NCBI RefSeq assembly: GCF_003996855.1
Contig: NZ_NRQY01000002.1
Coordinates: forward strand, 489,530-553,529
From: Morganella morganii
GTDB lineage: Bacteria > Pseudomonadota > Gammaproteobacteria > Enterobacterales > Enterobacteriaceae
Reading direction: 5' to 3'
DNA length: 64,000 nucleotides
In this document: piece after piece, positions 1 through 64,000 of the stretch
Layout of the letters: every line of letters starts with the position of its first letter
Position numbering within the stretch: the stretch's first letter is position 1
Translations under genes and position numbers: made by a program
Notes under the pieces: model-generated
Told to the model about the DNA's origin: nothing
The model's input: the letters and a program-made list of their open reading frames with translations, nothing else
Databases searched by the model: none

Positions 1-112
1 AAAAAAATGCTCCGGTCAGACGTTGTCTGACCGGAGCAGCTAATATTCAGCTAAATCCGATTACGTGAAGTAAAAGGTCTGAAAGATAGAACATCTTACC
101 TCTGTACCCTAC
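1..112 (-). ncRNA. spf: Spot 42 small RNA
   Basis: Read on the minus strand from 112, the sequence starts GTAGGGTACAGAGGTAAGAT and continues through the pyrimidine-rich unpaired regions of Spot 42. It ends in a 14-bp perfect hairpin (arms 8-21 and 25-38) followed by a run of seven T. The match to my memory of the E. coli RNA is close over the whole 5' two thirds; only the terminator stem differs in sequence. Spot 42 is an Hfq-dependent RNA that represses genes for secondary carbon-source use and galK, and in E. coli it is itself repressed by cAMP-CRP. In E. coli it lies directly downstream of polA on the same strand. Here it is also downstream of polA on the same strand, but a deformylase remnant and ERIC repeats lie between. 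A possible -10 (TAAAGT) is at 125-120. Nothing else was recognised in 113-394. Confidence 0.93.
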
Positions 113-394
113 GCGAATAACTTTACAGCAAATTTACGGACAAAAAAACCTTTTTTGTAATTTTCTTTCACATTAAGCACGATTCAGCTTGTCACAAAAC
201 CGTCAAACTCCCACCAAATGTTCTTTAATTACATATTTATGCGATCTGGATCTATAGGTAGTTCGTGGCTGCCCGCACAAAATAGCAACAAAACAGCACA
301 AATGATGCCGTTTTCGTACCATACTGTTATGATAATCTGAGCGCATCCGGGAGTACGTCTCCCCATTATTTTTATTTATATTAGTGAGTTAGCT

Positions 395-887
395 ATGGCA
401 TTACTGACATTACGGCATTTTCCTGATCCCTGCCTGCGGGAAACGGCCCAACCCGTCACGGTTTTTGATGACGAACTGAAAACATTTCATGTATGCCGAG
501 CGGGGTATCGGCCTTGCCGCGCCGCAGGTGGGCGTCTGTAAACGTGTGATTATCGTTGATATCTCTGAAAACCGGGATCAGCCGATGGCACTGATTAATC
601 CTGAGTTTATTCAGTGTGACGGAGAAATGATGATGATGGACGGCTGCCTGTCTCTGCCGGAGAGTTATACGGAGACACAGCGCTACTCTTCAGTCACTGT
701 CCGTTATCAGGATATAAACGGCGCAGAGCATACCCTTGAGGCGGAAGGATTACAGGCGGGCTGCCTTCAGCATGAAATCGACCATCTCAATGGTAAGTTG
801 TTTATCGACCATCTCTCTGCACTGAAACGCCAGCGCATCGAGAAAAAAGTGAAGAAAACCCTGAAAATGCGGGAAGAAAACGCGTAA
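395..887 (+). pseudogene. Peptide deformylase paralogue, frameshifted by an internal deletion
   Basis: Peptide deformylase removes the formyl group from nascent N-terminal methionine using a metal held by Cys and two His. The ATG at 395 opens a Def-like N-terminus (MALLTLRHFPDPCLRETAQP) that reads 48 codons to a stop at 539-541. The rest of the protein is in another frame from 489: motif 1 GIGLAAPQ, motif 2 as DGCLS (E. coli has EGCLS), and motif 3 QHEIDH, ending at 887. The segment corresponding to E. coli Def IVDDMFET, about 20 nt, is missing at about 487-489. That deletion is not a multiple of three and throws the two halves out of frame. All three metal-site motifs survive downstream, so decay may be recent. 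A product restarted at 489 would lack about 35 residues of the fold. The main def gene, normally beside fmt, is not in this window. Confidence 0.75.
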
Positions 888-901
888 CAGGCCGCCCCCA
901 T

Positions 902-1149
902 CCGGAGCACAATGCCTTTACGCTATGGATTTCAGTTTGTGGCTGAAAAATGATACCGGATGCTAAGGCTAAATCATTCGGTTTGCAGCAAGGCAGCAAG
1001 CAGAAGGAACCGGGGCACAATACCTTTACGCTATAGATTTCGGTCTGTGGCAAGGCGGCAAAGGAAGAAATCCGGGGAGCATACACCAGTATGTGACCCG
1101 GATTTCTGAGTGCGGCCAACGCGGCCACGGACTGAAAGATGACGCGTAA
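902..1149. repeat. Tandem ERIC-type repeat cluster
   Basis: Two copies of a roughly 42-bp block (902-943 and 1011-1052; core ACGCTATRGATTTC followed by TGTGGC) lie 109 bp apart as direct repeats. Between them, 983-1016 resembles the interior of an ERIC (CAGCAAGGC and GGAACCGGGG), broken off where the next copy begins. The second copy continues into a full-length ERIC. I read this as a partial 5' ERIC duplicated in tandem or one ERIC inserted beside another. It fills the whole gap between the deformylase remnant and polA and encodes nothing convincing. Confidence 0.65.
1026..1149. repeat. Full-length ERIC element
   Basis: The element is 124 bp, close to the 127-bp ERIC consensus. The core 1069-1106 matches the ERIC centre: GAAATCCGGGGAGCATAC, then a short loop, then GTATGTGACCCGGATTTC. 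These are the regions targeted by the classical ERIC1R and ERIC2 primers. The ends form terminal inverted repeats (TTACGCTATAGATTTCGGTC at the left; the reverse complement of GACTGAAAGATGACGCGTAA at the right). It stops one base before the polA stop codon, so it will be transcribed as the polA 3' untranslated region and can fold as a long hairpin. Confidence 0.8.
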
Positions 1150-1150
1150 A

Positions 1151-3934
1151 TTAGTGGGCTTCGTCCCAGTTGGCTCCGACCCCCGCTTCCACTTTTAACG
1201 GCACATCCAGTTTCATCGCTGCTTCCATCAGCCCGCGGATCTTCTCTGCCATCTCTGCCTGTTGTTCTTTTCTGACTTCAAACACCAGTTCATCGTGCAC
1301 CTGCATAATCATCAGCGCATCGATATTCTCTTTTTGCAGCCAGTCATCCACGGCAATCATCGCTTTTTTGATGATATCCGCTGCGGTGCCCTGCATCGGC
1401 GCATTGATTGCCTCACGTTCGGCGGCTTTACGGCGCATACCGTTGCGGGAATTAATTTCCGGCAGCCAGAGGCGGCGGCCTTCCAGCGTTTCCACATAGC
1501 CCTTTTCTGCCGCGTGTTCACGGGTGCGGGCCATATACTCCAGCACACCCGGATAACGTTCAAAATAGAGATCCATATAGCGCTGTGCTTCACCGCGCGG
1601 GATGCCCAGCTGACGTGCAAGACCAAATGCACTCATGCCGTAAATCAAACCGAAGTTGATCGCCTTCGCGCTGCGGCGCTGATCCGCCGTCACTTCGTCC
1701 AGCGACATACCAAACACTTCTGCGGCGGTTGCGCGGTGAATATCCTTGCCTTCGGCAAAGGCTTTCAGCAGCCCTTTGTCCTGTGACAGATGTGCCATGA
1801 TGCGCAGTTCAATCTGTGAATAGTCCGCCGCCATAATGCAGTAACCTTCACGGGCAATAAATGCCTGACGGATACGACGGCCTTCATCGGTTCTGACCGG
1901 AATATTCTGGAGGTTCGGGTCACGGGAAGAAAGACGGCCGGTTGCGGTCACCGCCTGGTGATAAGAGGTATGCACACGGCGGGTTTTCGGGTCCACCATC
2001 AGCGGCAGTTTATCCGTATAGGTGGTTTTCAGTTTGGACAGGCTGCGGTGCTCCAGGATCACGCGCGGTAACTCGTGGTTATCCGCCAGCTCTTCCAGCA
2101 CTTCCTCATTGGTTGACGGCGCGCCGCCCGGGGTTTTTTTCACCACCGGCAGATTCAGTTTTTCAAACAGAATCACCTGTAACTGCTTAGGCGAAGAAAG
2201 ATTAAACTCTTCTCCGGCGATAGCAAACGCCTGTTTTTTCAGCTCATCCAGACGGGCCGTCAGTTGTACCGACTGTGCAGCCAGCACATTAGCGTCGATC
2301 AGAACCCCTGTCCGCTCCATACGGGAGAGCACCGGCACCAGCGGCATTTCGATATCCTGATAGACATGCAGCAGGGATTTTTCCGCCTCCAGCTGCGGAT
2401 AGAGTGCCTGATGCAGCAGCAACGTGATATCCGCATCTTCCGCCGCATAATTGGCGGCTTCTTCCAGCGGGATCTGATTAAACGTCAGCTGCTTTTTGCC
2501 TTTCCCGGCGATCTCTTCAAATGTCGTGGTTTTATAATTCAGATGGCGGTCAGCCAGGCTGTCCATATCATGACGCCCGGCGACACTGTTGAGCACATAA
2601 GATTCCAGCATGGTGTCGAAAGCGATTCCGCGCAGTTCCACGCCGTAATTTTCCATAATCCCGCGATCAAACTTCAGGTTCTGACCGATTTTCCGTATTT
2701 TTTCATCTTCCAGGATCGGTTTCATCACCCGCAGCACCTGCTCAGTTAACAGCTGATCCGGTGCATCCAGATAATCATGGCCGATCGGCACATAAGCCGC
2801 GTGGCCTGCTTTTGCGGCAAATGACATCCCGACCAGACGCGCAGAGAGATTATCCAGGCTATCAGTTTCGGTATCGAATGCAAACTCACCGGCCTCACGC
2901 AGGATTTTTGCCCAGCGGTTCAGTGCCTCTTCATCAAGGATGGTTTCATAGTTTTCGTTACTGATTTCCGGCGTGGCTGCCGGAGTCTGTACTGCGGTGG
3001 TTACCGCTGCTTTTGACGGTGCGCTGCGAGTACTTTTCTTCGCCAGCCAGCCGCCGTTTTCCAGATCACTTATCCAGCGTTTGAATTCATATTGTGTGAA
3101 TAATGCATGCAGCTTATCCAAATCCGGTTCTGACAGCGCCAGGGAATCCCAGGTGCGATCGAGTTCCACGTCGGTTTTGATGGTCGCCAGAGTGTAAGAG
3201 AGATACGCCATCTCTTTATTGGTTTCCATCTTCGGCGCGAGGGTTTTAGCACCACGGAAGCTCAATCCGGCAATTTTATCCAGATCGGTATAGATATCAT
3301 CCAGGCTGCCCAGTCCCTGCAATAAGGCCTGAGCGGTTTTCTCACCGACCCCCGGAACGCCCGGAATGTTATCGGAGGAATCGCCCATCAGCGCCAGATA
3401 ATCAATAATCAGTGACGGCGGAACACCGTATTTGGTTTCCACTTCTTCCGGCCCGAGAATAGTGTTATTCATGGTATTGATCAGCGTGATATCCGGCGTG
3501 ACCAACTGCGCCATATCTTTATCACCGGTGCTGATCAGCACGGCACGGCCTTCTGCCGCCGCCTGTTTCGCCAGTGTTCCGATAACATCATCGGCTTCCA
3601 CACCGGACACAGATAACAACGGCATCCCCATCGCGATGACCATGTCATGCAGCGGCGCTATCTGCTCACGCAGATCATCCGGCATCGGCGGACGGTGTGA
3701 TTTATAGGCTTCAAACAATTCATCACGGAATGTTTTACCTTTGGCATCAAATACCACGGCAACATGGCTGGGTTCATACTGCATTATCAGGCTGCGCAGC
3801 ATATTCAGCACGCCGTACATGGCACCGGTTGGTTGTCCGGCACTGTTGGTCAGCGGGGGGAATGCGTGGTAAGCACGATAGAGGTACGATGAACCATCGA
3901 CTAAAATCAAAGGGTTGTCTGCAATCTGAGCCAT
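1151..3934 (-). CDS. polA: DNA polymerase I
   Basis: This enzyme fills gaps and removes RNA primers during Okazaki fragment processing and repair. The product is 927 residues (E. coli 928) with three domains in order: the 5'-3' exonuclease from about residue 1 to 300 (opening [20 protein letters not shown]), the 3'-5' exonuclease with the Asp-Thr-Glu pair at 354-356, and the polymerase with motif A DYSQIELR and motif C VHDEL (Asp 881). All catalytic acids are present. I chose the ATG at 3934 because AAGG lies five bases upstream and it aligns with the E. coli start; an in-frame GTG at 3946 is less likely. The gene ends against an ERIC element, with spf further downstream, as in E. coli apart from the insertion. 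Confidence 0.97.
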
Positions 3935-4280
3935 AATTGCCTTCACAGTATTAAATGGAGTCTTGCGGGTAGCATGCCACAGACTGCGGCATCAGACGAC
4001 AATTATCCGCCGCAGCCGTTAATCTTACTGCACATCAAAACAGGACGGGGTTGCCCGGAAAATAAAAAATAACAAGCTGTGGATAACTTTGTGGGTAAAT
4101 TTATGAACCCTATGTAAATCGCTGTCTGCAACGCGATATGCCCGAATCACATTCAAAAAAATCAATAGGTTATAAACGAATATCGCAACATAATCTGCCG
4201 CTGTAATCACTTGATTAATGTGGATAGTAAAAAAGCAATGACGTTACCGCCATTGCTTCCGGGAGATACAGATGCTGAGA
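3935..4280. other. Gap between polA and dsbA with a DnaA-box match
   Basis: E. coli carries yihG and yihF between polA and dsbA; neither is present here. The stretch has no credible gene. It contains TGTGGATAA at 4078-4086, the reverse complement of the perfect DnaA box TTATCCACA, and the dsbA terminator at the right end. The polA promoter must lie here, upstream of 3934. A single DnaA box is common by chance and is recorded only as a sequence match. Confidence 0.5.
4229..4258 (-). terminator. dsbA terminator
   Basis: A seven-bp stem (AGCAATG 4234-4240 with CATTGCT 4251-4257) is followed on the minus strand by a run of six T. It lies 23 bp beyond the dsbA stop. Confidence 0.8.
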
Positions 4281-4904
4281 TCAGTTCTGCTTCAGCAGAT
4301 AATTGACCGTATCAGAGAACGCTTTACCGTATTCATTCACATCTTTGACTTCCAGACCCGCGTTGTTGATCTGATATTTGCCTTTCACAAAGACTGCCGG
4401 AACACCGCGTAATTTATAGTCTGCCGCCGCTTTTTGCTGCTTGGCAATCAGCGATTTAACAAAGATGCTGTTGGCTGCGGAATCATAATCCTCGCCGGTC
4501 ACACCTGCTTTGATAAAGGCTTCACGGACATCAGCAGGCGTTTTAATTGTGCCGGTTTTCTGAATGCCTTCAAACAGGATCGGTGTTACTTTGTCCTCAA
4601 CACCCATCGCCATTGCCACAGACCAGGCTTTGGTCATTTCAGGACCCATCGCTCCGCCAAGGAAATCAACATGATAGCGCTCATGCTTTGCACCTTCCGG
4701 CAGGTTTTTGCTGATGGATTCCGGCACTTTGAAGTTTTCTTCAAACTGGTAGCAGTGCGGGCAGTAGAAGGAGAAAAACTCCACCACATCCGGCTGATTT
4801 GTTACCGGTGTGCTCAGCTCGTTATACTGCTTTCCGGCCACCGGGTTTGCAAAGACACTGAATGACATTGCAAATCCGATCAGCGCTAACCAAAGTTTCT
4901 TCAT
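4281..4904 (-). CDS. dsbA: Periplasmic thiol:disulfide oxidoreductase DsbA
   Basis: DsbA introduces disulfide bonds into exported proteins and is reoxidised by DsbB in the inner membrane. The product is 207 residues, the family's usual size. A Sec signal peptide (MKKLWLALIGFAMSFSVFA) precedes a mature start at about residue 20. The redox motif C-P-H-C is at 48-51, and the cis-proline loop is visible as RGVPAVFV near the C-terminus. It lies 18 bp behind srkA on the same strand, the srkA-dsbA order known from E. coli, where the pair responds to the Cpx envelope stress system. A clear terminator follows. The ATG has GGAGAG upstream. Confidence 0.97.
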   Translation of the reverse strand: MKKLWLALIGFAMSFSVFANPVAGKQYNELSTPVTNQPDVVEFFSFYCPHCYQFEENFKVPESISKNLPEGAKHERYHVDFLGGAMGPEMTKAWSVAMAMGVEDKVTPILFEGIQKTGTIKTPADVREAFIKAGVTGEDYDSAANSIFVKSLIAKQQKAAADYKLRGVPAVFVKGKYQINNAGLEVKDVNEYGKAFSDTVNYLLKQN

Positions 4905-4922
4905 CTTTATCTCTCCTGAAAA

Positions 4923-5918
4923 TCAATAAGGCAGATAACGTGTCAGCGGAGGCTCCGCCAGTACAGCTATCTGTTCAGTCATCAGTGATTGCTGCTGTGA
5001 CCAGAAATCACTTTCCGCCATCCATGGAAAAGCTTTAGGAAAAGCGGGATCCTGCCAGCGGCGTGCCACCCAGGATAAAAAATGAACCATGCGCATGGCG
5101 CGCAGCGGTTCAATCAGTGCCAGCTCGCGCGTATCGAAGTCACAAAACTCCTGATAGGCATCGAGCAAAATATCCAACTGATAACGGCGTGAATCGGTAT
5201 CCCCGCTGAGCAGCATCCACAGATCCTGCACCGCCGGGCCGTTGCGGGCATCATCGAAATCCACCAGCCACGGCTCATCACGCCATAAAATATTGCCGGG
5301 ATGACAATCCCCGTGCAGACGGATGGTATGCCAGTCGTCGTGCCAGCGGGCTGATGTCTCACGGATCAGGGTATCCAGCGTCTGTATAAAACCGTCCCGC
5401 CGCGCCTTCGGGATCAGCGGACACTGCACGAGGATCTCACGCGGTGTCAGCAGATATTCCTGCAATCCGATAGTCGGCCGGTGCTCAAAACAGCGCTCCC
5501 GGCTTATCTGATGCAGTCGTCCGAGCAGACGTCCGGCGCTTTCCAGCTGATCAAGATTATCGGTTTCATACGCCCGCCCGCCGATCGACGGGAACAGCGT
5601 AAACAGATAACCGTCATGTGACAGCAATGTATCGCCGCCGAAGGCCAGTGGTGCCGCAACCGGCAGCCCGGCGTGTGCCAGTGTCAGAGTCAGCTCATGC
5701 TCCTCGCGGATTTGAGCCTCATCCCAGCGTGCCGGACGATAAAACTTCACCACATAGCGGGTGCGGTTTTCATCGGTAAACTGATAGACACGGTTTTCAT
5801 AGCTGTTCAGCTCGGTCAGACCGGAATCTAACCAGATACCGTAACGGCTCAGGCTGTCTATCAGGCGGTCAGGCCGGAAATCCTGAAAGGTGAAAACCGG
5901 CGGGGTCATTGTCTGCAT
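4923..5918 (-). CDS. srkA: Stress response kinase A (YihE/RdoA)
   Basis: SrkA is a cytosolic Ser/Thr protein kinase of the choline/aminoglycoside-kinase fold. It counteracts stress-induced, MazEF-linked cell death in E. coli and is Cpx-controlled there. The product is 331 residues (E. coli 328). The catalytic loop HGDCHPGN is at 202-209 and the metal-binding VDFDD at 219-223. The ATG overlaps the yihD stop by one base (TAATG), so the two are probably translationally coupled. dsbA follows after 18 bp, making yihD-srkA-dsbA a likely operon. Confidence 0.95.
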   Translation of the reverse strand: MQTMTPPVFTFQDFRPDRLIDSLSRYGIWLDSGLTELNSYENRVYQFTDENRTRYVVKFYRPARWDEAQIREEHELTLTLAHAGLPVAAPLAFGGDTLLSHDGYLFTLFPSIGGRAYETDNLDQLESAGRLLGRLHQISRERCFEHRPTIGLQEYLLTPREILVQCPLIPKARRDGFIQTLDTLIRETSARWHDDWHTIRLHGDCHPGNILWRDEPWLVDFDDARNGPAVQDLWMLLSGDTDSRRYQLDILLDAYQEFCDFDTRELALIEPLRAMRMVHFLSWVARRWQDPAFPKAFPWMAESDFWSQQQSLMTEQIAVLAEPPLTRYLPY

Positions 5919-6187
5919 TACTCTTTGATAATGCCGCGGGCACGTAACAGTGCCGTTTTAAAATCATCTTCGTAATCTTTTTTCAGGCCCGGAATCGCAT
6001 CTGTTGCTTCAGAGCCGCGCATTTTCAGGTGATAAATAAGAATATCATCGGTCAGTTCTGACAGCTCGCCTTCAAACCCGGCTTCATCGGCCAGTTTCTG
6101 TAACATCTGCATCAGGTTCAGATCAGAATGTTGCTGCCAGACAGGGTGCAGAAGTTCAATAACTTCATTAAGACGATGACATTTCAT
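5918..6187 (-). CDS. yihD: YihD family protein (DUF1040)
   Basis: This small conserved cytosolic protein has no firmly known function. At 89 residues it is the same length as E. coli YihD, and it keeps the family features: an N-terminal [13 protein letters not shown] helix, the [11 protein letters not shown] segment, and the C-terminal [11 protein letters not shown]. The ATG at 6187 gives exactly the family start; in-frame codons upstream to 6226 would add a non-conserved extension. It is first gene of the yihD-srkA-dsbA cluster and is divergent from mobAB across about 220 bp that must hold both promoters. Confidence 0.93.
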
Positions 6188-6407
6188 AATAAATTCCTTA
6201 TAAGCAAGATCGTAACACATTACCAATTATCCGCCGCTCCGGAAAGAACAGGACTGTCAGGATGCGTAAATATTGGCAGGCTGTAATAACTGCGGCGTAT
6301 TATCCGTGATTATCACGACCATTGCATTGATATTCGCGCTCACTATACCGGAATCCTTGTTAAGATAAGTTCAGAATATTTATCAGAGATTGTCAGAGAA
6401 ACTGAAA

Positions 6408-7505
6408 ATGATGATGCAACTCAGCGGCTGTATTCTTGCCGGCGGCCGGGCCACCCGGATGCAGGGACAGGACAAAGGCCTGGTATTACTGGGCGGGATT
6501 CCGCTTTATCAGCACAGTGTGAAACTGCTCGCCCCGCAGACAGACGACGTTTTTATCAATGCCAACCGCAATGTGCGGGATTATCACGCCACCGGTCTGC
6601 GGGTGGTGGCAGATACATTACCGGATTTCCCGGGCCCGCTTGCCGGCATGCTGGCCGGCCTTGAAAATGCCCTGCACGACTGGGTACTGTTTGTGCCGTG
6701 TGATGTGCCGCAGTTCCCGGCAGACCTGGCGGAGAAACTCTGGCAGCAGAAAGGTGATGCCCTGTGCGCTTATGCCGGTGACCACCAGCGGGCGCATCCG
6801 GCCTTTGCGCTGTGTCACCGCTCGCTGATCACTCCGCTGACAGAATACCTCACCGGCGGTGATCGCAAACTTCTGCTCTTTATGGATAAAATCGGTGCAA
6901 AAGCCGTCACATTTGATGCAAATCCCGGCGATTTCATCAATCTCAATACCCTTGCGGAGTGCCGGGAGTGGGAAAAACAGCACCGGCTGCCGCATCCGGT
7001 GCCGCTGCTGGCAGTCACCGCCTACAGCGGCACCGGCAAAACCACCCTGCTGAAAAAGCTGATCCCGCAGTTGCGGGAAAGCGGACTGCGCATTGGTCTG
7101 GTTAAACACACGCACCACGATATGGATGTCGATACCCCGGGGAAAGACAGCTATGAGCTGCGAAAAGCGGGGGCTTATCAGACCCTGGTGGTCAGTCAGG
7201 CGCGGTTTGCGCTGATGACAGAAACCCCGGACGGTGCGGAGCCGGACCTGACGCAACTGGCCGCCCGCTTTGATACGCGGGAGCTGGATCTTATCCTAGC
7301 AGAAGGGTTTAAGGGCGAATCTGTGCCGAAAATCGCCCTGTTCCGTGATGTGACTGACCGCCCGTACCAGACACTGCTGGATGAATTTGTTATTGCGTTT
7401 GCTTCAGACAAGCCACGGCAGAATGTCACTGTGCCGCAGCTGGATATCAACAATATCACCGCCATCCGCGACTTTGTTATCAGCTGGCTGGAAAATAATC
7501 CGTAA
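6408..7505 (+). CDS. mobA: Fused molybdenum cofactor guanylyltransferase MobA and adaptor MobB
   Basis: MobA attaches GMP to molybdopterin to make the guanine-dinucleotide cofactor used by DMSO-reductase-family enzymes. MobB is a GTP-binding partner. Here both are one 365-residue protein. MobA covers residues 1 to about 193 with the nucleotidyltransferase signature LAGGRATRM near residue 10 and the DFPGPLAGM region. MobB begins at about 199 with a P-loop AYSGTGKTT at 205-213, then KHTHHDMDVD and the Walker B-like LILAEGFK. There is no stop and no obvious ribosome site at the junction, whereas E. coli has two genes. The start is one of three consecutive ATG codons from 6408; an upstream TTG at 6390 is possible. 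It is alone on its strand and followed by a long hairpin. Confidence 0.93.
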   Translation: MMMQLSGCILAGGRATRMQGQDKGLVLLGGIPLYQHSVKLLAPQTDDVFINANRNVRDYHATGLRVVADTLPDFPGPLAGMLAGLENALHDWVLFVPCDVPQFPADLAEKLWQQKGDALCAYAGDHQRAHPAFALCHRSLITPLTEYLTGGDRKLLLFMDKIGAKAVTFDANPGDFINLNTLAECREWEKQHRLPHPVPLLAVTAYSGTGKTTLLKKLIPQLRESGLRIGLVKHTHHDMDVDTPGKDSYELRKAGAYQTLVVSQARFALMTETPDGAEPDLTQLAARFDTRELDLILAEGFKGESVPKIALFRDVTDRPYQTLLDEFVIAFASDKPRQNVTVPQLDINNITAIRDFVISWLENNP

Positions 7506-7510
7506 CTGCC

Positions 7511-7559
7511 ACTCATATCGGGACTGACATAAAATCATGTTACCCGTCCCGATATGAGT
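7511..7559. terminator. Long perfect hairpin after mobAB
   Basis: A 14-bp perfect inverted repeat (ACTCATATCGGGAC 7511-7524, pairing with 7546-7559) with a 21-base loop lies six bases after the mobAB stop. The T-rich tail is weak (TTTGTTCT), so this may be a terminator or an mRNA-stabilising hairpin. Confidence 0.5.
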
Positions 7560-7715
7560 TTGTTCTGCATGCTCATGCTTTTTATTCTGAAAAAACCATT
7601 TAATATTATTATTCCCTCTTTAAAAACAGAGAAATATTGAATATGACATTATTTGATCTATTCTGAATAACATATTTGTTGTATTTCCTGAAACAAAAAA
7701 TGAGGTTTATTTATC

Positions 7716-8018
7716 ATGAAAAAGTATTTCGTCACCGCGTGTCTGGTTGCTGCAAGTGCATTTTCTTCCGTCGCTCTCGCTGAACCTGCTGATATTCAGG
7801 TTCCCGATAAAATGACCTGCAAAGAATTCGTTAATCTGAACCCGCAAAGCTGGGCACCTGTTGCCCTGTGGGTGATCAGCAAAGACACACAATATCCGGG
7901 CGGTGACTTCGTGGCACTGTCAGAAAAAGGCGTTGCGGAAGCACCAAAAATTGTTGAATTCTGCAAGAAATTCCCGGAAGGCACGCTTCAGGATTACCTG
8001 GCTGCCCGCAATAAATAA
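7716..8018 (+). CDS. hdeB: HdeB family acid-stress periplasmic chaperone
   Basis: HdeB-type proteins are small periplasmic chaperones that unfold at acid pH and bind denatured envelope proteins. The product is 100 residues with a signal peptide cleaved after Ala22 (SVALA). The mature protein has the two family cysteines, C35 in MTCKEF and C83 in VEFCKKFPE, expected to form one disulfide. The segment MTCKEFVNLNP followed by P-V-A-x-W matches HdeB rather than HdeA. GAGG is placed eight bases before the ATG, and a strong terminator follows, so it is a single-gene unit. E. coli has hdeA, hdeB and hdeD together; here only this member is present. The AT-rich upstream 7600-7715 probably holds the promoter. 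Confidence 0.9.
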   Translation: MKKYFVTACLVAASAFSSVALAEPADIQVPDKMTCKEFVNLNPQSWAPVALWVISKDTQYPGGDFVALSEKGVAEAPKIVEFCKKFPEGTLQDYLAARNK

Positions 8019-8037
8019 TTCCCCCGAATAAATAATG

Positions 8038-8066
8038 AAACGCCGGAGATATATTCCGGCGTTTTT
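8038..8066 (+). terminator. hdeB terminator
   Basis: CGCCGGA (8041-8047) pairs with TCCGGCG (8055-8061), followed by five T. It ends the hdeB transcript and lies upstream of idi. Confidence 0.85.
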
Positions 8067-8145
8067 ATGCCACTATTCCGGCAAACTTTCCGCTGCATAT
8101 TTGCTACAGTATATCTTTCAGCCGCTTTACCGGATAAAAGATATA

Positions 8146-8667
8146 ATGAATGATGAACTGATTCTGGTCGATGAACATGATAATACCGCCGGGTACGACG
8201 AAAAACTCCGCGTTCATCAGCTCGGGTTACTGCACCGTGCATTTTCTGTGTTTCTGTTTAATGATGCCGGTGAACTGCTGATCCAGCAGCGCGCATTCAG
8301 TAAATACCATTCCGGCGGATTATGGGCGAACAGCTGTTGCAGCCATCCTCGGCGCGGAGAGTCTCTGGAGCAGGCCACACAGCGTCGCCTGCGGGAAGAG
8401 TTAGGTATCTCCTGTCCGTTACAGCCGGCCGGTCATATCATTTACCGCGCAGAGGTTCCGCCGTCACTCATTGAACACGAGTATGATCACCTGTTCACCG
8501 GTCACTATAACGGGGTATTTTCCCTGAATCCGCAGGAAGTGGCTGCCGTGCGCTGGATATCACTCACTGACCTGAAAAAAGAAATACAGAATCATCCGGA
8601 GCAATTCGCCGAATGGTTTAAAGTCATCGCCGGAAAATTTTCACCATTACAGATAACAACCTCATGA
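8146..8667 (+). CDS. idi: Isopentenyl-diphosphate delta-isomerase, type 1
   Basis: Idi interconverts isopentenyl and dimethylallyl diphosphate, balancing the two C5 precursors for isoprenoids such as ubiquinone and undecaprenyl phosphate. The product is 173 residues, slightly shorter than E. coli (182), with the Nudix-like fold. The catalytic cysteine is C65 in NSCCSHP (NSVCGHP in E. coli), followed by the metal-binding HP and the RRLREELGI Nudix-box helix. The catalytic-glutamate region reads LIEHEYDHLF. I chose the ATG at 8146 because it matches the family start and sits after the hdeB terminator; the open frame upstream to 8035 runs through that terminator and is not conserved. Confidence 0.92.
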   Translation: MNDELILVDEHDNTAGYDEKLRVHQLGLLHRAFSVFLFNDAGELLIQQRAFSKYHSGGLWANSCCSHPRRGESLEQATQRRLREELGISCPLQPAGHIIYRAEVPPSLIEHEYDHLFTGHYNGVFSLNPQEVAAVRWISLTDLKKEIQNHPEQFAEWFKVIAGKFSPLQITTS

Positions 8668-8775
8668 CACTGGTGCACCTTCCGTACAGGCGTACTGCGC
8701 GCGGCTTACCGGCAAAATCACCGGAAGCCGCAGAGAGCGGGCTGCCGGTGACGGCATAAAAACGGTGTACCTGTA

Positions 8776-8813
8776 AAAATAAAGCAGGCCGGACATCGTC
8801 ACGGCCTGCTTTA
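8776..8813 (-). terminator. gor terminator
   Basis: TAAAGCAGGCCG (8780-8791) pairs perfectly with 8802-8813. On the minus strand it is followed by TTTTTA. It may also act on the plus strand for idi. Confidence 0.8.
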
Positions 8814-8838
8814 CAGATACTGATATGAATCAGTGCTG

Positions 8839-10191
8839 TCAGCGCATCGTCACAAACTCTTCTGCGGCTGTCGGGTGGATTGCCACGGTGTTATCGAAAT
8901 CTTTTTTGGTGGCACCCATTTTCAGTGCAACCGCAAAGCCCTGAAGGATTTCATCCATGCCGTAACCGATGCCGTGAATGCCGACGATTTTCTCGTCTTT
9001 ACCCGCACACACCAGTTTCATTTTGCATGGCTGGCGGTGGCTGGTGACTGCGGTATACATGGCGGTGAAAGAAGATGTGTAGCATTTCACATTGTCCGCG
9101 TCGTACTGCTCAATCGCCTGCGGCTCAGTCAGACCCACGGTGCCGATAGCCGGGTGGCTGAAGACAACCGTCGGGATATTGGTGTAATCCAGGTGCTCGT
9201 CCGGCTTGTTGTTAAACAGACGCTCAGAGAGCCGGCGGCCTGCGGCAACCGCAACCGGAGTCAGTTCAACAGCGCCGGTGTTATCACCCACCGCGTACAG
9301 GCCCGGAACCGAAGTGTTCTGGTATTTATCCACCTGAATATAACCGCGATCGTTGAGTTTCACGCCGGTCACATCCAGATTGATATTGTCTGTTGCAGGT
9401 TCACGGCCGATGGCCCAGATCAGGCAATCCACGGTCTGCTCGTGGCCATTTTCCAGTTGCAGAGTCAGGCTGCCGTCTGCATTTTTCACAACGGCTTTCG
9501 GTACAGAGTTAGTGTGCAGTGACGGCCCTTCGGTGTTCATGACTTCGACCAGCGTTTCGGTGATCAGCGGGTCAAAGTTACGCAGCGGTGCATGTTTGCG
9601 GACAAACAGGTGTGTTTCGCTGCCCAGCGCATTCAGCACCCCGGCCAGCTCCACAGCGATATACCCGGCCCCGACAACCGCCACACGTGACGGCAGGGCT
9701 TTCAGTGCGAAGAAACCATCAGAATCAATACCGTATTCCGCGCCCGGAATGGACGGCGGAACCGGACGGCCACCGGTGGCGATCAGGATATGATCCGCCG
9801 TGTAAGTTTCGCCGTTCACTTCCACGGTATGCGCGTCTTTAAAACGGGCAAACCCGGTGATGACATCCACTTTGTTATTGCCGAGAACGCGCTCATAAGA
9901 CTGGTGAATACGATCAATATACGCAGAACGGCTTTCCAGCAGTTTGTCCCAGCTGAAATGATTGATGGTGGTATCAAACCCGTAATCCGGGCCATACTGG
10001 CGGATTGCTTCCGCAATCTGCGCGCCGTACCACATCACTTTTTTCGGGACACAACCGACGTTAACACACGTACCGCCGAGCGCTTTTGCTTCAATCAGGG
10101 CACATTTCTGCCCGTACATCGCTGCCCGGTTTACAGACGCAATACCGGCACTGCCGCCGCCGATTGCAATATAATCGTAATGTTTGCTCAT
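8839..10191 (-). CDS. gor: Glutathione reductase
   Basis: Gor is a cytosolic FAD enzyme that reduces glutathione disulfide with NADPH. The product is 450 residues, identical in length to E. coli. The FAD-binding dinucleotide fold opens as IAIGGGSAG (8-16). The redox-active pair C42/C47 lies in GGTCVNVGC. The NADPH fold has [10 protein letters not shown], and the C-terminal dimer-interface active site reads HPTAAEEF. The ATG at 10191 is the family start; the frame stays open to 10242 without conservation. It lies 69 bp behind rlmJ on the same strand with a hairpin between them, the rlmJ-gor order of E. coli. Confidence 0.97.
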
Positions 10192-10228
10192 AGTTGGCTC
10201 GTTCCATTTATCAGTCAATACATAAACA

Positions 10229-10254
10229 CCCGCTGCCGTCATGCCCGCAGCGGA
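10229..10254 (-). terminator. Hairpin between rlmJ and gor
   Basis: CCGCTGC (10230-10236) pairs with GCAGCGG (10247-10253). On the minus strand it is followed by GTGTTTAT. It could terminate or attenuate rlmJ transcription before gor. Confidence 0.5.
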
Positions 10255-10260
10255 AACGAA

Positions 10261-11103
10261 TTATTCCGGTGTGACCCATTCAACCAGTGTATGCCCAGTG
10301 CCTTCCGGCACCAGCACTTTATGCAGCCACGGCAGGACAGATTTCATCTGTGATTCCAGCTTCCACGGCGGGTTAATCACAATCATGCCGGATGCGGTCA
10401 TGCCGCGCTGATCACTGTCAGGACGCACAGCCAGTTCGATTTGCAGAATTTTGCGGATTCCGGTTGCCTGAAAATCTTTTACCATCCGTTTGATCTGCTG
10501 GCGCAGCACCACCGGATACCAGACCGCATAAGTGCCGGTAGCAAAACGGCGGTGACCCTCCTGAATCCCTTTAACCACAGCCTGATAATCACTTTTCAGT
10601 TCATACGGCGGGTCAATCAGCACAAATCCGCGCCGGGATAACGGCGGCAACTGTGATTTCAGCTGCTGATAGCCATCTTCCCGTACCACACGGGCACGGT
10701 TATCACGGCTGAATTCATTACGCAGCAGCGGGAAATCAGACGGATGCAGTTCGCTGATATTTAATTTATCGTAATCACGCAGCAAATGTGCGGCGATCAG
10801 CGGCGAACCCGGATAAAAACGCAGATCACCGCGCGGATTCAGTGCACTCACTGCTTCAAGGTACGTTTTCAGTTCTTCGGGTACAGATTCCTGCTCCCAG
10901 ATACGGGCGATCCCTTCCAGGTACTCCCCGGTACGCTCCGCATGCTCACCACTGAGCTGATAACGCCCGGCACCGGCGTGCGTATCCAGATACAAAAAGG
11001 GTTTGTCTTTCTCTTTTAATGATTCAATGATCAGACTCTGGACGGTGTGTTTTAACACATCCGTATGGTTGCCGGCGTGAAAGCTGTGGCGGTAACTAAG
11101 CAT
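10261..11103 (-). CDS. rlmJ: 23S rRNA (adenine-2030-N6)-methyltransferase RlmJ
   Basis: RlmJ uses S-adenosylmethionine to methylate A2030 of 23S rRNA. The product is 280 residues, the family length. It begins with the characteristic MLSYRHSFHAGNHTDVLKH, carries the SAM-binding segment YLDTHAGAGRY, and has the N6-methyltransferase catalytic motif D-P-P-Y starting at Asp164. It lies upstream of gor in the same direction and is divergent from the DUF1090 gene. Confidence 0.96.
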   Translation of the reverse strand: MLSYRHSFHAGNHTDVLKHTVQSLIIESLKEKDKPFLYLDTHAGAGRYQLSGEHAERTGEYLEGIARIWEQESVPEELKTYLEAVSALNPRGDLRFYPGSPLIAAHLLRDYDKLNISELHPSDFPLLRNEFSRDNRARVVREDGYQQLKSQLPPLSRRGFVLIDPPYELKSDYQAVVKGIQEGHRRFATGTYAVWYPVVLRQQIKRMVKDFQATGIRKILQIELAVRPDSDQRGMTASGMIVINPPWKLESQMKSVLPWLHKVLVPEGTGHTLVEWVTPE

Positions 11104-11226
11104 ACAAGGGCCTCAGATGGTCGGGTGTGAACCACCCGGAACAAGAATATCAGTACAGATTGAAGTGCTCAGTATAACCTGATTTCGGCAGGAAAGAACC
11201 AATGCCCTTTCCTCATCTGTGCGGCG

Positions 11227-11245
11227 TGATAATGAACCATTATCA
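11227..11245. promoter_or_regulatory. Fur-like palindrome upstream of the DUF1090 gene
   Basis: TGATAATG, three bases, then CATTATCA form a perfect 8-bp dyad 48 bp before the chosen ATG. The half-sites resemble the Fur/Zur family (GATAAT, ATTATC), but the spacing differs from the classical 19-bp Fur box. This is a sequence match only; the regulator is inferred. Confidence 0.35.
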
Positions 11246-11292
11246 TTATAGGTAGTCATAAAATGACGATTAATATAAAAAACGAGGTAAAC

Positions 11293-11679
11293 ATGACACG
11301 TTTTACAACTGCTATTCTGGCCCTGGGAACATTACTGGTAAGTACTTCCGCACTGAGTGCACAAAATGGCTGTGACATCAAAAAAAGCAAAATTCAGGAG
11401 CAGATCAGCTATGCCAAAGCACACGGCAATACACACCGGGTGCAGGGGCTGGAGCGGGCTTTGCAGAATGTAAATACTTACTGCACACCAAACAGCCTGC
11501 GTAATGATGCCCGTGATAAAGTCAGCGACCGGACAAAAGAAGTCGCTGAGCGCAAAGCGGATTTACAGAAAGCCGTTGATAAAGGTGATATCAGTAAGAT
11601 TGCCAAGCGGGAACGTAAGCTGGCTGAAGCCGAAGCGGAATTAAAAGAAGCACAGGCTGAACTGGATGCATTAAAGTAA
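11293..11679 (+). CDS. Periplasmic DUF1090 (YqjC-like) protein
   Basis: This small exported protein belongs to a family of unknown function. From the ATG at 11293 (GAGG six bases upstream) it is 128 residues. A signal peptide ends at ALSA (about 22). The mature part has two cysteines (NGCDIKK and NTYCTP), a conserved ISYAKAHGNTHRVQGLERAL segment, and a long charged coiled-coil tail rich in Lys, Glu and Ala (AERKADLQKA, IAKRERKLAEAEAELKEAQ). This architecture matches E. coli YqjC. An upstream in-frame ATG at 11263 would spoil the signal peptide. It is a single-gene unit bounded by a Fur-like palindrome and a hairpin. Confidence 0.85.
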   Translation: MTRFTTAILALGTLLVSTSALSAQNGCDIKKSKIQEQISYAKAHGNTHRVQGLERALQNVNTYCTPNSLRNDARDKVSDRTKEVAERKADLQKAVDKGDISKIAKRERKLAEAEAELKEAQAELDALK

Positions 11680-11687
11680 TCATACCA

Positions 11688-11715
11688 CTGCCGGTTTTTA
11701 AAAAAAAACCGGCAG
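11688..11715. terminator. Bidirectional hairpin between convergent genes
   Basis: CTGCCGGTTTTT (11688-11699) pairs with 11704-11715. The stem includes the T and A runs, so it can serve both the DUF1090 gene and the facing lipoprotein gene. Confidence 0.7.
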
Positions 11716-11721
11716 CGGGTA

Positions 11722-12171
11722 TTAAAATTCTGTCGCCCTTAACTGACCGAAATAACGGGTCAGCCGGAAGCGGATTTCAAAATTTCGTGTTCCGGGATGA
11801 ATATTCAGACGGCGTTGCACCTCCGACCCGACCGTGATCAGCGCAGTATAAGAATACCCGCTCCGGAAGGGATAATTCTGCACTGAAATACAGCGCCACT
11901 GACTGACTGTGGCCTGTTCCGGTGTGAAGGTATGTGTTAACAGCCGTTTATTCACACTACCGACCTCATTAATATCCAGCCGGATTATTTTTTCATCTCC
12001 CTGCGGATGAATGAGCAGGCAGGCATGGTTTGAAACCACCACCACTTTCGCCGGTAAATAAGGCCCTTCCGGTTTGTAAATACACCCAGTAATAAGCAGC
12101 GTAATAATAAGCATCAGCAAAGAAAAATTATTTAGCTTGTTATTTCCGGAAAAAACACATTTATTATTCAT
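11722..12171 (-). CDS. Putative periplasmic lipoprotein, possible T6SS-immunity type
   Basis: I do not recognise a specific function. The product is 149 residues with a hydrophobic N-terminal segment (about residues 17-28) ending in the lipobox L-I-T-G-C, so a lipid-anchored envelope protein is expected. After the Cys it has YKPEGPYLPAKVVVV, then a small beta-rich domain. That layout resembles a family annotated in public databases as putative type VI secretion immunity periplasmic lipoproteins; this link is from memory and no effector or T6SS gene is nearby. It could equally be an unrelated small lipoprotein. An internal ATG (residue 20) would give a shorter, more typical signal peptide. Confidence 0.6.
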   Translation of the reverse strand: MNNKCVFSGNNKLNNFSLLMLIITLLITGCIYKPEGPYLPAKVVVVSNHACLLIHPQGDEKIIRLDINEVGSVNKRLLTHTFTPEQATVSQWRCISVQNYPFRSGYSYTALITVGSEVQRRLNIHPGTRNFEIRFRLTRYFGQLRATEF

Positions 12172-12374
12172 TTTATGAACATCTTATAAAATAGCATTTA
12201 TTTTAATTATTTTGAGAAGGAATGAGTGCGAATAATTACATATTATTGTCCCGGTTAATCAATCGGGAAATTCTGAAGCTCGTTATATAAGAACCAAATC
12301 AAAACCTGAATTGTTCATCCGGTTAGTCATGTAGTAAACTTAAACGGAATCAATTTCCGAATAAGCGAGGATAC

Positions 12375-13367
12375 ATGACCCGGGAAAACGACACACCGGA
12401 AGATGACAACAGCACATCATCATTAAAGCCCTTGCGGAAGAATTTTGATGAAGGGATAAAGCAGGGGAAAAAAGCCCTGAAATGGAGTGTGAAAGCCGGG
12501 GATTATATCCGCAATATTCCGTTTATTGCCCATCTTATCCGTACGGCGACCCGCTTTAATGACAGAATGGGCAGCCCGTTCGGTGCGGCGATTACCTATT
12601 TCTCATTTTTATCCATGATCCCGATTCTGATGGTCTCTTTTGCCGCCGCCGGTTATGTGCTGGCGTTCAATCCGGAACTGCTGACCCGGCTTATCCGCGG
12701 TGTTGCCAACAGTATCAGCGACCCGACACTCGCCGCCACTATTGAGCGCAGTATTGATACCGCTATCCGCCAGCGTGCAACGGTCGGGTTAACCGGTCTG
12801 GCACTGGCGCTCTATTCCGGGGTGAACTGGGTGGGAAATCTGCGGATGGCTATCCGTGCACAGTACCACGACCAGTGGGAGCCGGATATCGAAGTCAAAG
12901 AGAATATGTTTCTGCGCTATCTGCGGGATTTCCTGGCGCTGATCGGCCTGCTGGTGGCGCTGGTGGTTACTCTCTCCCTGACATCCATTGCCGGTGCCGC
13001 ACAAGCCCAGATAGTCGCGTTTCTCGGCCTCGATGCTATTGAGTGGCTGCGCCCCGCCTGGACGGCCATCGGCCTGACAATCTCTATCCTCGCCAACTAT
13101 CTGCTGTTTACCTGGATTCTCTGGATCTTGCCGCGCATGAAGCTGAACCGTACATCCCTGCTGAAAGGGACACTGCTGGCTGCTATCGGATTTGAGATCC
13201 TGAAAACCATTATGACCAGGCTGCTGCCGAATATGGCGGCTTCCCCGTCCGGCGCTGCATTTGGTTCCGTTATCGGCCTGATGGCCTTTTTCTATTTTTT
13301 CGCGCGGCTGATCCTCTTTTCCGCCGCCTGGATTGCGACCGACATCCAAAAAAATAAAAGCCCCTGA
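12375..13367 (+). CDS. yhjD: Inner membrane protein YhjD (YihY/BrkB family)
   Basis: The product is a 330-residue multi-pass membrane protein of the YihY/BrkB family. In E. coli, altered YhjD suppresses the requirement for Kdo attachment to lipid A, suggesting a role in moving envelope lipids; its normal substrate is not settled. The sequence follows E. coli YhjD closely: RFNDRMGSPFGAAITYFSFLSMIPILMVSF, SDPTLAAT, GLALALYSGVNWVGNLR, and SGAAFGSVIGLMAFFYFFARL. About six hydrophobic segments are visible, with a polar N-terminal 60 residues. GCGAGGA precedes the ATG by five bases. It stands alone on its strand before the lyase gene. Confidence 0.92.
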   Translation: MTRENDTPEDDNSTSSLKPLRKNFDEGIKQGKKALKWSVKAGDYIRNIPFIAHLIRTATRFNDRMGSPFGAAITYFSFLSMIPILMVSFAAAGYVLAFNPELLTRLIRGVANSISDPTLAATIERSIDTAIRQRATVGLTGLALALYSGVNWVGNLRMAIRAQYHDQWEPDIEVKENMFLRYLRDFLALIGLLVALVVTLSLTSIAGAAQAQIVAFLGLDAIEWLRPAWTAIGLTISILANYLLFTWILWILPRMKLNRTSLLKGTLLAAIGFEILKTIMTRLLPNMAASPSGAAFGSVIGLMAFFYFFARLILFSAAWIATDIQKNKSP

Positions 13368-13442
13368 GATTTTTTAAGATAATCACCTCATCATTCTTAC
13401 CCCTATAGTCTCCGGATGAATTACATCCCATTCACCGGAGAC

Positions 13443-15227
13443 ATGTTATTGAAAACAATATTTAGTATATGGATATCATTGCTGCTCAGCTTCCCCGTCT
13501 GCGCCGCTGTTCTTCTCGATGGTAAAACACTGACCCCCACTCTGATTGCCCGTGTTGCTGATGGTGAGCCTGTCAGCATTGCGCCGGATTCACTGGTCTC
13601 TGTGCGCCGCTCACATGAGATTCTGATAAAAACCACTGGTACAGAGCAACCGGTATATGGCCTGACACGGGGTGTCGGCCTGAATAAAGACAAAAAAGTG
13701 AATATGCCCGCCACAGAATTTAATCTGCATTTACTTCGTGCTCATGGCGGAGGAACAGGAAAACCGCTGAGTATCCGGCAAACCCGGGCGGTTATGGTAA
13801 CGCGGCTTAATATGCTGCTGACAGGCGGCAGTGGCGCACATCCTGATCTGGCCGGGATGTATCTCCGTTTCCTCAATCAGTTTATTACACCCCGGGTTCT
13901 GTCCGCAGGTTCTGTCGGAGAGGCAGATATCACACAGCTCAGCCATATCGGACTGGCTATGTCAGGGGAAGGTGATGTGGATTATCAGGGAAAACAGATG
14001 ACTGCCGCAGATGCACTAAAAACGGCCGGTATTCCTCTTTTCAGACCTTCAGCAAAAGATGCGTTGTCTATTATCAGTTCCAATGCGGTTTCATCCGCCA
14101 TGGCCGCACTCGCACTGTATGATGCCGCCCGTCTGACTGATTTAAGCTTTGCTGTTTATGCTCTGGCGCTGGAGGCACTTAACGGCAACATTCATCCTTT
14201 CACCGCAGAAGTATTATTACAACGACCTTATCCCTCCGTGACTGAAAGCGGACAGATACTCTGTTTGCTGCTCAGAGGTTCATCACTGTCAGAACAGGAT
14301 CCTGACCGCCGGTTGCAGGATCCTCTCAGTTTTCGTTCTGCCCTCTTTTTTCTGACCGATTTAAGAGACAGTTACCAGCGTGCATACCGCCGGTTACTTA
14401 TTCAACTTAACAGCGCCGACGATAATCCGGTGGTTATTCCTCCCGGTAAAAATTACCCCGCCGGAGCGGTTATTCCCTCCGCCAATTTCGAACCGCTGCC
14501 ATGGGTATCTGCTTTTGAGCAGCTCAGTCTGTCTGTCGCCCGCTATTCTCTGCTGAGCGCGCAACAACTGGTCGTATTAAACACCCCTGCATTTACCGGA
14601 TTGAGCCGTTTTCTGGCAACAGAGAAAACCGTGCATGCCTTCGGCGCGATTGAAAAAGATATGATAGCGCTCGCTTTGCATAATAAAAGTCTGGCAATGC
14701 CGCTTTCAATGGATTATCTGCCTGTCGCCGGAGGTATTGAAGATATCGCCACCCGGGCTCTCCCGGTGATGCAACATTTGCAGCAACAAATTGATAACTG
14801 TTATGAATTATTGAGTATTTTACTTATTCACAGTGCACAGGCGATTGATCTGCGCAGACAACAGAATCCGCATTTCAGGCTCGCACAACACACCGCTTCA
14901 CTCTATGATGTGATAAGGCATCTGCCGCTTTTATGCAGTCTGACAAAGCAATACGGCCTGATGTTCAGACACTTGCCGGTATCCTCCGGGATCATCATAA
15001 CGACGTCATCAGGAGCCTCTATGCCATTCATCAATATCCGCATCACCAAAGAGGGTGCGACCGCAGAGCAAAAACAAAAACTGATTGAAGGTGCCACACA
15101 ATTACTCGTTGATGTGCTGGGAAAAAACCCGGCCTCAACCTTTGTGATTATTGATGAGGTGGAAACCGACAACTGGGGTGTCGGCGGGCAGACCGTAACA
15201 AAACTGCGCGCTGACGCGAAGAAATAA
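13443..15227 (+). CDS. Secreted aromatic amino acid lyase-like protein, reading frame runs into a tautomerase
   Basis: The fold is that of the histidine/phenylalanine ammonia-lyase superfamily: VYGLTRGVG (YGxNTGFG), KDALSIISSNA (KEGLALING), RLQDPLSFR, NSADDNPVV, SANFEPLPW and GGIEDIATR are recognisable in order. A signal peptide (LLLSFPVCAA) implies export. The site that normally cyclises to the MIO cofactor, GSVGASGD, reads GSVGEAD (residues 156-162), so the Ala-Ser-Gly triad is absent and a normal lyase mechanism is doubtful. The open frame continues in frame into a 4-OT tautomerase at 15021, but after about 14932 the +1 frame encodes a better lyase ending (QSDKAIRPDVQTLAGILRD, stop 15086-15088). 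A one-base loss in the T run 14929-14932 is therefore suspected. Start 13443 is chosen for the signal peptide; 13416 is in frame. Confidence 0.75.
   Translation: MLLKTIFSIWISLLLSFPVCAAVLLDGKTLTPTLIARVADGEPVSIAPDSLVSVRRSHEILIKTTGTEQPVYGLTRGVGLNKDKKVNMPATEFNLHLLRAHGGGTGKPLSIRQTRAVMVTRLNMLLTGGSGAHPDLAGMYLRFLNQFITPRVLSAGSVGEADITQLSHIGLAMSGEGDVDYQGKQMTAADALKTAGIPLFRPSAKDALSIISSNAVSSAMAALALYDAARLTDLSFAVYALALEALNGNIHPFTAEVLLQRPYPSVTESGQILCLLLRGSSLSEQDPDRRLQDPLSFRSALFFLTDLRDSYQRAYRRLLIQLNSADDNPVVIPPGKNYPAGAVIPSANFEPLPWVSAFEQLSLSVARYSLLSAQQLVVLNTPAFTGLSRFLATEKTVHAFGAIEKDMIALALHNKSLAMPLSMDYLPVAGGIEDIATRALPVMQHLQQQIDNCYELLSILLIHSAQAIDLRRQQNPHFRLAQHTASLYDVIRHLPLLCSLTKQYGLMFRHLPVSSGIIITTSSGASMPFINIRITKEGATAEQKQKLIEGATQLLVDVLGKNPASTFVIIDEVETDNWGVGGQTVTKLRADAKK
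15021..15227 (+). CDS. 4-oxalocrotonate tautomerase family protein
   Basis: This 68-residue protein starts MPFINIRITKEGATAEQK. The 4-OT family uses Pro1, exposed after removal of Met, as general base, and has the shape seen here, including STFVIIDEVETDNWGVGG in the C-terminal half. It needs a free N-terminus, so I treat it as separately translated although it is in frame with the lyase reading frame. AGGAG at 15011-15015 sits five bases before the ATG, an almost ideal ribosome binding site. The substrate is unknown. It lies between the lyase-like gene and a serine hydrolase gene, all on one strand, and is probably co-transcribed with them. Confidence 0.85.
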   Translation: MPFINIRITKEGATAEQKQKLIEGATQLLVDVLGKNPASTFVIIDEVETDNWGVGGQTVTKLRADAKK

Positions 15228-15229
15228 CC

Positions 15230-16257
15230 ATGCCGGCGCAGAATTTGTCAGCACTGTTGCAGGATGTGCAGCCGGAAGGTTTTGCCACGGCATTCTGTTT
15301 CACCGGTGAAGGCTGTGATCTGCCTGACAGTGCGGCACACGGCGGCTGAGTAAAAATGACAGTACCCCGGTCACGCCGGATACCCCGGTGCGGATCGCCA
15401 GTAATACCAAAACCTTTACTGCGGCGGCGGTGTTGCGCCTGTATGAACAGCAAAAACTCAGCCTCAGTTCACCTGTAGCACCACTGCTCTCCCCGCAGTA
15501 TGTCCGCCGGCTGACGGATGCGGGTTATGATCTGAATGCCATCACAGTGCAGCATCTGCTCAGTCACAGCAGCGGGCTGTATGACCATGCGGATGAAAAG
15601 TATATCCGCGATGTGCTCGCGGACCCCGGCCACCTCTGGACACGGGATGAGCAAATCCGTCTGTATGTAAGCCGGGGTTATCCGCTGATAAAACCGGGTC
15701 TCTGTTACCTCTATTCTGATACCGGATATCTGCTGCTGGGGGATATTATTGAGCGGGTCGCACAACTGCCGCTGGCACAGGCTGTCCGGCAGTTGCTGCG
15801 CTTTGATATGCCGGGCATGGAGTCCGCTTACTGGGAGCTGGAAGAACCGGCTCCGGCAGGCCTTCCGCCGCGCGCGCACCAGTATCTCGGCAATATTGAC
15901 GGGGATACCATCAGCCCGACCATGGATCTTTGGGGCGGCGGCGGACTGATTATGTCCGTAAACGCCCTGGCCGTTTTTATGGCAAATCTGTTTGAGGGGC
16001 GTATTTTTGATAAACCGGAAACACTTGAAACCATGATGAAACCGGGCAGTCATGACGGTGCGGAAGAATACCGCTGCGGCGTGATGGTCACAGAGCGGGG
16101 CGGTCAGACACTTTGGTATCATTTAGGATTCTGGGGAACCGCAGCTTATTATCATCCGCAGAAAAAAATCGCGGCTGCCGGATTTGTGAATAACCGGGAT
16201 ACCCGGCCGTGGCTGATGAATCTGCTGGAAAGCAGTTTGTGTCAGAACGATGAATAA
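15230..16257 (+). pseudogene. Serine hydrolase of the beta-lactamase/PBP fold, frameshifted near the N-terminus
   Basis: The ATG at 15230, two bases after the tautomerase stop, opens MPAQNLSALLQDVQPEGFA and reads to a stop at 15347-15349 after HGG. The rest continues in another frame as LSKNDSTPVTPDTPVRIASN and on to 16257. Restoring one C in GGCGGCTGAG (about 15342-15348) joins the two cleanly. The downstream part has the class C beta-lactamase family active site SxxK (SNTK, just after the GTG at 15388), a YSD in place of YxN (LYSDTGYLLLGDII), and a late HLGFWG where KTG or HxG is expected. The likely role is hydrolysis of an ester or amide; the substrate is unknown. If translated only from 15388, the protein would lack about 50 residues. 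A sequencing indel is a real alternative. Confidence 0.7.
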
Positions 16258-16265
16258 TTATAAAA

Positions 16266-16293
16266 AAAGGGTATCTGAAAGATACCCTTTTTA
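16266..16293. terminator. Bidirectional terminator
   Basis: AAAGGGTATC (16266-16275) pairs perfectly with 16281-16290, flanked by an A run on the left and TTTTT on the right. It separates the serine hydrolase and yhjJ, which converge. Confidence 0.88.
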
Positions 16294-16313
16294 TTTCATG
16301 CCGTTACCAAAAA

Positions 16314-17975
16314 TCAGGCACTGACACCGTCGGTGTTATTATCTGCCGCCGCCGGCTCTGCATTACCGTTTTGTCCGCCTTTTGTAGCCGGTACTTCCGG
16401 TGCCGCAGGCTTCACAACAGATGACGATGCTGCCGCTTCCGGTGCTTTAACCTGCTCTGCTGCAGCTTTTTCTGCCGCTGCTTTTTCCGAAGCTGCTTTT
16501 TCAGCCAGTTCCGCATCAGCCGCAGCCTGTTTCTCTGCCGCAGCAACGGCTTTCTCCGGATGCATTATCTTATCAAACTGAGCACGCAGCTGATCCACAT
16601 TCATTTCCGGCTCCCCTTTCGGCTGAGTGAAGAAAAATGCGGTATCCTGCTCTAAAATCGCATGCATTTCCGCGTTCAGCACTTCCGGTGTCAGGTTATT
16701 CAGGAATGTCTGACGCAGACGCTGATACTGTTCCGGCGGAATATCAATGATATTACTCTGCTGGGACATCAGACGCTGGTTGATCAGAATATCGGTGGTG
16801 GTACGGGCATAGATAGCAAACAGCTGCTGAAGCTGAGCCTGTTTCATGGCAATCAGGGAATCAAAATTCTCAGCAGAGATGCCTTTTTCTTTCAGAACGG
16901 CCAGTTCATTCGCCAGCTCAGAGACAATCACCGGCATTTTTTCATTCGGTGCCCGCAGACTGAGCATACAGCTGGCACGCTGATACTGCATCCGGCAATC
17001 CATATTCATCGCCATGAATTTTTCATTTTTCTTGCCGATGCCCTGCTGTAATGCACCAAAAAGCGCTTCACGGGCAAGGTCATTTAACCAGTAACGGTTC
17101 AGTGCATCCGAATCTTTGACTGAAGACCAGTTCAGATCCCAGACCAGCGCCAGCATATCGTCTTTCTGATTTTCATTCACAGCATGGACTGAGCGCGGTT
17201 TCATCGGCGGCAGTGTGGCGACACTGACCGGCGTCTGACGTTTACCTTCCCGGGAGCCGAATGCTTTGCTGATGCTGTCTTCGAGCGCACGTTTATCAAC
17301 CGGGCCTGCAACATACAGTGTCGCCATATCCGGTGTGTACCAGCGCTGATAGAAACTGTTCAGAGCCTCAACATCAATCTTGCCCGCAGGCGGCGGCAGC
17401 GGGTCAAACCCCTGGAGGGTAGTGCCTTTTATCCGGGCACGCCAGATAGGATCATTGATATTCGGCGGATACGTGGCGACAGGTGAATCCGGTGCGGCCA
17501 GGGCTGCGGCAACAGTTTCCTGATTAAAAATTCCATGACCTGAGACATCCGCCATCCAGCTCAGTGCCGCTTTCAGCACCTCCGGATTGTTATTCGGCAG
17601 GCTCAGGTTATAGAGTGTGAAATCATAAGAAACAATCGCCGGCGGCAGTGGCATGTCCGGGCTGATCCCGTTACGCAGCAGGTTCGATAACTGCTGTGAG
17701 TTCAGGCTTTGGCTGTTGAACATCACCACTTTCGGGATGAGATAAGCAAACCCTTTTTCAGCCGGTTTTTCCATCAAGGAGCCGGTCTGAACAGAAAGGC
17801 GCATCTGTATGCGGTCATTCGGGCGCTGCGGTGTCTGGAGCAGCTGCCAGCTGAATCCGTTTGCCAGTTTACCCTGCTGCCATGCCGGGTCCGGCTGTAA
17901 TGCTTCTGCGTGTAACTGAGATGTGACGGCAATCAGGACGCCACCGAGTAAAACACGTAAATAAGAGCGTTGCAT
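16314..17975 (-). CDS. yhjJ: YhjJ, M16 peptidase-like periplasmic protein lacking the zinc motif
   Basis: The product is a 553-residue exported protein of the insulinase (M16) fold. The signal peptide is MQRSYLRVLLGGVLIAVTSQLHA, and the mature sequence begins EALQPDPAWQQGKLANGF as in E. coli YhjJ. Active M16 proteases carry HxxEH after the first strand; the equivalent position here is KPAEKGFAYLIPK with no such motif, so it is probably not a zinc protease. The conserved YARTTTDILINQRL block and TQPKGEPE are present. Compared with E. coli (498) it has a C-terminal tail from about residue 470 made of Ala, Glu and Lys repeats, then Pro/Ala-rich sequence, likely an extended or coiled-coil spacer. 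AGAGG precedes the ATG by six bases. Confidence 0.88.
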   Translation of the reverse strand: MQRSYLRVLLGGVLIAVTSQLHAEALQPDPAWQQGKLANGFSWQLLQTPQRPNDRIQMRLSVQTGSLMEKPAEKGFAYLIPKVVMFNSQSLNSQQLSNLLRNGISPDMPLPPAIVSYDFTLYNLSLPNNNPEVLKAALSWMADVSGHGIFNQETVAAALAAPDSPVATYPPNINDPIWRARIKGTTLQGFDPLPPPAGKIDVEALNSFYQRWYTPDMATLYVAGPVDKRALEDSISKAFGSREGKRQTPVSVATLPPMKPRSVHAVNENQKDDMLALVWDLNWSSVKDSDALNRYWLNDLAREALFGALQQGIGKKNEKFMAMNMDCRMQYQRASCMLSLRAPNEKMPVIVSELANELAVLKEKGISAENFDSLIAMKQAQLQQLFAIYARTTTDILINQRLMSQQSNIIDIPPEQYQRLRQTFLNNLTPEVLNAEMHAILEQDTAFFFTQPKGEPEMNVDQLRAQFDKIMHPEKAVAAAEKQAAADAELAEKAASEKAAAEKAAAEQVKAPEAAASSSVVKPAAPEVPATKGGQNGNAEPAAADNNTDGVSA

Positions 17976-18140
17976 GCTAACCTCTTTTAATATGAATCCC
18001 TGGTATGCCTTCTTCTGAGATTTACCACTGATGCCGGAAATACTGTTATGTCAGACGATATACACAGGCAAAAACTGACCGGCTTCCGGGACGCCCCCTT
18101 TGACTCGTCTGGGTTTAGACAGCAAACCGTCCGGGAAGTT

Positions 18141-18848
18141 TTATGATGACCCTGATTTATGTTTGTTCACCTGGTTCCGGTAACCCTTCGCCAGCAAACC
18201 GAGTTCATCATCCTCATGATATGCCGGGCAACTGAGCTGATCCACAGGCTCATCACTATTCAGTTCACAGGCCATACTACGCAGTGGCCGCACTATCAGG
18301 CGATTAATACACCAGCTTATCGCGATCACCAGCACCAGCGCCAGTAACAGATAACTGGTCACCATCAGTGCCACAATATTCATCGCGAAGCGGTATATAC
18401 GGTTATCATCCACCTGAAGAATGAGGTAGCCCTGCGGGGGGTTTCCGGTATGCGCCACGCCGTAGGCGTAAAGCGGAACCTGAATCTCAACCGGAATACC
18501 GAAAATCATTTTTGCTGTGCCGGGAATAGGACGGTGTGTGGCAAAATCCAGGCTTATCACCTGAACATTTTCCGGCGTCATCACAATCGCCCGTCCTAAA
18601 ATCCCGCTGGCCCGCAATGTCATCAGGGTCGATTTTACAGCGTTTAAGTCTGACCCTAACAAGGCATCTGCCAGCGGTTTCCTGACCTGTACTGACGAAT
18701 TATAAAGCTGATTCATGTAATCCGCTTTCCGCTGTTGTATCAAATGTGATAACAAAAGTGTCATAAAAAATGCGATAGTCACCAAAGTCACCGCAGCGAC
18801 AACTGACATCTGTTTGATAGTCAGTGATTTTCTGACTTTTACACGCAT
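18141..18848 (-). CDS. YhjK/HmsP-like membrane sensor stump without GGDEF-EAL domains
   Basis: The 235 residues align with the N-terminus of E. coli YhjK (PdeK): LTIKQMSV, a first membrane segment (about 15-36), QQRKADYMNQL, a periplasmic domain with GSDLNAVKSTL and SGILGRA, a second membrane segment (about 155-180), then a HAMP linker ending EDDELGLLAKGYRNQ. E. coli YhjK continues here into GGDEF and EAL domains that degrade cyclic-di-GMP; this protein stops after 10 more residues. Only 165 bp separate the stop from yhjJ and I see no trace of the enzymatic domains. dctA, normally between yhjJ and yhjK, and the bcs cellulose genes, normally between yhjK and dppF, are also absent. It could be a decaying remnant or a stand-alone sensor. 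Confidence 0.78.
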   Translation of the reverse strand: MRVKVRKSLTIKQMSVVAAVTLVTIAFFMTLLLSHLIQQRKADYMNQLYNSSVQVRKPLADALLGSDLNAVKSTLMTLRASGILGRAIVMTPENVQVISLDFATHRPIPGTAKMIFGIPVEIQVPLYAYGVAHTGNPPQGYLILQVDDNRIYRFAMNIVALMVTSYLLLALVLVIAISWCINRLIVRPLRSMACELNSDEPVDQLSCPAYHEDDELGLLAKGYRNQVNKHKSGSS

Positions 18849-18954
18849 ATTCCACGCCTTTCGTTACAATTCAGTTATCACATCTTTCGTCATACGCAGT
18901 GATTATACGTCATCATTGTGCTTTGTGCTGATCTAATCTCACTCCTCAGACAGC

Positions 18955-18988
18955 AAAAAGCGATAACAGAACCCTCCATTATCGCTGT
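18955..18988 (-). terminator. dppF terminator
   Basis: AGCGATAA (18959-18966) pairs with TTATCGCT (18979-18986), followed on the minus strand by TTTTTG. It ends the dpp operon. Confidence 0.8.
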
Positions 18989-19038
18989 TTGTCTTAAGTT
19001 AAAACATGTTTTTCTGTAATTTACTGTAAAACAGAACG

Positions 19039-20037
19039 TTATGCGGATATTTTTGCCTGTTCTTCCCTGTCCACCGCAAAACAGGCAATTAGCTGTCCGC
19101 CGTAGGATTTCAGCTCCGGACGGAACTGGGTACAGGTGCCGAATGCATGGCGGCAGCGGGCGGCAAAGGCGCATCCCGGCGGCGGATTCAGCGGGCTCGG
19201 CAGCTCACCGGTCAGTTTTATCCGCTCGCGGCGCTGTGCCGGATTCAGCCGTGGTGTCGCGGAAAGCAACGCCTGTGTATAAGGATGACGCGGATTCTCA
19301 AAAATCTGCGCTTTAGTGCCTTTTTCCACACAACGCCCCAGATACATCACCATCACATCATCCGCTATATGCTCCACCACGGACAAATCATGAGAAATAA
19401 ACACATATGACAGACCCAGTTCATCCTGGAGATCCATCATCAGGTTCAGTACCTGAGCGCGGACTGACACATCCAGCGCGGATACCGGCTCATCCGCAAT
19501 CACCACATCCGGGTCCAGCATCAGACCCCGGGCAATCGCAATACGCTGGCGCTGACCACCGGAAAACATATGAGGATAACGGCTGTAATGCTTGGTTTTC
19601 AGACCGACTTTTGCCATCATCGCCAGCACTTTCTCTTTGCGCTCAGCCGCACTGAGTGATGTATTGATAACCAGCGGTTCTTCCAGAATCTGCCCGACTT
19701 TTTTGCGCGGATTGAGCGAACCGTACGGGTTCTGGAACACAATCTGGATTTTTTGCCGCCGCAGTTTCTCCGTATGTTTATCCGCCACCAGCAGGTTCTG
19801 CCCCTGATAAAACAGTTCCCCGCCGGTTGGTTTTTCAATCATGGTCAGCAAACGGCCGAGTGTCGATTTCCCGCAGCCGGACTCCCCGACCACGGCCAGG
19901 GTTTTCCCCCGGTTCAGATCAAACGACACGCCGTCGAGGGCTTTCACCATCCGCTCCGGTGAGAAAAAAACCTTCTTCACCGGATAATATTTTTTCAGAT
20001 CACTGACATGCAACAGTGGCTGCGTGGTCTCACTCAT
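19039..20037 (-). CDS. dppF: Dipeptide ABC transporter ATP-binding subunit DppF
   Basis: DppF is one of two cytosolic ATPases powering the dipeptide importer DppABCDF. From the ATG at 20037 it is 332 residues. Walker A is GESGCGKST, the Q-loop is [15 protein letters not shown], the ABC signature is [15 protein letters not shown], and Walker B is [13 protein letters not shown]. The C-terminal oligopeptide-transporter extension with [17 protein letters not shown], whose cysteines bind a 4Fe-4S cluster in some relatives, is present. The start overlaps the dppD stop by eight bases, implying coupled translation. It is last gene of the operon. Confidence 0.96.
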
Positions 20038-21013
20038 AGCCCGGTCTCCCTTCATCATCCAGCGGGGTATGACATTTCACCTGACGCGCCCCGACAGTAC
20101 GCAGTTCCGGTTCCGTGCTGCGGCATAAATCCGTGGCATATGGGCAGCGCGGGTTCAGCAGACAGCCTTCCGGCCGGTCATATTTTCCGGGCACAACACC
20201 TGGCAGTGATGCCAGACGGCTCTTGTTTCCGGCGAATTCCGGCAGCGCCCGCAGCAGTGCCTGAGTATACGGATGACGCGGTGCACGGAAAATATCCGAA
20301 GCTTTGCCGGACTCCGCCACCTGCCCCGCATACATCACAATAATATGGTGAGCGGCTTCCGCCACCAGCGCGAGGTCATGGGTGATAAGCACCAGTGCCA
20401 TATTTTCCTGCTGCTGTAACTCCAGCAGCAGTTCAATAATCTGTGCCTGGATGGTCACATCCAGCGCCGTTGTCGGCTCATCCGCAATCAGCAGCTTCGG
20501 ACGGCAGGCAATCGCCATCGCGATCATCACCCGCTGGCTCATCCCGCCGGATAACTGGTGCGGATAGACATCCAGCCGCGATTTCGGATCAGGAATACCG
20601 ACCAGTGTCAGCAGGTCGATAGTCCGCTGTAACCGGGTTCTCCTGTTACCGCCCTGGTGAACTTTCAGGGCTTCCATAATCTGATATCCCACGGTATAGC
20701 AGGGATTCAGGCTGGTCATCGGGTCCTGGAAAATCATTGCCACATCTGCGCCCACCAGCTCGCGCCGCTCTTTTTCAGAGATAGTCAGCAGATGACGGCC
20801 GTCAAACTCGAGGTTATCCGCCATCACCCGGCCGGGAAAATCAATCAGCCCCATAATCGCCAGCGAACTGACAGATTTACCGGAGCCGGATTCCCCGACA
20901 ATCCCGAGCACCTCGCCTTCCTCAACCTGATAACTGATCCGGTCAACGGCGCGGAATGGCATCTCTTTTTCACCGAAGTGAACAGATAATTTATCAACTG
21001 TTAATAACGCCAT
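20030..21013 (-). CDS. dppD: Dipeptide ABC transporter ATP-binding subunit DppD
   Basis: DppD is the second ATPase of the dipeptide importer and works as a heterodimer with DppF. The product is 327 residues, as in E. coli. Walker A is GESGSGKSV, the Q-loop is [15 protein letters not shown], the signature is [15 protein letters not shown], and Walker B is [12 protein letters not shown], followed by the switch histidine in LITHDLALV. The C-terminal [13 protein letters not shown] cysteine loop is present. It lies 11 bp after dppC and overlaps dppF. Confidence 0.96.
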
Positions 21014-21024
21014 GTCTGCACCTC

Positions 21025-21927
21025 TTACTGCTTAAGCTTAGGATCAAGGGCATCACGCAATCCGTCGCCCATCAGGTTAAACGCCAGTACCGTCAGTAAA
21101 ATCGCCAGGCCCGGGAAGGTCACCACCCACCACGCACTCTGCGTAAACTGTAAAACATCGGACAGCATGGTTCCCCACTCCGGTGTCGGCGGCTGTGCAC
21201 CCATCCCGAGGAAACCTAATGCGGCCATGTCCAGAATGGCGTTGGAGAAGCCCAGCGATGCCTGCACAATCAGCGGTGCCAGGCAGTTCGGCAGAATATT
21301 GACAAACATCTGGCGCACCGGGCCTGCACCCGCCACCGCAGAGGCGGTCACATAATCACGGCTCACTTCTGTCAGCACCGCCGCGCGGGTCAGACGGATA
21401 TAGTGCGGCAGTGCCACAAAGGTCAGTGCCAGCGAGGCGTTAACAATCGACGGACCGAAAATCGCCACCAGCACCAGCGCCAGCAGCAGGCTCGGCAGTG
21501 CCAGCATAATATCGACGATACGCATGATCAGCGCATCAACCCAGCCGCCGAAATACCCGGCGGCAAGACCAATCACCACACCCAGCAGCAGCGACAGCGC
21601 CACTACCAGACAACCGACCAGCAGTGAAAGCCGGGCGCCGAACATCAGGCGCGACAATATATCGCGGCCGATATCATCAGTACCGAGAATAAACTGCCAT
21701 GAGCCGCCCTCCTGCCAGACCGGCGGCTGTAATAAATGGTCACGGAACTGCTCATCCGGCAGATGCGGGACAAGCAGCGGGGCAAAAACGGCGATCAGCA
21801 GCATCGCCAGGATATAAATCAGGCCGATCAGTGCGCCTTTATTACGCCGGAAGTAGTGCCAGAATTCGCGCAGCGGAGAAAGCGGCTCAGGCGCGCGGGT
21901 CACGGTAGTATTTGTCGTCTCAGACAT
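21025..21927 (-). CDS. dppC: Dipeptide ABC transporter permease DppC
   Basis: DppC is an inner-membrane permease subunit forming the pore with DppB. The product is 300 residues. It has the N-terminal cytosolic segment with [19 protein letters not shown], about six membrane segments, and the EAA loop that docks the ATPases ([20 protein letters not shown]). It sits 12 bp downstream of dppB and 11 bp upstream of dppD, within one operon. Confidence 0.96.
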
Positions 21928-21939
21928 TGTGCGCTCCTG

Positions 21940-22959
21940 TTATTTTTTATGGCGTATCCGCGGGTTAACAACGCCGTAGAGTAAATCCACGCACAGGTTA
22001 ACCAGGATAATCAGAATAGCGATCAGCAAAACACCGCCCTGCACAACCGGATAGTCGCGGCGCTGAAGGGCATCAATCAGCCAGCGGCCGATACCGGGCC
22101 AGGAAAAGATAGTTTCAGTCAGAATCGCTCCGGCCAGCATCACACCGACCTGTAAGCCGATAACCGTCACCACCGGCAGCAGTGCGTTGCGCAGTGTATG
22201 CACCACAATCACGCGGAGGCGGCTCAGCCCTTTGGCACGGGCGGTACGGATATAATCCTCACCCAGCACTTCCAGCATTGCCGAGCGGGTCATACGGACA
22301 ATCACCGCGAGCGGGATAGTGCCGAGCACAATTGACGGCAGAATAAGATGCATCACCGCATCATGAAAATCGCCGTCCTCACCCCAGATCAGGGTATCAA
22401 TCAGCATAAATCCGGTCAGCGGCTGAGTATCATCCAGGAACACACTGTCCGATAAGCGCCCTGAAACCGGTGTCAGATCGAGATTTACGGACACCAGCAT
22501 GATTAGCATGATGCCCCACCAGAAAATCGGCATCGAATAGCCGGTCAGGGAGATCCCGATAGCGGTATGATCAAAGACCGACCCCCGTTTGACCGCCACC
22601 AGCACCCCGACCGGAATCCCGACCGATATAGCGAAAATCATGGCACAGGCCGCGAGTTCCAGCGTGGCTTTAAAGCGGGGAACAAATTCGTCCCATACCG
22701 GCTGACGGCTTTTCAGAGAGAGGCCGAGGTCACCGTGCAGGACACCATTGATATAATGAAGGTACTGTTTCCAGTAGGGCTGATCCAGCCCCAGGGCCGC
22801 CATCAGCTGGGCGTGGCGTTCAGGGGAGATCCCCCGCTCACCTGCCATGATAGTGACCGGGTCTCCCGGGATCAGATGAACAAATATAAACGTCAGTAAC
22901 GTAATACCGATAAACGTCGGTATTACCATCCCGACCCGTCGGAGGATAAATTGCAGCAT
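21940..22959 (-). CDS. dppB: Dipeptide ABC transporter permease DppB
   Basis: DppB is the partner permease of DppC. The product is 339 residues, as in E. coli. The N-terminal LQFILRRVGMVIPTFIGITLLTFIFVHLIPGDP is typical of the OppB/DppB family, and the EAA loop reads YIRTARAKGLSRLRVIVVHTLRNA. It follows the dppA segment by 200 bp containing a GC-rich hairpin, as in other enterobacteria where dppA is made in excess over the membrane genes. Confidence 0.96.
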   Translation of the reverse strand: MLQFILRRVGMVIPTFIGITLLTFIFVHLIPGDPVTIMAGERGISPERHAQLMAALGLDQPYWKQYLHYINGVLHGDLGLSLKSRQPVWDEFVPRFKATLELAACAMIFAISVGIPVGVLVAVKRGSVFDHTAIGISLTGYSMPIFWWGIMLIMLVSVNLDLTPVSGRLSDSVFLDDTQPLTGFMLIDTLIWGEDGDFHDAVMHLILPSIVLGTIPLAVIVRMTRSAMLEVLGEDYIRTARAKGLSRLRVIVVHTLRNALLPVVTVIGLQVGVMLAGAILTETIFSWPGIGRWLIDALQRRDYPVVQGGVLLIAILIILVNLCVDLLYGVVNPRIRHKK

Positions 22960-23108
22960 ATCCCTGTTTCTCTTGTAATGGCCGCTGACAGCGCTCAGGT
23001 CATAAGACCGGACGAAAGGGAGGACTTTCCCTTTATACTCACACGATGAATAATATTATTTTAATTATGTGTTCTGCGTCGTCCGTGCAATGCGGTTCGA
23101 TACAGGGT

Positions 23109-23132
23109 TGCCGCCCCCCGGAGGAGGCGGCA
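23109..23132 (-). terminator. Intercistronic hairpin between dppA and dppB
   Basis: TGCCGCC (23109-23115) pairs with GGCGGCA (23126-23132), with a GC-rich 10-base loop and no T run. This type of hairpin usually stabilises the upstream mRNA or partly terminates, giving more DppA than DppBCDF; that role is inferred. Confidence 0.5.
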
Positions 23133-23159
23133 GACCGGTAACACTCATTTCCGGTTTAC

Positions 23160-26063
23160 TTATTTTTCGATAGAGACATTGTCAAAGTGGTGTTTACCCA
23201 GCGGATCCACCACATAGCCTTTCACTTCTTTGCGCACCGGCTCAAACACCGTGGAGTGTGCAACAATCAGTGCAGGTGCCTGCTCTTTCATCACTACCTG
23301 AGCCTGCTCATACAGTTTGGCGCGCTCTTTCGGATCAGCCGTGGTTCGTGCAGGCAGAATGATATTTTCAAAGGACTGATCACACCATTTCGAGTAGTTC
23401 GAACCCTGTTCTTTGGCCGCACAACTGAAGAGTGTGGCGAAGAAGTTATCCGGGTCCCCGTTGTCACCGGTCCAGCCCATCATGACAGTCTGAGGCTCAC
23501 CCGCTTTCGCGCGCTTGAGGTACTCACCCCACTCATAAGTCACGATTTTGGCTTTCACACCGACTTTCGCCCAGTCAGCCTGGATCATCTCAGCCATACG
23601 GCGGGCGTTCGGGTTATACGGACGCTGAACCGGCATCGCCCACAAATCGATTTCAACACCGTTTTCCACACCCGCTTCTTTCAGCAGGGCTTTGGCTTTT
23701 TCCGGATCATACGGATAATCTTCAATACTGTTGTTATAGCCCCACATGGTCGGCGGGATCAGGTTTTTCGCTTTCTGGCCTGCCCCCTGATAAACCGCGT
23801 CAATAATGGCATCTTTATTAACGGCCATATTCAGCGCCTGACGGACTTTCACGTTATCCAGTGGTTTTTTCGTGACGTTATAGGAGAGATAGCCGACATT
23901 CAGCCCCGGCTGCTCTTTCAGAACAATATTTTTATCCGCACGCATGCGCTCCAGGTCTGCCGGGTTCGGGTACGGCATTACCTGGCACTCATTTTTCTGT
24001 AACTTGGCATAGCGGACAGAGGCATCCGGCGTAATAGAGAAGACCAGGCGGTCAATTTTCGGTTTACCGTTCCAGTAATCTTCGTTGGCTTTATACAGAA
24101 TACGGGAATCTTTCTGGTACTGCTGTAACACAAACGGCCCCGTACCGATCGGGTTCAGATCCACTTTCTCCGGCGTACCGGCTTTCAGCATCTGGTCAGC
24201 ATATTCCGCGGAAAGAATTGAGGCGAAGTCCATCCCGAGGTTTGCCAGGAATGGTGCTTCTGAGCGGCTCAGCTGAAAACGGACGGTGTTGTCATCAACT
24301 TTCTCAACTTTGTCGATGATTTTGTCCATATCCATGCCGCTGAAATATTCATAACTGCCGCCGGATACTTTGTGATACGGGTTATCCGCGTTTTTCTGAC
24401 GATCAAAAGTAAAGACCACATCATCCGCATTAAAATCACGGGTTGGTTTGAATTCCTTGCTGCTGTGGAATTTCACCCCTTTGCGCAGATGAAAAGTATA
24501 GGTTTTCCCGTCTTCGCTTACATCCCAGGATTCAGCCAGACCCGGCTCCAGTTCAGTGGTACCGGCTTTAAACTCCACCAGCCGGTTATACAACGGCACG
24601 GAACTGGCATCATAAGTGGTTCCCGAAGTGAACAACTGCGGGTTAAACCCTTCCGGTGATCCCTCTGAACAAAAAACCAGCGTTCCCGCCGCATTGACGC
24701 TTGCAGACACCGCCAGATACAGGTTGTGATCAGGCAGTACCTGCTGCCAGACCACTTCATTACGGCTGATAAAGGCCCGTGCGGCGCTCATACTGTGAGA
24801 AAACGGATAACCGCGCACCGAATAACGACCACTCAAAGATTCATAATCCATCTCATCCGCTTTATCTGCATTGACAGAGCCGCGCATAACATTCTCATAA
24901 TAAAATACCTGACCAGCCAGGCGGAACGGCACGGTCAGTGTTGTTTCCGCCATCAGTTGCCGGGTGTGTTTCAGCTTTTTTTCTGTTACCGGCAGAGCAC
25001 CAAAACGATTCAGTGAATGCTTATACTGCACCTGATACTGAAAGGTAAAATCCGGCAGATACCAGCGGTGATTCAGCCCGGTATTCCAGTAAACAGAACG
25101 GCGCTCAGGTAATGTCAGCGGAGCATGTCCGAATGTGACATGCCGGGTTACCGCAGAAATTCCGCTGCTGAGGGTAATATCATGTGCCGGAGTCAGAAGC
25201 AGCTTACGGCCGAGGTTCAGATCCAGCGTTTTGCTGCGGGTAAAATAGTCCAGTGAGCCCCGGTATACCGGGTATTGCTGCTTTTGTTCAATATAACTGC
25301 CGCCTGCCGTAAACTCCCAGTGCCGGAAAGGGAGCCGGTATTGCCCATAAATAAATTTCACCCCGGCAGAATGATCGCTGTCCATATCCCGCAGAGTATA
25401 AATAAACAGGCGATCATACAGTTGCAACGGATTTTCAATACCGAGCCGGTTACTTATCTGCCGGCTGCCGGTTGACGGACTACCGTAATTGTTGATTTCA
25501 AGTGAACCGTTTATGCTGCGTTTTTTCTGCTGTGTAATCGTGATCACACTGTTGCCGGGATTCAGCGGATCGGGCTCAACCGCCGCCTGAACACCCAGCC
25601 CGGACAGTTGATTCAGATGGGTCATTCCCAGTTCGGTATCGCGGATATTCAGTTGTCCGTCCGCCCGCTGCGGAAAAATCAGATTCAGGCCGAATCGTGT
25701 ATCCCCGCTCTCCTTATCGCGGTAACCGCTCAGATAACCGGGCAGATAGTGAAGAGTCAGCGTACCGTCACTGACATTCTGCGGCGGCACACTGATTTGT
25801 GCCGTGATAAAACCCGCCTGATGTACCGCGGACTCCAGTGTCATCACCGCCTCCGCCATCTGTTCTGATGTCAGGCAGCGCCCGGTCACGTTCTTTTCAA
25901 ATTCATCCGCCAGATAAGACGGCCCGATTAATTCACGCTGCGTAATCACCACCTCTGACAGTATGGCGCAGGAGGCCGGAGAAACCGGCGAAGAAGTGTA
26001 TGTGCTGCCCCATGCACAGCCACAAGCCGCTATCGCAGCAGCAGCGATTGTTTTTTTTATCAT
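23160..26063 (-). CDS. dppA: Chimera: truncated TpsB outer-membrane transporter fused to dipeptide-binding protein DppA
   Basis: A single 967-residue frame. Residues 1 to about 450 are a two-partner-secretion TpsB transporter (ShlB/HpmB/FhaC type): signal peptide MIKKTIAAAAIAACGCAWGS, POTRA-like region (GRCLTSEQMAEAVMTLESAV, GFITAQISVPPQNVSDGTL), and barrel strands up to SGRYSVRGY with the Omp85-family VRGY at 416-419. It breaks off about 30 residues later, before the last strands. Residues 451-458 (AVSASVNA) look like the end of a DppA signal peptide, and 459-967 are a full mature DppA (GTLVFCSEGSPEGFNPQ onward), matching E. coli along its length. DppA binds dipeptides, and haem, in the periplasm for DppBCDF. 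Its own start, signal-peptide front and promoter are missing, so free DppA should not be made normally. A misassembly must be excluded. Confidence 0.85.
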   Translation of the reverse strand: MIKKTIAAAAIAACGCAWGSTYTSSPVSPASCAILSEVVITQRELIGPSYLADEFEKNVTGRCLTSEQMAEAVMTLESAVHQAGFITAQISVPPQNVSDGTLTLHYLPGYLSGYRDKESGDTRFGLNLIFPQRADGQLNIRDTELGMTHLNQLSGLGVQAAVEPDPLNPGNSVITITQQKKRSINGSLEINNYGSPSTGSRQISNRLGIENPLQLYDRLFIYTLRDMDSDHSAGVKFIYGQYRLPFRHWEFTAGGSYIEQKQQYPVYRGSLDYFTRSKTLDLNLGRKLLLTPAHDITLSSGISAVTRHVTFGHAPLTLPERRSVYWNTGLNHRWYLPDFTFQYQVQYKHSLNRFGALPVTEKKLKHTRQLMAETTLTVPFRLAGQVFYYENVMRGSVNADKADEMDYESLSGRYSVRGYPFSHSMSAARAFISRNEVVWQQVLPDHNLYLAVSASVNAAGTLVFCSEGSPEGFNPQLFTSGTTYDASSVPLYNRLVEFKAGTTELEPGLAESWDVSEDGKTYTFHLRKGVKFHSSKEFKPTRDFNADDVVFTFDRQKNADNPYHKVSGGSYEYFSGMDMDKIIDKVEKVDDNTVRFQLSRSEAPFLANLGMDFASILSAEYADQMLKAGTPEKVDLNPIGTGPFVLQQYQKDSRILYKANEDYWNGKPKIDRLVFSITPDASVRYAKLQKNECQVMPYPNPADLERMRADKNIVLKEQPGLNVGYLSYNVTKKPLDNVKVRQALNMAVNKDAIIDAVYQGAGQKAKNLIPPTMWGYNNSIEDYPYDPEKAKALLKEAGVENGVEIDLWAMPVQRPYNPNARRMAEMIQADWAKVGVKAKIVTYEWGEYLKRAKAGEPQTVMMGWTGDNGDPDNFFATLFSCAAKEQGSNYSKWCDQSFENIILPARTTADPKERAKLYEQAQVVMKEQAPALIVAHSTVFEPVRKEVKGYVVDPLGKHHFDNVSIEK
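24699..24731 (-). other. Fusion junction between tpsB and dppA
   Basis: On the minus strand the TpsB strand sequence (LPDHNLYLA) passes straight into the DppA signal-peptide end (VSASVNA) with no stop, start or ribosome site. CTGGCGGTG at 24716-24708 could encode LAV in either parent, making it a plausible microhomology at the crossover. The cleavage-like SVNA is kept, but no basic n-region precedes it. Confidence 0.7.
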
Positions 26064-26188
26064 GTATCCGTCCGTCTGATGAAATCCTTTCAGCGGGCAG
26101 TAAAACGGATAACAGAAAACAGCGATATCAAAAAAGCGGCGGAATTTTTGAGAGTAACAGAGAGGAAAAATGACGGATGCTGAAAAGC

Positions 26189-26219
26189 AAAAAACCCTGC
26201 TGTAAAAGCAGGGTTTTTC
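26189..26219. terminator. tRNA-Pro terminator
   Basis: AAAACCCTGC (26191-26200) pairs with GCAGGGTTTT (26208-26217), with A and T runs on both sides. On the minus strand it lies seven bases beyond the CCA end of tRNA-Pro. Confidence 0.85.
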
Positions 26220-26225
26220 TTAAAA

Positions 26226-26302
26226 TGGTCGGCGAGATAGGATTCGAACCTACGACCCACTGGTCCCAAACCAGTTGCGCTACCAAGCTGCGCTACTCGC
26301 CG
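26226..26302 (-). tRNA. proM: tRNA-Pro (anticodon TGG)
   Basis: The minus strand starts CGGCGAGTAGCGCAGCTTGG and ends GTTCGAATCC...CGCCGACCA, a 77-base cloverleaf with encoded CCA. The anticodon stem ACTGG/CCAGT encloses the loop TTTGGGA, giving anticodon TGG for CCN proline codons. The 5'/3' acceptor stem CGGCGAG/CTCGCCG pairs fully. The sequence resembles E. coli proM. In E. coli the tRNA upstream of dppA is proK (CGG); here the position is the same but the anticodon differs. The symbol is by sequence resemblance. Confidence 0.95.
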
Positions 26303-26314
26303 AAAGCGGGATGG

Positions 26315-26343
26315 ATATTACTGCCGGAAAGGATAAACGTCAA
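26315..26343 (-). promoter_or_regulatory. Sigma-70 promoter of tRNA-Pro
   Basis: On the minus strand TTGACG (26343-26338), a 17-base spacer, then TAATAT (26320-26315). The following discriminator is GC-rich (CCATCCCGC), the feature linked to growth-rate and ppGpp control of stable RNA promoters. Confidence 0.8.
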
Positions 26344-26569
26344 GAGCTGAAACCCGAATTTTTTGTTTTTCACCGCATTATTTTTATTTCGCCGGTTTAT
26401 CAGCCAAATTTCTGTTTTTTATCTTCTTATTGGTAAACGATATGTTTTTTATTTGCTATCGGGATGCTGAAAACTGACAAAAAATAACCACGTCATTCAT
26501 ATCCGTCATCAGGGACTTTATTTATCCTGTCCGTGTTCTTTATACCTCAGCAACAACCAGGGAGTGGTT

Positions 26570-27661
26570 ATGCCAAAAATAGTAAAATTGTCCGTTATCA
26601 GCAGTGCCCTTTTACTCGCTCACGCCGCATCAGCCGCCGATATTACCGTTAATCCGGCGTCCGCAGAGACAACTCAGGTCGTCCGTCAGGGAAATAACAC
26701 AACCATTAATATCGCCCCGGCAAACACACACGGTGTTTCTTATAATGCCTATGATCAGTTTAACGTTGATAAAAATGGTGTGGTATTTAATAACCGGGAA
26801 TCCGGCGCCGGGACAATTATTAACGAAGTACTTTCAACCGAAAAATCACGCCTGAGCGGCAATATGCATGTGGATGGCAAAAAAGCCCATCTGATTATTG
26901 CCAACCCGAACGGCATTGCCTGTAACGGGTGCAGTGTTTCCGGTGTGAATAGTTTCAGTCTGGCCGCCGGTAATGTCAGTATGACACCGGACGGGCAATT
27001 TTCCGGTTACCGGAATATCAGCGGCAAAGTTCGTATGCTGAATACCGCAGAACAGCATTTTGCTGATACGGATAAACTCACATTAGTTGCCGCCGCCATT
27101 GATATGAAAAACAGCCAGCTCAAAACCAAAAACCTGGCAACGTATATCGGACATTATGATCTGGCAAAAACAACCAGCGGTCTTCGTGATTTAGAACTGA
27201 TCAATCCGGATTACTCTCTGGAAAACAGAAAAAATACCAATAACTTTCTGAATATCACAGCAAACAGCCATATCAAAGCGGATAATATGTATATTCATTC
27301 TGCTGCCGCGCAAATACGGAATGCAGGACAGATAACTATCGGGCCGGAATTGCAACTGACAGCCCCGGAAAAAACACCGATGTACGGCCATAACCAGCTG
27401 ACAATGGATCTGCATCATTCCATATTTGAAAATAAATCATCCGGTAAAATAAATACATTACTGATGAATACCATTATGAGTAACAGCAGCATTGAAAATA
27501 ATGGTCAGATGAAAACAAATTACCGTAATCCGAAAAGCCCGATCAGCGATTTCACACTGATTTTCGACGGCACAAATTATATCAGCGGAAAGCAGGATAT
27601 TGAGCTGAATAAAATGGATATCCGGCAAACTGAAGGGGCATTATTACTGTCGCCTGAGTAA
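26570..27661 (+). CDS. Short two-partner-secretion exoprotein (TpsA, filamentous haemagglutinin N-terminal domain)
   Basis: The product is 363 residues with signal peptide VISSALLLAHAASA. The TPS domain, recognised by a TpsB transporter during export, has the diagnostic NPNGI at 112-116, followed by a Cys pair (C118 and C121) as in ShlA/HpmA-type haemolysins. It also shows VNSFSLAAGN and repeating beta-strand turns (NLATYIGHYDL, NITANSHIKADNMYIHSAA). TpsA proteins are normally well over 1000 residues with a long beta-helix; this one ends soon after the TPS region with a terminator 5 bases on. Either it is a truncated remnant or a minimal exoprotein. It is divergent from the tpsB-dppA chimera, with tRNA-Pro between. 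AGGGAG precedes the ATG; a GTG at 26564 is also in frame. Confidence 0.82.
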   Translation: MPKIVKLSVISSALLLAHAASAADITVNPASAETTQVVRQGNNTTINIAPANTHGVSYNAYDQFNVDKNGVVFNNRESGAGTIINEVLSTEKSRLSGNMHVDGKKAHLIIANPNGIACNGCSVSGVNSFSLAAGNVSMTPDGQFSGYRNISGKVRMLNTAEQHFADTDKLTLVAAAIDMKNSQLKTKNLATYIGHYDLAKTTSGLRDLELINPDYSLENRKNTNNFLNITANSHIKADNMYIHSAAAQIRNAGQITIGPELQLTAPEKTPMYGHNQLTMDLHHSIFENKSSGKINTLLMNTIMSNSSIENNGQMKTNYRNPKSPISDFTLIFDGTNYISGKQDIELNKMDIRQTEGALLLSPE

Positions 27662-27697
27662 AAAAATAAAGCCCAGTCAGACCGGGCTTTATTTTGT
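27661..27697. terminator. Bidirectional terminator between tpsA and glyS
   Basis: ATAAAGCCC (27666-27674) pairs with GGGCTTTAT (27684-27692), with an A run on one side and TTTT on the other. The genes converge here. Confidence 0.85.
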
Positions 27698-27719
27698 GAC
27701 ATTACTGTCTGATACTAAA

Positions 27720-29789
27720 TCACTGCAACAGCGAAATATCCGCGACACCCAGGAACAGGTTACGCAGTTCATTCAATAATGTCAGACGGTTACGGCGGAT
27801 ATTATCATCCTTATCCATCACCATCACACTATCAAAGAATGCATCCACCGATTCACGCAGAGAAGCCAGTTCAGTCAGTGCTTCCTGATATTTGCCTTCC
27901 GCATAGAGCGGAGCCAACTGTGTTTTCAGGTCAGTCACATACGCTGCCAGACGGATTTCTTCCGGTGCATTCATTAATGACGCCAGAACTGCATCATTCA
28001 GTGCATCATCACTCTTCGACAGAATGTTGGACACACGCTTGTTGGCTGCGGCCAGGGCAGTGGCTTCGTCCAGCGTGCGGAAGTGAGAGACCGCTTTCAT
28101 CCGGGCATCAAAGTCTGCCGGACGGGTCGGACGACGCGCCAGAACCGCCTGGATAGTATCAATCGCAAAACCCTGCTCCTGATACCAGGCACGGAAACGG
28201 CCTAACATGAAATCAACCACGTCAGTGACCACATTCGCGTTAGTCAGCTTATCGCCATACAGACGAACTGCTTCCTGTGTCAGCGTTTCCAGATCAAGGT
28301 TGTAACCTTTCTCAACGATGATACGCAGCACACCGAGCGCGGCACGGCGCAGTGCAAACGGGTCTTTGTCCCCTTTCGGATGCTGTCCGATACCGAAGAT
28401 CCCCGCCAGGGTATCCATTTTATCGGCAATCGCCAGAGCATCAGAAACCGGCGTTGACGGCAGGCTGTCACCGGCATAACGCGGCTGATACTGCTCTTTC
28501 AGTGCCAGTGCCACATCTTCAGATTCACCGTCATGGCGTGCATAGTGCATTCCCATCACACCCTGGGTGTCGGTAAATTCAAAGACCATATTAGTCATCA
28601 GGTCACATTTGGCCAGCAGACCTGCACGGGTAGCGTGATTCACATCTGCGCCAATCTGCCCGGCAATCCAGCCTGCGAGCGCTTCAAGGCGATCTGTTTT
28701 ATCACGCAGTGTGCCCAGCTGCTGCTGGAACAGAACTATGCTCAGACGCGGCAGGTTATCTTCCAGACGTTTTTTGCAGTCGGTTTTGAAGAAGAATTCA
28801 GCATCCGCCAGACGCGGGCGAACCACTTTTTCGTTCCCACTGATGATCTGTACCGGGTCGGAAGACTCGATATTAGCGACAAAGATAAAGTTCGGCATCA
28901 GATTGCCGTTTTTGTCATAAACCGGGAAGTACTTCTGGTCACCTTTCATGGTGTAAACCAGGGCTTCAGACGGAACCGCGAGGAATTTTTCCTCGAATTT
29001 CGCCGTCAGCACAACCGGCCATTCCACCAGCGAGGTCACTTCTTCCAGCAGACTGTCAGTCAGGTCGGCTACGCCACCCAGTGCCTGAGCTGCTTTTTCC
29101 GCATCGCGTTTGATCATGGCTTTACGGGCATCGTAATCCGCCATCACTTTACCGCGGGTTTCCAGAATCGCCGGATACTCATCTGCATGTGCGATAGTAA
29201 ATTCCGCTTCACCCATAAAACGGTGACCACGGATAACACGGTCAGAGGTGATCCCCAGGACTTCACCCGGAATGACATCCGCCCCCATCAGCATAGTGAC
29301 GGTATGAACCGGACGCACAAAGTGAGTCTCTTTATCGCCCCAGCGCATCAGTTTCGGGATAGGCAATTTTGCCAGCGCACGGCTGACCATACCTGCCAGT
29401 AATTCTTTGGCTTTATTCCCTTTTTCCACCGCGCGGTACAGCAGCCACTCACCTTTGTCAGTGACCATGCGATCTGCCTGATCAACGGTGATCCCGCAAC
29501 CACGGGCCCAGCCTTCGGCGGCCTTGGTTGGTTTGCCTTCGGCATCAAATGCCTGAGCAATCGCGGGGCCGCGCTTTTCCACTTCGCGATCAACGGCAGA
29601 TTCCGCCAGACCGGCAATTTTTACCGCCAGGCGGCGTGGTGCAGCGTACCAGGTCACATCACCGTAAGCCAGGTTAGCTGAGGCCAGTTCTGCGGTCAGG
29701 TTAGCCGCAAAAGATTCAGCAAGAGAACGAAGCGCCTTCGGCGGTAACTCTTCTGTGCCGATTTCCGTCAGGAAAGTCTGTTGTGTCAT
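27720..29789 (-). CDS. glyS: Glycyl-tRNA synthetase beta subunit
   Basis: GlyS is the tRNA-binding subunit of the heterotetrameric glycyl-tRNA synthetase. The product is 689 residues, as in E. coli. It opens [19 protein letters not shown], contains the HD-domain-like central region ([18 protein letters not shown]) and a C-terminal anticodon-binding domain ending ADISLLQ. It follows glyQ after 9 bp on the same strand, the universal glyQS operon. Confidence 0.97.
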
Positions 29790-29798
29790 GACAGCCTC

Positions 29799-30707
29799 TT
29801 AGTTCTTTTTACACATCGGGAAGCCCAGAGCCTCACGGGAGGCATAGTAAGCTTCGGCAACGGCTTTGGTCAGGGTACGGATACGCAGGATATAACGCTG
29901 ACGTTCCGTCACCGAAATCGCTTTACGCGCATCAAGCAGGTTGAAAGAGTGAGCCGCTTTCAGAATACGTTCGTAGGCCGGTAACGGCAGCGGGGTTTCC
30001 AGTGCCAGCAGGGCCTGCGCTTCTTTCTCATACTGTTCAAAACAGGTGAATAAGAAATCCACATCCGCGTATTCAAAGTTATAAGTGGATTGCTCAACCT
30101 CGTTCTGATGATAGATATCACCATAAGTGGTTTTGCCCAGCGGGCCGTCACACCAGACCAGATCGTAAACACTGTCCACGCCCTGGATGTACATCGCCAG
30201 GCGCTCCAGACCATAAGTGACTTCCCCGGTAACCGGTTTGCACTCCAGGCCGCCGACCTGCTGGAAGTAAGTAAACTGTGTGACTTCCATCCCGTTCAGC
30301 CAGACTTCCCAGCCTAATCCCCAGGCACCCAGCGTCGGGTTTTCCCAGTTATCTTCAACAAAACGGATGTCATGAACCGTCGGATCAATACCCAGCTCTT
30401 TCAGAGAGCCGAGATACAGCTCCTGGATGTTATCCGGAGACGGTTTAATGATGACCTGAAACTGATAATAGTGCTGCAGGCGGTTCGGGTTTTCCCCGTA
30501 ACGGCCGTCCGTCGGACGACGGGATGGCTGCACATAGGCCGCCGCAATCGGCTCCGGCCCTAACGCTCTCAGACACGTCATCGGGTGTGAAGTGCCGGCG
30601 CCGACTTCCATGTCCAGTGGTTGAACAATGGTACAGCCCTGGCGCGCCCAGTAATCCTGTAATGTCAGGATAAGACCCTGGAAGGTTTTGGTATCAAACT
30701 TTTGCAT
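29799..30707 (-). CDS. glyQ: Glycyl-tRNA synthetase alpha subunit
   Basis: GlyQ is the catalytic class II subunit that activates glycine and charges tRNA-Gly together with GlyS. The product is 302 residues. Its N-terminus [17 protein letters not shown], the motif-2 region [13 protein letters not shown] and the motif-3 region [13 protein letters not shown] are all present. It is first gene of the operon; 186 bp separate it from the divergent tag gene and must hold both promoters. Confidence 0.97.
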
Positions 30708-30893
30708 GTTGGATCCGCACGCGAGAAAATGAATAATAAAATAAAAGTCATTCAGTATACCCTCTGACCGCCGGACTATACAGCGCTTCTCTGATCTTTT
30801 TCCGCCCGGATCGAAAAACCGGGAATATCCCCGTTTACATGGATATTTATCCAGTATAAATTAATAAAAACGCTGTCTTCCGGGAGAACATAA

Positions 30894-31463
30894 ATGCCAA
30901 TATCCGCTGCTGCTCAGACCCGTTGTGCCTGGGTTACTGATGATCCGCTCTATATTCAGTACCATGACACGGAATGGGGTGTCCCCGAGCGGGATAATCA
31001 CAAGCTGTTTGAGATGATTTGCCTTGAAGGCCAGCAGGCGGGGCTTTCCTGGCTGGTGATCCTGAAAAAGCGTGAAAATTACCGGCAGGCGTTCTTTCAG
31101 TTTGATCCGGAAAAAGTGGCAGCCATGACAGACGCGGATACCGACAGGCTGATGCAGAACCCCGGCATTGTCCGCCAGCGGGCAAAAATCAATGCCATTA
31201 TCAGCAATGCCAAAGCGTATCTGGCGATGAGAGAGGCCGGTGAAGATTTCAGTGAATTTTTGTGGGCGTTCACCGGCAACACACCGCTGATTAACCATCA
31301 TACGGACAGCAGCACGATCCCCGCGGATACCCCGCTGTCTCATTCACTGGCAAAAGCCCTGAAAAAACGCGGATTTAAATTCTGCGGGCCGGTTATCTGT
31401 TATTCCTTTATGCAGGCCGTCGGTATGATTGATGACCACCTGACGCATTGCCGCAGCCGGTAA
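30894..31463 (+). CDS. tag: DNA-3-methyladenine glycosylase I
   Basis: Tag excises 3-methyladenine from alkylated DNA, starting base-excision repair. The product is 189 residues (E. coli 187). The structural zinc ligands are all present: C11 and H24 at the N-terminus (RCAWV, QYHDTEWG) and H182 and C186 at the C-terminus (DHLTHC). The substrate-pocket region LFEMICLEGQQAGLSW and KKRGFKFCGPVICYSFMQA are also conserved. It has its own upstream region opposite glyQ; E. coli also has tag near glyS. Confidence 0.96.
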   Translation: MPISAAAQTRCAWVTDDPLYIQYHDTEWGVPERDNHKLFEMICLEGQQAGLSWLVILKKRENYRQAFFQFDPEKVAAMTDADTDRLMQNPGIVRQRAKINAIISNAKAYLAMREAGEDFSEFLWAFTGNTPLINHHTDSSTIPADTPLSHSLAKALKKRGFKFCGPVICYSFMQAVGMIDDHLTHCRSR

Positions 31464-31498
31464 AAAAATCCCCGTTATGTGGTAAGAACATAACGGGG
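31464..31498 (-). terminator. Strong terminator reading leftwards
   Basis: CCCCGTTATGT (31470-31480) pairs with ACATAACGGGG (31488-31498), followed on the minus strand by seven T. On the plus strand, after tag, there is no T run. Confidence 0.75.
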
Positions 31499-31884
31499 TA
31501 AAGGTATAACGAGGACTTTGGATCTGTTAACTGACATCACTGACCGGTGTAAAGCACAAGGCATATTTTCCTCACACCGTTCAGTAATGCGTCCCTGTTT
31601 ACCCAGAAGTTCATTCGGCAATGACTGAAATAATCCTGTAATTATCATTGTATTAGCGTCAAAAAACCGCACTGTTTAATAAATTTTGTCACACTTTCTG
31701 ACAGATAATTCCGCCGGTTCTGTTAAAACAGTTACCGGGAATGATACCCTTTGTCTGTGATCTGACAGAAATCCGGATCACACAAAAAAACAAAAACTTC
31801 TCAGTACACACTATTTATGGAATAGTACGCCGGTCGGGTGAATTAATTACCGGTACCCGCCCGCTGTATATGCAGGGACATGTT
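31464..31884 (-). other. 421-bp gap with an orphan minus-strand terminator; candidate small RNA
   Basis: No convincing gene lies between tag and the next lipoprotein. At its left end a strong hairpin (31470-31498) has its T run on the minus strand, where no upstream coding gene exists to be terminated. A minus-strand open frame at 31475-31672 runs through that hairpin, so it is not credible as protein. Minus-strand promoter-like words (TACAAT, GATAAT, TTGACG) occur around 31635-31665. A short RNA from about 31650 to 31464 would explain the terminator; I do not recognise its sequence among enterobacterial sRNAs I know. Confidence 0.3.
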
Positions 31885-32223
31885 ATGACACGTAAATGTA
31901 TGATGATAAGCGGATTGCTGGGACTGAGTACGATACTCAGCGGCTGCTCCAGTATTATGACCCGGACAGGCCCGACAGAAGGCTACTATCCCGGCACCAA
32001 AAACAGCATCGCGATGTTGCAGGATGACGAAACCGGCTGGGTAATGAAACCGATTGTCGCCATTGACCTTCCTTTCTCTGCGGTGCTCGATACCCTTCTG
32101 GCGCCGGTCGATTATGCATTCGGTGGCAAAGACAACAGTGAGTCATCCCCTGCGGAGCGGGTAAAACGCCTCGAATCTGCCGAAACTGCTAACAATTCCC
32201 GGGTACCGGCACCACAGGAATAA
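31885..32223 (+). CDS. yidQ: YceK/YidQ family lipoprotein
   Basis: This small outer-envelope lipoprotein of the DUF1375 family has no known function. From the ATG at 31885 (AGGGA seven bases upstream) it is 112 residues with the lipobox L-S-G-C near residue 18 of a short signal peptide. It then has SSIMTRTGPTEGYYPGT, a tryptophan-containing linker, and IDLPFSAVLDTLLAPVDYAF, a pattern typical of YceK and YidQ. Its neighbour on the other strand is yidR, as in E. coli, which favours the YidQ name. In-frame sequence from 31741 would add 48 unrelated residues before the signal peptide. Confidence 0.82.
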   Translation: MTRKCMMISGLLGLSTILSGCSSIMTRTGPTEGYYPGTKNSIAMLQDDETGWVMKPIVAIDLPFSAVLDTLLAPVDYAFGGKDNSESSPAERVKRLESAETANNSRVPAPQE

Positions 32224-32234
32224 TCTGCCTGCCG

Positions 32235-33515
32235 TTACAGCCCGGTATCAGCCACCCGGATCTGCTGCCAGCCGTTTGTACGTCGCAGAAATGCCACCCG
32301 GCTGTTATCGGGTGAGAACACTACCGCATCTCCTGAAACCGGTTCAGCCGATGGTGCTGTCACCGCACGGCATATTCCGGTTTCTGCACAACACACCATC
32401 ACCTGACCTTTACGGACAAAGGCCAGATACTGCCCGGTACTGTCCCAGCTGAATGCGGATTCAATACTGTCACTGCCGGAAGTGACCTGACGCGGCTCAC
32501 CACCCTGCGGGGAAATCGTCCACAGCTGAACGATTCCCTGATCGTCCTGCATCAGAAACGCAATTCTGTCGCCCTGCGGTGAACTGCGCAGCCAGAAACG
32601 CGGCTGCTTTGCCAGCCCCGGATATCTGCGCTGATGTGTAAATGTCAGCCGGGTCTGGATGACACCGGCCGGTGGTGCCGGCATCGTACTGTCTGTCCCC
32701 TCAAGCGGCTCATCACCGGCAATGGCATAATCCTCAGGCTGTTCCGGTAGATCCAGACGGAAAACTTCCGGAATCACATCCCCGTTCTCTGCCCGGGTGT
32801 CACCGATAAATGCAATCGCCCGCCGCTGATGGCTGCCGTCAGCACGCAGATAGCCCTGCTGACCAATCCAGCCTTCTTCATACGCCCGGCTGATCTCATC
32901 ACTGCCCGGCTGCGGTACCGGGGTTGTCCGGGACACCACACAGCAGAAAAATTCCCCGTCATATTCACGCGGATGCTGTTTTCCGGTACATACCGGATGC
33001 AGCGGAACCGCCACTGCCACATTGCGCAGATCCAGCACCGGGTCCCGTTCGTGTAACACATGGTCGTTATAAGTGAAACTCAGCCATTCCCCGTCCGGAC
33101 TGAACACATGCACATGTGTTCCGCCGCGCAGAGCACCGGGCTGATAAGGTGGTGTAATGCAGAAAGCATCAATGTTATGTGCGATACCCGGTGCGTCATC
33201 TCTGACCATCACCCCCTGACGGTGATGAAAATCATACTGCCACTGCTGATCCGGGTTCTGCGGCCCGCGGATAAAGGCATAACGCACCGGGAGCTGCGGA
33301 CTGACAGTCACCACCCCCGCACAGGCTCCGGCAGCTCCCCGGTAAATTTCACGGATTTCTTTTGTATCCACATGAATTTTTTCTATCGTTTCACCGGTAA
33401 ATAATGATCCCTGAGGCCGGACATCATAAACAAGCCATTGGCTATCCGGCGTCCATATATTAATATTAGTAAGCTGATGATGACGGGGTATTGTTGTTAT
33501 CTGATATTCATTCAT
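32235..33515 (-). CDS. yidR: YidR, TolB-like beta-propeller protein (DUF3748)
   Basis: The product is a 426-residue cytosolic-looking protein (no signal peptide) matching E. coli YidR: HHQLTNINIWTPDSQWLVYDVRP, FTGETIEKIHVDTKEI, YDFHHRQGV. The C-terminal half contains TolB-type WD-like repeats (SSPQGDRIAFLMQDD, FSWDSTGQYLAFVRKG, FSPDNSRVAFLRR). Its function is unknown; the fold suggests binding of a ligand or protein. It converges on the YidQ-type lipoprotein gene with 11 bp between stops. Confidence 0.9.
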   Translation of the reverse strand: MNEYQITTIPRHHQLTNINIWTPDSQWLVYDVRPQGSLFTGETIEKIHVDTKEIREIYRGAAGACAGVVTVSPQLPVRYAFIRGPQNPDQQWQYDFHHRQGVMVRDDAPGIAHNIDAFCITPPYQPGALRGGTHVHVFSPDGEWLSFTYNDHVLHERDPVLDLRNVAVAVPLHPVCTGKQHPREYDGEFFCCVVSRTTPVPQPGSDEISRAYEEGWIGQQGYLRADGSHQRRAIAFIGDTRAENGDVIPEVFRLDLPEQPEDYAIAGDEPLEGTDSTMPAPPAGVIQTRLTFTHQRRYPGLAKQPRFWLRSSPQGDRIAFLMQDDQGIVQLWTISPQGGEPRQVTSGSDSIESAFSWDSTGQYLAFVRKGQVMVCCAETGICRAVTAPSAEPVSGDAVVFSPDNSRVAFLRRTNGWQQIRVADTGL

Positions 33516-33547
33516 TAGAGTGATACTCTCTTTTTATACCATCAGTT

Positions 33548-33568
33548 CGGATAACCTGAGGTAATCCG
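33548..33568. promoter_or_regulatory. Near-perfect palindrome between yidR and yicG
   Basis: CGGAT, ACCT, AGGT and ATCCG are arranged symmetrically about 33558 with single-base spacers, an 18-of-21 dyad. It lies 33 bp upstream of yidR and 86 bp upstream of the divergent yicG, a natural place for an operator. I cannot name the regulator. Confidence 0.35.
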
Positions 33569-33653
33569 ATTGGGTCAGACTAAAAAAACTCAGTCGAGAC
33601 TTATGGCTGTGCTGACTATGCTAACCTTCCGATAAACCGGCAATGATAAAATT

Positions 33654-34271
33654 ATGTTACTCAGTATCCTGTACATTATTGGTATTACCGCTGAAGCCAT
33701 GACCGGTGCCCTTGCTGCCGGCCGCCGCAAAATGGATGTATTCGGGGTAATTATTATCGCCTCCGCAACCGCTATCGGCGGCGGGTCTGTCCGCGATATG
33801 CTGCTGGGCCATTACCCGCTGGGCTGGGTCAAACATCCTGAATATATTATTACGGTTGCCTGTGCTGCCGTTATTACTATCTGGGTTGCGCCGATGATGA
33901 AACATCTGCGGCGGCTTTTCCTGATCCTGGATGCTATCGGACTGATGGTATTTTCCATTATCGGCGCCCAGATAGCACTCGATATGAATTACGGTCCGAT
34001 CATTGCAGCCATTGCCGCTGTTATCACCGGTGTTTTCGGTGGTGTGCTGCGTGATATGCTGTGTAACACCATCCCGCTGGTTTTCCAGAAAGAATTGTAT
34101 GCCGGTATCTCCTTTGCCGCTGCCTGGCTCTATATGGGATTACTTTTCTATACGCCGCTGCCCCGTGATGCTGTCATTATTATTACCCTGGTGGCCGGTC
34201 TGACATCCAGGTTAATTGCCATCCGCTACCGCCTCGGACTGCCGGTCTTTAATTACGAAAACCAGGACTAG
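33654..34271 (+). CDS. yicG: Inner membrane protein YicG (UPF0126/TRIC family)
   Basis: The product is a 205-residue membrane protein, the same length as E. coli YicG, made of two three-helix halves that repeat each other: [32 protein letters not shown] in the first and [12 protein letters not shown] in the second. The GGG/GG kinks are the hallmark of TRIC channels, which form trimers; prokaryotic members have been described as cation channels and some relatives as glycine transporters. The natural substrate here is not known. It is transcribed alone, upstream of gmk, with a GC-rich hairpin at 34291-34320 after it. Confidence 0.92.
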
Positions 34272-34468
34272 CCGCAATAACAACATTCCCCGGAACCGGA
34301 CAATACCTGCTCCGGTTCCGGCTATCAGCCCTGTTTGTCTGTTTTTTCCTGTTATATCGCACTGTCATGTAATCCGAGATCTGTACGTACATTTTTATTC
34401 CGCCGGTGCGGAAAAATGAAACATCCGTCTTCATCTGACCGGAAAAATAAGAAATTTTCAGCAGATAA

Positions 34469-35191
<723 letters not shown>

Positions 35192-35245
35192 TACAACTTT
35201 CAGTATCATGCCGAGTCATTTATTTATCTGTGGAGTAGCACACCT

Positions 35246-35521
35246 ATGGCACGCGTAACAGTCCAGGATGCAGTAGAAAAAATTGGTAACCGTTTTGACC
35301 TCGTATTAGTGGCAGCACGCCGTGCGCGTCAGTTACAGACCGGCGGTAAAGAGCCTCTGGTTCCGGAAGAAAATGATAAAGTCACCGTGATCGCTCTGCG
35401 CGAAATCGAAGAAAATCTGATCAACGGCCAGATCCTTGACGCCCGTGAGCGCCAGGAACAACAGGAGCAGGAAGTTGCTGAAATGCAAGCGGTTTCTGCA
35501 ATCGCCGAAGGACGTCGTTAA
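35246..35521 (+). CDS. rpoZ: RNA polymerase omega subunit
   Basis: Omega assists assembly of RNA polymerase beta-prime and forms part of ppGpp site 1. The product is 91 residues, as in E. coli. The N-terminal [29 protein letters not shown] contains the residues contacting ppGpp in E. coli. It sits between gmk and spoT, so the alarmone target subunit and the alarmone enzyme are co-transcribed. Confidence 0.98.
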
Positions 35522-35538
35522 GTTAAGGTAGGTCTGCC

Positions 35539-37644
35539 TTGTACCTGTTTGAAAGCCTGAACCATATTGTTAAGGATTATCTGCCGAAAGAGCAGATTGA
35601 TCTGTTAAAACAAGCCTATGTCGTTGCGCGGGATGCTCACGAAGGGCAGACCCGCTCCAGTGGCGAACCGTATATCACTCATCCGGTCGCGGTTGCCTGT
35701 ATCCTGGCCGAGATGCGTCTCGACCTCGAAACACTCATGGCAGCACTGCTGCACGACGTTATCGAAGATACACCTGCTACCTTTCAGGATATTGAACAAC
35801 TGTTCGGCACCACTGTTGCCGGGCTGGTGGAAGGCGTATCGAAGTTAGACAAACTGAACTTCCGCGATAAAAAAGAGGCTCAGGCTGAAAACTTCCGCAA
35901 GATGGTGATGGCGATGGTGAAAGACATCCGCGTCATTCTCATCAAGCTGGCAGACCGCACGCACAATATGCGCACGCTCGGGTCTCTGCGTCCCGATAAG
36001 CGCCGCCGTATTGCGCGCGAAACGCTTGAAATCTACAGTCCTCTGGCTCACCGTCTTGGTATCCACCATATCAAAACGGAGCTTGAGGAGCTGGGATTCG
36101 AAGCTCTTTACCCGAACCGCTACCGCGTCATCAAAGAAGTGGTGAAAGCAGCACGCGGCAACCGTAAGGAGATGATCCAGAAGATTTTATCTGAAATCGA
36201 AGGGCGTCTGACGGAAGCCGGTATCAGCTGCAAAGTCAGCGGGCGGGAAAAACATCTCTACTCCATCTACCGGAAAATGCACCTGAAAGAGCAGCGATTT
36301 CACTCGATCATGGACATTTATGCATTCCGCGTAATTGTGAGCAGTGTCGATACCTGTTACCGCGTACTGGGCCAGGTTCACGGCCTCTACAAACCACGTC
36401 CCGGCCGCGTCAAAGATTATATCGCCATCCCGAAAGCCAACGGCTATCAGTCATTACACACCTCCCTTATCGGCCCTCACGGAGTACCGGTGGAAGTGCA
36501 GATCCGTACCGAAGATATGGATCAGATGGCAGAAATGGGGGTGGCGGCACACTGGGCTTATAAAGAGCACGGTGAATCCGGCACCACCGCACAGGTGCGT
36601 GCTCACCGCTGGATGCAGAGCCTGATAGAACTTCAGCAAAGCACCGGCAACACCTTTGAATTTATTGAGAGCGTGAAATCGGATCTCTTCCCGGATGAGA
36701 TTTATGTCTTCACCCCGGAAGGGCGGATTGTTGAGCTGCCGACCGGCGCCACGCCGGTAGATTTCGCCTATGCCGTGCATACGGACATCGGCCACTCCTG
36801 TGTCGGCGCGCGTGTTGACCGCCAGCCGTATCCGCTCTCCCAGCAACTGACCAGCGGACAAACCGTTGAAATTATTACCGCACCGGGTGCAAGACCGAAT
36901 GCCGCATGGCTGAACTTTGTTGTCAGCTCAAAAGCCCGGGCGAAAATCCGTCAGCTGCTGAAAAACCTCAAGCGGGATGATTCCGTCAATCTCGGCCGTC
37001 GCCTGCTTAACCATGCACTCGGTAACGGCCGTAAGATCACGGATATCCCGCAGGAAAATATCAGCCGTGAGCTGGTACGGATGAAACTGGCCACTCTGGA
37101 TGATCTTCTGGCGGAAATCGGCCTGGGAAATGCCATGAGTGTGGTGGTTGCCCGTAACCTGCTTAATGCGCCGGAGAACAGCACCGAAGAGAATTCCGCC
37201 CGCAAGCTTCCTATCAAAGGCGCGGACGGGGTGCTTATCACCTTCGCCAAATGCTGCCGTCCGGTACCGGGTGACCCGATTATCGCCCATATCAGTCCGG
37301 GTAAAGGGCTGGTTATCCACCATGAATCCTGCCGCAATATCCGCGGATATGAAAAAGAGCCGGAAAAATTCATGGCTGTTGAGTGGGATAGTGACATCGA
37401 CACTGATTTTATTGCTGAAATCAAAGTGGATATGTTTAACCACCAGGGCGCACTGGCTAACCTGACTGCCGCAATTAATGATGCCAACTCCAGTATTCAG
37501 AGCATGAATACCGAGGAGAAAGATGGCCGCGTTTACTGCGCCTTTATCCGCCTGACCGCAAAAGACCGTATCCAGCTTGCGAATATTATGCGTAAGATCC
37601 GCATTATGCCGGATGTCCTGCGCGTCAGCCGCAACCGGAATTAA
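35539..37644 (+). CDS. spoT: Bifunctional (p)ppGpp synthetase/hydrolase SpoT
   Basis: SpoT hydrolyses and weakly synthesises ppGpp, integrating carbon, fatty-acid and other starvation signals. The product is 701 residues. In order: the HD hydrolase domain with H48 and H72-D73 (LLHDVIEDT), the synthetase domain with GREKHLYSIYRKM and YKPRPGRVKDYIAIPKANGYQSLHT, the TGS domain (DEIYVFTPEGRIVELPTGATPVDFAYAVH), and the C-terminal ACT domain. The start is TTG at 35539 with AAGGTAGG upstream; E. coli spoT also uses a TTG at the same MYLFESL. It is 17 bp after rpoZ. Confidence 0.97.
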   Translation: MYLFESLNHIVKDYLPKEQIDLLKQAYVVARDAHEGQTRSSGEPYITHPVAVACILAEMRLDLETLMAALLHDVIEDTPATFQDIEQLFGTTVAGLVEGVSKLDKLNFRDKKEAQAENFRKMVMAMVKDIRVILIKLADRTHNMRTLGSLRPDKRRRIARETLEIYSPLAHRLGIHHIKTELEELGFEALYPNRYRVIKEVVKAARGNRKEMIQKILSEIEGRLTEAGISCKVSGREKHLYSIYRKMHLKEQRFHSIMDIYAFRVIVSSVDTCYRVLGQVHGLYKPRPGRVKDYIAIPKANGYQSLHTSLIGPHGVPVEVQIRTEDMDQMAEMGVAAHWAYKEHGESGTTAQVRAHRWMQSLIELQQSTGNTFEFIESVKSDLFPDEIYVFTPEGRIVELPTGATPVDFAYAVHTDIGHSCVGARVDRQPYPLSQQLTSGQTVEIITAPGARPNAAWLNFVVSSKARAKIRQLLKNLKRDDSVNLGRRLLNHALGNGRKITDIPQENISRELVRMKLATLDDLLAEIGLGNAMSVVVARNLLNAPENSTEENSARKLPIKGADGVLITFAKCCRPVPGDPIIAHISPGKGLVIHHESCRNIRGYEKEPEKFMAVEWDSDIDTDFIAEIKVDMFNHQGALANLTAAINDANSSIQSMNTEEKDGRVYCAFIRLTAKDRIQLANIMRKIRIMPDVLRVSRNRN

Positions 37645-37653
37645 TCACACGGT

Positions 37654-38349
37654 ATGAATTCCCAACGTTATGAGCGCATCTGCCGGATGATGGCGATGCG
37701 CCAGCCCGACCTCACTCTGTGTCTTGAGAAAGTGCATAAGCCGCACAATGTCTCCGCCGTGATCCGCAGTGCGGATGCGGTCGGTATCCATGATCTGCAT
37801 GCTGTCTGGCCGGAGAAAATCAAAACGCTGGTTTCTTCCGCCGCCGGCAGCAACAGCTGGGTGAATGTGCATAACCACGACACACTCGGTGATGCCGTGA
37901 CCCTGCTGAAATCACAGGGCATGCAGATACTGGCCACCCATCTGTCTGACAGTGCGGTGGATTTCCGGACAATCGATTTTACCCGTCCGACCTGCATTAT
38001 CAAGGGCTCGGAGAAAACCGGTATATCTCCGGAGGCCGTCAGACTGGCGGATCAGCATATTATGATCCCGATGTCCGGCATGGTACAGTCACTGAATGTG
38101 TCTGTTGCCGCCGCCGTGATCCTCTATGAAGCACAGCGCCAGCGCGAAGCCGCCGGTCTCTATGAGCATCCCCGCTGCGCTCTGGCACAGGATGAACAGC
38201 AGCGCCTGCTGTTTGAACGCGGTTATCCGGTGCTGGCTCAGGTCGCCCGTGAGAAGAAACTGCCCCGTCCGCAGATTGATGAACAGGGCCATATCATTGC
38301 GCCGGACAGCTGGTGGGCTGCCATGCAACAGAAGAAACCATCCGCCTGA
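37654..38349 (+). CDS. trmH: tRNA (guanosine-18-2'-O)-methyltransferase TrmH
   Basis: TrmH (SpoU) methylates the ribose of G18 in the tRNA D-loop. The product is 231 residues (E. coli 229). The SPOUT-fold motifs are visible: motif 1 HKPHNVSAVIRSADAVG, motif 2 IKGSEKTGIS, and motif 3 IPMSGMVQSLNVSVAAAVILYEA forming the trefoil knot. It lies nine bases after the spoT stop and 18 before recG, in the same operon as in E. coli. Confidence 0.97.
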   Translation: MNSQRYERICRMMAMRQPDLTLCLEKVHKPHNVSAVIRSADAVGIHDLHAVWPEKIKTLVSSAAGSNSWVNVHNHDTLGDAVTLLKSQGMQILATHLSDSAVDFRTIDFTRPTCIIKGSEKTGISPEAVRLADQHIMIPMSGMVQSLNVSVAAAVILYEAQRQREAAGLYEHPRCALAQDEQQRLLFERGYPVLAQVAREKKLPRPQIDEQGHIIAPDSWWAAMQQKKPSA

Positions 38350-38367
38350 TACGAAACGGAGCAGAAA

Positions 38368-40449
38368 ATGAAAGGTCAACTGCTTGATGCTATCCCACTC
38401 ACGACTTTACACGGCGTCGGGGCCGGGCAGGCGGGCAAACTGGCCGGTATCGGTCTGCATACCCTTCAGGATCTGCTGTTCCATCTGCCGCTGCGTTATG
38501 AAGACCAGACCCGGCTTTATACCATCACCGATCTGTTACCCGGGATTTATGCCACCGTCAGCGGCGAAGTGTTGCGTACCGATGTGGTTTTCGGCCGTAA
38601 ACGGATGATGACCTGTCAGATAAGTGACGGTACCGGCATCTTAACCCTGCGTTTCTTTAATTTTTCGGCGGCAATGAAAAATACGCTGGCAACCGGAAAA
38701 CAGGTCACCGCCTACGGTGAAATCCGGCGCGGCAAAAACGGCCCGGAAATTTTCCACCCGGAATATAAAGTCCGTCAGAGTGATACTTCCGCTGAATTAC
38801 AGGAAACACTTACCCCCATCTACCCGACCACCGAAGGTGTCCGCCAGGCCACGCTCCGCAAACTGCTTGATCAGGCGCTGGAACTGCTCGATACCTGCGC
38901 CATCAATGAATTACTGCCGCCGGAACTGACCCGTTCCATGATGAGCCTGCCGCAGGCACTGAAAACACTGCACCGGCCACCGGCAGATACACAGCTGACC
39001 GAACTGGAAAGCGGGCAGCATCCGGCACTGAAGCGGATTGTGCTGGAAGAACTGCTGGCGCATCACCTCAGCATGCTGGCGGTCAGGGCAGGTGCACAGC
39101 GTTATCACGCACTGCCTTTGTCACCACAGGAAACCCTGAAAAGTCAGTTCCTGGCGCAACTCCCCTTCTCTCCGACTAACGCCCAGCAGCGCGTGGTGGC
39201 GGAAATAGAGCAGGATCTGGAAAAACCGGTGCCGATGATGCGCCTGATTCAGGGGGATGTCGGCTCCGGAAAAACACTGGTCGCCGCGCTGGCGGCACTC
39301 CGCGCTATCGCACACGGCAAACAGGTCGCACTGATGGCACCGACAGAGCTGCTGGCCGAACAACATGCCAATACCTTCCGCCAGTGGCTGGAGCCGCTGG
39401 GTATTCGCGTCGGCTGGGTTGCCGGAAAACAGAAAGGCAAGGCACGACAGGCACAGGAAGACGCCATTGCCGCCGGTGATGTGGCGATGGTTATCGGCAC
39501 ACACGCGATTTTTCAGGAACATATCCGTTTCCATTCCCTGGCACTGGTGATTATCGATGAGCAGCACCGCTTTGGTGTCCACCAGCGGCTGGCGTTATGG
39601 GAAAAAGGCGAACAACAGGGATTTCATCCGCATCAGCTGATTATGACCGCCACACCGATCCCGCGCACCCTGGCAATGACCGCCTATGCGGATCTCGACA
39701 CCTCCGTTATCGACGAACTGCCGCCGGGCAGAACCCCGGTAACCACCGTGGCGATTCCGGACAGCCGCCGCCATGAGATTATTGAGCGGGTGCGCAGCGC
39801 CTGTCAGGATGAAAAACGCCAGGCTTACTGGGTCTGCACACTGATTGATGAATCTGATTTGCTGGAAGCTCAGGCGGCGCAGGTCACATTTGATGAGCTT
39901 TCCGCCACCCTGCCGGATCTGCGGATCGGGATGGTGCACGGCCGCATGAAACCGGCAGAAAAACAGGCGGTGATGGCACAATTTAAAGCCGGTGAGCTGG
40001 ATCTGCTGGTCGCCACTACGGTGATTGAAGTCGGGGTGGATGTGCCGAATGCCAGCCTGATGATCATCGAAAACCCGGAACGGCTCGGGCTGGCACAACT
40101 GCATCAGCTGCGCGGCCGGGTCGGGCGCGGTTCTGCTGTATCTCACTGTGTTCTGCTGTATAAAACCCCGCTCACCCAGACAGCAAGACTGCGTCTTCAG
40201 GTGTTGCGGGACAGCAACGACGGCTTTGTTATCGCGCAGAAAGACCTTGAAATCCGCGGGCCGGGTGAACTGCTCGGCACACGGCAGACCGGTAATGCAG
40301 AATTTAAAGTCGCGGATTTACTGCGGGATCAGGGTATGCTGCCGGAAGTGCAGCGCGTGGCACGCCATCTGCATCAGAATTATCCCGAACAGGCGAAAGC
40401 GCTGATCGAACGCTGGCTGCCGGAACGTACACAATACACAAACGTATGA
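38368..40449 (+). CDS. recG: ATP-dependent DNA helicase RecG
   Basis: RecG remodels stalled replication forks and Holliday junctions. The product is 693 residues. The N-terminal wedge (OB-fold) domain occupies about residues 60-155. Helicase motor motifs follow: Walker A GDVGSGKT at 296-303, DEQH at 397-400, TATPIPRTLAM, and the C-terminal helicase motifs with QLRGRVGRG and the TRG motif region. It ends the spoT operon and faces gltS, with a terminator between. Confidence 0.97.
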   Translation: MKGQLLDAIPLTTLHGVGAGQAGKLAGIGLHTLQDLLFHLPLRYEDQTRLYTITDLLPGIYATVSGEVLRTDVVFGRKRMMTCQISDGTGILTLRFFNFSAAMKNTLATGKQVTAYGEIRRGKNGPEIFHPEYKVRQSDTSAELQETLTPIYPTTEGVRQATLRKLLDQALELLDTCAINELLPPELTRSMMSLPQALKTLHRPPADTQLTELESGQHPALKRIVLEELLAHHLSMLAVRAGAQRYHALPLSPQETLKSQFLAQLPFSPTNAQQRVVAEIEQDLEKPVPMMRLIQGDVGSGKTLVAALAALRAIAHGKQVALMAPTELLAEQHANTFRQWLEPLGIRVGWVAGKQKGKARQAQEDAIAAGDVAMVIGTHAIFQEHIRFHSLALVIIDEQHRFGVHQRLALWEKGEQQGFHPHQLIMTATPIPRTLAMTAYADLDTSVIDELPPGRTPVTTVAIPDSRRHEIIERVRSACQDEKRQAYWVCTLIDESDLLEAQAAQVTFDELSATLPDLRIGMVHGRMKPAEKQAVMAQFKAGELDLLVATTVIEVGVDVPNASLMIIENPERLGLAQLHQLRGRVGRGSAVSHCVLLYKTPLTQTARLRLQVLRDSNDGFVIAQKDLEIRGPGELLGTRQTGNAEFKVADLLRDQGMLPEVQRVARHLHQNYPEQAKALIERWLPERTQYTNV

Positions 40450-40451
40450 TG

Positions 40452-40475
40452 AAAAAAGCCACCCGGAAGGGTGGC
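40452..40475 (-). terminator. gltS terminator
   Basis: GCCACCC (40458-40464) pairs with GGGTGGC (40469-40475) around a GGAA loop, followed on the minus strand by TTTTTTC. Confidence 0.85.
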
Positions 40476-40499
40476 TTGCCTGCTTTAAGCGCTGTTCTG

Positions 40500-41720
40500 T
40501 TACCCGCCCGCAACAGGGAAAACAGGTAACGCCAGGAAGAACGGAATAACCAGTGCGTTGATCAGATCCAGGAAGAATGCCCCCACCATCGGCACCACCA
40601 GGAAGGCCACATGGGAAGGACCGAAGCGGTCTGTTACTGCCTGCATATTGGCAATTGCGGTAGGTGTGGCTCCCATCCCGAAACCACAGTGACCGGCTGC
40701 CAGAACCGCCGCATCATAGTTTTTTCCCATCACCCGGTAAGTGACGAAGACAGCATACAACGCCATCACGATAGTCTGTGCCGCCAGGATCACCAGCATC
40801 GGTACCGCCAGAGAGGCAATTTCCCACAGTTTCAGGCTCATCAGTGCCATCGCCAGGAACAGCGACAGACTGACGTTACCCAGCACCGACACTGCCCGCT
40901 CAAACACACGGTAGAAACCCATCAGTGACAGACTGTTACTCAGAATAACCCCGATAAACAGGACACACACGAATGTCGGAATCTGAAACTTCCATTCCAT
41001 CGACGTGAAAAATGCAGACAGTTTACCGGACAGATACGTCCCCGCCAGCAGACAGATAGCAATCAGTGCAATAGTTTCCAGCAGAACCATTGAAGTGATC
41101 ATGCGGCCGGCCTGCGGTTTCTCAAACGCGGTCGGTGCTTCATCATCCTGTAATTTCACATCGCTCATGGCCGTCTTTTTGATCAGGAAACGGGCCACCA
41201 GGCCACCGAGCACCAGACCAAAGGTTGCACAGGCAATCGCGATTTCGGTTGCTGCGGTAAAACCATAACTGTCACTGAAAATTTTACCCCATGCTGCCCC
41301 TGTCCCATGACCGCCGGAGAGTGTGATAGAACCGGCCAGCAAACCAATCAGCGGGTCAAGCCCCATCATTTTCGCCAGAGAGATACCGACAGTGTTCTGC
41401 ACAATCAGTAAGCCCACAACCGCAATCACAAAGATAAATAACGTTTTACCGCCCGCTCTCAGACTGGCTAAGTTAGCGTTCAGCCCGATAGTGGCAAAGA
41501 AAGCCAGCATCAGCGGGTCTTTCAGTGAATCATCAAATTTCACTTCCAGATCCATACCGGATTTGAACCCCAATAATACAATCGCGACCAGAAGACCACC
41601 GGCCACAGGTTCAGGAATAGTATACTTTTCGAGGAATGGTACAGTCTTTACGAGTTTACGTCCCAGTAATAGGACGAGTGTGGCCGCAACCAGCGTGCCG
41701 TAAACGTCGAGTTGATACAT
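40500..41720 (-). CDS. gltS: Sodium/glutamate symporter GltS
   Basis: GltS imports glutamate with sodium across the inner membrane. The product is 406 residues (E. coli 401) with about ten membrane segments in two inverted halves. The paired re-entrant loops are rich in Gly: SGGHGTGAAWG in the first half and GHCGFGMGATPTAIAN in the second, forming the substrate site. It is in its E. coli position between recG and xanP. Confidence 0.96.
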   Translation of the reverse strand: MYQLDVYGTLVAATLVLLLGRKLVKTVPFLEKYTIPEPVAGGLLVAIVLLGFKSGMDLEVKFDDSLKDPLMLAFFATIGLNANLASLRAGGKTLFIFVIAVVGLLIVQNTVGISLAKMMGLDPLIGLLAGSITLSGGHGTGAAWGKIFSDSYGFTAATEIAIACATFGLVLGGLVARFLIKKTAMSDVKLQDDEAPTAFEKPQAGRMITSMVLLETIALIAICLLAGTYLSGKLSAFFTSMEWKFQIPTFVCVLFIGVILSNSLSLMGFYRVFERAVSVLGNVSLSLFLAMALMSLKLWEIASLAVPMLVILAAQTIVMALYAVFVTYRVMGKNYDAAVLAAGHCGFGMGATPTAIANMQAVTDRFGPSHVAFLVVPMVGAFFLDLINALVIPFFLALPVFPVAGG

Positions 41721-41892
41721 TCACGTACCCCTTTTATTGTTGGTATTTGTTACATCAGTATCGCGTTAATAACGTCCCTATTACGCAAAAGAAAAAAGCA
41801 GGTATCCGGATTAAAGAAAAAAAGCGGATAAAGACAAGTTAAAATAAATAAAACTGTGATTATATTCCGCTATAAAAAATAACATATCATTC

Positions 41893-41908
41893 GCGCAAAC
41901 GATTGCTT
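41893..41908 (+). promoter_or_regulatory. PurR operator upstream of xanP
   Basis: GCGCAAACGATTGCTT matches the PurR consensus ANGCAANCGNTTNCNT at every defined position except the first. It lies 53 bp before the xanP start, so purine repression of the xanthine permease is inferred. Confidence 0.7.
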
Positions 41909-41960
41909 TTGTGCCGCAGATCATTAAAATACGGAAATTGCTTATCCCGGACCTTTTGAC

Positions 41961-43346
41961 ATGAATTCTGCAATTTCAGATAAAATCAGTGTAACTCCCG
42001 CGACTAACACAAATAGTGAACTTATTTACCGCCTGGAAGATCGTCCGCCGCTGCCGCAGACACTCTTTGCTGCCTGTCAGCATCTGCTGGCGATGTTTGT
42101 GGCGGTGATTACGCCGGGATTGCTGATTGCCCAGGCGCTCGGCCTCTCCGCCCATGACACCCAGCGGATTATCAGTATGTCGCTGTTCGCTTCCGGGCTG
42201 GCATCACTGCTGCAAATCCGTACCTGGGGGCCGGTCGGTTCCGGGCTGCTCTCTATCCAGGGCACCAGCTTTAACTTTGTGGCCCCGCTGATTATGGGCG
42301 GTATGGCGCTGAAAAATAATGGTGTGGATACCGAAGGAATGATGGCGGCGCTGTTCGGCACACTGATGCTGGCGGCCATGACAGAAGTGATCCTCTCCCG
42401 TTTTCTGCATCTGGCGCGCCGCATTATCACACCGCTGGTTTCCGGTGTGGTAGTGATGATTATCGGGCTCTCGCTGATCCAGGTCGGCCTGACCTCCATC
42501 GGCGGCGGTTATGCTGCAATGTCTGACAACACTTTCGGTTCAGCCAATAATCTGATCCTCGCCGGTATTGTACTGGGGGTGATTGTGCTGCTTAACCGCC
42601 AGAAAAATCCGTATCTGCGTGTCGCCTCTCTGGTGCTGGCGATGACAGCAGGCTATCTTGCTGCCTGGTGGATGGGTATGCTGCCGGATAACCATGCGGA
42701 AATCCCGGAAGAAGTGATGGTGATCCCGGCACCGCTCTATTACGGCTTATCCATCGACTGGAACCTGCTGCTGCCGCTGATCCTGATCTTTATGGTGACC
42801 TCACTGGAAACCATCGGTGATATTACCGCCACATCTGATGTCTCCGAACAGCCGGTATCCGGCCCGCTCTATATGAAGCGGCTGAAAGGTGGTGTGCTGG
42901 CAAATGGCCTGAACTCCGCCCTGTCTGCGGTCTTTAACACCTTCCCCAACTCCTGTTTCGGGCAGAATAACGGCGTGATCCAACTGACCGGCGTTGCCAG
43001 CCGTTATGTCGGTTATGTGGTGGCGCTGATGCTGATCGTTCTGGGGCTGTTCCCGGCCGTCGCCGGTTTTGTGCAGCACATTCCGGAACCGGTGCTCGGC
43101 GGTGCCACTATTGTGATGTTCGGGACGATTGCGGCATCCGGTGTGCGGATTGTCTCACGCGAAACCCTGAACCGCCGGGCGATTATGATTATCGCGCTGT
43201 CACTGGCTGTCGGCATGGGCGTTTCCCAGCAGCCGCTGATCCTGCAATTTGCACCTGACTGGCTGAAAACCCTGCTCTCTTCCGGGATTGCCGCCGGTGG
43301 CCTGACCGCAATTGCCCTGAATCTGATTTTCCCGCCGGAGAAATAA
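41961..43346 (+). CDS. xanP: Xanthine permease XanP (NCS2 family)
   Basis: XanP is a proton-coupled xanthine importer of the NCS2 family. The product is 461 residues (E. coli 463). The characteristic sequence [18 protein letters not shown] opens TM1; the family's functional motifs are present: GTSFNFV in TM3, [19 protein letters not shown] in TM8, and the [33 protein letters not shown] segment spanning TM9-10. A PurR box lies upstream. It is divergent from gltS across 240 bp and is followed by yicH. Confidence 0.96.
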
Positions 43347-43476
43347 TCATCTGTTTAACCGCGTGACCGGAAACGGTCACGCGGACTGCTCTGTGCGGAA
43401 AAACCGCGATAATCCTTGTCACCATAAAGAGCCTCACGCTAGTATGCCCTCAGGATTATCTCTCGGGGAGCGCATT

Positions 43477-45234
43477 ATGAAATGGTTGGGACGGGCTGTT
43501 TTCTGGCTGATAACACTGGTTATTATCCTTATCGTTGCCACTGCCCTTGTGGTGCAGACATCATGGGGCACAAAACAGATTTCAGCCCTTATCAGTGACA
43601 ACACACGCTACAAAGTGTCGCTTTCCGCGATAAGTCACTCGCTCTCCTCTCCTTCACTTATTTCGCTCAGTGATATCAGCATCAGCACAGTTTCCGGGGA
43701 TTTTGCCCTGGAAGCAGCCAATGTTGAACTGACTCTGGACTGGCGCAGTTTCTCTGAACCCGGCTGGTTTGCCCGCATTATTGTGCAGAAAGGGGATATC
43801 GAAATTTCTGATGCCGCTGACAGCGGCACCCTGCCGGTCAGCGCGGGGTTATTACAGCTCAATCAGACCGCAGTCCGCCGCACCGACGGCAACCGGGTTA
43901 TTAACGCGGAAGGTGTCACCGGGGGTATCACCCCGTGGCAGCCGCAGGGCAGTGATCTGACCGGCAACGGCAAATACCAGTTTTCCGCCAACAGCCTGAA
44001 CTACTACGGGTTGCCGCTGAAAAATATCCTGACACAGGGGGATGTCAGCGGAAGACAATTCACGTTTGATAACCTGACCGCCACCCTGGAAAACGGGCTG
44101 ATCACCGCCACCGGCCGCCGCAGCGCCGAAGGTCAGTGGCAGCTTGATAATCTGCTGCTCAATGATATCCGCTGGCAGACACCACAATCGCTGACGCAGC
44201 TGGCAGACAGTACCGGCGATCTGCCGGATATTCAGGTCAGAAATATCACCGCCACGAATATAAAACTTGAAGGCCATCAGTGGGCGGTTAACTACCTGGA
44301 AGGTACGGTAAAAAATCTGGCCTTTAAACAAGGGCGCTGGCAGACGGACAACGGACAGGCGGATATCGCCGCAGCGGATCTGACGCTCAGCGGGCAGCAT
44401 TTTTCTGATATTATCAGCACCCTGGAACTGCGCGGCGATCAGATTGCCGTCAACCGCCTGACCGGCCGCTATGACAAGAGCATTCTGCGCTTTACCGGGA
44501 ACTGGAACCGCGCCACCCGGACACTCGATATCACCAGCGGTGTCGCCGACAATCTGCTGTACAGTCTCCCGGAACAGTGGTTCGCCGCACTACAGGAAGC
44601 CGCCCCGCAGGGGATTGACGCTATCCGCTTACAGGATATTAAAGTCTCCAATGCCCTGCTGATTGATACACAGCCGGTTTTCCCGTTCCAGCTTACCAAT
44701 GTGAACGGCTATATTAAAACCATGCAGATCCTGAAATCCGGTCAGTGGGGATTATGGGACGGCGAACTGTCTGTCAGTGCCGGTAATGCTACCTTTAACC
44801 GCGTCGAACTGCACCGTCCGTATCTGACACTGACTGCCGGAGCTGACAGCGCGGCAACCACACAATTTGCCGCCTCCGCCGGAGAAGGTCTGCTGAAGAT
44901 GCAGTTTCAGACCACACCATCCGGTACCTCGCCTTTCAGTTTCACATTACAGGCAACCGGGGCGGACAGCCAGATCCTGTCACAATGGGGCTGGCAGCCT
45001 GCTCCGCTGACCGGCAGCGCCAATTATACACTGCGCCTGAACGGACAACTGCGGACAGAAGATATCCGCAGCACACTGAGCGGTATGCTCTCCGGACAGG
45101 ATAAACAGGGGAATCAGATAAACCGGGCTATCACACAGGGACAGATGGATAATACCCCGGCATCCGCAGAGCCGGTGCCTTCTGCCCCGCCTGCACAGCG
45201 GGGGAAACCGGGGAAATTCTGTAACCCCTGCTGA
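43477..45234 (+). CDS. yicH: AsmA family protein YicH
   Basis: YicH is an inner-membrane-anchored periplasmic protein of the AsmA-like family, whose members form long beta-grooves thought to move phospholipids to the outer membrane. From the ATG at 43477 (GGGGAG seven bases upstream) it is 585 residues (E. coli 569): a single membrane anchor (WLGRAVFWLITLVIILIVATALVV), the AsmA N-terminal region (TSWGTKQISALISDNTRYKVSLS), then repeated beta strands, ending in a Pro-rich tail. It keeps the xanP-yicH order of E. coli. The frame upstream to 43363 is not conserved. Confidence 0.92.
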   Translation: MKWLGRAVFWLITLVIILIVATALVVQTSWGTKQISALISDNTRYKVSLSAISHSLSSPSLISLSDISISTVSGDFALEAANVELTLDWRSFSEPGWFARIIVQKGDIEISDAADSGTLPVSAGLLQLNQTAVRRTDGNRVINAEGVTGGITPWQPQGSDLTGNGKYQFSANSLNYYGLPLKNILTQGDVSGRQFTFDNLTATLENGLITATGRRSAEGQWQLDNLLLNDIRWQTPQSLTQLADSTGDLPDIQVRNITATNIKLEGHQWAVNYLEGTVKNLAFKQGRWQTDNGQADIAAADLTLSGQHFSDIISTLELRGDQIAVNRLTGRYDKSILRFTGNWNRATRTLDITSGVADNLLYSLPEQWFAALQEAAPQGIDAIRLQDIKVSNALLIDTQPVFPFQLTNVNGYIKTMQILKSGQWGLWDGELSVSAGNATFNRVELHRPYLTLTAGADSAATTQFAASAGEGLLKMQFQTTPSGTSPFSFTLQATGADSQILSQWGWQPAPLTGSANYTLRLNGQLRTEDIRSTLSGMLSGQDKQGNQINRAITQGQMDNTPASAEPVPSAPPAQRGKPGKFCNPC

Positions 45235-45236
45235 TA

Positions 45237-45266
45237 CAGAAACAGCGCCTTATGGCGCTGTTTCTG
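45237..45266. terminator. yicH terminator hairpin
   Basis: CAGAAACAGCGCC (45237-45249) pairs perfectly with 45254-45266 around TTAT. The T run is within the stem. It shares its ACAGCGCC core with the hairpin at 45423-45444. Confidence 0.7.
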
Positions 45267-45298
45267 TATCGGTAACACGGCGGGTTATGTGCCGAGAT

Positions 45299-45393
45299 GA
45301 TAACAGGCAAAACGAAAAGCGTAAGCGCCATGGATGGCGCGATCCGAGCGCACAGGGACGTGTTTACAGCGTCTTTTCGTTTTGCCTGTTATC
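45299..45393. repeat. Compound inverted-repeat element at a synteny breakpoint
   Basis: Perfect 21-bp arms (45299-45319 and 45373-45393, beginning GATAACAGGCAAAACG) enclose a second palindrome GCGCCATGGATGGCGC (45325-45340), then CGAGCGCACAGGGACG. On either side lie look-alike terminator hairpins. There is no coding capacity. It looks like a small structured intergenic repeat or non-autonomous mobile element; I have a memory of similar CCATGGATGGCGC blocks in other gamma-proteobacteria but cannot name the family. Confidence 0.6.
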
Positions 45394-45422
45394 AGAGCGT
45401 CCCGGATCTTACAAATTCAGTT

Positions 45423-45446
45423 AACAGCGCCGTAAGGCGCTGTTTT
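45423..45446 (+). terminator. Second hairpin flanking the repeat
   Basis: AACAGCGCC (45423-45431) pairs with GGCGCTGTT (45436-45444) around GTAA, followed by TT then ACC. It resembles the yicH hairpin with a different loop, as if that terminator had been duplicated around the inserted repeat. Confidence 0.55.
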
Positions 45447-45451
45447 ACCCG

Positions 45452-46423
45452 TTATTCCGCGCTGTGTTTCTGTCCGGGCAGCACCATATAGGTGCCGGTA
45501 AAGACAGCCCCGACCTCATCACCCTGCCCGACAGTCACTTCCAGCTTGATCCGCGCTTTGCTTCCGCGTGCCAGGCGATCCAAATCACCGCTGAGTTTGT
45601 CACGGGAAGCAATGGCCTCCGGTCTGCCTGCCACTGCCTTGCGGTAACGGATATTGGCATCCACCAGCACAATATCGCCGTCCAGGGAATTTTCCTGTAA
45701 CAGCAGCCAGATAAGCCCCCAGCCGGTCAGTGTTGCCATTGAAAACTGGCTGCCGGCAAAAATTGTCTGATGCAGATTCTGATTCGGGCCTTCCGGCATG
45801 GTGGTCATAAATTCCCGGCCGGTATACTGCGTAATACGAATCCCCATTTTTTCACTCAGGGGAATGGTTTCATACCATGCTTTCTGTAACTCAGCACACC
45901 AGTCGGGACGATGCAGAATGGCATCGAGGGTTTCAACGGATTTAATCATAAAAAAATGACGAACAGGCGTCGTTTGCGGGCCTGTAATCGGTCCTCTGTT
46001 TTCAAAACCTGATTTTTCAAAAAATGCGACCGCTTCCTCACGGGCACTGCACACAATCCGCTTAACACCTTCCTGACGGGCCACTGACTCCAGTGCGCGT
46101 GCAATCAGTGTTCCGAACCCGCGTCCCTGCATCTGCGGATCAACGGCCAGAAAGCGGATCGCGCCTTCATTTTCTGCATTGATATACAAACGGCCGACAG
46201 CCACAGGCTGCCCGGTTTCATCCACCACCATCTGATGATGTGCATAGGTATCATAACCGTCCTTTTCCGACCCCTGCGGCTGATTCAGCGGTTTGCGCAA
46301 CATCGCCCAGCGGAAATAAAAATAACTTTCCAGCTCCTGATCGGTTTTTGGTACCCGTAAATGATACATCGCACTTTCTCCTGTCAGTGGTAACCGGTGA
46401 CCGGCCTGGGACTGTTGTATCAT
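45452..46423 (-). CDS. fabY: Bifunctional GNAT acetyltransferase / hotdog thioesterase FabY (YiiD)
   Basis: The product is a two-domain cytosolic protein. Residues about 20-160 are a GNAT N-acetyltransferase with the acetyl-CoA loop [16 protein letters not shown] and [15 protein letters not shown]; residues about 190-320 are a hotdog-fold thioesterase with [24 protein letters not shown]. In E. coli, YiiD has been linked to initiation of fatty acid synthesis when FabH is missing. I chose the ATG at 46423 because it overlaps the dtd stop as ATGA and gives an N-terminus like that of E. coli; sequence up to 46522 overlaps dtd and is not conserved. The length is then 323 residues (E. coli 329). 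Confidence 0.9.
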
Positions 46424-46857
46424 ACCTGTAACCAGAAAGTGACCGGACCATCGTTTGTCAGACTGACCTGCATGTCTGCCGCAAACCGGCCTGTTTCCGT
46501 CACCATTCCTGCTGTCCGGCACTGTGATACAAAGTGCTCATATAAGGCATTGGCTTTTTCCGGTGCCGCGCCGTTTGAAAACCCCGGACGCATTCCTTTT
46601 TGTGTTTCCGCTGCTAAGGTAAACTGTGACACCACCAGCAGCTGACCGCCGGACTGCGCCACATTCAGGTTCATTTTTCCGTCCGCATCACTGAAAATGC
46701 GGTAACCCATCACTTTCTCACTCAGGCGTTTTGATTTTTGTTCGTCATCATCCCGCTCAACACCCAGCAGAACCAGTAATCCGGGACCGATTTCACCGGC
46801 AATCTCCCCGGCGATCCGGACATCCGCACGGGTCACACGTTGTATTAATGCAATCAT
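46420..46857 (-). CDS. dtd: D-aminoacyl-tRNA deacylase
   Basis: Dtd hydrolyses D-amino acids mischarged on tRNA, and glycine mischarged on tRNA-Ala, protecting translation. The product is 145 residues. The two family signatures are present: SQFTLAAET in the middle and NDGPVTFWL near the C-terminus, the latter holding the cross-subunit Gly-cisPro. It overlaps fabY by four bases and lies 33 bp behind yihX; E. coli has yihX, rbn, dtd, yiiD, so rbn is missing between them. Confidence 0.96.
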
Positions 46858-46890
46858 GTCATATCCGTTTAAAAAACAATCAAATCCGAA

Positions 46891-47508
46891 TTACTCAGTC
46901 ACGTCTGCGGAAAAATCATATTCTGCAAAATAACGGGAGACCGTGTCGCGGTCAGTGACAAATACGCCTTTGATACCGAGTGCAGCCGCCGCATCCACGT
47001 TTTCGCGGACATCATCGAAGAACACGGCATCCTGCGGCTCAAACTCTTCGGTTTCAAGCACATACTGATAAATATCCGGGTCAGGCTTGCGCAGCCCCAG
47101 ATCCTGGGAGAGGTACAGGAAATCCGCAGAGGCAGCGATTTCCGGATAGTGCTGCGGCCAGTAATCCTGATGCAGACGGTTGGTATTAGAAAGTACCACC
47201 ACGCGGTGTCCCTGCTCACGCAGCCTGTTCATGATATCAATCACATCAGGGCGGACAGAGATAAAGATAGCCTGCCAGCCTTCGGCAAACTCATCGAAAC
47301 TCAGCGACATCCCCAGCTGGTCATTAATAGCTTCGGCAAATTCAACATCGGAAATTTTGCCGCATTCATGCTGTTTAAAGGTTTCGCCATGAATAAAATC
47401 ACTGCTCAGTTCAGACAGCGGCTTGCCGCTCAGATTACTCCAGACTGATAAAACACGTTTAAAATCAATATCAATAATGACATTACCCATGTCAAAGATA
47501 TAAAGCAT
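46891..47508 (-). CDS. yihX: YihX, HAD-family glucose-1-phosphatase
   Basis: YihX is a HAD-like phosphatase; the E. coli protein hydrolyses alpha-D-glucose-1-phosphate released from glycogen. The product is 205 residues (E. coli 199). Motif I is YIFDMGNVI with nucleophile D6, motif II VVVLSNTNRLH, motif III lysine in GLRKPDPDIY, and motif IV VFFDDVREN. It is on the same strand as dtd and fabY, probably co-transcribed. Confidence 0.93.
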   Translation of the reverse strand: MLYIFDMGNVIIDIDFKRVLSVWSNLSGKPLSELSSDFIHGETFKQHECGKISDVEFAEAINDQLGMSLSFDEFAEGWQAIFISVRPDVIDIMNRLREQGHRVVVLSNTNRLHQDYWPQHYPEIAASADFLYLSQDLGLRKPDPDIYQYVLETEEFEPQDAVFFDDVRENVDAAAALGIKGVFVTDRDTVSRYFAEYDFSADVTE

Positions 47509-47670
47509 ACCATCCCTCCGGGTTGATGAATTATTTTTACTCTACCCGCAGACTCTCTTCCTGAACAGAGTGAAAACCGTTTTCGGTGAGAAAAAATATC
47601 CGGGACTGCGATCCCCGCCCATATTTCCGTACAGTTATCAGCCTGTGGCCGGTATGTAATCAGCCGGCAG

Positions 47671-47702
47671 AAAAAGCTCAGGGCGCCTCAGGGCGCCCTG
47701 AG
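47671..47702 (-). terminator. typA terminator
   Basis: CTCAGGGCGCC (47677-47687) pairs with GGCGCCCTGAG (47692-47702) around four bases, followed on the minus strand by CTTTTT. Nothing else was recognised in the 222-bp gap between yihX and typA. Confidence 0.85.
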
Positions 47703-47730
47703 TGGCATGAATCAAAACAACCGGCAGAGA

Positions 47731-49551
47731 TTAATCTTTGCTGCGGTGTGCGCGTTTGCGGTCGTTTTCAGTCAGGTGGCGTTTACGCAGACGGATAGAC
47801 TTCGGCGTTACTTCCACTAATTCGTCGTCATCGATAAATTCTAACGCCTGTTCCAGGGTTTTCTCGATAAACGGCGTCAGAGTGGTCGCTTCATCTGTAC
47901 CGGACGCACGCATGTTAGTCAGTTTCTTACCGGTCAGGCAGTTAACAGTCAGGTCATTTGAACGTGAGTGAATACCGATCAGCTGGCCTTCGTACACTTC
48001 AGTACCGTGACCGACAAACAGCTTACCGCGATCCTGGAGGCTGTACAGCGCATAGGCAACTGCTTTACCCTGACCGTTAGAAATCATCACACCGTTCTGA
48101 CGGCGGCCGATTTCACCCTGTTTAACATCATCATAGTGACTGAAGGTTGCATACAGTAAACCGGTACCGGAAGTCATGGTCATGAATTCAGTACGGAAAC
48201 CGATCAGACCACGGCTCGGGATGCTGTAATCCAGACGTACGCGGCCTTTGCCATCCGGCATCATGTTACTCAGTTCGCCTTTACGCTCACCAAGTGCGCG
48301 CATGACATCACCCTGATGCTGCTCTTCAATATCCAGAGTCACTTGCTCGAACGGCTCTTGTTTACGGCCATCGATGGTACGGAAGATAACGCGCGGACGG
48401 GATACCGCCAGCTCAAAACCTTCACGGCGCATGTTTTCGATCAGAACAGATAAGTGCAGCTCACCACGGCCTGATACACGGAATGCATCCGGGTCTTCAG
48501 TTTCTTCAACGCGCAGAGCCACGTTATGAACCAGCTCTTTCTTCAGGCGGTCAAGGATCTGACGGGAAGTCACATATTTCCCTTCTTTTCCGCAGAACGG
48601 AGAGGTGTTAACACAGAAATACATGCTGACTGTCGGTTCATCAACGGCCAGTGGTGTTAATGCTTCAACACACCCGGTGTCACAGATAGTATCAGAAATA
48701 CCCAGTTCGCCCAGACCGGTCAGTGCGATGATATCACCGGCATCCGCTAATTCAGACTCGATACGCTCCAGACCCAGATGGCTCAGCACTTTACCGATTT
48801 TAGCGTTACGGGTTTTACCTTCCGCATCAATAATCGTTACCTGCTGGTTTGGTTTGACTTTACCGCGCTTGATGCGGCCAATCCCGATAACACCTAAATA
48901 GTTGTTGTAATCGAGCTGGGAGATCTGCATCTGGAACGGGCCGTCGAGGTCAACCTGAGGCGGCTCAACATATTTTACGATAGCTTCGTACAGCGGGGTC
49001 ATGTCATCCGCCATATCGTTATAATCGGTGCCCGCAATACCATTCAGCGCAGACGCGTAAATGATCGGGAAGTCGAGCTGCTCGTCAGTTGCACCGAGGT
49101 TATCAAACAGGTCAAACACCTGATCAATAACCCAGTCAGGACGTGCGCCCGGACGGTCAATTTTGTTGATAACAACGATTGGTTTCAGGCCGTTTGCAAA
49201 CGCTTTCTGCGTTACAAAGCGGGTCTGCGGCATCGGACCGTCCATCGCATCCACCAGCAGCAGTACGCTGTCAACCATGGACATCACGCGTTCTACTTCA
49301 CCACCGAAATCGGCGTGCCCCGGGGTATCAACGATGTTGATGTGATAGTCGTTCCACGTAATCGCGGTATTTTTTGCCAGAATAGTAATGCCGCGCTCTC
49401 TTTCCAGATCGCCGGAGTCCATTACACGCTCTTCCGGTTTTGAACGCTCATCAAACGTACCGGACTGCTGTAATAATTTATCGACCAGCGTGGTCTTGCC
49501 ATGGTCAACGTGAGCGATGATGGCAATATTTCTTAATTTCTCGATAGACAA
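47731..49551 (-). CDS. typA: Ribosome-associated translational GTPase TypA/BipA
   Basis: TypA is an EF-G-like GTPase that binds the ribosome and aids 50S assembly and stress or cold adaptation. The product is 606 residues (E. coli 607). GTPase motifs: G1 [11 protein letters not shown]2 RGITI, G3 DTPGHADF, G4 NKIDR and G5 SALNG. EF-G-like domains III and V and the specific C-terminal domain follow, ending in a Lys/Arg-rich tail ([15 protein letters not shown]). It is divergent from glnA across 563 bp, as in E. coli. Confidence 0.97.
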
Positions 49552-49869
49552 AGACTTGTACCGTTTTCGTTAATGGATGGGAATTACGTCACAGATAGCA
49601 TTCTTTTCAACAACGCCCATCTATGGTGTAGATGTTTGGTGGTATTTTACACGTTCTCTGAGGCAAGTGAAAGAAGTGTGATACATCTCACTTAAAAAAT
49701 AAATGATTATAAAACATAGAGATAAAATTCATCCTGCCATTTTTTTACAAAATCAGCGGCGCATACCACGCTCAGCGACGAATTCAGAGGGGCATATCAT
49801 AAACCTATTCAGGATAAAAGAGATACTTTTTTTGCGTTTGTGGCCGGGAAACAAGAACGCAGATCTGAT

Positions 49870-49886
49870 TGCACCATATCGGTGCA
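49870..49886. promoter_or_regulatory. NtrC-binding site 1 of glnA
   Basis: TGCACCATATCGGTGCA matches the NtrC consensus TGCACC-N5-GGTGCA in both halves. It is about 130 bp upstream of the sigma-54 promoter, in enhancer position. Confidence 0.9.
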
Positions 49887-49913
49887 TTCCGGTATCACCG
49901 ACGGAATCAGAAA

Positions 49914-49930
49914 CGCACCAATGTGGTGCA
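49914..49930. promoter_or_regulatory. NtrC-binding site 2 of glnA
   Basis: CGCACCAATGTGGTGCA matches the NtrC consensus except for the first base. With site 1 it would let phosphorylated NtrC oligomerise and activate the sigma-54 promoter by looping. Confidence 0.87.
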
Positions 49931-50003
49931 ATTTATCATATTTCCGCTATCCTTATTTGAGTAACCCGCTGCTGTAACGCGGTTTACCCCCCTTTTAAAA
50001 AAG

Positions 50004-50020
50004 TTGGCACGCTTTTCGCT
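50004..50020 (+). promoter_or_regulatory. Sigma-54 promoter of glnA (glnAp2)
   Basis: TTGGCACGCTTTTCGCT contains the -24 element TGGCAC and a -12 element TCGCT (consensus TTGCW), with the correct spacing. It is nearly the same as the E. coli glnAp2 core. The start site is predicted at about 50030, giving an 85-base leader. Confidence 0.88.
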
Positions 50021-50114
50021 TTATATTTATCAAGCAATGTGAGAACCGCAATCAGTGTCCCTCCGGGTGACCACCAGAGGATTGACGGAACATCCCAAAC
50101 CAGGAGATCTGAAT

Positions 50115-51524
50115 ATGTCTGTTGAACATGTATTGACCATGATGGAAGAACACAACGTTAAATTCGTGGACTTACGCTTTACCGATACCAAAGGCAAGGA
50201 ACAGCATGTGTCGATCCCTGCTCATCAGGTAGATGAAGATTTCTTCGAAGACGGAAAAATGTTTGACGGTTCCTCAATGGCCGGCTGGAAAGGCATCAAC
50301 GAATCCGACATGGTACTGATGCCGATTGCGGAATCCGCTCTGATCGACCCGTTCTTTGAAGTCCCGACACTGGTTCTGCGCTGTGATGTGTTAGAGCCGA
50401 ACACCATGCAGGGTTATGACCGTGACCCGCGCTCTATCGCCAAACGTGCCGAAGATTTTCTGCGCACCAGCGGTATTGCGGATACCGTCCTGTTCGGGCC
50501 TGAACCTGAGTTTTTCCTGTTCGATGACATCCGTTTCGGTGCAGATATCTCCGGCGCTTACTATCATATCAATGATATCGAAGCGGCCTGGAACACCGGC
50601 ACCGTGTATCCGGAAGGCAACAAAGGCCACCGTCCGCGTGTGAAAGGCGGTTACTTCCCGCTGCCGCCGGTCGATTCCTCACAGGATCTGCGTTCTGAAA
50701 TGTGTCTGGTTATGGAAGAAATGGGTCTGGTCGTTGAAGCACATCACCATGAAGTCGGTACTGCCGGCCAGAACGAAATTGCCACCCGCTTCAATACGAT
50801 GACGCTGAAAGCGGACGAAACCCAGATGTACAAATACGTGGTGCAGAATGTGGCGCACCGCTACGGCAAAACCGCAACCTTTATGCCAAAACCGCTGATC
50901 GGTGATAACGGTTCCGGTATGCACTGCCACATGTCTCTGTCAAAAGACGGCGTTAACCTGTTCTCAGGGGATAAATATGCCGGTTTGTCAGAAATGGCGC
51001 TCTATTACATCGGCGGGATCATCAAGCACGCCCGGGCTCTGAATGCCTTTACCAACCCGACCACTAACTCCTACAAGCGTCTGGTGCCGGGCTACGAAGC
51101 ACCGGTTATGCTGGCATACTCGGCACGTAACCGCTCGGCATCAATCCGTATTCCGATTGTGTCCAGCGCGAAAGCCCGCCGTATTGAAGTCCGCTTCCCG
51201 GACCCGGCTGCTAACCCGTATCTGGCCTTTGCCGCACAGCTGATGGCCGGTCTGGATGGCATCATCAATAAAATTCATCCGGGTGATGCAATGGACAAAA
51301 ATCTGTATGACCTACCGCCGGAAGAAGCGAAAGAAATCCCGACAGTCGCACCGTCTCTGGGCGACGCGCTGGATGCACTGGCAGCGGATCATGAGTTCCT
51401 GGTGCGTGGCGGTGTGTTTACCGAAGATGCAATTAACACCTATATCGACCTGCTGCGTGCTGATGTTCAGCGCCTGAATATGACACCGCATCCGGTTGAA
51501 TTTGATATGTATTACAGCGTGTGA
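50115..51524 (+). CDS. glnA: Glutamine synthetase, type I
   Basis: GlnA makes glutamine from glutamate, ammonia and ATP and is the main ammonia-assimilation enzyme under nitrogen limitation. The product is 469 residues, as in E. coli. Signatures include [31 protein letters not shown], the ATP-binding region [16 protein letters not shown], the Asn/Thr active-site loop [18 protein letters not shown], and the adenylylation tyrosine at 398 (397 without Met) in NLYDLPPEE, so GlnE control is expected. The ATG at 50115 has AGGAG upstream and is the family start. It heads glnA-glnL-glnG. Confidence 0.98.
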
Positions 51525-51621
51525 TTCTGATTGTGTCCCAGTTTTGGGGCACACAGAGTGACAGGTTCCGGTTTATTTTGTTGCCGTGAAGCACTTGACC
51601 CGCCGTTGGGCGGGTCCTTTT
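51525..51621 (+). terminator. glnA 3' UTR hairpins; possible GlnZ small RNA 3' end
   Basis: After the glnA stop comes a first hairpin (51533-51555, TGTG-CCCA with TGGG-CACA), then GACCCGCC (51597-51604) pairing with GGCGGGTC (51609-51616), followed by CTTTTCT, a clear intrinsic terminator before glnL. E. coli and Salmonella release the small RNA GlnZ from this 3' UTR; the layout is compatible, but I cannot confirm sequence conservation. The terminator itself is firm, the sRNA is inference. Confidence 0.7.
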
Positions 51622-51646
51622 CTCCTGCGGGGTAAATACGCTACAA

Positions 51647-51663
51647 TGCACCAAATTGGTGCA
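51647..51663. promoter_or_regulatory. NtrC site over the glnL promoter
   Basis: TGCACCAAATTGGTGCA is a perfect NtrC palindrome. It overlaps the -10-like TACAAT (51642-51647) of the internal glnL promoter, the arrangement in which NtrC represses glnLG in E. coli. It lies 16 bp before the glnL start. Confidence 0.9.
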
Positions 51664-51678
51664 AAGAGGTGGATAACA

Positions 51679-52728
51679 ATGAACCCGGATATCAAACCTG
51701 AGGCAGAACAGCTCCTCGATTCTCTGATTAACTGTGTCCTGCTGCTGGATAATGATCTGATTATCCGCTATGCCAATCAGTCGGCTATGCAGTTATTCGC
51801 CCAGAGTGCCCGTAAACTCACCGGCACGCCGCTCCCTATTTTATACAGTTACCTTTCCCTCGATACCGCCACTTTGCAGGCCACACTGGCAGAAGGCCAA
51901 AGCTTTACTGACAACGATGTGACTCTGGTGGTGGATAACCGGATGCATGCGCTTTCACTGAGTGCGCAGCCGGTATCCGGGAATTTTATTCTGCTGGAGC
52001 TGACACCGCTCGACAGCCACCGGCGCATTACCAGGGAACAGCTACAGCAGGCACAACAGGCTGCCGCCCGTGACCTGGTGCGCGGGCTGGCTCACGAAAT
52101 CAAAAATCCTCTCGGCGGGTTGCGCGGTGCCGCGCAACTGTTATCCCGCGCACTGCCGGACCCGTCACTTCAGGAATATACACAGGTCATTATCGAACAG
52201 GCTGATCGCCTGCGGGCGCTGGTTGATCGTCTTCTCGGCCCCCAGCATCCGGGTCAGAAAAGTATGCAGAGTATTCACCATGTGGCAGAGCGGGTTTTTC
52301 AGCTCATCAATCTGGAAAAGCCGGACAATATCGAGCTGGTCAAAGATTATGACCCCAGTTTGCCGGAGTTATCGCATTATCCCGACCAGATCGAGCAGGT
52401 TATCCTCAATATCATGCGTAATGCCCTGGAAGCTCTGCACACAGCAGGCGGTACCATTATTCTCCGTACCCGCACCGCATTCCAGGTGATGCTGCACGGT
52501 GAGCGCTACCGGCTGGCGGCCCGGATTGATATCGAGGACAACGGCCCCGGTATTCCGCCGCATATTCTGGATACCCTGTTCTACCCGATGGTCAGCGGCC
52601 GTGAAGGCGGCTCCGGGCTGGGTTTATCCATTGCCCGCAATCTTATCGATCAGCATAACGGCAAAATTGAATTCAGCAGCTGGCCGGGTCACACCTTATT
52701 TTCACTTTATCTGCCAATCCGTCAGTAA
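51679..52728 (+). CDS. glnL: Nitrogen regulation sensor kinase NtrB (GlnL)
   Basis: NtrB is a cytosolic histidine kinase/phosphatase that phosphorylates NtrC when nitrogen is low; the PII protein GlnB switches it to phosphatase. The product is 349 residues, as in E. coli. An N-terminal PAS domain ([26 protein letters not shown]) is followed by the phospho-acceptor H139 in [11 protein letters not shown] and the ATPase N, G1 and G2 boxes ([24 protein letters not shown]). GAGG precedes the ATG by nine bases; the frame upstream to 51586 crosses the NtrC site and is not coding. Confidence 0.97.
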
Positions 52729-52746
52729 GCCTGTTGAGGAGGTCAT

Positions 52747-54201
52747 ATGCAGCCGGGAAAAATCTGGGTCGTTGATGATGACAGCGCGATCCGCTGGGTG
52801 CTTGAGCGCGCACTGAACAGCGCCGGTTATGCCTGTGTCTGTTTTGACAGTGCTGAAAATGCCCTCGCGGCGCTCAGCAGTGAACAGCCGGACGTACTGA
52901 TCTCCGATATCCGGATGCCGGGCATGGACGGGTTGTCCCTGCTGGCGGCTATCAAACAGCATAACCCCCTGCTGCCGGTGATTATTATGACCGCCCATTC
53001 CGATCTGGATGCCGCGGTGAATGCGTACCAGCAGGGCGCGTTTGATTATCTGCCGAAACCCTTTGATATTGATGATGCCGTCACGCTGGTCGCCCGTGCT
53101 CTGGAACATTACCGGGAACAGCATCTGCCGGTGCGGCAGGAAGTCACTGCTGATACGGTTTCCGGCATTATCGGCGAATCTGCCGCAATGCAGGAAGTGT
53201 ACCGGGTGATAGGCCGGTTATCCCGCTCCTCCATCAGTGTGCTGATTAACGGTGAATCCGGGACCGGCAAAGAGCTGGTGGCTCACGCCCTGCATCATCA
53301 CAGCCCGCGCGCGGATGCGCCGTTTATTGCCCTCAATATGGCGGCGATCCCGAAAGACCTGATTGAATCAGAACTCTTCGGCCATGAGAAAGGGGCGTTT
53401 ACCGGTGCATTACAGGTACGGCGGGGACGTTTTGAGCAGGCTGACGGCGGCTCGCTGTTTCTTGATGAAATCGGTGATATGCCGCTCGATATTCAGACTC
53501 GGCTGCTGCGCGTGCTGGCGGAAGGTCAGTTTTACCGCGTCGGCGGTTACGCGCCGGTGAAGGTGGATGTGAGAATTATTGCTGCCACCCATCAGGATCT
53601 GGAGCGGCTGGTGACGGAAGGTAAATTCCGCGAAGATCTGTTTCACCGCCTGAATGTTATCCGCATGCAGTTGCCGCCGCTGCGGGAACGGCCGGGAGAT
53701 ATTCCGCGCCTGACACGCCATTTTCTGCAAAAAACCGCAAAAGAGCTGGGAACAGAAGCGAAAACCCTGCATCCGGATACCGAAAAGCTGCTGATGCAGC
53801 TGCCGTGGTCCGGTAACGTCCGCCAGCTGGAAAATGTCTGCCGCTGGCTGACCGTGATGTCCGCCACCCAGGAAGTGCTGCCGCAGGATCTGCCTGCCGA
53901 CCTGACCATGAGCGCTGCCGGAGAACAGATCCGTTATGAAAACAGTTATGGCCCGGCGGCCGGCGGCTGGGATAAACAGCTGGCGCAATGGGCGGATGCA
54001 CAGTTACAGGCCGGAAAAACAGATCTGCTGGCAGATGCTCTGCCGCTGTTTGAGCGCACCCTGTTGCAGTGCGCACTGAATTACAGCAACGGACACAAAC
54101 AGGATGCCGCACGCCTGCTGGGCTGGGGACGCAATACACTGACGCGGAAACTGAAAGAGGCCGGGATTGATGACTCCGCATCAACCCCGGAAACAGATTA
54201 A
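52747..54201 (+). CDS. glnG: Nitrogen regulation response regulator NtrC (GlnG)
   Basis: NtrC is the sigma-54 activator of nitrogen-limitation genes. The product is 484 residues (E. coli 469). A receiver domain carries D54 as phosphorylation site ([10 protein letters not shown]); a linker follows; the AAA+ domain has Walker A GESGTGKE, the sigma-54 contact GAFTGA and FLDEIGDMP; a Fis-type helix-turn-helix at the C-terminus ([24 protein letters not shown]) binds DNA. It follows glnL by 18 bp. Its stop overlaps that of the convergent hemN by four bases. Confidence 0.97.
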
Positions 54202-55568
54202 ATCACGCGGGAGAACTGACGCTGACGCATCTGGTTGCGCAGATAGGTATCAAAACACATACAGATATTACGGATAAGCAGCCGTCCGCGCGGTGTGACC
54301 ACCAGGGCATCGTCACGGATCTCAACCAGCCCGTCATCGGCCATCGGCTGCAATAATTGCAAATCTTCGGCGAAACGGGTTTTAAAATCCAGGTTATACT
54401 GTTTTTCAATCTGCGAATAGTCCAGCCGGAAATTGCAGATCAGCGCCTTAATCACATCACGGCGCAGACAATCTTCCTCAGTCAGTACCAGACCACGGCA
54501 CAACCCGTTACCGCGCTCTTCCACCTGTGCATACCAGGTTTTCAGGTCTTTCTGGTTCTGGGCATAGTGATCACCCAGCATGCTGATCGCAGAAACACCA
54601 AAGCCCAGCAAATCACACTCTTCATGAGTGGTATACCCCTGGAAATTACGGTGCAGGATGCCGTTATTCTGGGCGATGGCCAGCTCATCATCCGGTTTGG
54701 CAAAGTGATCCATGCCGATAAACTGATAGCCGTTGCCGGTCAGGCTTTCAATCGTCTGCTGTAAAATCGTCAGCTTCTGCTCTGCGGACGGCAGATCTTC
54801 ATCTTTGATTTTCCGCTGAGCGGCAAACAGATCCGGCAGATGAGCATAATTAAAAACACTCAGGCGATCCGGTGACAGTTCCGCCACCCGTTTCAGGGTA
54901 AACGCAAAACTCTCCGGAGTTTGTTTCGGCAGCCCGTAAATCAGGTCGATACTGACGGATTCAAACCCGGTTTCACGGGCACGTTCCGCCAGCGCAAAAA
55001 TCATAGCTTCATCCTGCTCGCGGTTGACCAGACGCTGCACTTCTTTATTGAAATCCTGCACCCCCATGCTCAGGCGGTTAAATCCTTCCGCCCGCAGATG
55101 GTCGATAACATCCAATTCTATTTCACGCGGATCGATTTCAATAGAAAGCTCGGCATCCGCCGCAAAATTAAAATGCTTGCGCAGCATACCGGTCAGACGG
55201 CTGATCTGCGCTTTATCGAGATAGGTCGGCGTGCCGCCGCCCCAGTGCATCTGGTGTACTTCGCGTCCGGCAAATAACGGAGCACGGGCGGCGATTTCTT
55301 TCTCCAGCACGGCCAGATATTCATCCGCCTTATGCTTCTGCCGGGTGACTAATTTATTACAACCGCAGAAGTAACATAATTTATGGCAGAACGGGATATG
55401 CACATATAACGACAGCGGGCGCTGCGGATAGCGGTGTGCCGAGGCGATAAAATCACTGTCACTGTACTGCTGATTAAATTCCAGTGCGGTCGGATACGAG
55501 GTGTATCGCGGACCGGAATAGTTATATTTCCGGATCAATGCCAGATCCCAGATGATCGCGTCAGACAT
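54198..55568 (-). CDS. hemN: Oxygen-independent coproporphyrinogen III oxidase
   Basis: HemN is a radical-SAM enzyme that decarboxylates coproporphyrinogen III in anaerobic haem synthesis. The product is 456 residues (E. coli 457). The 4Fe-4S cysteines are C61, C65 and C68 with the family's extra C70 (CHKLCYFCGC). WGGGTPTYL and the SAM-contacting regions follow, and the C-terminus RLLIRNICMCFDTYLR is conserved. It sits beside glnG in convergent orientation, as in E. coli. Confidence 0.97.
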   Translation of the reverse strand: MSDAIIWDLALIRKYNYSGPRYTSYPTALEFNQQYSDSDFIASAHRYPQRPLSLYVHIPFCHKLCYFCGCNKLVTRQKHKADEYLAVLEKEIAARAPLFAGREVHQMHWGGGTPTYLDKAQISRLTGMLRKHFNFAADAELSIEIDPREIELDVIDHLRAEGFNRLSMGVQDFNKEVQRLVNREQDEAMIFALAERARETGFESVSIDLIYGLPKQTPESFAFTLKRVAELSPDRLSVFNYAHLPDLFAAQRKIKDEDLPSAEQKLTILQQTIESLTGNGYQFIGMDHFAKPDDELAIAQNNGILHRNFQGYTTHEECDLLGFGVSAISMLGDHYAQNQKDLKTWYAQVEERGNGLCRGLVLTEEDCLRRDVIKALICNFRLDYSQIEKQYNLDFKTRFAEDLQLLQPMADDGLVEIRDDALVVTPRGRLLIRNICMCFDTYLRNQMRQRQFSRVI

Positions 55569-55720
55569 GCTCTCCCCTTTGCTTCACCTTTGCAGAATTA
55601 ATATGTTTCCGTTCTCTGACGGTTTAGTGTGCCGCACAGTTTATCGGATCTGCCGCCTGATTAATATGATCACGCCACAGACGGACAATCCGGTGTACAT
55701 CACTTGATCCGGTGACATAA

Positions 55721-55999
55721 CTACAGTGCAGTCAGCATCGCTGCTAATCCGAACAGAACACCGGGCGCATTGGCGACAGCCACCGGCAGATCTTTCACTT
55801 TAATGCCGTAAATCACCCAGAGCGTACAGTTAAATGCGGCAGCCAGCGGCTGTAACGGTGATGTTTTATGTCCCGCAAGGTTGTCCATTATCTGAGGAAT
55901 ATAAGAGACATACATACAGAATGCCGTAAAGGTTGCCACCCAGCCAAGGCAGCGGATAAAGCGGCTGTGATCATGCGGCTGACGTTGTGTATTACTCAT
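55721..55999 (-). CDS. SemiSWEET-type small transporter
   Basis: The product is a 92-residue membrane protein with three helices (about 15-37, 44-64 and 70-92), one SWEET/PQ-loop repeat. The signature Pro-Gln is in VSYIPQIMDNLAGHKTSP, and the second helix has the Asn/Trp pocket FNCTLWVIYGIKVKD. SemiSWEETs dimerise to move sugars such as sucrose or glucose down their gradient; the substrate here is not known. It lies between hemN and yihI on the same strand but with gaps of about 150 and 260 bp, so it probably has its own promoter. E. coli has no gene at this place. Confidence 0.85.
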   Translation of the reverse strand: MSNTQRQPHDHSRFIRCLGWVATFTAFCMYVSYIPQIMDNLAGHKTSPLQPLAAAFNCTLWVIYGIKVKDLPVAVANAPGVLFGLAAMLTAL

Positions 56000-56187
56000 T
56001 GGAATCTCCCGGAGAACAGTATCAGCATAATCCTGTATTATTCTTCGGAATTATTTATTATTTTCAATAATATATCTGACCGCACTGTCACAGAAAAACA
56101 GCGCTGATATTGCAGACAACAGCCTCCCGGACGATATTTAATCCGCCATTAAGGCAGATAACACGGCAAACACGTAGGCTGAATATA

Positions 56188-56226
56188 AGAAAACCGGCAT
56201 AACAGTCGCCCGTTACGCCGGTTTTG
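56188..56226 (-). terminator. yihI terminator
   Basis: AAAACCGGC (56190-56198) pairs with GCCGGTTTT (56217-56225) with inner pairing of AAC and GTT, and the minus strand then reads CTTATATT. It ends yihI transcription; the rest of the 56000-56262 gap shows nothing else. Confidence 0.7.
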
Positions 56227-56262
56227 ATGCAGTGCCGCCGGTTTCAGCGGAACAACGGAAGA

Positions 56263-56766
56263 TCAGCGCCCTTTCAGCAGCTGCATGATGTCGTCGGTTT
56301 TCTCTTCATCATCATCTTCATCAAGAGAAATACCGAGTTTTTCCATCAGCGCATCGATACGTTCAAGCATGGTATCGACGTAAGTATTTTCTTCTGCGGT
56401 CAGGGTTTCATTGTTCTCAAGACGCAGCAGCAATGCATCGAGACGCTCGTCGTTTTCGAGTTTCGCCAGTTCTTCTTCCGGAGACAATCTGGCTTTGAGC
56501 GGCTCAGCCGGTTTTTTTACCGCCGGTTTGACGGAGGTTTTACCTTCAGCAATCAGCGGAACCGGTTTTTTACTGCCGATACGCGGATCAGCAACCGCAT
56601 TATCCGCACCACGGCCGGTCTTGCGGGTATCATCCTGCTGTCGGGCACCGGACGGATTACCGCGATGCTTTTTCTGCCGTTTGCGTTCACGGCCTTCCGT
56701 GTTGAGCTCCTCACGGCTTTTTTTGGGTGTCCGTGACCGGGATGGTTTTTTTGAAATAGCGGCCAT
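56263..56766 (-). CDS. yihI: Der GTPase-activating protein YihI
   Basis: YihI stimulates the GTPase Der (EngA) and so modulates 50S ribosome assembly. From the ATG at 56766 (AAGG upstream) it is 167 residues (E. coli 169). The N-terminal half is disordered and Lys/Arg-rich ([26 protein letters not shown]), with [12 protein letters not shown] in the middle; the C-terminal half is a helical acidic domain ([38 protein letters not shown]). The E. coli neighbours hemN and glnG are kept. Confidence 0.92.
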
Positions 56767-56982
56767 ATACCTTACTCGCTTAAAAAATAACTGATTAATT
56801 TGTGTTAACATTTACCACGTAAATGAACAGTACAAAACTATATTCACGGCTTCCGGGCTACCCGCAGCCATGACAATGATTCGCTGGCGGCTAGTTTACC
56901 CTGATTTCCGTCAAAACGATCTATCATTTCGCCTCCGGATGAATAATGAACACCGCTATTATTTTAACCAAGATATAGAATT

Positions 56983-58455
56983 ATGCACATTTCACAACAA
57001 ACGTCACATCGCCCCGTCTGGTTTTGGGTCACCGCTTATGTCACGCTCTGGATAATTATCAGTTACGGATTCGATCCGACAGTACCGTATGATGCTGTGG
57101 AAGCCCTGAACTGGGGAAAAACCGGTGAATGGGGTGCACCGAAAAACCCGTGGCTGGTCGGCATGCTGATGTATCCGGTCATCGCCTTCCCTGACCTGAT
57201 TGCCGCCGATTTTTACTGGTATTTTATTCATTTTACCGGCATCGGCATCGGTATGTGCGGCGTATGGTATCTGACACACCACCTCACACAGCGTTCTGAT
57301 TTTGCCTGGCTGGCACTGCTGTCGCTGAATCTGTCAGGGATCATTAATTTCGATTTAATTCCTTATAATGATAACTATATCCTGGTCACCTTCTGGCCAT
57401 GGGTGCTGTACTTTTTTGTCCGTGCGGTTTATGACAATCCCGCCTGGTGGATGGGTTTTGCCCTGACGTCGGGGCTTGCCACGATGGGAAAATATTCCAC
57501 ACTGGCGCTGGTCGGTATGGTCTTTCTCTTTACCCTGTTTGTGCCGAAAGTGCGGGAAAGTTACCGCTCGCCCTGGTTTTATGCCGCTATCGCCCTCTGG
57601 TTTGCTCTGGTCATTCCGAATGTTATCTGGCTGGTGAATAATGATTTTGCCGCGTTTAAATGGGTCGATTCACAGATTAAAACCGGTTTAACCCTGAAAA
57701 CCACCGGTTCACTGTTCACGGTTTTTTATCCGCTGATCATTATTGCCGTCATTATCCGTCTTAAAGGCGGCCATTTCGGCTGGCCGGCAGAACAGGCAAA
57801 ACGGCTTATCAATATTATGATTCTGGCGCCGCTCGCCGTGATTTATATCTGGTTCACCTTCCATAAAGGCGGACGTATTACCGAGTGGTTACAGCCTTTT
57901 GTCCTGCTCAGTATTCCCGCGCTGATCTGTTCTGTGGTGACGCCGCCGGTCAAACCGCTGAAAAATGTGATGAACGGACTGATTGCCTTTGCTGTCATCG
58001 TGATCGCGGGCTATGTCACAGTGATGGGACTCAATATCCGTGACGCCGGACAGAAAAACATCGGGCTGAAAACCTTCATAACGGAGGCGGAAAGCTGGTG
58101 GGAGCAGGAAACCGGAAAACCGCTGAAATACACCGGCGGGGAATATCTGCATGAATGGATAACGTTTTACGGTAAGCACCAGCCGGAAACTATCCAGCCG
58201 TGGATCAATGAGTTCGGCCATATCTACCGGGCAACTAATATTTATAACCTGCATGTCACCCGTGATGATATCCGCCGTGACGGTGCCCTGCTGATCGGCA
58301 AAGCGAACCGCACCTGTGAGGATGAGCCGTTTACCGGCGCGCTGGAAGACTGGCCGGATCTGGTTATCGCGAAACGGAAACAAGTCGTATACCAGTCACA
58401 ACCCGGTGCAAAAGAAGAAACCGTCTGCCTAGGCATTGTTTATCCGGAACACTAA
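56983..58455 (+). CDS. Membrane glycosyltransferase, GT39/ArnT-like
   Basis: The product is a 490-residue protein with about ten membrane segments and a C-terminal soluble periplasmic domain (from about residue 360). The first loop carries the acidic catalytic signature of the GT-C fold (FDPTVPYDAVEALNWGKTGEWG), followed by MLMYPVIAFP and YNDNYILVTFWPW, as in the dolichyl-phosphate-mannose mannosyltransferase (GT39) and ArnT group. Such enzymes transfer a sugar from an undecaprenyl-phosphate carrier to lipid A or glycan. The sugar and acceptor are unknown. It stands alone with a terminator, next to no other glycan gene. Confidence 0.78.
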   Translation: MHISQQTSHRPVWFWVTAYVTLWIIISYGFDPTVPYDAVEALNWGKTGEWGAPKNPWLVGMLMYPVIAFPDLIAADFYWYFIHFTGIGIGMCGVWYLTHHLTQRSDFAWLALLSLNLSGIINFDLIPYNDNYILVTFWPWVLYFFVRAVYDNPAWWMGFALTSGLATMGKYSTLALVGMVFLFTLFVPKVRESYRSPWFYAAIALWFALVIPNVIWLVNNDFAAFKWVDSQIKTGLTLKTTGSLFTVFYPLIIIAVIIRLKGGHFGWPAEQAKRLINIMILAPLAVIYIWFTFHKGGRITEWLQPFVLLSIPALICSVVTPPVKPLKNVMNGLIAFAVIVIAGYVTVMGLNIRDAGQKNIGLKTFITEAESWWEQETGKPLKYTGGEYLHEWITFYGKHQPETIQPWINEFGHIYRATNIYNLHVTRDDIRRDGALLIGKANRTCEDEPFTGALEDWPDLVIAKRKQVVYQSQPGAKEETVCLGIVYPEH

Positions 58456-58464
58456 AACAGAAAC

Positions 58465-58497
58465 AAAAAAACCGCGCCGGTATCACCGCGCGGTTTT
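58465..58497. terminator. Bidirectional terminator
   Basis: AACCGCGC (58470-58477) pairs with GCGCGGTT (58488-58495), flanked by an A run and TTTTT, between the convergent glycosyltransferase and adeP genes. Confidence 0.88.
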
Positions 58498-58520
58498 TCA
58501 CATCTGACTGACGGCCTGAA

Positions 58521-59855
58521 TCAGGCGTCAACAAATACCATTTTCAGAATAAACATCAGCGATACCACCACCACACACAGGTTCAGCTCACGCCAGCGGC
58601 CGGTGCCCAGTTTCATTGCGCAGTAAGCGATAAACCCTAATGCAATTCCTTCAGTGATAGAAAAACTGAACGGCATCATGACAGCCGTCACAAACGCCGG
58701 AACCGATTCGGTCAGATCATTCCAGTTCACGCGCACCAGGCTGGAAGTCATCAGCACGCCGACATAAATCAGTGCCCCGGCAGTAGCATAAGCCGGAACC
58801 ATGGCCGCCAGCGGTGAAATAAAGATAGCCGCGAGGAACAGCAGGCCGACCACAATAGCTGTCAGACCGGTACGTCCGCCGACAGAAACCCCGGAAGTAC
58901 TTTCAATAAATGCGGTCACGGAGGATGTCCCCATCGCAGAACCGGCGACGGAGCTGATACTGTCCACATACAGCGCTTTTTTCATGTTCGGGAAACGGCC
59001 TTTTTCATCCGCCAGCCCGGCTTTGTCTGTCACGCCGATCAGGGTGCCGGAGGAGTCAAACAGGTTTACCAGCATAAACGAGAAAATAATCCCGGCGAGA
59101 GATAAATCCAGCGCGCCCATGATATCGACATGGCCGACAACAGAGGTGATCCCCGGCGGCATATCAAATATGCCCTTATAGGTCACATCGCCGAGGAAAA
59201 GCCCGATGGAGGTCGTCACCACAATTGATACCAGCACCGCTGCATGAATATTGCGCGCAGCCAGAATGGCGATAATAAAAAAGCCCAGCGCCCCCAGCAC
59301 CACACCGTGTTCGGTAAACTTACCGATAGTCACCAGCGTATCCGGATTCGGCACAATAATACCGGCATTTTTCAGCCCCATCATGGCGATAAACAACCCG
59401 ATACCACTGGTGATCCCCACCCGCAGACTCAGCGGAATATGAGCAATCAGCCAGTAACGGATACGCAGCAAAGTCAGGATAAACAGCCCGACCGCTCCCC
59501 AGAAAATGGCGCCCATTGCCACTTCCCAGGAGTAGTGCATCGCGCCCACTACCACAAAAGCGAAAAAGGCATTCAGCCCCATTGCAGGCGCAACCGCCAC
59601 CGGCAGGTTAGCAAATAACCCCATTCCGATACTGCCGATGGCAGCAATCAGACAGGTGGTGACAAACACCGCTTTGATATCCATCCCGGCGAACGAGAGG
59701 ATCTGCGGGTTGACAAAAATGATATACACCATGGTAAGGAAGGTGGTCAGCCCGGCAATAATTTCTGTGCGGACAGTTGTGCCGTGTTCCTGTAATTTAA
59801 ACACGCGCTGGAGCAGGCCCTGATGAGAATCAGTGCCGGAAGTCGGAGTAGTCAT
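58521..59855 (-). CDS. adeP: Adenine permease AdeP (NCS2 family)
   Basis: AdeP (PurP, YieG) is a high-affinity proton-coupled adenine importer. The product is 444 residues (E. coli 445) and follows it throughout: FKLQEHGTTVRTEIIAGLTTFLTMVYIIFVNP, PAMGLNAFFAFVV, VGITSGIGLFIAMMGLKNAG, LVNLFDSSGTLIGVTDKAGL, and GTSSVTAFIESTSGVSVGGRTGLTA in the substrate-binding TM10 region. A PurR box lies 58 bp upstream of the start. It neighbours the phoU/pst region as in the E. coli map area. Confidence 0.95.
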   Translation of the reverse strand: MTTPTSGTDSHQGLLQRVFKLQEHGTTVRTEIIAGLTTFLTMVYIIFVNPQILSFAGMDIKAVFVTTCLIAAIGSIGMGLFANLPVAVAPAMGLNAFFAFVVVGAMHYSWEVAMGAIFWGAVGLFILTLLRIRYWLIAHIPLSLRVGITSGIGLFIAMMGLKNAGIIVPNPDTLVTIGKFTEHGVVLGALGFFIIAILAARNIHAAVLVSIVVTTSIGLFLGDVTYKGIFDMPPGITSVVGHVDIMGALDLSLAGIIFSFMLVNLFDSSGTLIGVTDKAGLADEKGRFPNMKKALYVDSISSVAGSAMGTSSVTAFIESTSGVSVGGRTGLTAIVVGLLFLAAIFISPLAAMVPAYATAGALIYVGVLMTSSLVRVNWNDLTESVPAFVTAVMMPFSFSITEGIALGFIAYCAMKLGTGRWRELNLCVVVVSLMFILKMVFVDA

Positions 59856-59912
59856 GAATAAGGAGTCCCGGAAATTTGTTTTTTCGGTTTATCCTACCGC
59901 ATCATTTTCAAA

Positions 59913-59928
59913 AAGAAAACGTTTGCGT
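59913..59928 (-). promoter_or_regulatory. PurR operator upstream of adeP
   Basis: On the minus strand ACGCAAACGTTTTCTT matches the PurR consensus ANGCAANCGNTTNCNT at every defined position. Repression of adenine uptake by PurR with hypoxanthine or guanine is inferred. Confidence 0.82.
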
Positions 59929-59938
59929 TTCATTGCGG

Positions 59939-59971
59939 GAAAATCCCGGCCGTTAACTGTACCGGGATTGT
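59939..59971 (-). terminator. Terminator of the amino-acid transporter operon
   Basis: AATCCCGG (59942-59949) pairs with CCGGGATT (59962-59969), followed on the minus strand by TTTCC. It closes the ABC operon before adeP. Confidence 0.75.
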
Positions 59972-59983
59972 TACTGATCAAAC

Positions 59984-60757
59984 TTATGATGAGCAGGATG
60001 CAGGTTTCTCTGACAACCGCACCGGTTTCTCCCTGACACGGCCAAACAGGCGGGAGAGCCATGACTGACGGGGCTGCGGCTGCAATGAGTAACGGCGCAT
60101 CAGGGCATTCGCGCCCAGTTCCAGCCCGGAGCACATCACAAAATAGATAAAGGCAACAAACAGGAAAATCTCTGTCGGATACACCATACTGCGGTTATTG
60201 ACCTGAGTCGCAAGAAACGACAGTTCCCCCACACCGACGATATAGGCCAGCGACGTATCTTTAATCAGTGCAATCCACTGATTAATAAAGGACGGGATCA
60301 TCATCCGCAGCGCCTGTGGCAACACGATATGCCACAGCACTTCCCACCGGCTGAAGCCGAGAGACATCCCCGCCTGCCACTGCCCTTTGCCGATCGCCAG
60401 AATACCGGCCTTCACGCCGTGGGCGATATACGCCGAGGTGACCAATGCCAGCGCACAGACCACGGTGGTGATTTCCGGCACATCCACGCCGAACGCGATC
60501 GGCAGCAGGAAATAGACCCAAAATATCAGCATAATGATGGGAATAGCGCGGAAAAACCCGAGAAATGCCGCAAACAGGTTTACCCACCAGCCGCGCAGCA
60601 TTGCCAGCATCACGCCGCCGATAGTCCCGAGTACCACGGAAATGGCCCCGGCAATCAGGCTGATCACCAGCGTCAGTGCCGCACCTTCAAGCGGGCCGTC
60701 AGGGAAGGTGCCGAACAGCAGGTATTCCCAGTTGTCACGAATTACGGAAAAATCCAT
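59984..60757 (-). CDS. Amino acid ABC transporter permease, second subunit
   Basis: The product is a 257-residue inner-membrane permease of the His/Glu/Gln/Arg (HisM) family with about five membrane segments. The EAA loop that contacts the ATPase reads AGMSLGFSRWEVLWHIVLPQALRMMIPS. The C-terminal 30 residues are hydrophilic and basic. It starts one base after the stop of the first permease gene and is terminated right after its own stop, so it ends the operon. No ATP-binding gene follows. Confidence 0.9.
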   Translation of the reverse strand: MDFSVIRDNWEYLLFGTFPDGPLEGAALTLVISLIAGAISVVLGTIGGVMLAMLRGWWVNLFAAFLGFFRAIPIIMLIFWVYFLLPIAFGVDVPEITTVVCALALVTSAYIAHGVKAGILAIGKGQWQAGMSLGFSRWEVLWHIVLPQALRMMIPSFINQWIALIKDTSLAYIVGVGELSFLATQVNNRSMVYPTEIFLFVAFIYFVMCSGLELGANALMRRYSLQPQPRQSWLSRLFGRVREKPVRLSEKPASCSS

Positions 60758-60758
60758 C

Positions 60759-61496
60759 TTAATGCCCCTGTGCCAGTGCCCGCTGTGTCCGCCACTGTCC
60801 GAATGCTTCCATCACAGCGATAATGGCGATATAGAGGATCGTCGCGACCCCGAAAGCCTCAAAAGTTTGTAAGGACTGACTTTCCACCTGACGAGAGGCG
60901 TAAGAAAGTTCGGCCACGCCGATCGCCATGGTCAGGGACGAGTTTTTCACTACATTCATATACTGCCCGAGCAGCGGCGGCATGGCGATTCTGACCGCCT
61001 GCGGCAGCACCACATAACGCATGGACTGCCACGGCGTCAGCCCGAGAGCCAGTGCTGCTGATTTTTGCTGCCGCCCGATCCCGGCGATGCCCGCCCGCAG
61101 TTCTTCCGCAATAAACGGTGCGGAGTAGAGCGTCAGCCCGAACCACCCTGCGATAAATTCAAATGACGGCCAGGCGAGTGTCAGCCCGGCCAGTTCAATT
61201 TCATGCGGTGTATTCAGCCATATTTTCAGCGCCTGCGGCAGAATTTCCCCGGAGGCGAAATACCAGAAAAACAGCTGCACCAGCAGCGGCGTATTACGGA
61301 ATACACTTGTGTAAGCACTGACTAACCAGCGGACAGGTGCAAGCTGGCTGTCCCGCCCTGCCACCAGCAGAAAACCGAGCAGCGTGGCCGCAAGGATTGT
61401 CCAGAATGAGATAAGCAGGGTGATCACAAACCCCTGTCCCAGCCATCCCAGATATTCCGGGGCAAGTAAGTGCGTACTTATAAATTGCTCAAACAT
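60759..61496 (-). CDS. Amino acid ABC transporter permease, first subunit
   Basis: The product is a 245-residue permease of the same family, expected to pair with the next gene's product. The N-terminus has YLGWLGQGFVITLLISFWTILAATLLGFLLV, the FRNTPLLVQLFFWYF segment typical of HisQ/GlnP-type permeases, and the EAA loop SAALALGLTPWQSMRYVVLPQAVRIAMPP. It lies 77 bp behind the binding-protein gene. Glutamate/aspartate or another polar amino acid is a plausible substrate by family, not shown by sequence. Confidence 0.9.
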   Translation of the reverse strand: MFEQFISTHLLAPEYLGWLGQGFVITLLISFWTILAATLLGFLLVAGRDSQLAPVRWLVSAYTSVFRNTPLLVQLFFWYFASGEILPQALKIWLNTPHEIELAGLTLAWPSFEFIAGWFGLTLYSAPFIAEELRAGIAGIGRQQKSAALALGLTPWQSMRYVVLPQAVRIAMPPLLGQYMNVVKNSSLTMAIGVAELSYASRQVESQSLQTFEAFGVATILYIAIIAVMEAFGQWRTQRALAQGH

Positions 61497-61573
61497 CCGC
61501 TAATCCTGTCTGTTACCGCAGAAATGCAGGAAGCCTCACCGGAGTGAGGCCTGAATCAGATAACACAGTCACA

Positions 61574-62407
61574 TTACTTCGGCTGGTCAGCCAGCGGAGC
61601 AAACGTAAATTCACCGCGTGGTTGTTCGGCTTTGGTGCCCGGACCAAACCACTGGTTATAAATCTGCTGTGATTTGCCCTCACTTTCGAGTTTCAGCAGA
61701 GTTTTGTTCACCGCTTCCACCAGACGGGTTTCCCCTTTAGGTGCCGCCAGTGCCTGATATTCACGGGTCAGACTGAACGGAGAGAGTTCAAACTCCGCTT
61801 TTACTGACTCCGGCAGATTACCGAGCAACCCGACCAGTTTGGCATCATCCTGGGTGATAGCATCGACGTTACCATTACGCAGCGCCGCGAAAGCCAGCGG
61901 GGTGTCATCATAAGAAATTACTTTGGTGCCCGGATATTTCTCGCGCAGTGTCACTTCCTGAACCGTGCCTTTATCCGCACCAATGCGCAGTTTGGCCACA
62001 TCCTCCGGGGTTTTCAGCACACCTTTGCGGGCAATAAATTTTTGTCCGGTCTGAAAATCAGGAATGGAGAAATCTACCTGTTTGGCACGCTCATCCGTAA
62101 TGGTGAAGTTCGCCCCGATTAAATCCACTTTGCCGGAGACCAGCAGCGGAATACGGTTTGCCGGGTTGGTCGGGCGCAGTTCCAGTTTCACGCCGAGGTC
62201 ATCCGCGACGGCCTGTGCAATATCCACATCATAACCGGCCAGTTTTTTGGTCTGCGGATCGATAAATCCGAACGGCGGGTTGCTGTCAAAAACCGAAATA
62301 CGGATCACACCGGCTTTCTGAATGTCATCAAGCTTATCAGCCTGTGCAGTACCACTTACTAATGCTAAACCGGCAAACAGAGCCGGAACAAATAATGTCG
62401 GTTTCAT
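61574..62407 (-). CDS. Amino acid ABC transporter periplasmic binding protein
   Basis: The product is a type 3 extracellular solute-binding protein, 277 residues from the ATG at 62407. The signal peptide is KPTLFVPALFAGLALVSGTAQA. The mature domain has GVIRISVFDSNPPFGFIDPQTKKLAGYDVDIAQAVADDLG with the ligand-contacting aromatic, PTNPANRIPLLVSGKVDLIGANFTIT, and the hinge-region FAALRNGNVDAITQDDA. AGGGG lies just upstream of the start; a GTG at 62413 is also in frame. It heads a three-gene operon of binding protein and two permeases without an ATPase. The ligand is unknown. Confidence 0.9.
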   Translation of the reverse strand: MKPTLFVPALFAGLALVSGTAQADKLDDIQKAGVIRISVFDSNPPFGFIDPQTKKLAGYDVDIAQAVADDLGVKLELRPTNPANRIPLLVSGKVDLIGANFTITDERAKQVDFSIPDFQTGQKFIARKGVLKTPEDVAKLRIGADKGTVQEVTLREKYPGTKVISYDDTPLAFAALRNGNVDAITQDDAKLVGLLGNLPESVKAEFELSPFSLTREYQALAAPKGETRLVEAVNKTLLKLESEGKSQQIYNQWFGPGTKAEQPRGEFTFAPLADQPK

Positions 62408-62716
62408 ACACACCCCTGGAATCAGTCACGGAAAACGTCAATTTGTGTAAATCACCATCTCACGCTATCAACTCCCGCTTAATTCCTGAAATACTAAGAA
62501 AGAATAATTCAATAACTGATTGTTCTAAGGTCTGCTGTTCCCCTCTTTTTTGCCTGTATAAACATCACTTATAACTTACAGGAATAACTAAATGATGTTT
62601 CAATCAATTAATTTAGTATTATTTTTATCCGGCTGACTGATGCCACAAAAAGAAAAACACCGGCTTTAATAAGCCGGTGCCGCACTTCTGACAATATCGC
62701 GGGAGAAACAGCCCTG
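62408..62716. other. Gap between the binding-protein gene and phoU
   Basis: The stretch is 309 bp and AT-rich, and holds the promoter of the amino-acid transporter (near 62408-62520) and the phoU terminator at the right. A 14-codon plus-strand reading frame at 62592-62636 has an AGGAA upstream but no other support. Nothing else was recognised. Confidence 0.6.
62650..62680 (-). terminator. phoU terminator
   Basis: CACCGGCTT (62658-62666) pairs with AAGCCGGTG (62671-62679), followed on the minus strand by TTTTTC. It ends the pst-phoU operon. Confidence 0.87.
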
Positions 62717-63487
62717 TTATGCCGGATCATTCCCTTTTTCGCCGTTATTACTGTGCGCGGAGACTTCAATCACATGCTCGCCGAGCAGGATGCGTTCCAC
62801 ATCATCCCCTTTCACATGGCGGAAATCCTGTCCCTTCACATAGTAGAAAATAAATTCACAGATATTCTGGCAACGGTCACCGATACGTTCGATAGAGCGG
62901 GCGCAGAACAGTGCGGTCAGGACACTCGGGATAGTGCGCGGATCTTCCATCATATAAGTCATCAGCTGACGGACAATCCCCTCATATTCCTGGTCTACTT
63001 TCTGGTCTTCGCGATAGATACGGATAGCTTCCTGAATATCCATGCGCGCAAAAGCATCCAGCACATCATGCAGCATCTGAATCGCATGACGTCCGAGGGA
63101 TTCCAGACTGACCAGCAGTGGCTGATGCTGTTGTGAAAATTTTTCCAGTGCGGTTTTTGCGATTTTATCGCCCACATCACCAATGCGCTCAAGTTCTGCG
63201 ATCGTCTTAGAAATTGCCATAATCAGGCGCAAATCACTCGCCGTCGGCTGGCGCTTGGCAATAATACGGACACAGGCTTCATCAATCATCACTTCCATGA
63301 TATTGACTTGTTTGTCACCGGCAATAACTTCACGCGCCAGGTCTTCATCCTGGTTATGCATGGCGGTGATCGCTTTACTGAGCTGTTCTTCCACCAGCCC
63401 GCCCATCGTCATCATTTCTGTGCGGATATGCTCTAATTCAGCATTAAACTGCCCGGAAATATGTTTATTGTGATTCAGATTTTCCAT
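62717..63487 (-). CDS. phoU: Phosphate signalling regulator PhoU
   Basis: PhoU links the PstSCAB transporter to the PhoR sensor kinase and keeps the Pho regulon off when phosphate is plentiful. From the ATG at 63487 it is 256 residues (E. coli 241), with an extra C-terminal tail after the conserved [12 protein letters not shown]. It consists of two similar three-helix bundles, each with the metal-binding D/E-x-x-x-D pattern ([14 protein letters not shown] and [14 protein letters not shown]). It starts 13 bases after the pstB stop. The upstream open frame to 63583 overlaps pstB and is not used. Confidence 0.97.
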
Positions 63488-63500
63488 GATTGTCTCCGCA

Positions 63501-64000
<500 letters not shown>

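What the first reader, a model, noticed from the sequence alone, without database searches (positions are those of the whole stretch)
23160..26063. In-frame fusion of a truncated TpsB transporter to DppA
Seen: one uninterrupted 967-codon frame whose first 450 residues are a two-partner-secretion transporter and whose last 509 are mature dipeptide-binding protein. The join falls inside the DppA signal peptide, keeping its cleavage-like end (VSASVNA) but losing its start and basic n-region. Known: TpsB proteins are outer-membrane barrels with the C-terminus as last strand; DppA is a soluble periplasmic receptor. Inference: a deletion, perhaps at the microhomology CTGGCGGTG, removed the tpsB 3' end and the dppA promoter and start. 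The result would disable both proteins, or make a barrel-anchored or abnormally processed receptor. The dppBCDF genes would then depend on the tpsB promoter.
Basis: partly seen in the sequence, partly recalled or inferred. Interest (0 to 1): 0.85.

Follow-up and report, generated by a model that had tools for sequence, protein, structure and literature searches.

The report
Deletion-made transporter–receptor gene fusion
In one Morganella-like bacterium a roughly 700-base deletion appears to have welded the gene for an outer-membrane secretion pore to its neighbour, the gene for a dipeptide-catching protein, most likely a recent accident that breaks the pore rather than a new kind of machine.

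Summary
Confirmed: window 23160-26063 (-) is one 967-codon frame. Residues 1-450 are a TpsB (ShlB/FhaC-type) transporter; 459-967 are mature DppA. The surroundings match Morganella morganii. In 6 of 6 Morganella genomes held, tpsB and dppA are separate same-strand neighbours; the window lacks 694-698 bp relative to four of them and 766 bp relative to a fifth. Lost are TpsB's last 65 residues (most of strand 13 and strands 14-16 of 16 by my count on a relative's model), its stop, the conserved dppA leader, and DppA's first 21 residues. Relatives support 5-7 bp of junction homology, not 9. dN/dS of both parts is about that among relatives, so the event is recent or DppA is still under selection. 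No such fusion was among the 120 best hits in either of two searches of a 5.8-billion-protein set. Best reading: a strain-specific deletion that kills the transporter and leaves DppA as an abnormal, probably Sec-exported C-terminal domain of uncertain function. Misassembly is unlikely but not excluded. Interest is modest.

The parts
23160..26063 (-). TpsB-DppA fusion ORF, 967 codons plus stop
24714..26063 (-). TpsB-derived part, codons 1-450 (signal sequence, POTRA region, 12 complete barrel strands and the start of the 13th by homology)
   Evidence: Pfam POTRA_2 and ShlB; alignment to G003, G004, G006; strand positions from the model of the intact relative L003, my count
25737..25907 (-). POTRA_2 domain, residues 53-109
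24711..25556 (-). ShlB-type barrel domain, residues 170-451; the match stops 26 positions before the profile's end
24710..24716 (-). Deletion junction CTGGCGG, shared in part by the tpsB and dppA sides of relatives
24690..24716 (-). Remnant of the DppA signal peptide (LAVSASVNA), codons 450-458, without n-region and most of the h-region
   Evidence: comparison with G003/G004 DppA starts; hydropathy maximum 1.36 versus 2.36 for the native G003 signal
23163..24689 (-). Mature DppA, codons 459-967
   Evidence: SBP_bac_5; match to 1dpp residues 2-507; dN/dS 0.017-0.024 against four relatives
21940..22959 (-). dppB, permease, intact
   Evidence: 98-99% identical protein in four relatives
21025..21927 (-). 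dppC, permease, intact
20030..21013 (-). dppD, ATPase, intact
19039..20058 (-). dppF, ATPase, intact
26226..26302 (-). tRNA-Pro(TGG), upstream of tpsB on the same strand
   Evidence: same place in Morganella relatives scanned
26189..26218 (-). Hairpin with T run between tRNA-Pro and tpsB, probable tRNA terminator, so the fusion likely needs its own promoter downstream of it
   Evidence: read from the sequence; conserved in G003, G004, G006; not reported by the terminator scan
26564..27661 (+). TpsA-type partner (TPS domain), 365 codons from GTG, divergent from tpsB; presumably left without its own transporter
   Evidence: PF05860; similar 363-aa allele in G006

Best explanation
In an ancestor of this Morganella strain about 0.7 kb was lost between adjacent same-strand genes tpsB and dppA, joining tpsB codon 450 in frame to dppA codon 22. 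Shown: the chimeric frame, the junction, and what is missing relative to relatives. Inferred: it is transcribed from the tpsB promoter, translated from the tpsB start and sent to Sec by the TpsB signal sequence. The barrel part has 12 full strands and no terminal strand, so it should not close or be inserted by BAM, and TpsB transport is lost, leaving the divergent TpsA without its pore. The C-terminal DppA domain can probably fold in the periplasm, tethered to or trimmed from the misfolded barrel segment, at a level set by tpsB and no longer by its own promoter or GcvB. Net effect: loss of the transporter and probably weak, altered or absent dipeptide-receptor activity. It is recent and strain-specific, not an evolved bifunctional protein.
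For: Open frame and domains. 6 of 6 Morganella genomes have the genes apart. Length missing is 694, 698, 696 and 696 bp against G003, G004, G005, G006 and 766 bp against G001; G002 not measured. The missing segment has no copy in the window beyond short matches (best 24 bp, E 8.5e-4). The model of intact L003 TpsB (mean pLDDT 81.4) has 16 barrel strands by my count, leaving out two 3-residue strands near loop 6; strand 13 is 446-457 and strands 14-16 lie in 470-514, so the join at 450 falls within strand 13. Its best PDB matches are CdiB and FhaC. 25 of 25 rows of the TpsB alignment end in Y or F (the short ORFs of L008 and L064 were not put in); the fusion ends in K. The last 200 or so columns of the dppA leader are 94-98% invariant over four genomes. 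GcvB is present in 6 of 6, with a 12-13 nt complementary run in the dppA leader of 6 of 6. dN/dS is about that among relatives for both parts. tpsB is frameshifted in G005 while its dppA is open, so this transporter can be lost. No fused relative among the 120 listed hits or. Of 42 window ORFs with a match in G003, 38 align in one piece.
Against: No reads could be mapped, so an assembly or chimeric-read error remains possible. A one-base length difference has fused a second pair of ORFs 10 kb away (13416-15227), which could hint at error in this record. The AlphaFold model of the fusion itself was uninformative (mean pLDDT 44.8), so folding of each part in the chimera is untested. The GcvB run is not beyond chance alone: in 4 of 6 genomes at least one of 200 shuffles equalled or exceeded it. 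Low dN/dS could also mean that the fusion has been functional for some time. Two relatives (G001, G003) have a second, 26%-identical TpsB-like gene, so TpsA need not be wholly without a pore if such a gene exists here.
Confidence: 0.72

Rival explanations
1. The junction is a sequencing or assembly artefact; the real chromosome has separate tpsB and dppA like its relatives.
For: 6 of 6 Morganella genomes have the genes separate and no copy of the fusion protein was among the 120 listed hits or; a second ORF fusion lies nearby.
Against: A 5-7 bp shared word is too short for a typical assembler collapse (inference); the missing DNA is not elsewhere in the window; both flanks are clean and the join is in frame; 38 of 42 matched ORFs align in one piece.
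Confidence: 0.15
2. DppA is still made at near-normal size from an internal start in the fusion, so dipeptide uptake is nearly normal.
For: In-frame ATG at 24791 and GTG at 24755 and 24710 precede the DppA part.
Against: By eye none has a clear Shine-Dalgarno sequence in the 20 bases upstream, and the products would have a weak hydrophobic core (maximum 1.36 against 2.36 natively); the native leader with its start is gone.
Confidence: 0.08
3. The chimera is a selected gain of function: a receptor made from another promoter, freed from GcvB, and tethered to an outer-membrane or periplasmic TpsB remnant.
For: In-frame join, dppA codons conserved with dN/dS 0.017-0.024, loss of the leader with the GcvB-complementary run, TpsB signal sequence retained.
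Against: An incomplete barrel without its terminal strand should not be inserted; a one-in-three in-frame chance needs no selection; the fusion was seen in the window only.
Confidence: 0.1

Closest known systems
Intact Morganella TpsB (ShlB/FhaC/HecB family, 515-517 aa; clusters P0122 and P0123)
   Same: Residues 1-456 or 457 of the fusion match G003, G004 and G006 in one piece at 89-91% identity, with POTRA and ShlB domains
   Different: Fusion lacks the last 65 residues: most of barrel strand 13, strands 14-16 and the aromatic end
CdiB and FhaC (6wil, 6wim, 4ql0)
   Same: Best fold matches of the intact relative; TpsB fold with 16-strand barrel (PMC7644211, start of abstract in the listing)
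   Different: The fusion cannot supply 16 strands and carries a 509-residue soluble domain at its C-terminus
DppA, periplasmic dipeptide-binding protein (1dpp, 8z1y)
   Same: Residues 461-966 align with 1dpp residues 2-507
   Different: No signal peptide, start codon or leader of its own; attached to 450 foreign residues
DppA chimeric ORFs P0009 and P0010
   Same: Single sequences with full DppA joined in frame to other coding sequence
   Different: DppA is at the N-terminus and keeps its signal peptide; the partner is a piece of DppA itself (P0010) or carries a PF00291 domain (P0009), not TpsB

Membership tests
TpsB / ShlB-FhaC two-partner secretion transporter | POTRA domain(s) before the barrel | tested here: met
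   PF08479 POTRA_2, residues 53-109, above its cut-off
TpsB / ShlB-FhaC two-partner secretion transporter | Complete 16-strand barrel ending in a terminal strand | tested here: not met
   ShlB match ends at profile position 285 of 311; strands 14-16 and most of 13 in the intact relative's model lie beyond the join
TpsB / ShlB-FhaC two-partner secretion transporter | C-terminal aromatic residue | tested here: not met
   25 of 25 aligned homologues end in Y or F; the fusion ends in K
TpsB / ShlB-FhaC two-partner secretion transporter | Neighbouring TpsA partner with TPS domain | tested here: met
   ORF 26564-27661 has PF05860
TpsB / ShlB-FhaC two-partner secretion transporter | Secretes its TpsA | not testable with these tools
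   needs a bench assay
DppA dipeptide-binding protein (SBP family 5) | Full SBP_bac_5 domain and mature chain | tested here: met
   profile 1-366 of 368; 1dpp residues 2-507
DppA dipeptide-binding protein (SBP family 5) | Own cleavable N-terminal signal peptide and start | tested here: not met
   first 21 residues of native DppA and the leader missing; residual hydrophobic stretch weak
DppA dipeptide-binding protein (SBP family 5) | Gene cluster with dppBCDF | tested here: met
   dppB, C, D, F intact downstream
DppA dipeptide-binding protein (SBP family 5) | Binds and delivers dipeptides | not testable with these tools
   needs uptake or binding assay

The most novel reading that the evidence does not exclude
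The strain carries a working chimera: the TpsB signal sequence exports a 967-residue chain whose DppA domain acts as a periplasmic, possibly envelope-tethered, receptor expressed from the tpsB promoter and freed from GcvB control, so that one deletion traded a secretion pore for rewired dipeptide uptake.
Probability: 0.1. Interest if true: 0.55.

Novelty: new member of a known kind. Interest (0 to 1): 0.3.

Why it matters
It looks like a clean natural example of how two unrelated neighbouring genes become one frame by a single deletion, with the separate arrangement preserved in 6 of 6 related genomes examined. If real and expressed, it tests what happens when a soluble receptor is hung on an unfinished outer-membrane barrel and cut off from its own leader. 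If it proves an artefact, it is a caution for annotating fusion proteins.

Tried and rejected
G006 seemed at first to hold a 1251-codon joined frame; translation of its loci shows stops between the two genes, so it is not a second fusion.

Relaxed selection on dppA after the fusion was tested by dN/dS and private codon changes and not found: window dppA has 32 synonymous and 4 non-synonymous private codons; the other four genomes have 26/3, 18/2, 10/1 and 9/2. M. psychrotolerans G001 and G002 were left out of that count as too distant.

An AlphaFold model of the fusion failed (pLDDT 44.8), probably because TpsB rows were misaligned in the mixed alignment (TpsB rows only 6-22% identical to the fusion); not used.

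RNA duplex folding of GcvB with the leader, done without orienting all GcvB loci, was discarded; a contiguous-complementarity count replaced it. There the observed runs are 12-13 nt, shuffle means 8.4-8.6 and shuffle maxima 12-14; in 4 of 6 genomes a shuffle equalled or exceeded the observed run, so the match is suggestive only.

Microhomology as proof of mechanism was rejected: repeats of 7 bp or more are frequent between the two genes.

Promoter scans were weak: three promoter-like sites in the intact leader region of L003 against 1.1 expected, none between tRNA-Pro and the fusion start.

cannot speak on the fusion: its length limit (0.55-1.75 of 515 aa) leaves out a 967-aa protein.

Paper searches: 'Morganella morganii' with 'dppA' gave 2 papers, with 'two-partner secretion' 7, DppA fusion terms 1, general deletion-fusion terms 17 of which 12 were listed. 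From titles and starts of abstracts none appears to describe this fusion. Only listings and passages of PMC5422565 and PMC8292188 were seen.

Full report
What is there. Window 23160-26063 (-) is one uninterrupted 967-codon frame. Pfam finds a POTRA_2 domain (53-109), a ShlB transporter domain (170-451) and a nearly complete SBP_bac_5 domain (504-884, profile 1-366 of 368). Residues 461-966 align with solved E. coli DppA (1dpp) residues 2-507. dppB, dppC, dppD and dppF follow intact; a tRNA-Pro and a divergent TpsA-type ORF (26564-27661) lie upstream. The names dppB-F, glyS and glyQ are my reading of the translations and gene order.

Where it comes from. The best matches are Morganella: against M. 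morganii FAM24679 (L003) and Mm1 (L004) the dppA-dppF and glyS-glyQ flanks are 93-95% identical in DNA, the tpsB-tpsA stretch 89%. No whole genome is held for the window itself. The window is about as far from G003, G004, G005 and G006 as most of these are from each other (G005 and G006 are closer to one another): dppA dS 0.35-0.39 against 0.16-0.36. It may therefore be a separate Morganella lineage.

The ancestral state. In the genus search 6 of 6 genomes carry both halves at separate places. In the four named ones tpsB has 515-516 codons and dppA 538-539, with 430-502 bp between. G005's tpsB is itself frameshifted. TpsB-like ORFs also lie between tRNA-Pro and dppA in L005 (Providencia), L013 (Moellerella) and L037 (Proteus), where both were checked; L006, L007, L009 and L011 have such ORFs but were not scanned for tRNA; in L008 and L064 the ORF at that place is shorter, 444 and 422 codons. 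So the neighbourhood is old. A family-wide search of 198 genomes matched 132; among the matches listed, none spans both halves in one open frame (the listing was cut).

The deletion. Aligned to the M. morganii-like relatives, the window follows tpsB through CTGTATCTGGC and dppA from CTGGC onward. Lengths missing are 694 (G003), 698 (G004), 696 (G005), 696 (G006) and 766 bp (G001); G002 was not measured. Between tpsB and dppA of the same genome the shared word at the join is 5 bp in G003, G004 and G006, 6 in G005 and 2 in the more distant G001; against the window a tpsB side matches at most through CTGGCGG, 7 bp of overlap with the dppA sides. Such repeats are common, so the mechanism stays open. 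The missing segment has no copy in the window (best match 24 bp, E 8.5e-4).

What was lost. The intact relative's model (L003 TpsB, mean pLDDT 81.4) shows 16 barrel strands by my count, leaving out two 3-residue strands at 408-410 and 425-427. The join at residue 450 falls in strand 13 (446-457), so the rest of it and strands 14-16 are lost. Fold matches are CdiB and FhaC. 25 of 25 aligned homologues end in Y or F (several rows are near-copies, and L008 and L064 were not included); the fusion does not. The literature describes a signal in the last strand as engaging BAM (PMC10945584, start of abstract in the listing; PMC8292188, passages, chiefly on the mitochondrial machinery). That a barrel without it fails and is degraded is inference. 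On the dppA side the loss covers the leader, whose last 200 or so columns are 94-98% invariant over four genomes, and the first 21 residues of DppA. GcvB is present in 6 of 6 Morganella genomes, with a 12-13 nt complementary run in the dppA leader of 6 of 6; shuffled leaders average 8.4-8.6 nt, but in 4 of 6 genomes the best of 200 shuffles reached or passed the observed run. The window lacks this stretch. GcvB regulation of dppA is known in E. coli (PMC3658540, abstract in the listing); here it is inferred.

Could DppA be made normally? Three in-frame candidate starts lie within 35 codons before the mature part (three more up to 54 codons before), none with a clear ribosome site by eye, and the residual hydrophobic stretch is weak. 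The TpsB signal sequence is present, so Sec export of the whole chain is the likelier route.

Age and selection. dN/dS of the dppA part against four relatives is 0.017-0.024, versus 0.009-0.021 among those four; for the tpsB part 0.096-0.127 versus 0.091-0.111. There is no clear sign of decay. That fits a recent event, or continuing selection on DppA; the data do not separate these. In-frame joining has a one-in-three chance by itself.

How unusual. In two searches of about 5.8 billion proteins (clustered at 90%) no TpsB-DppA fusion, nor the window's own protein, was among the 120 best hits shown of 6403 and 7932; a full copy should have ranked first. The two longer hits inspected, P0009 and P0010, are other chimeras. 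Intact TpsB clusters of 515 and 517 aa hold 96 and 324 member sequences (P0122, P0123).

Reliability of the record. I took 46 of the 66 ORFs (leaving out ORFs overlapping these, mostly on the opposite strand) and compared them with 72 kb of G003: 42 have a match above 60% identity and 38 of these align in one piece. The four without a match are three near or beyond the ends of the reference and the TpsA ORF. The four not in one piece are this fusion, a second fused ORF at 13416-15227 (only its tautomerase part matches G003), a spoT-like ORF (name from recall) that is whole in the window and in three frames in G003, and a start-region split at 43363. So the window is not error-ridden, but without reads the junction cannot be proved.

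Other transporters. G001 and G003 have a second TpsB-like gene of about 26% identity; whether the window's genome has one, and whether it could serve this TpsA, is unknown.

Verdict. The most likely reading is a recent single-strain deletion that inactivates the TpsB transporter and leaves DppA as an abnormally produced C-terminal domain. The chimera is new as an individual sequence but of a known kind: neighbouring genes joined by deletion. Interest 0.3.

Noticed in passing
window 13416-15227 (+): A second fused ORF: aromatic amino acid lyase (PF00221, 40-501) joined to a tautomerase (PF01361, 537-595). In G006 and G004 the two lie in different frames as neighbours; a one-base length difference in the lyase 3' end puts them in one frame in the window.
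   Followed up: partly
window 26564-27661 and loci L003, L004, L140: TpsA comes in at least two alleles at this place: 363-365 aa in the window and G006, 410-425 aa in G003 and G004, alike in the first part but diverging later.
   Followed up: partly
G005 tpsB (L092, L099): tpsB is frameshifted in another Morganella genome while its dppA is open, so the transporter seems dispensable.
   Followed up: partly
window 35539-37644 versus the matching stretch of G003 (L148): A spoT-like 701-codon ORF (name from recall) is whole in the window but aligns in three frames in the complete M. morganii FAM24679 genome, perhaps an error there.
   Followed up: no
window 1-122 (-): Spot 42 sRNA (RF00021, 112.8 bits) at the window edge.
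   Followed up: no
window 6390-7505 (+): ORF of 371 codons whose sequence looks, from memory of these proteins, like MobA and MobB in one frame; it aligns in one piece at 95% identity in G003, so it is not peculiar to this strain.
   Followed up: no
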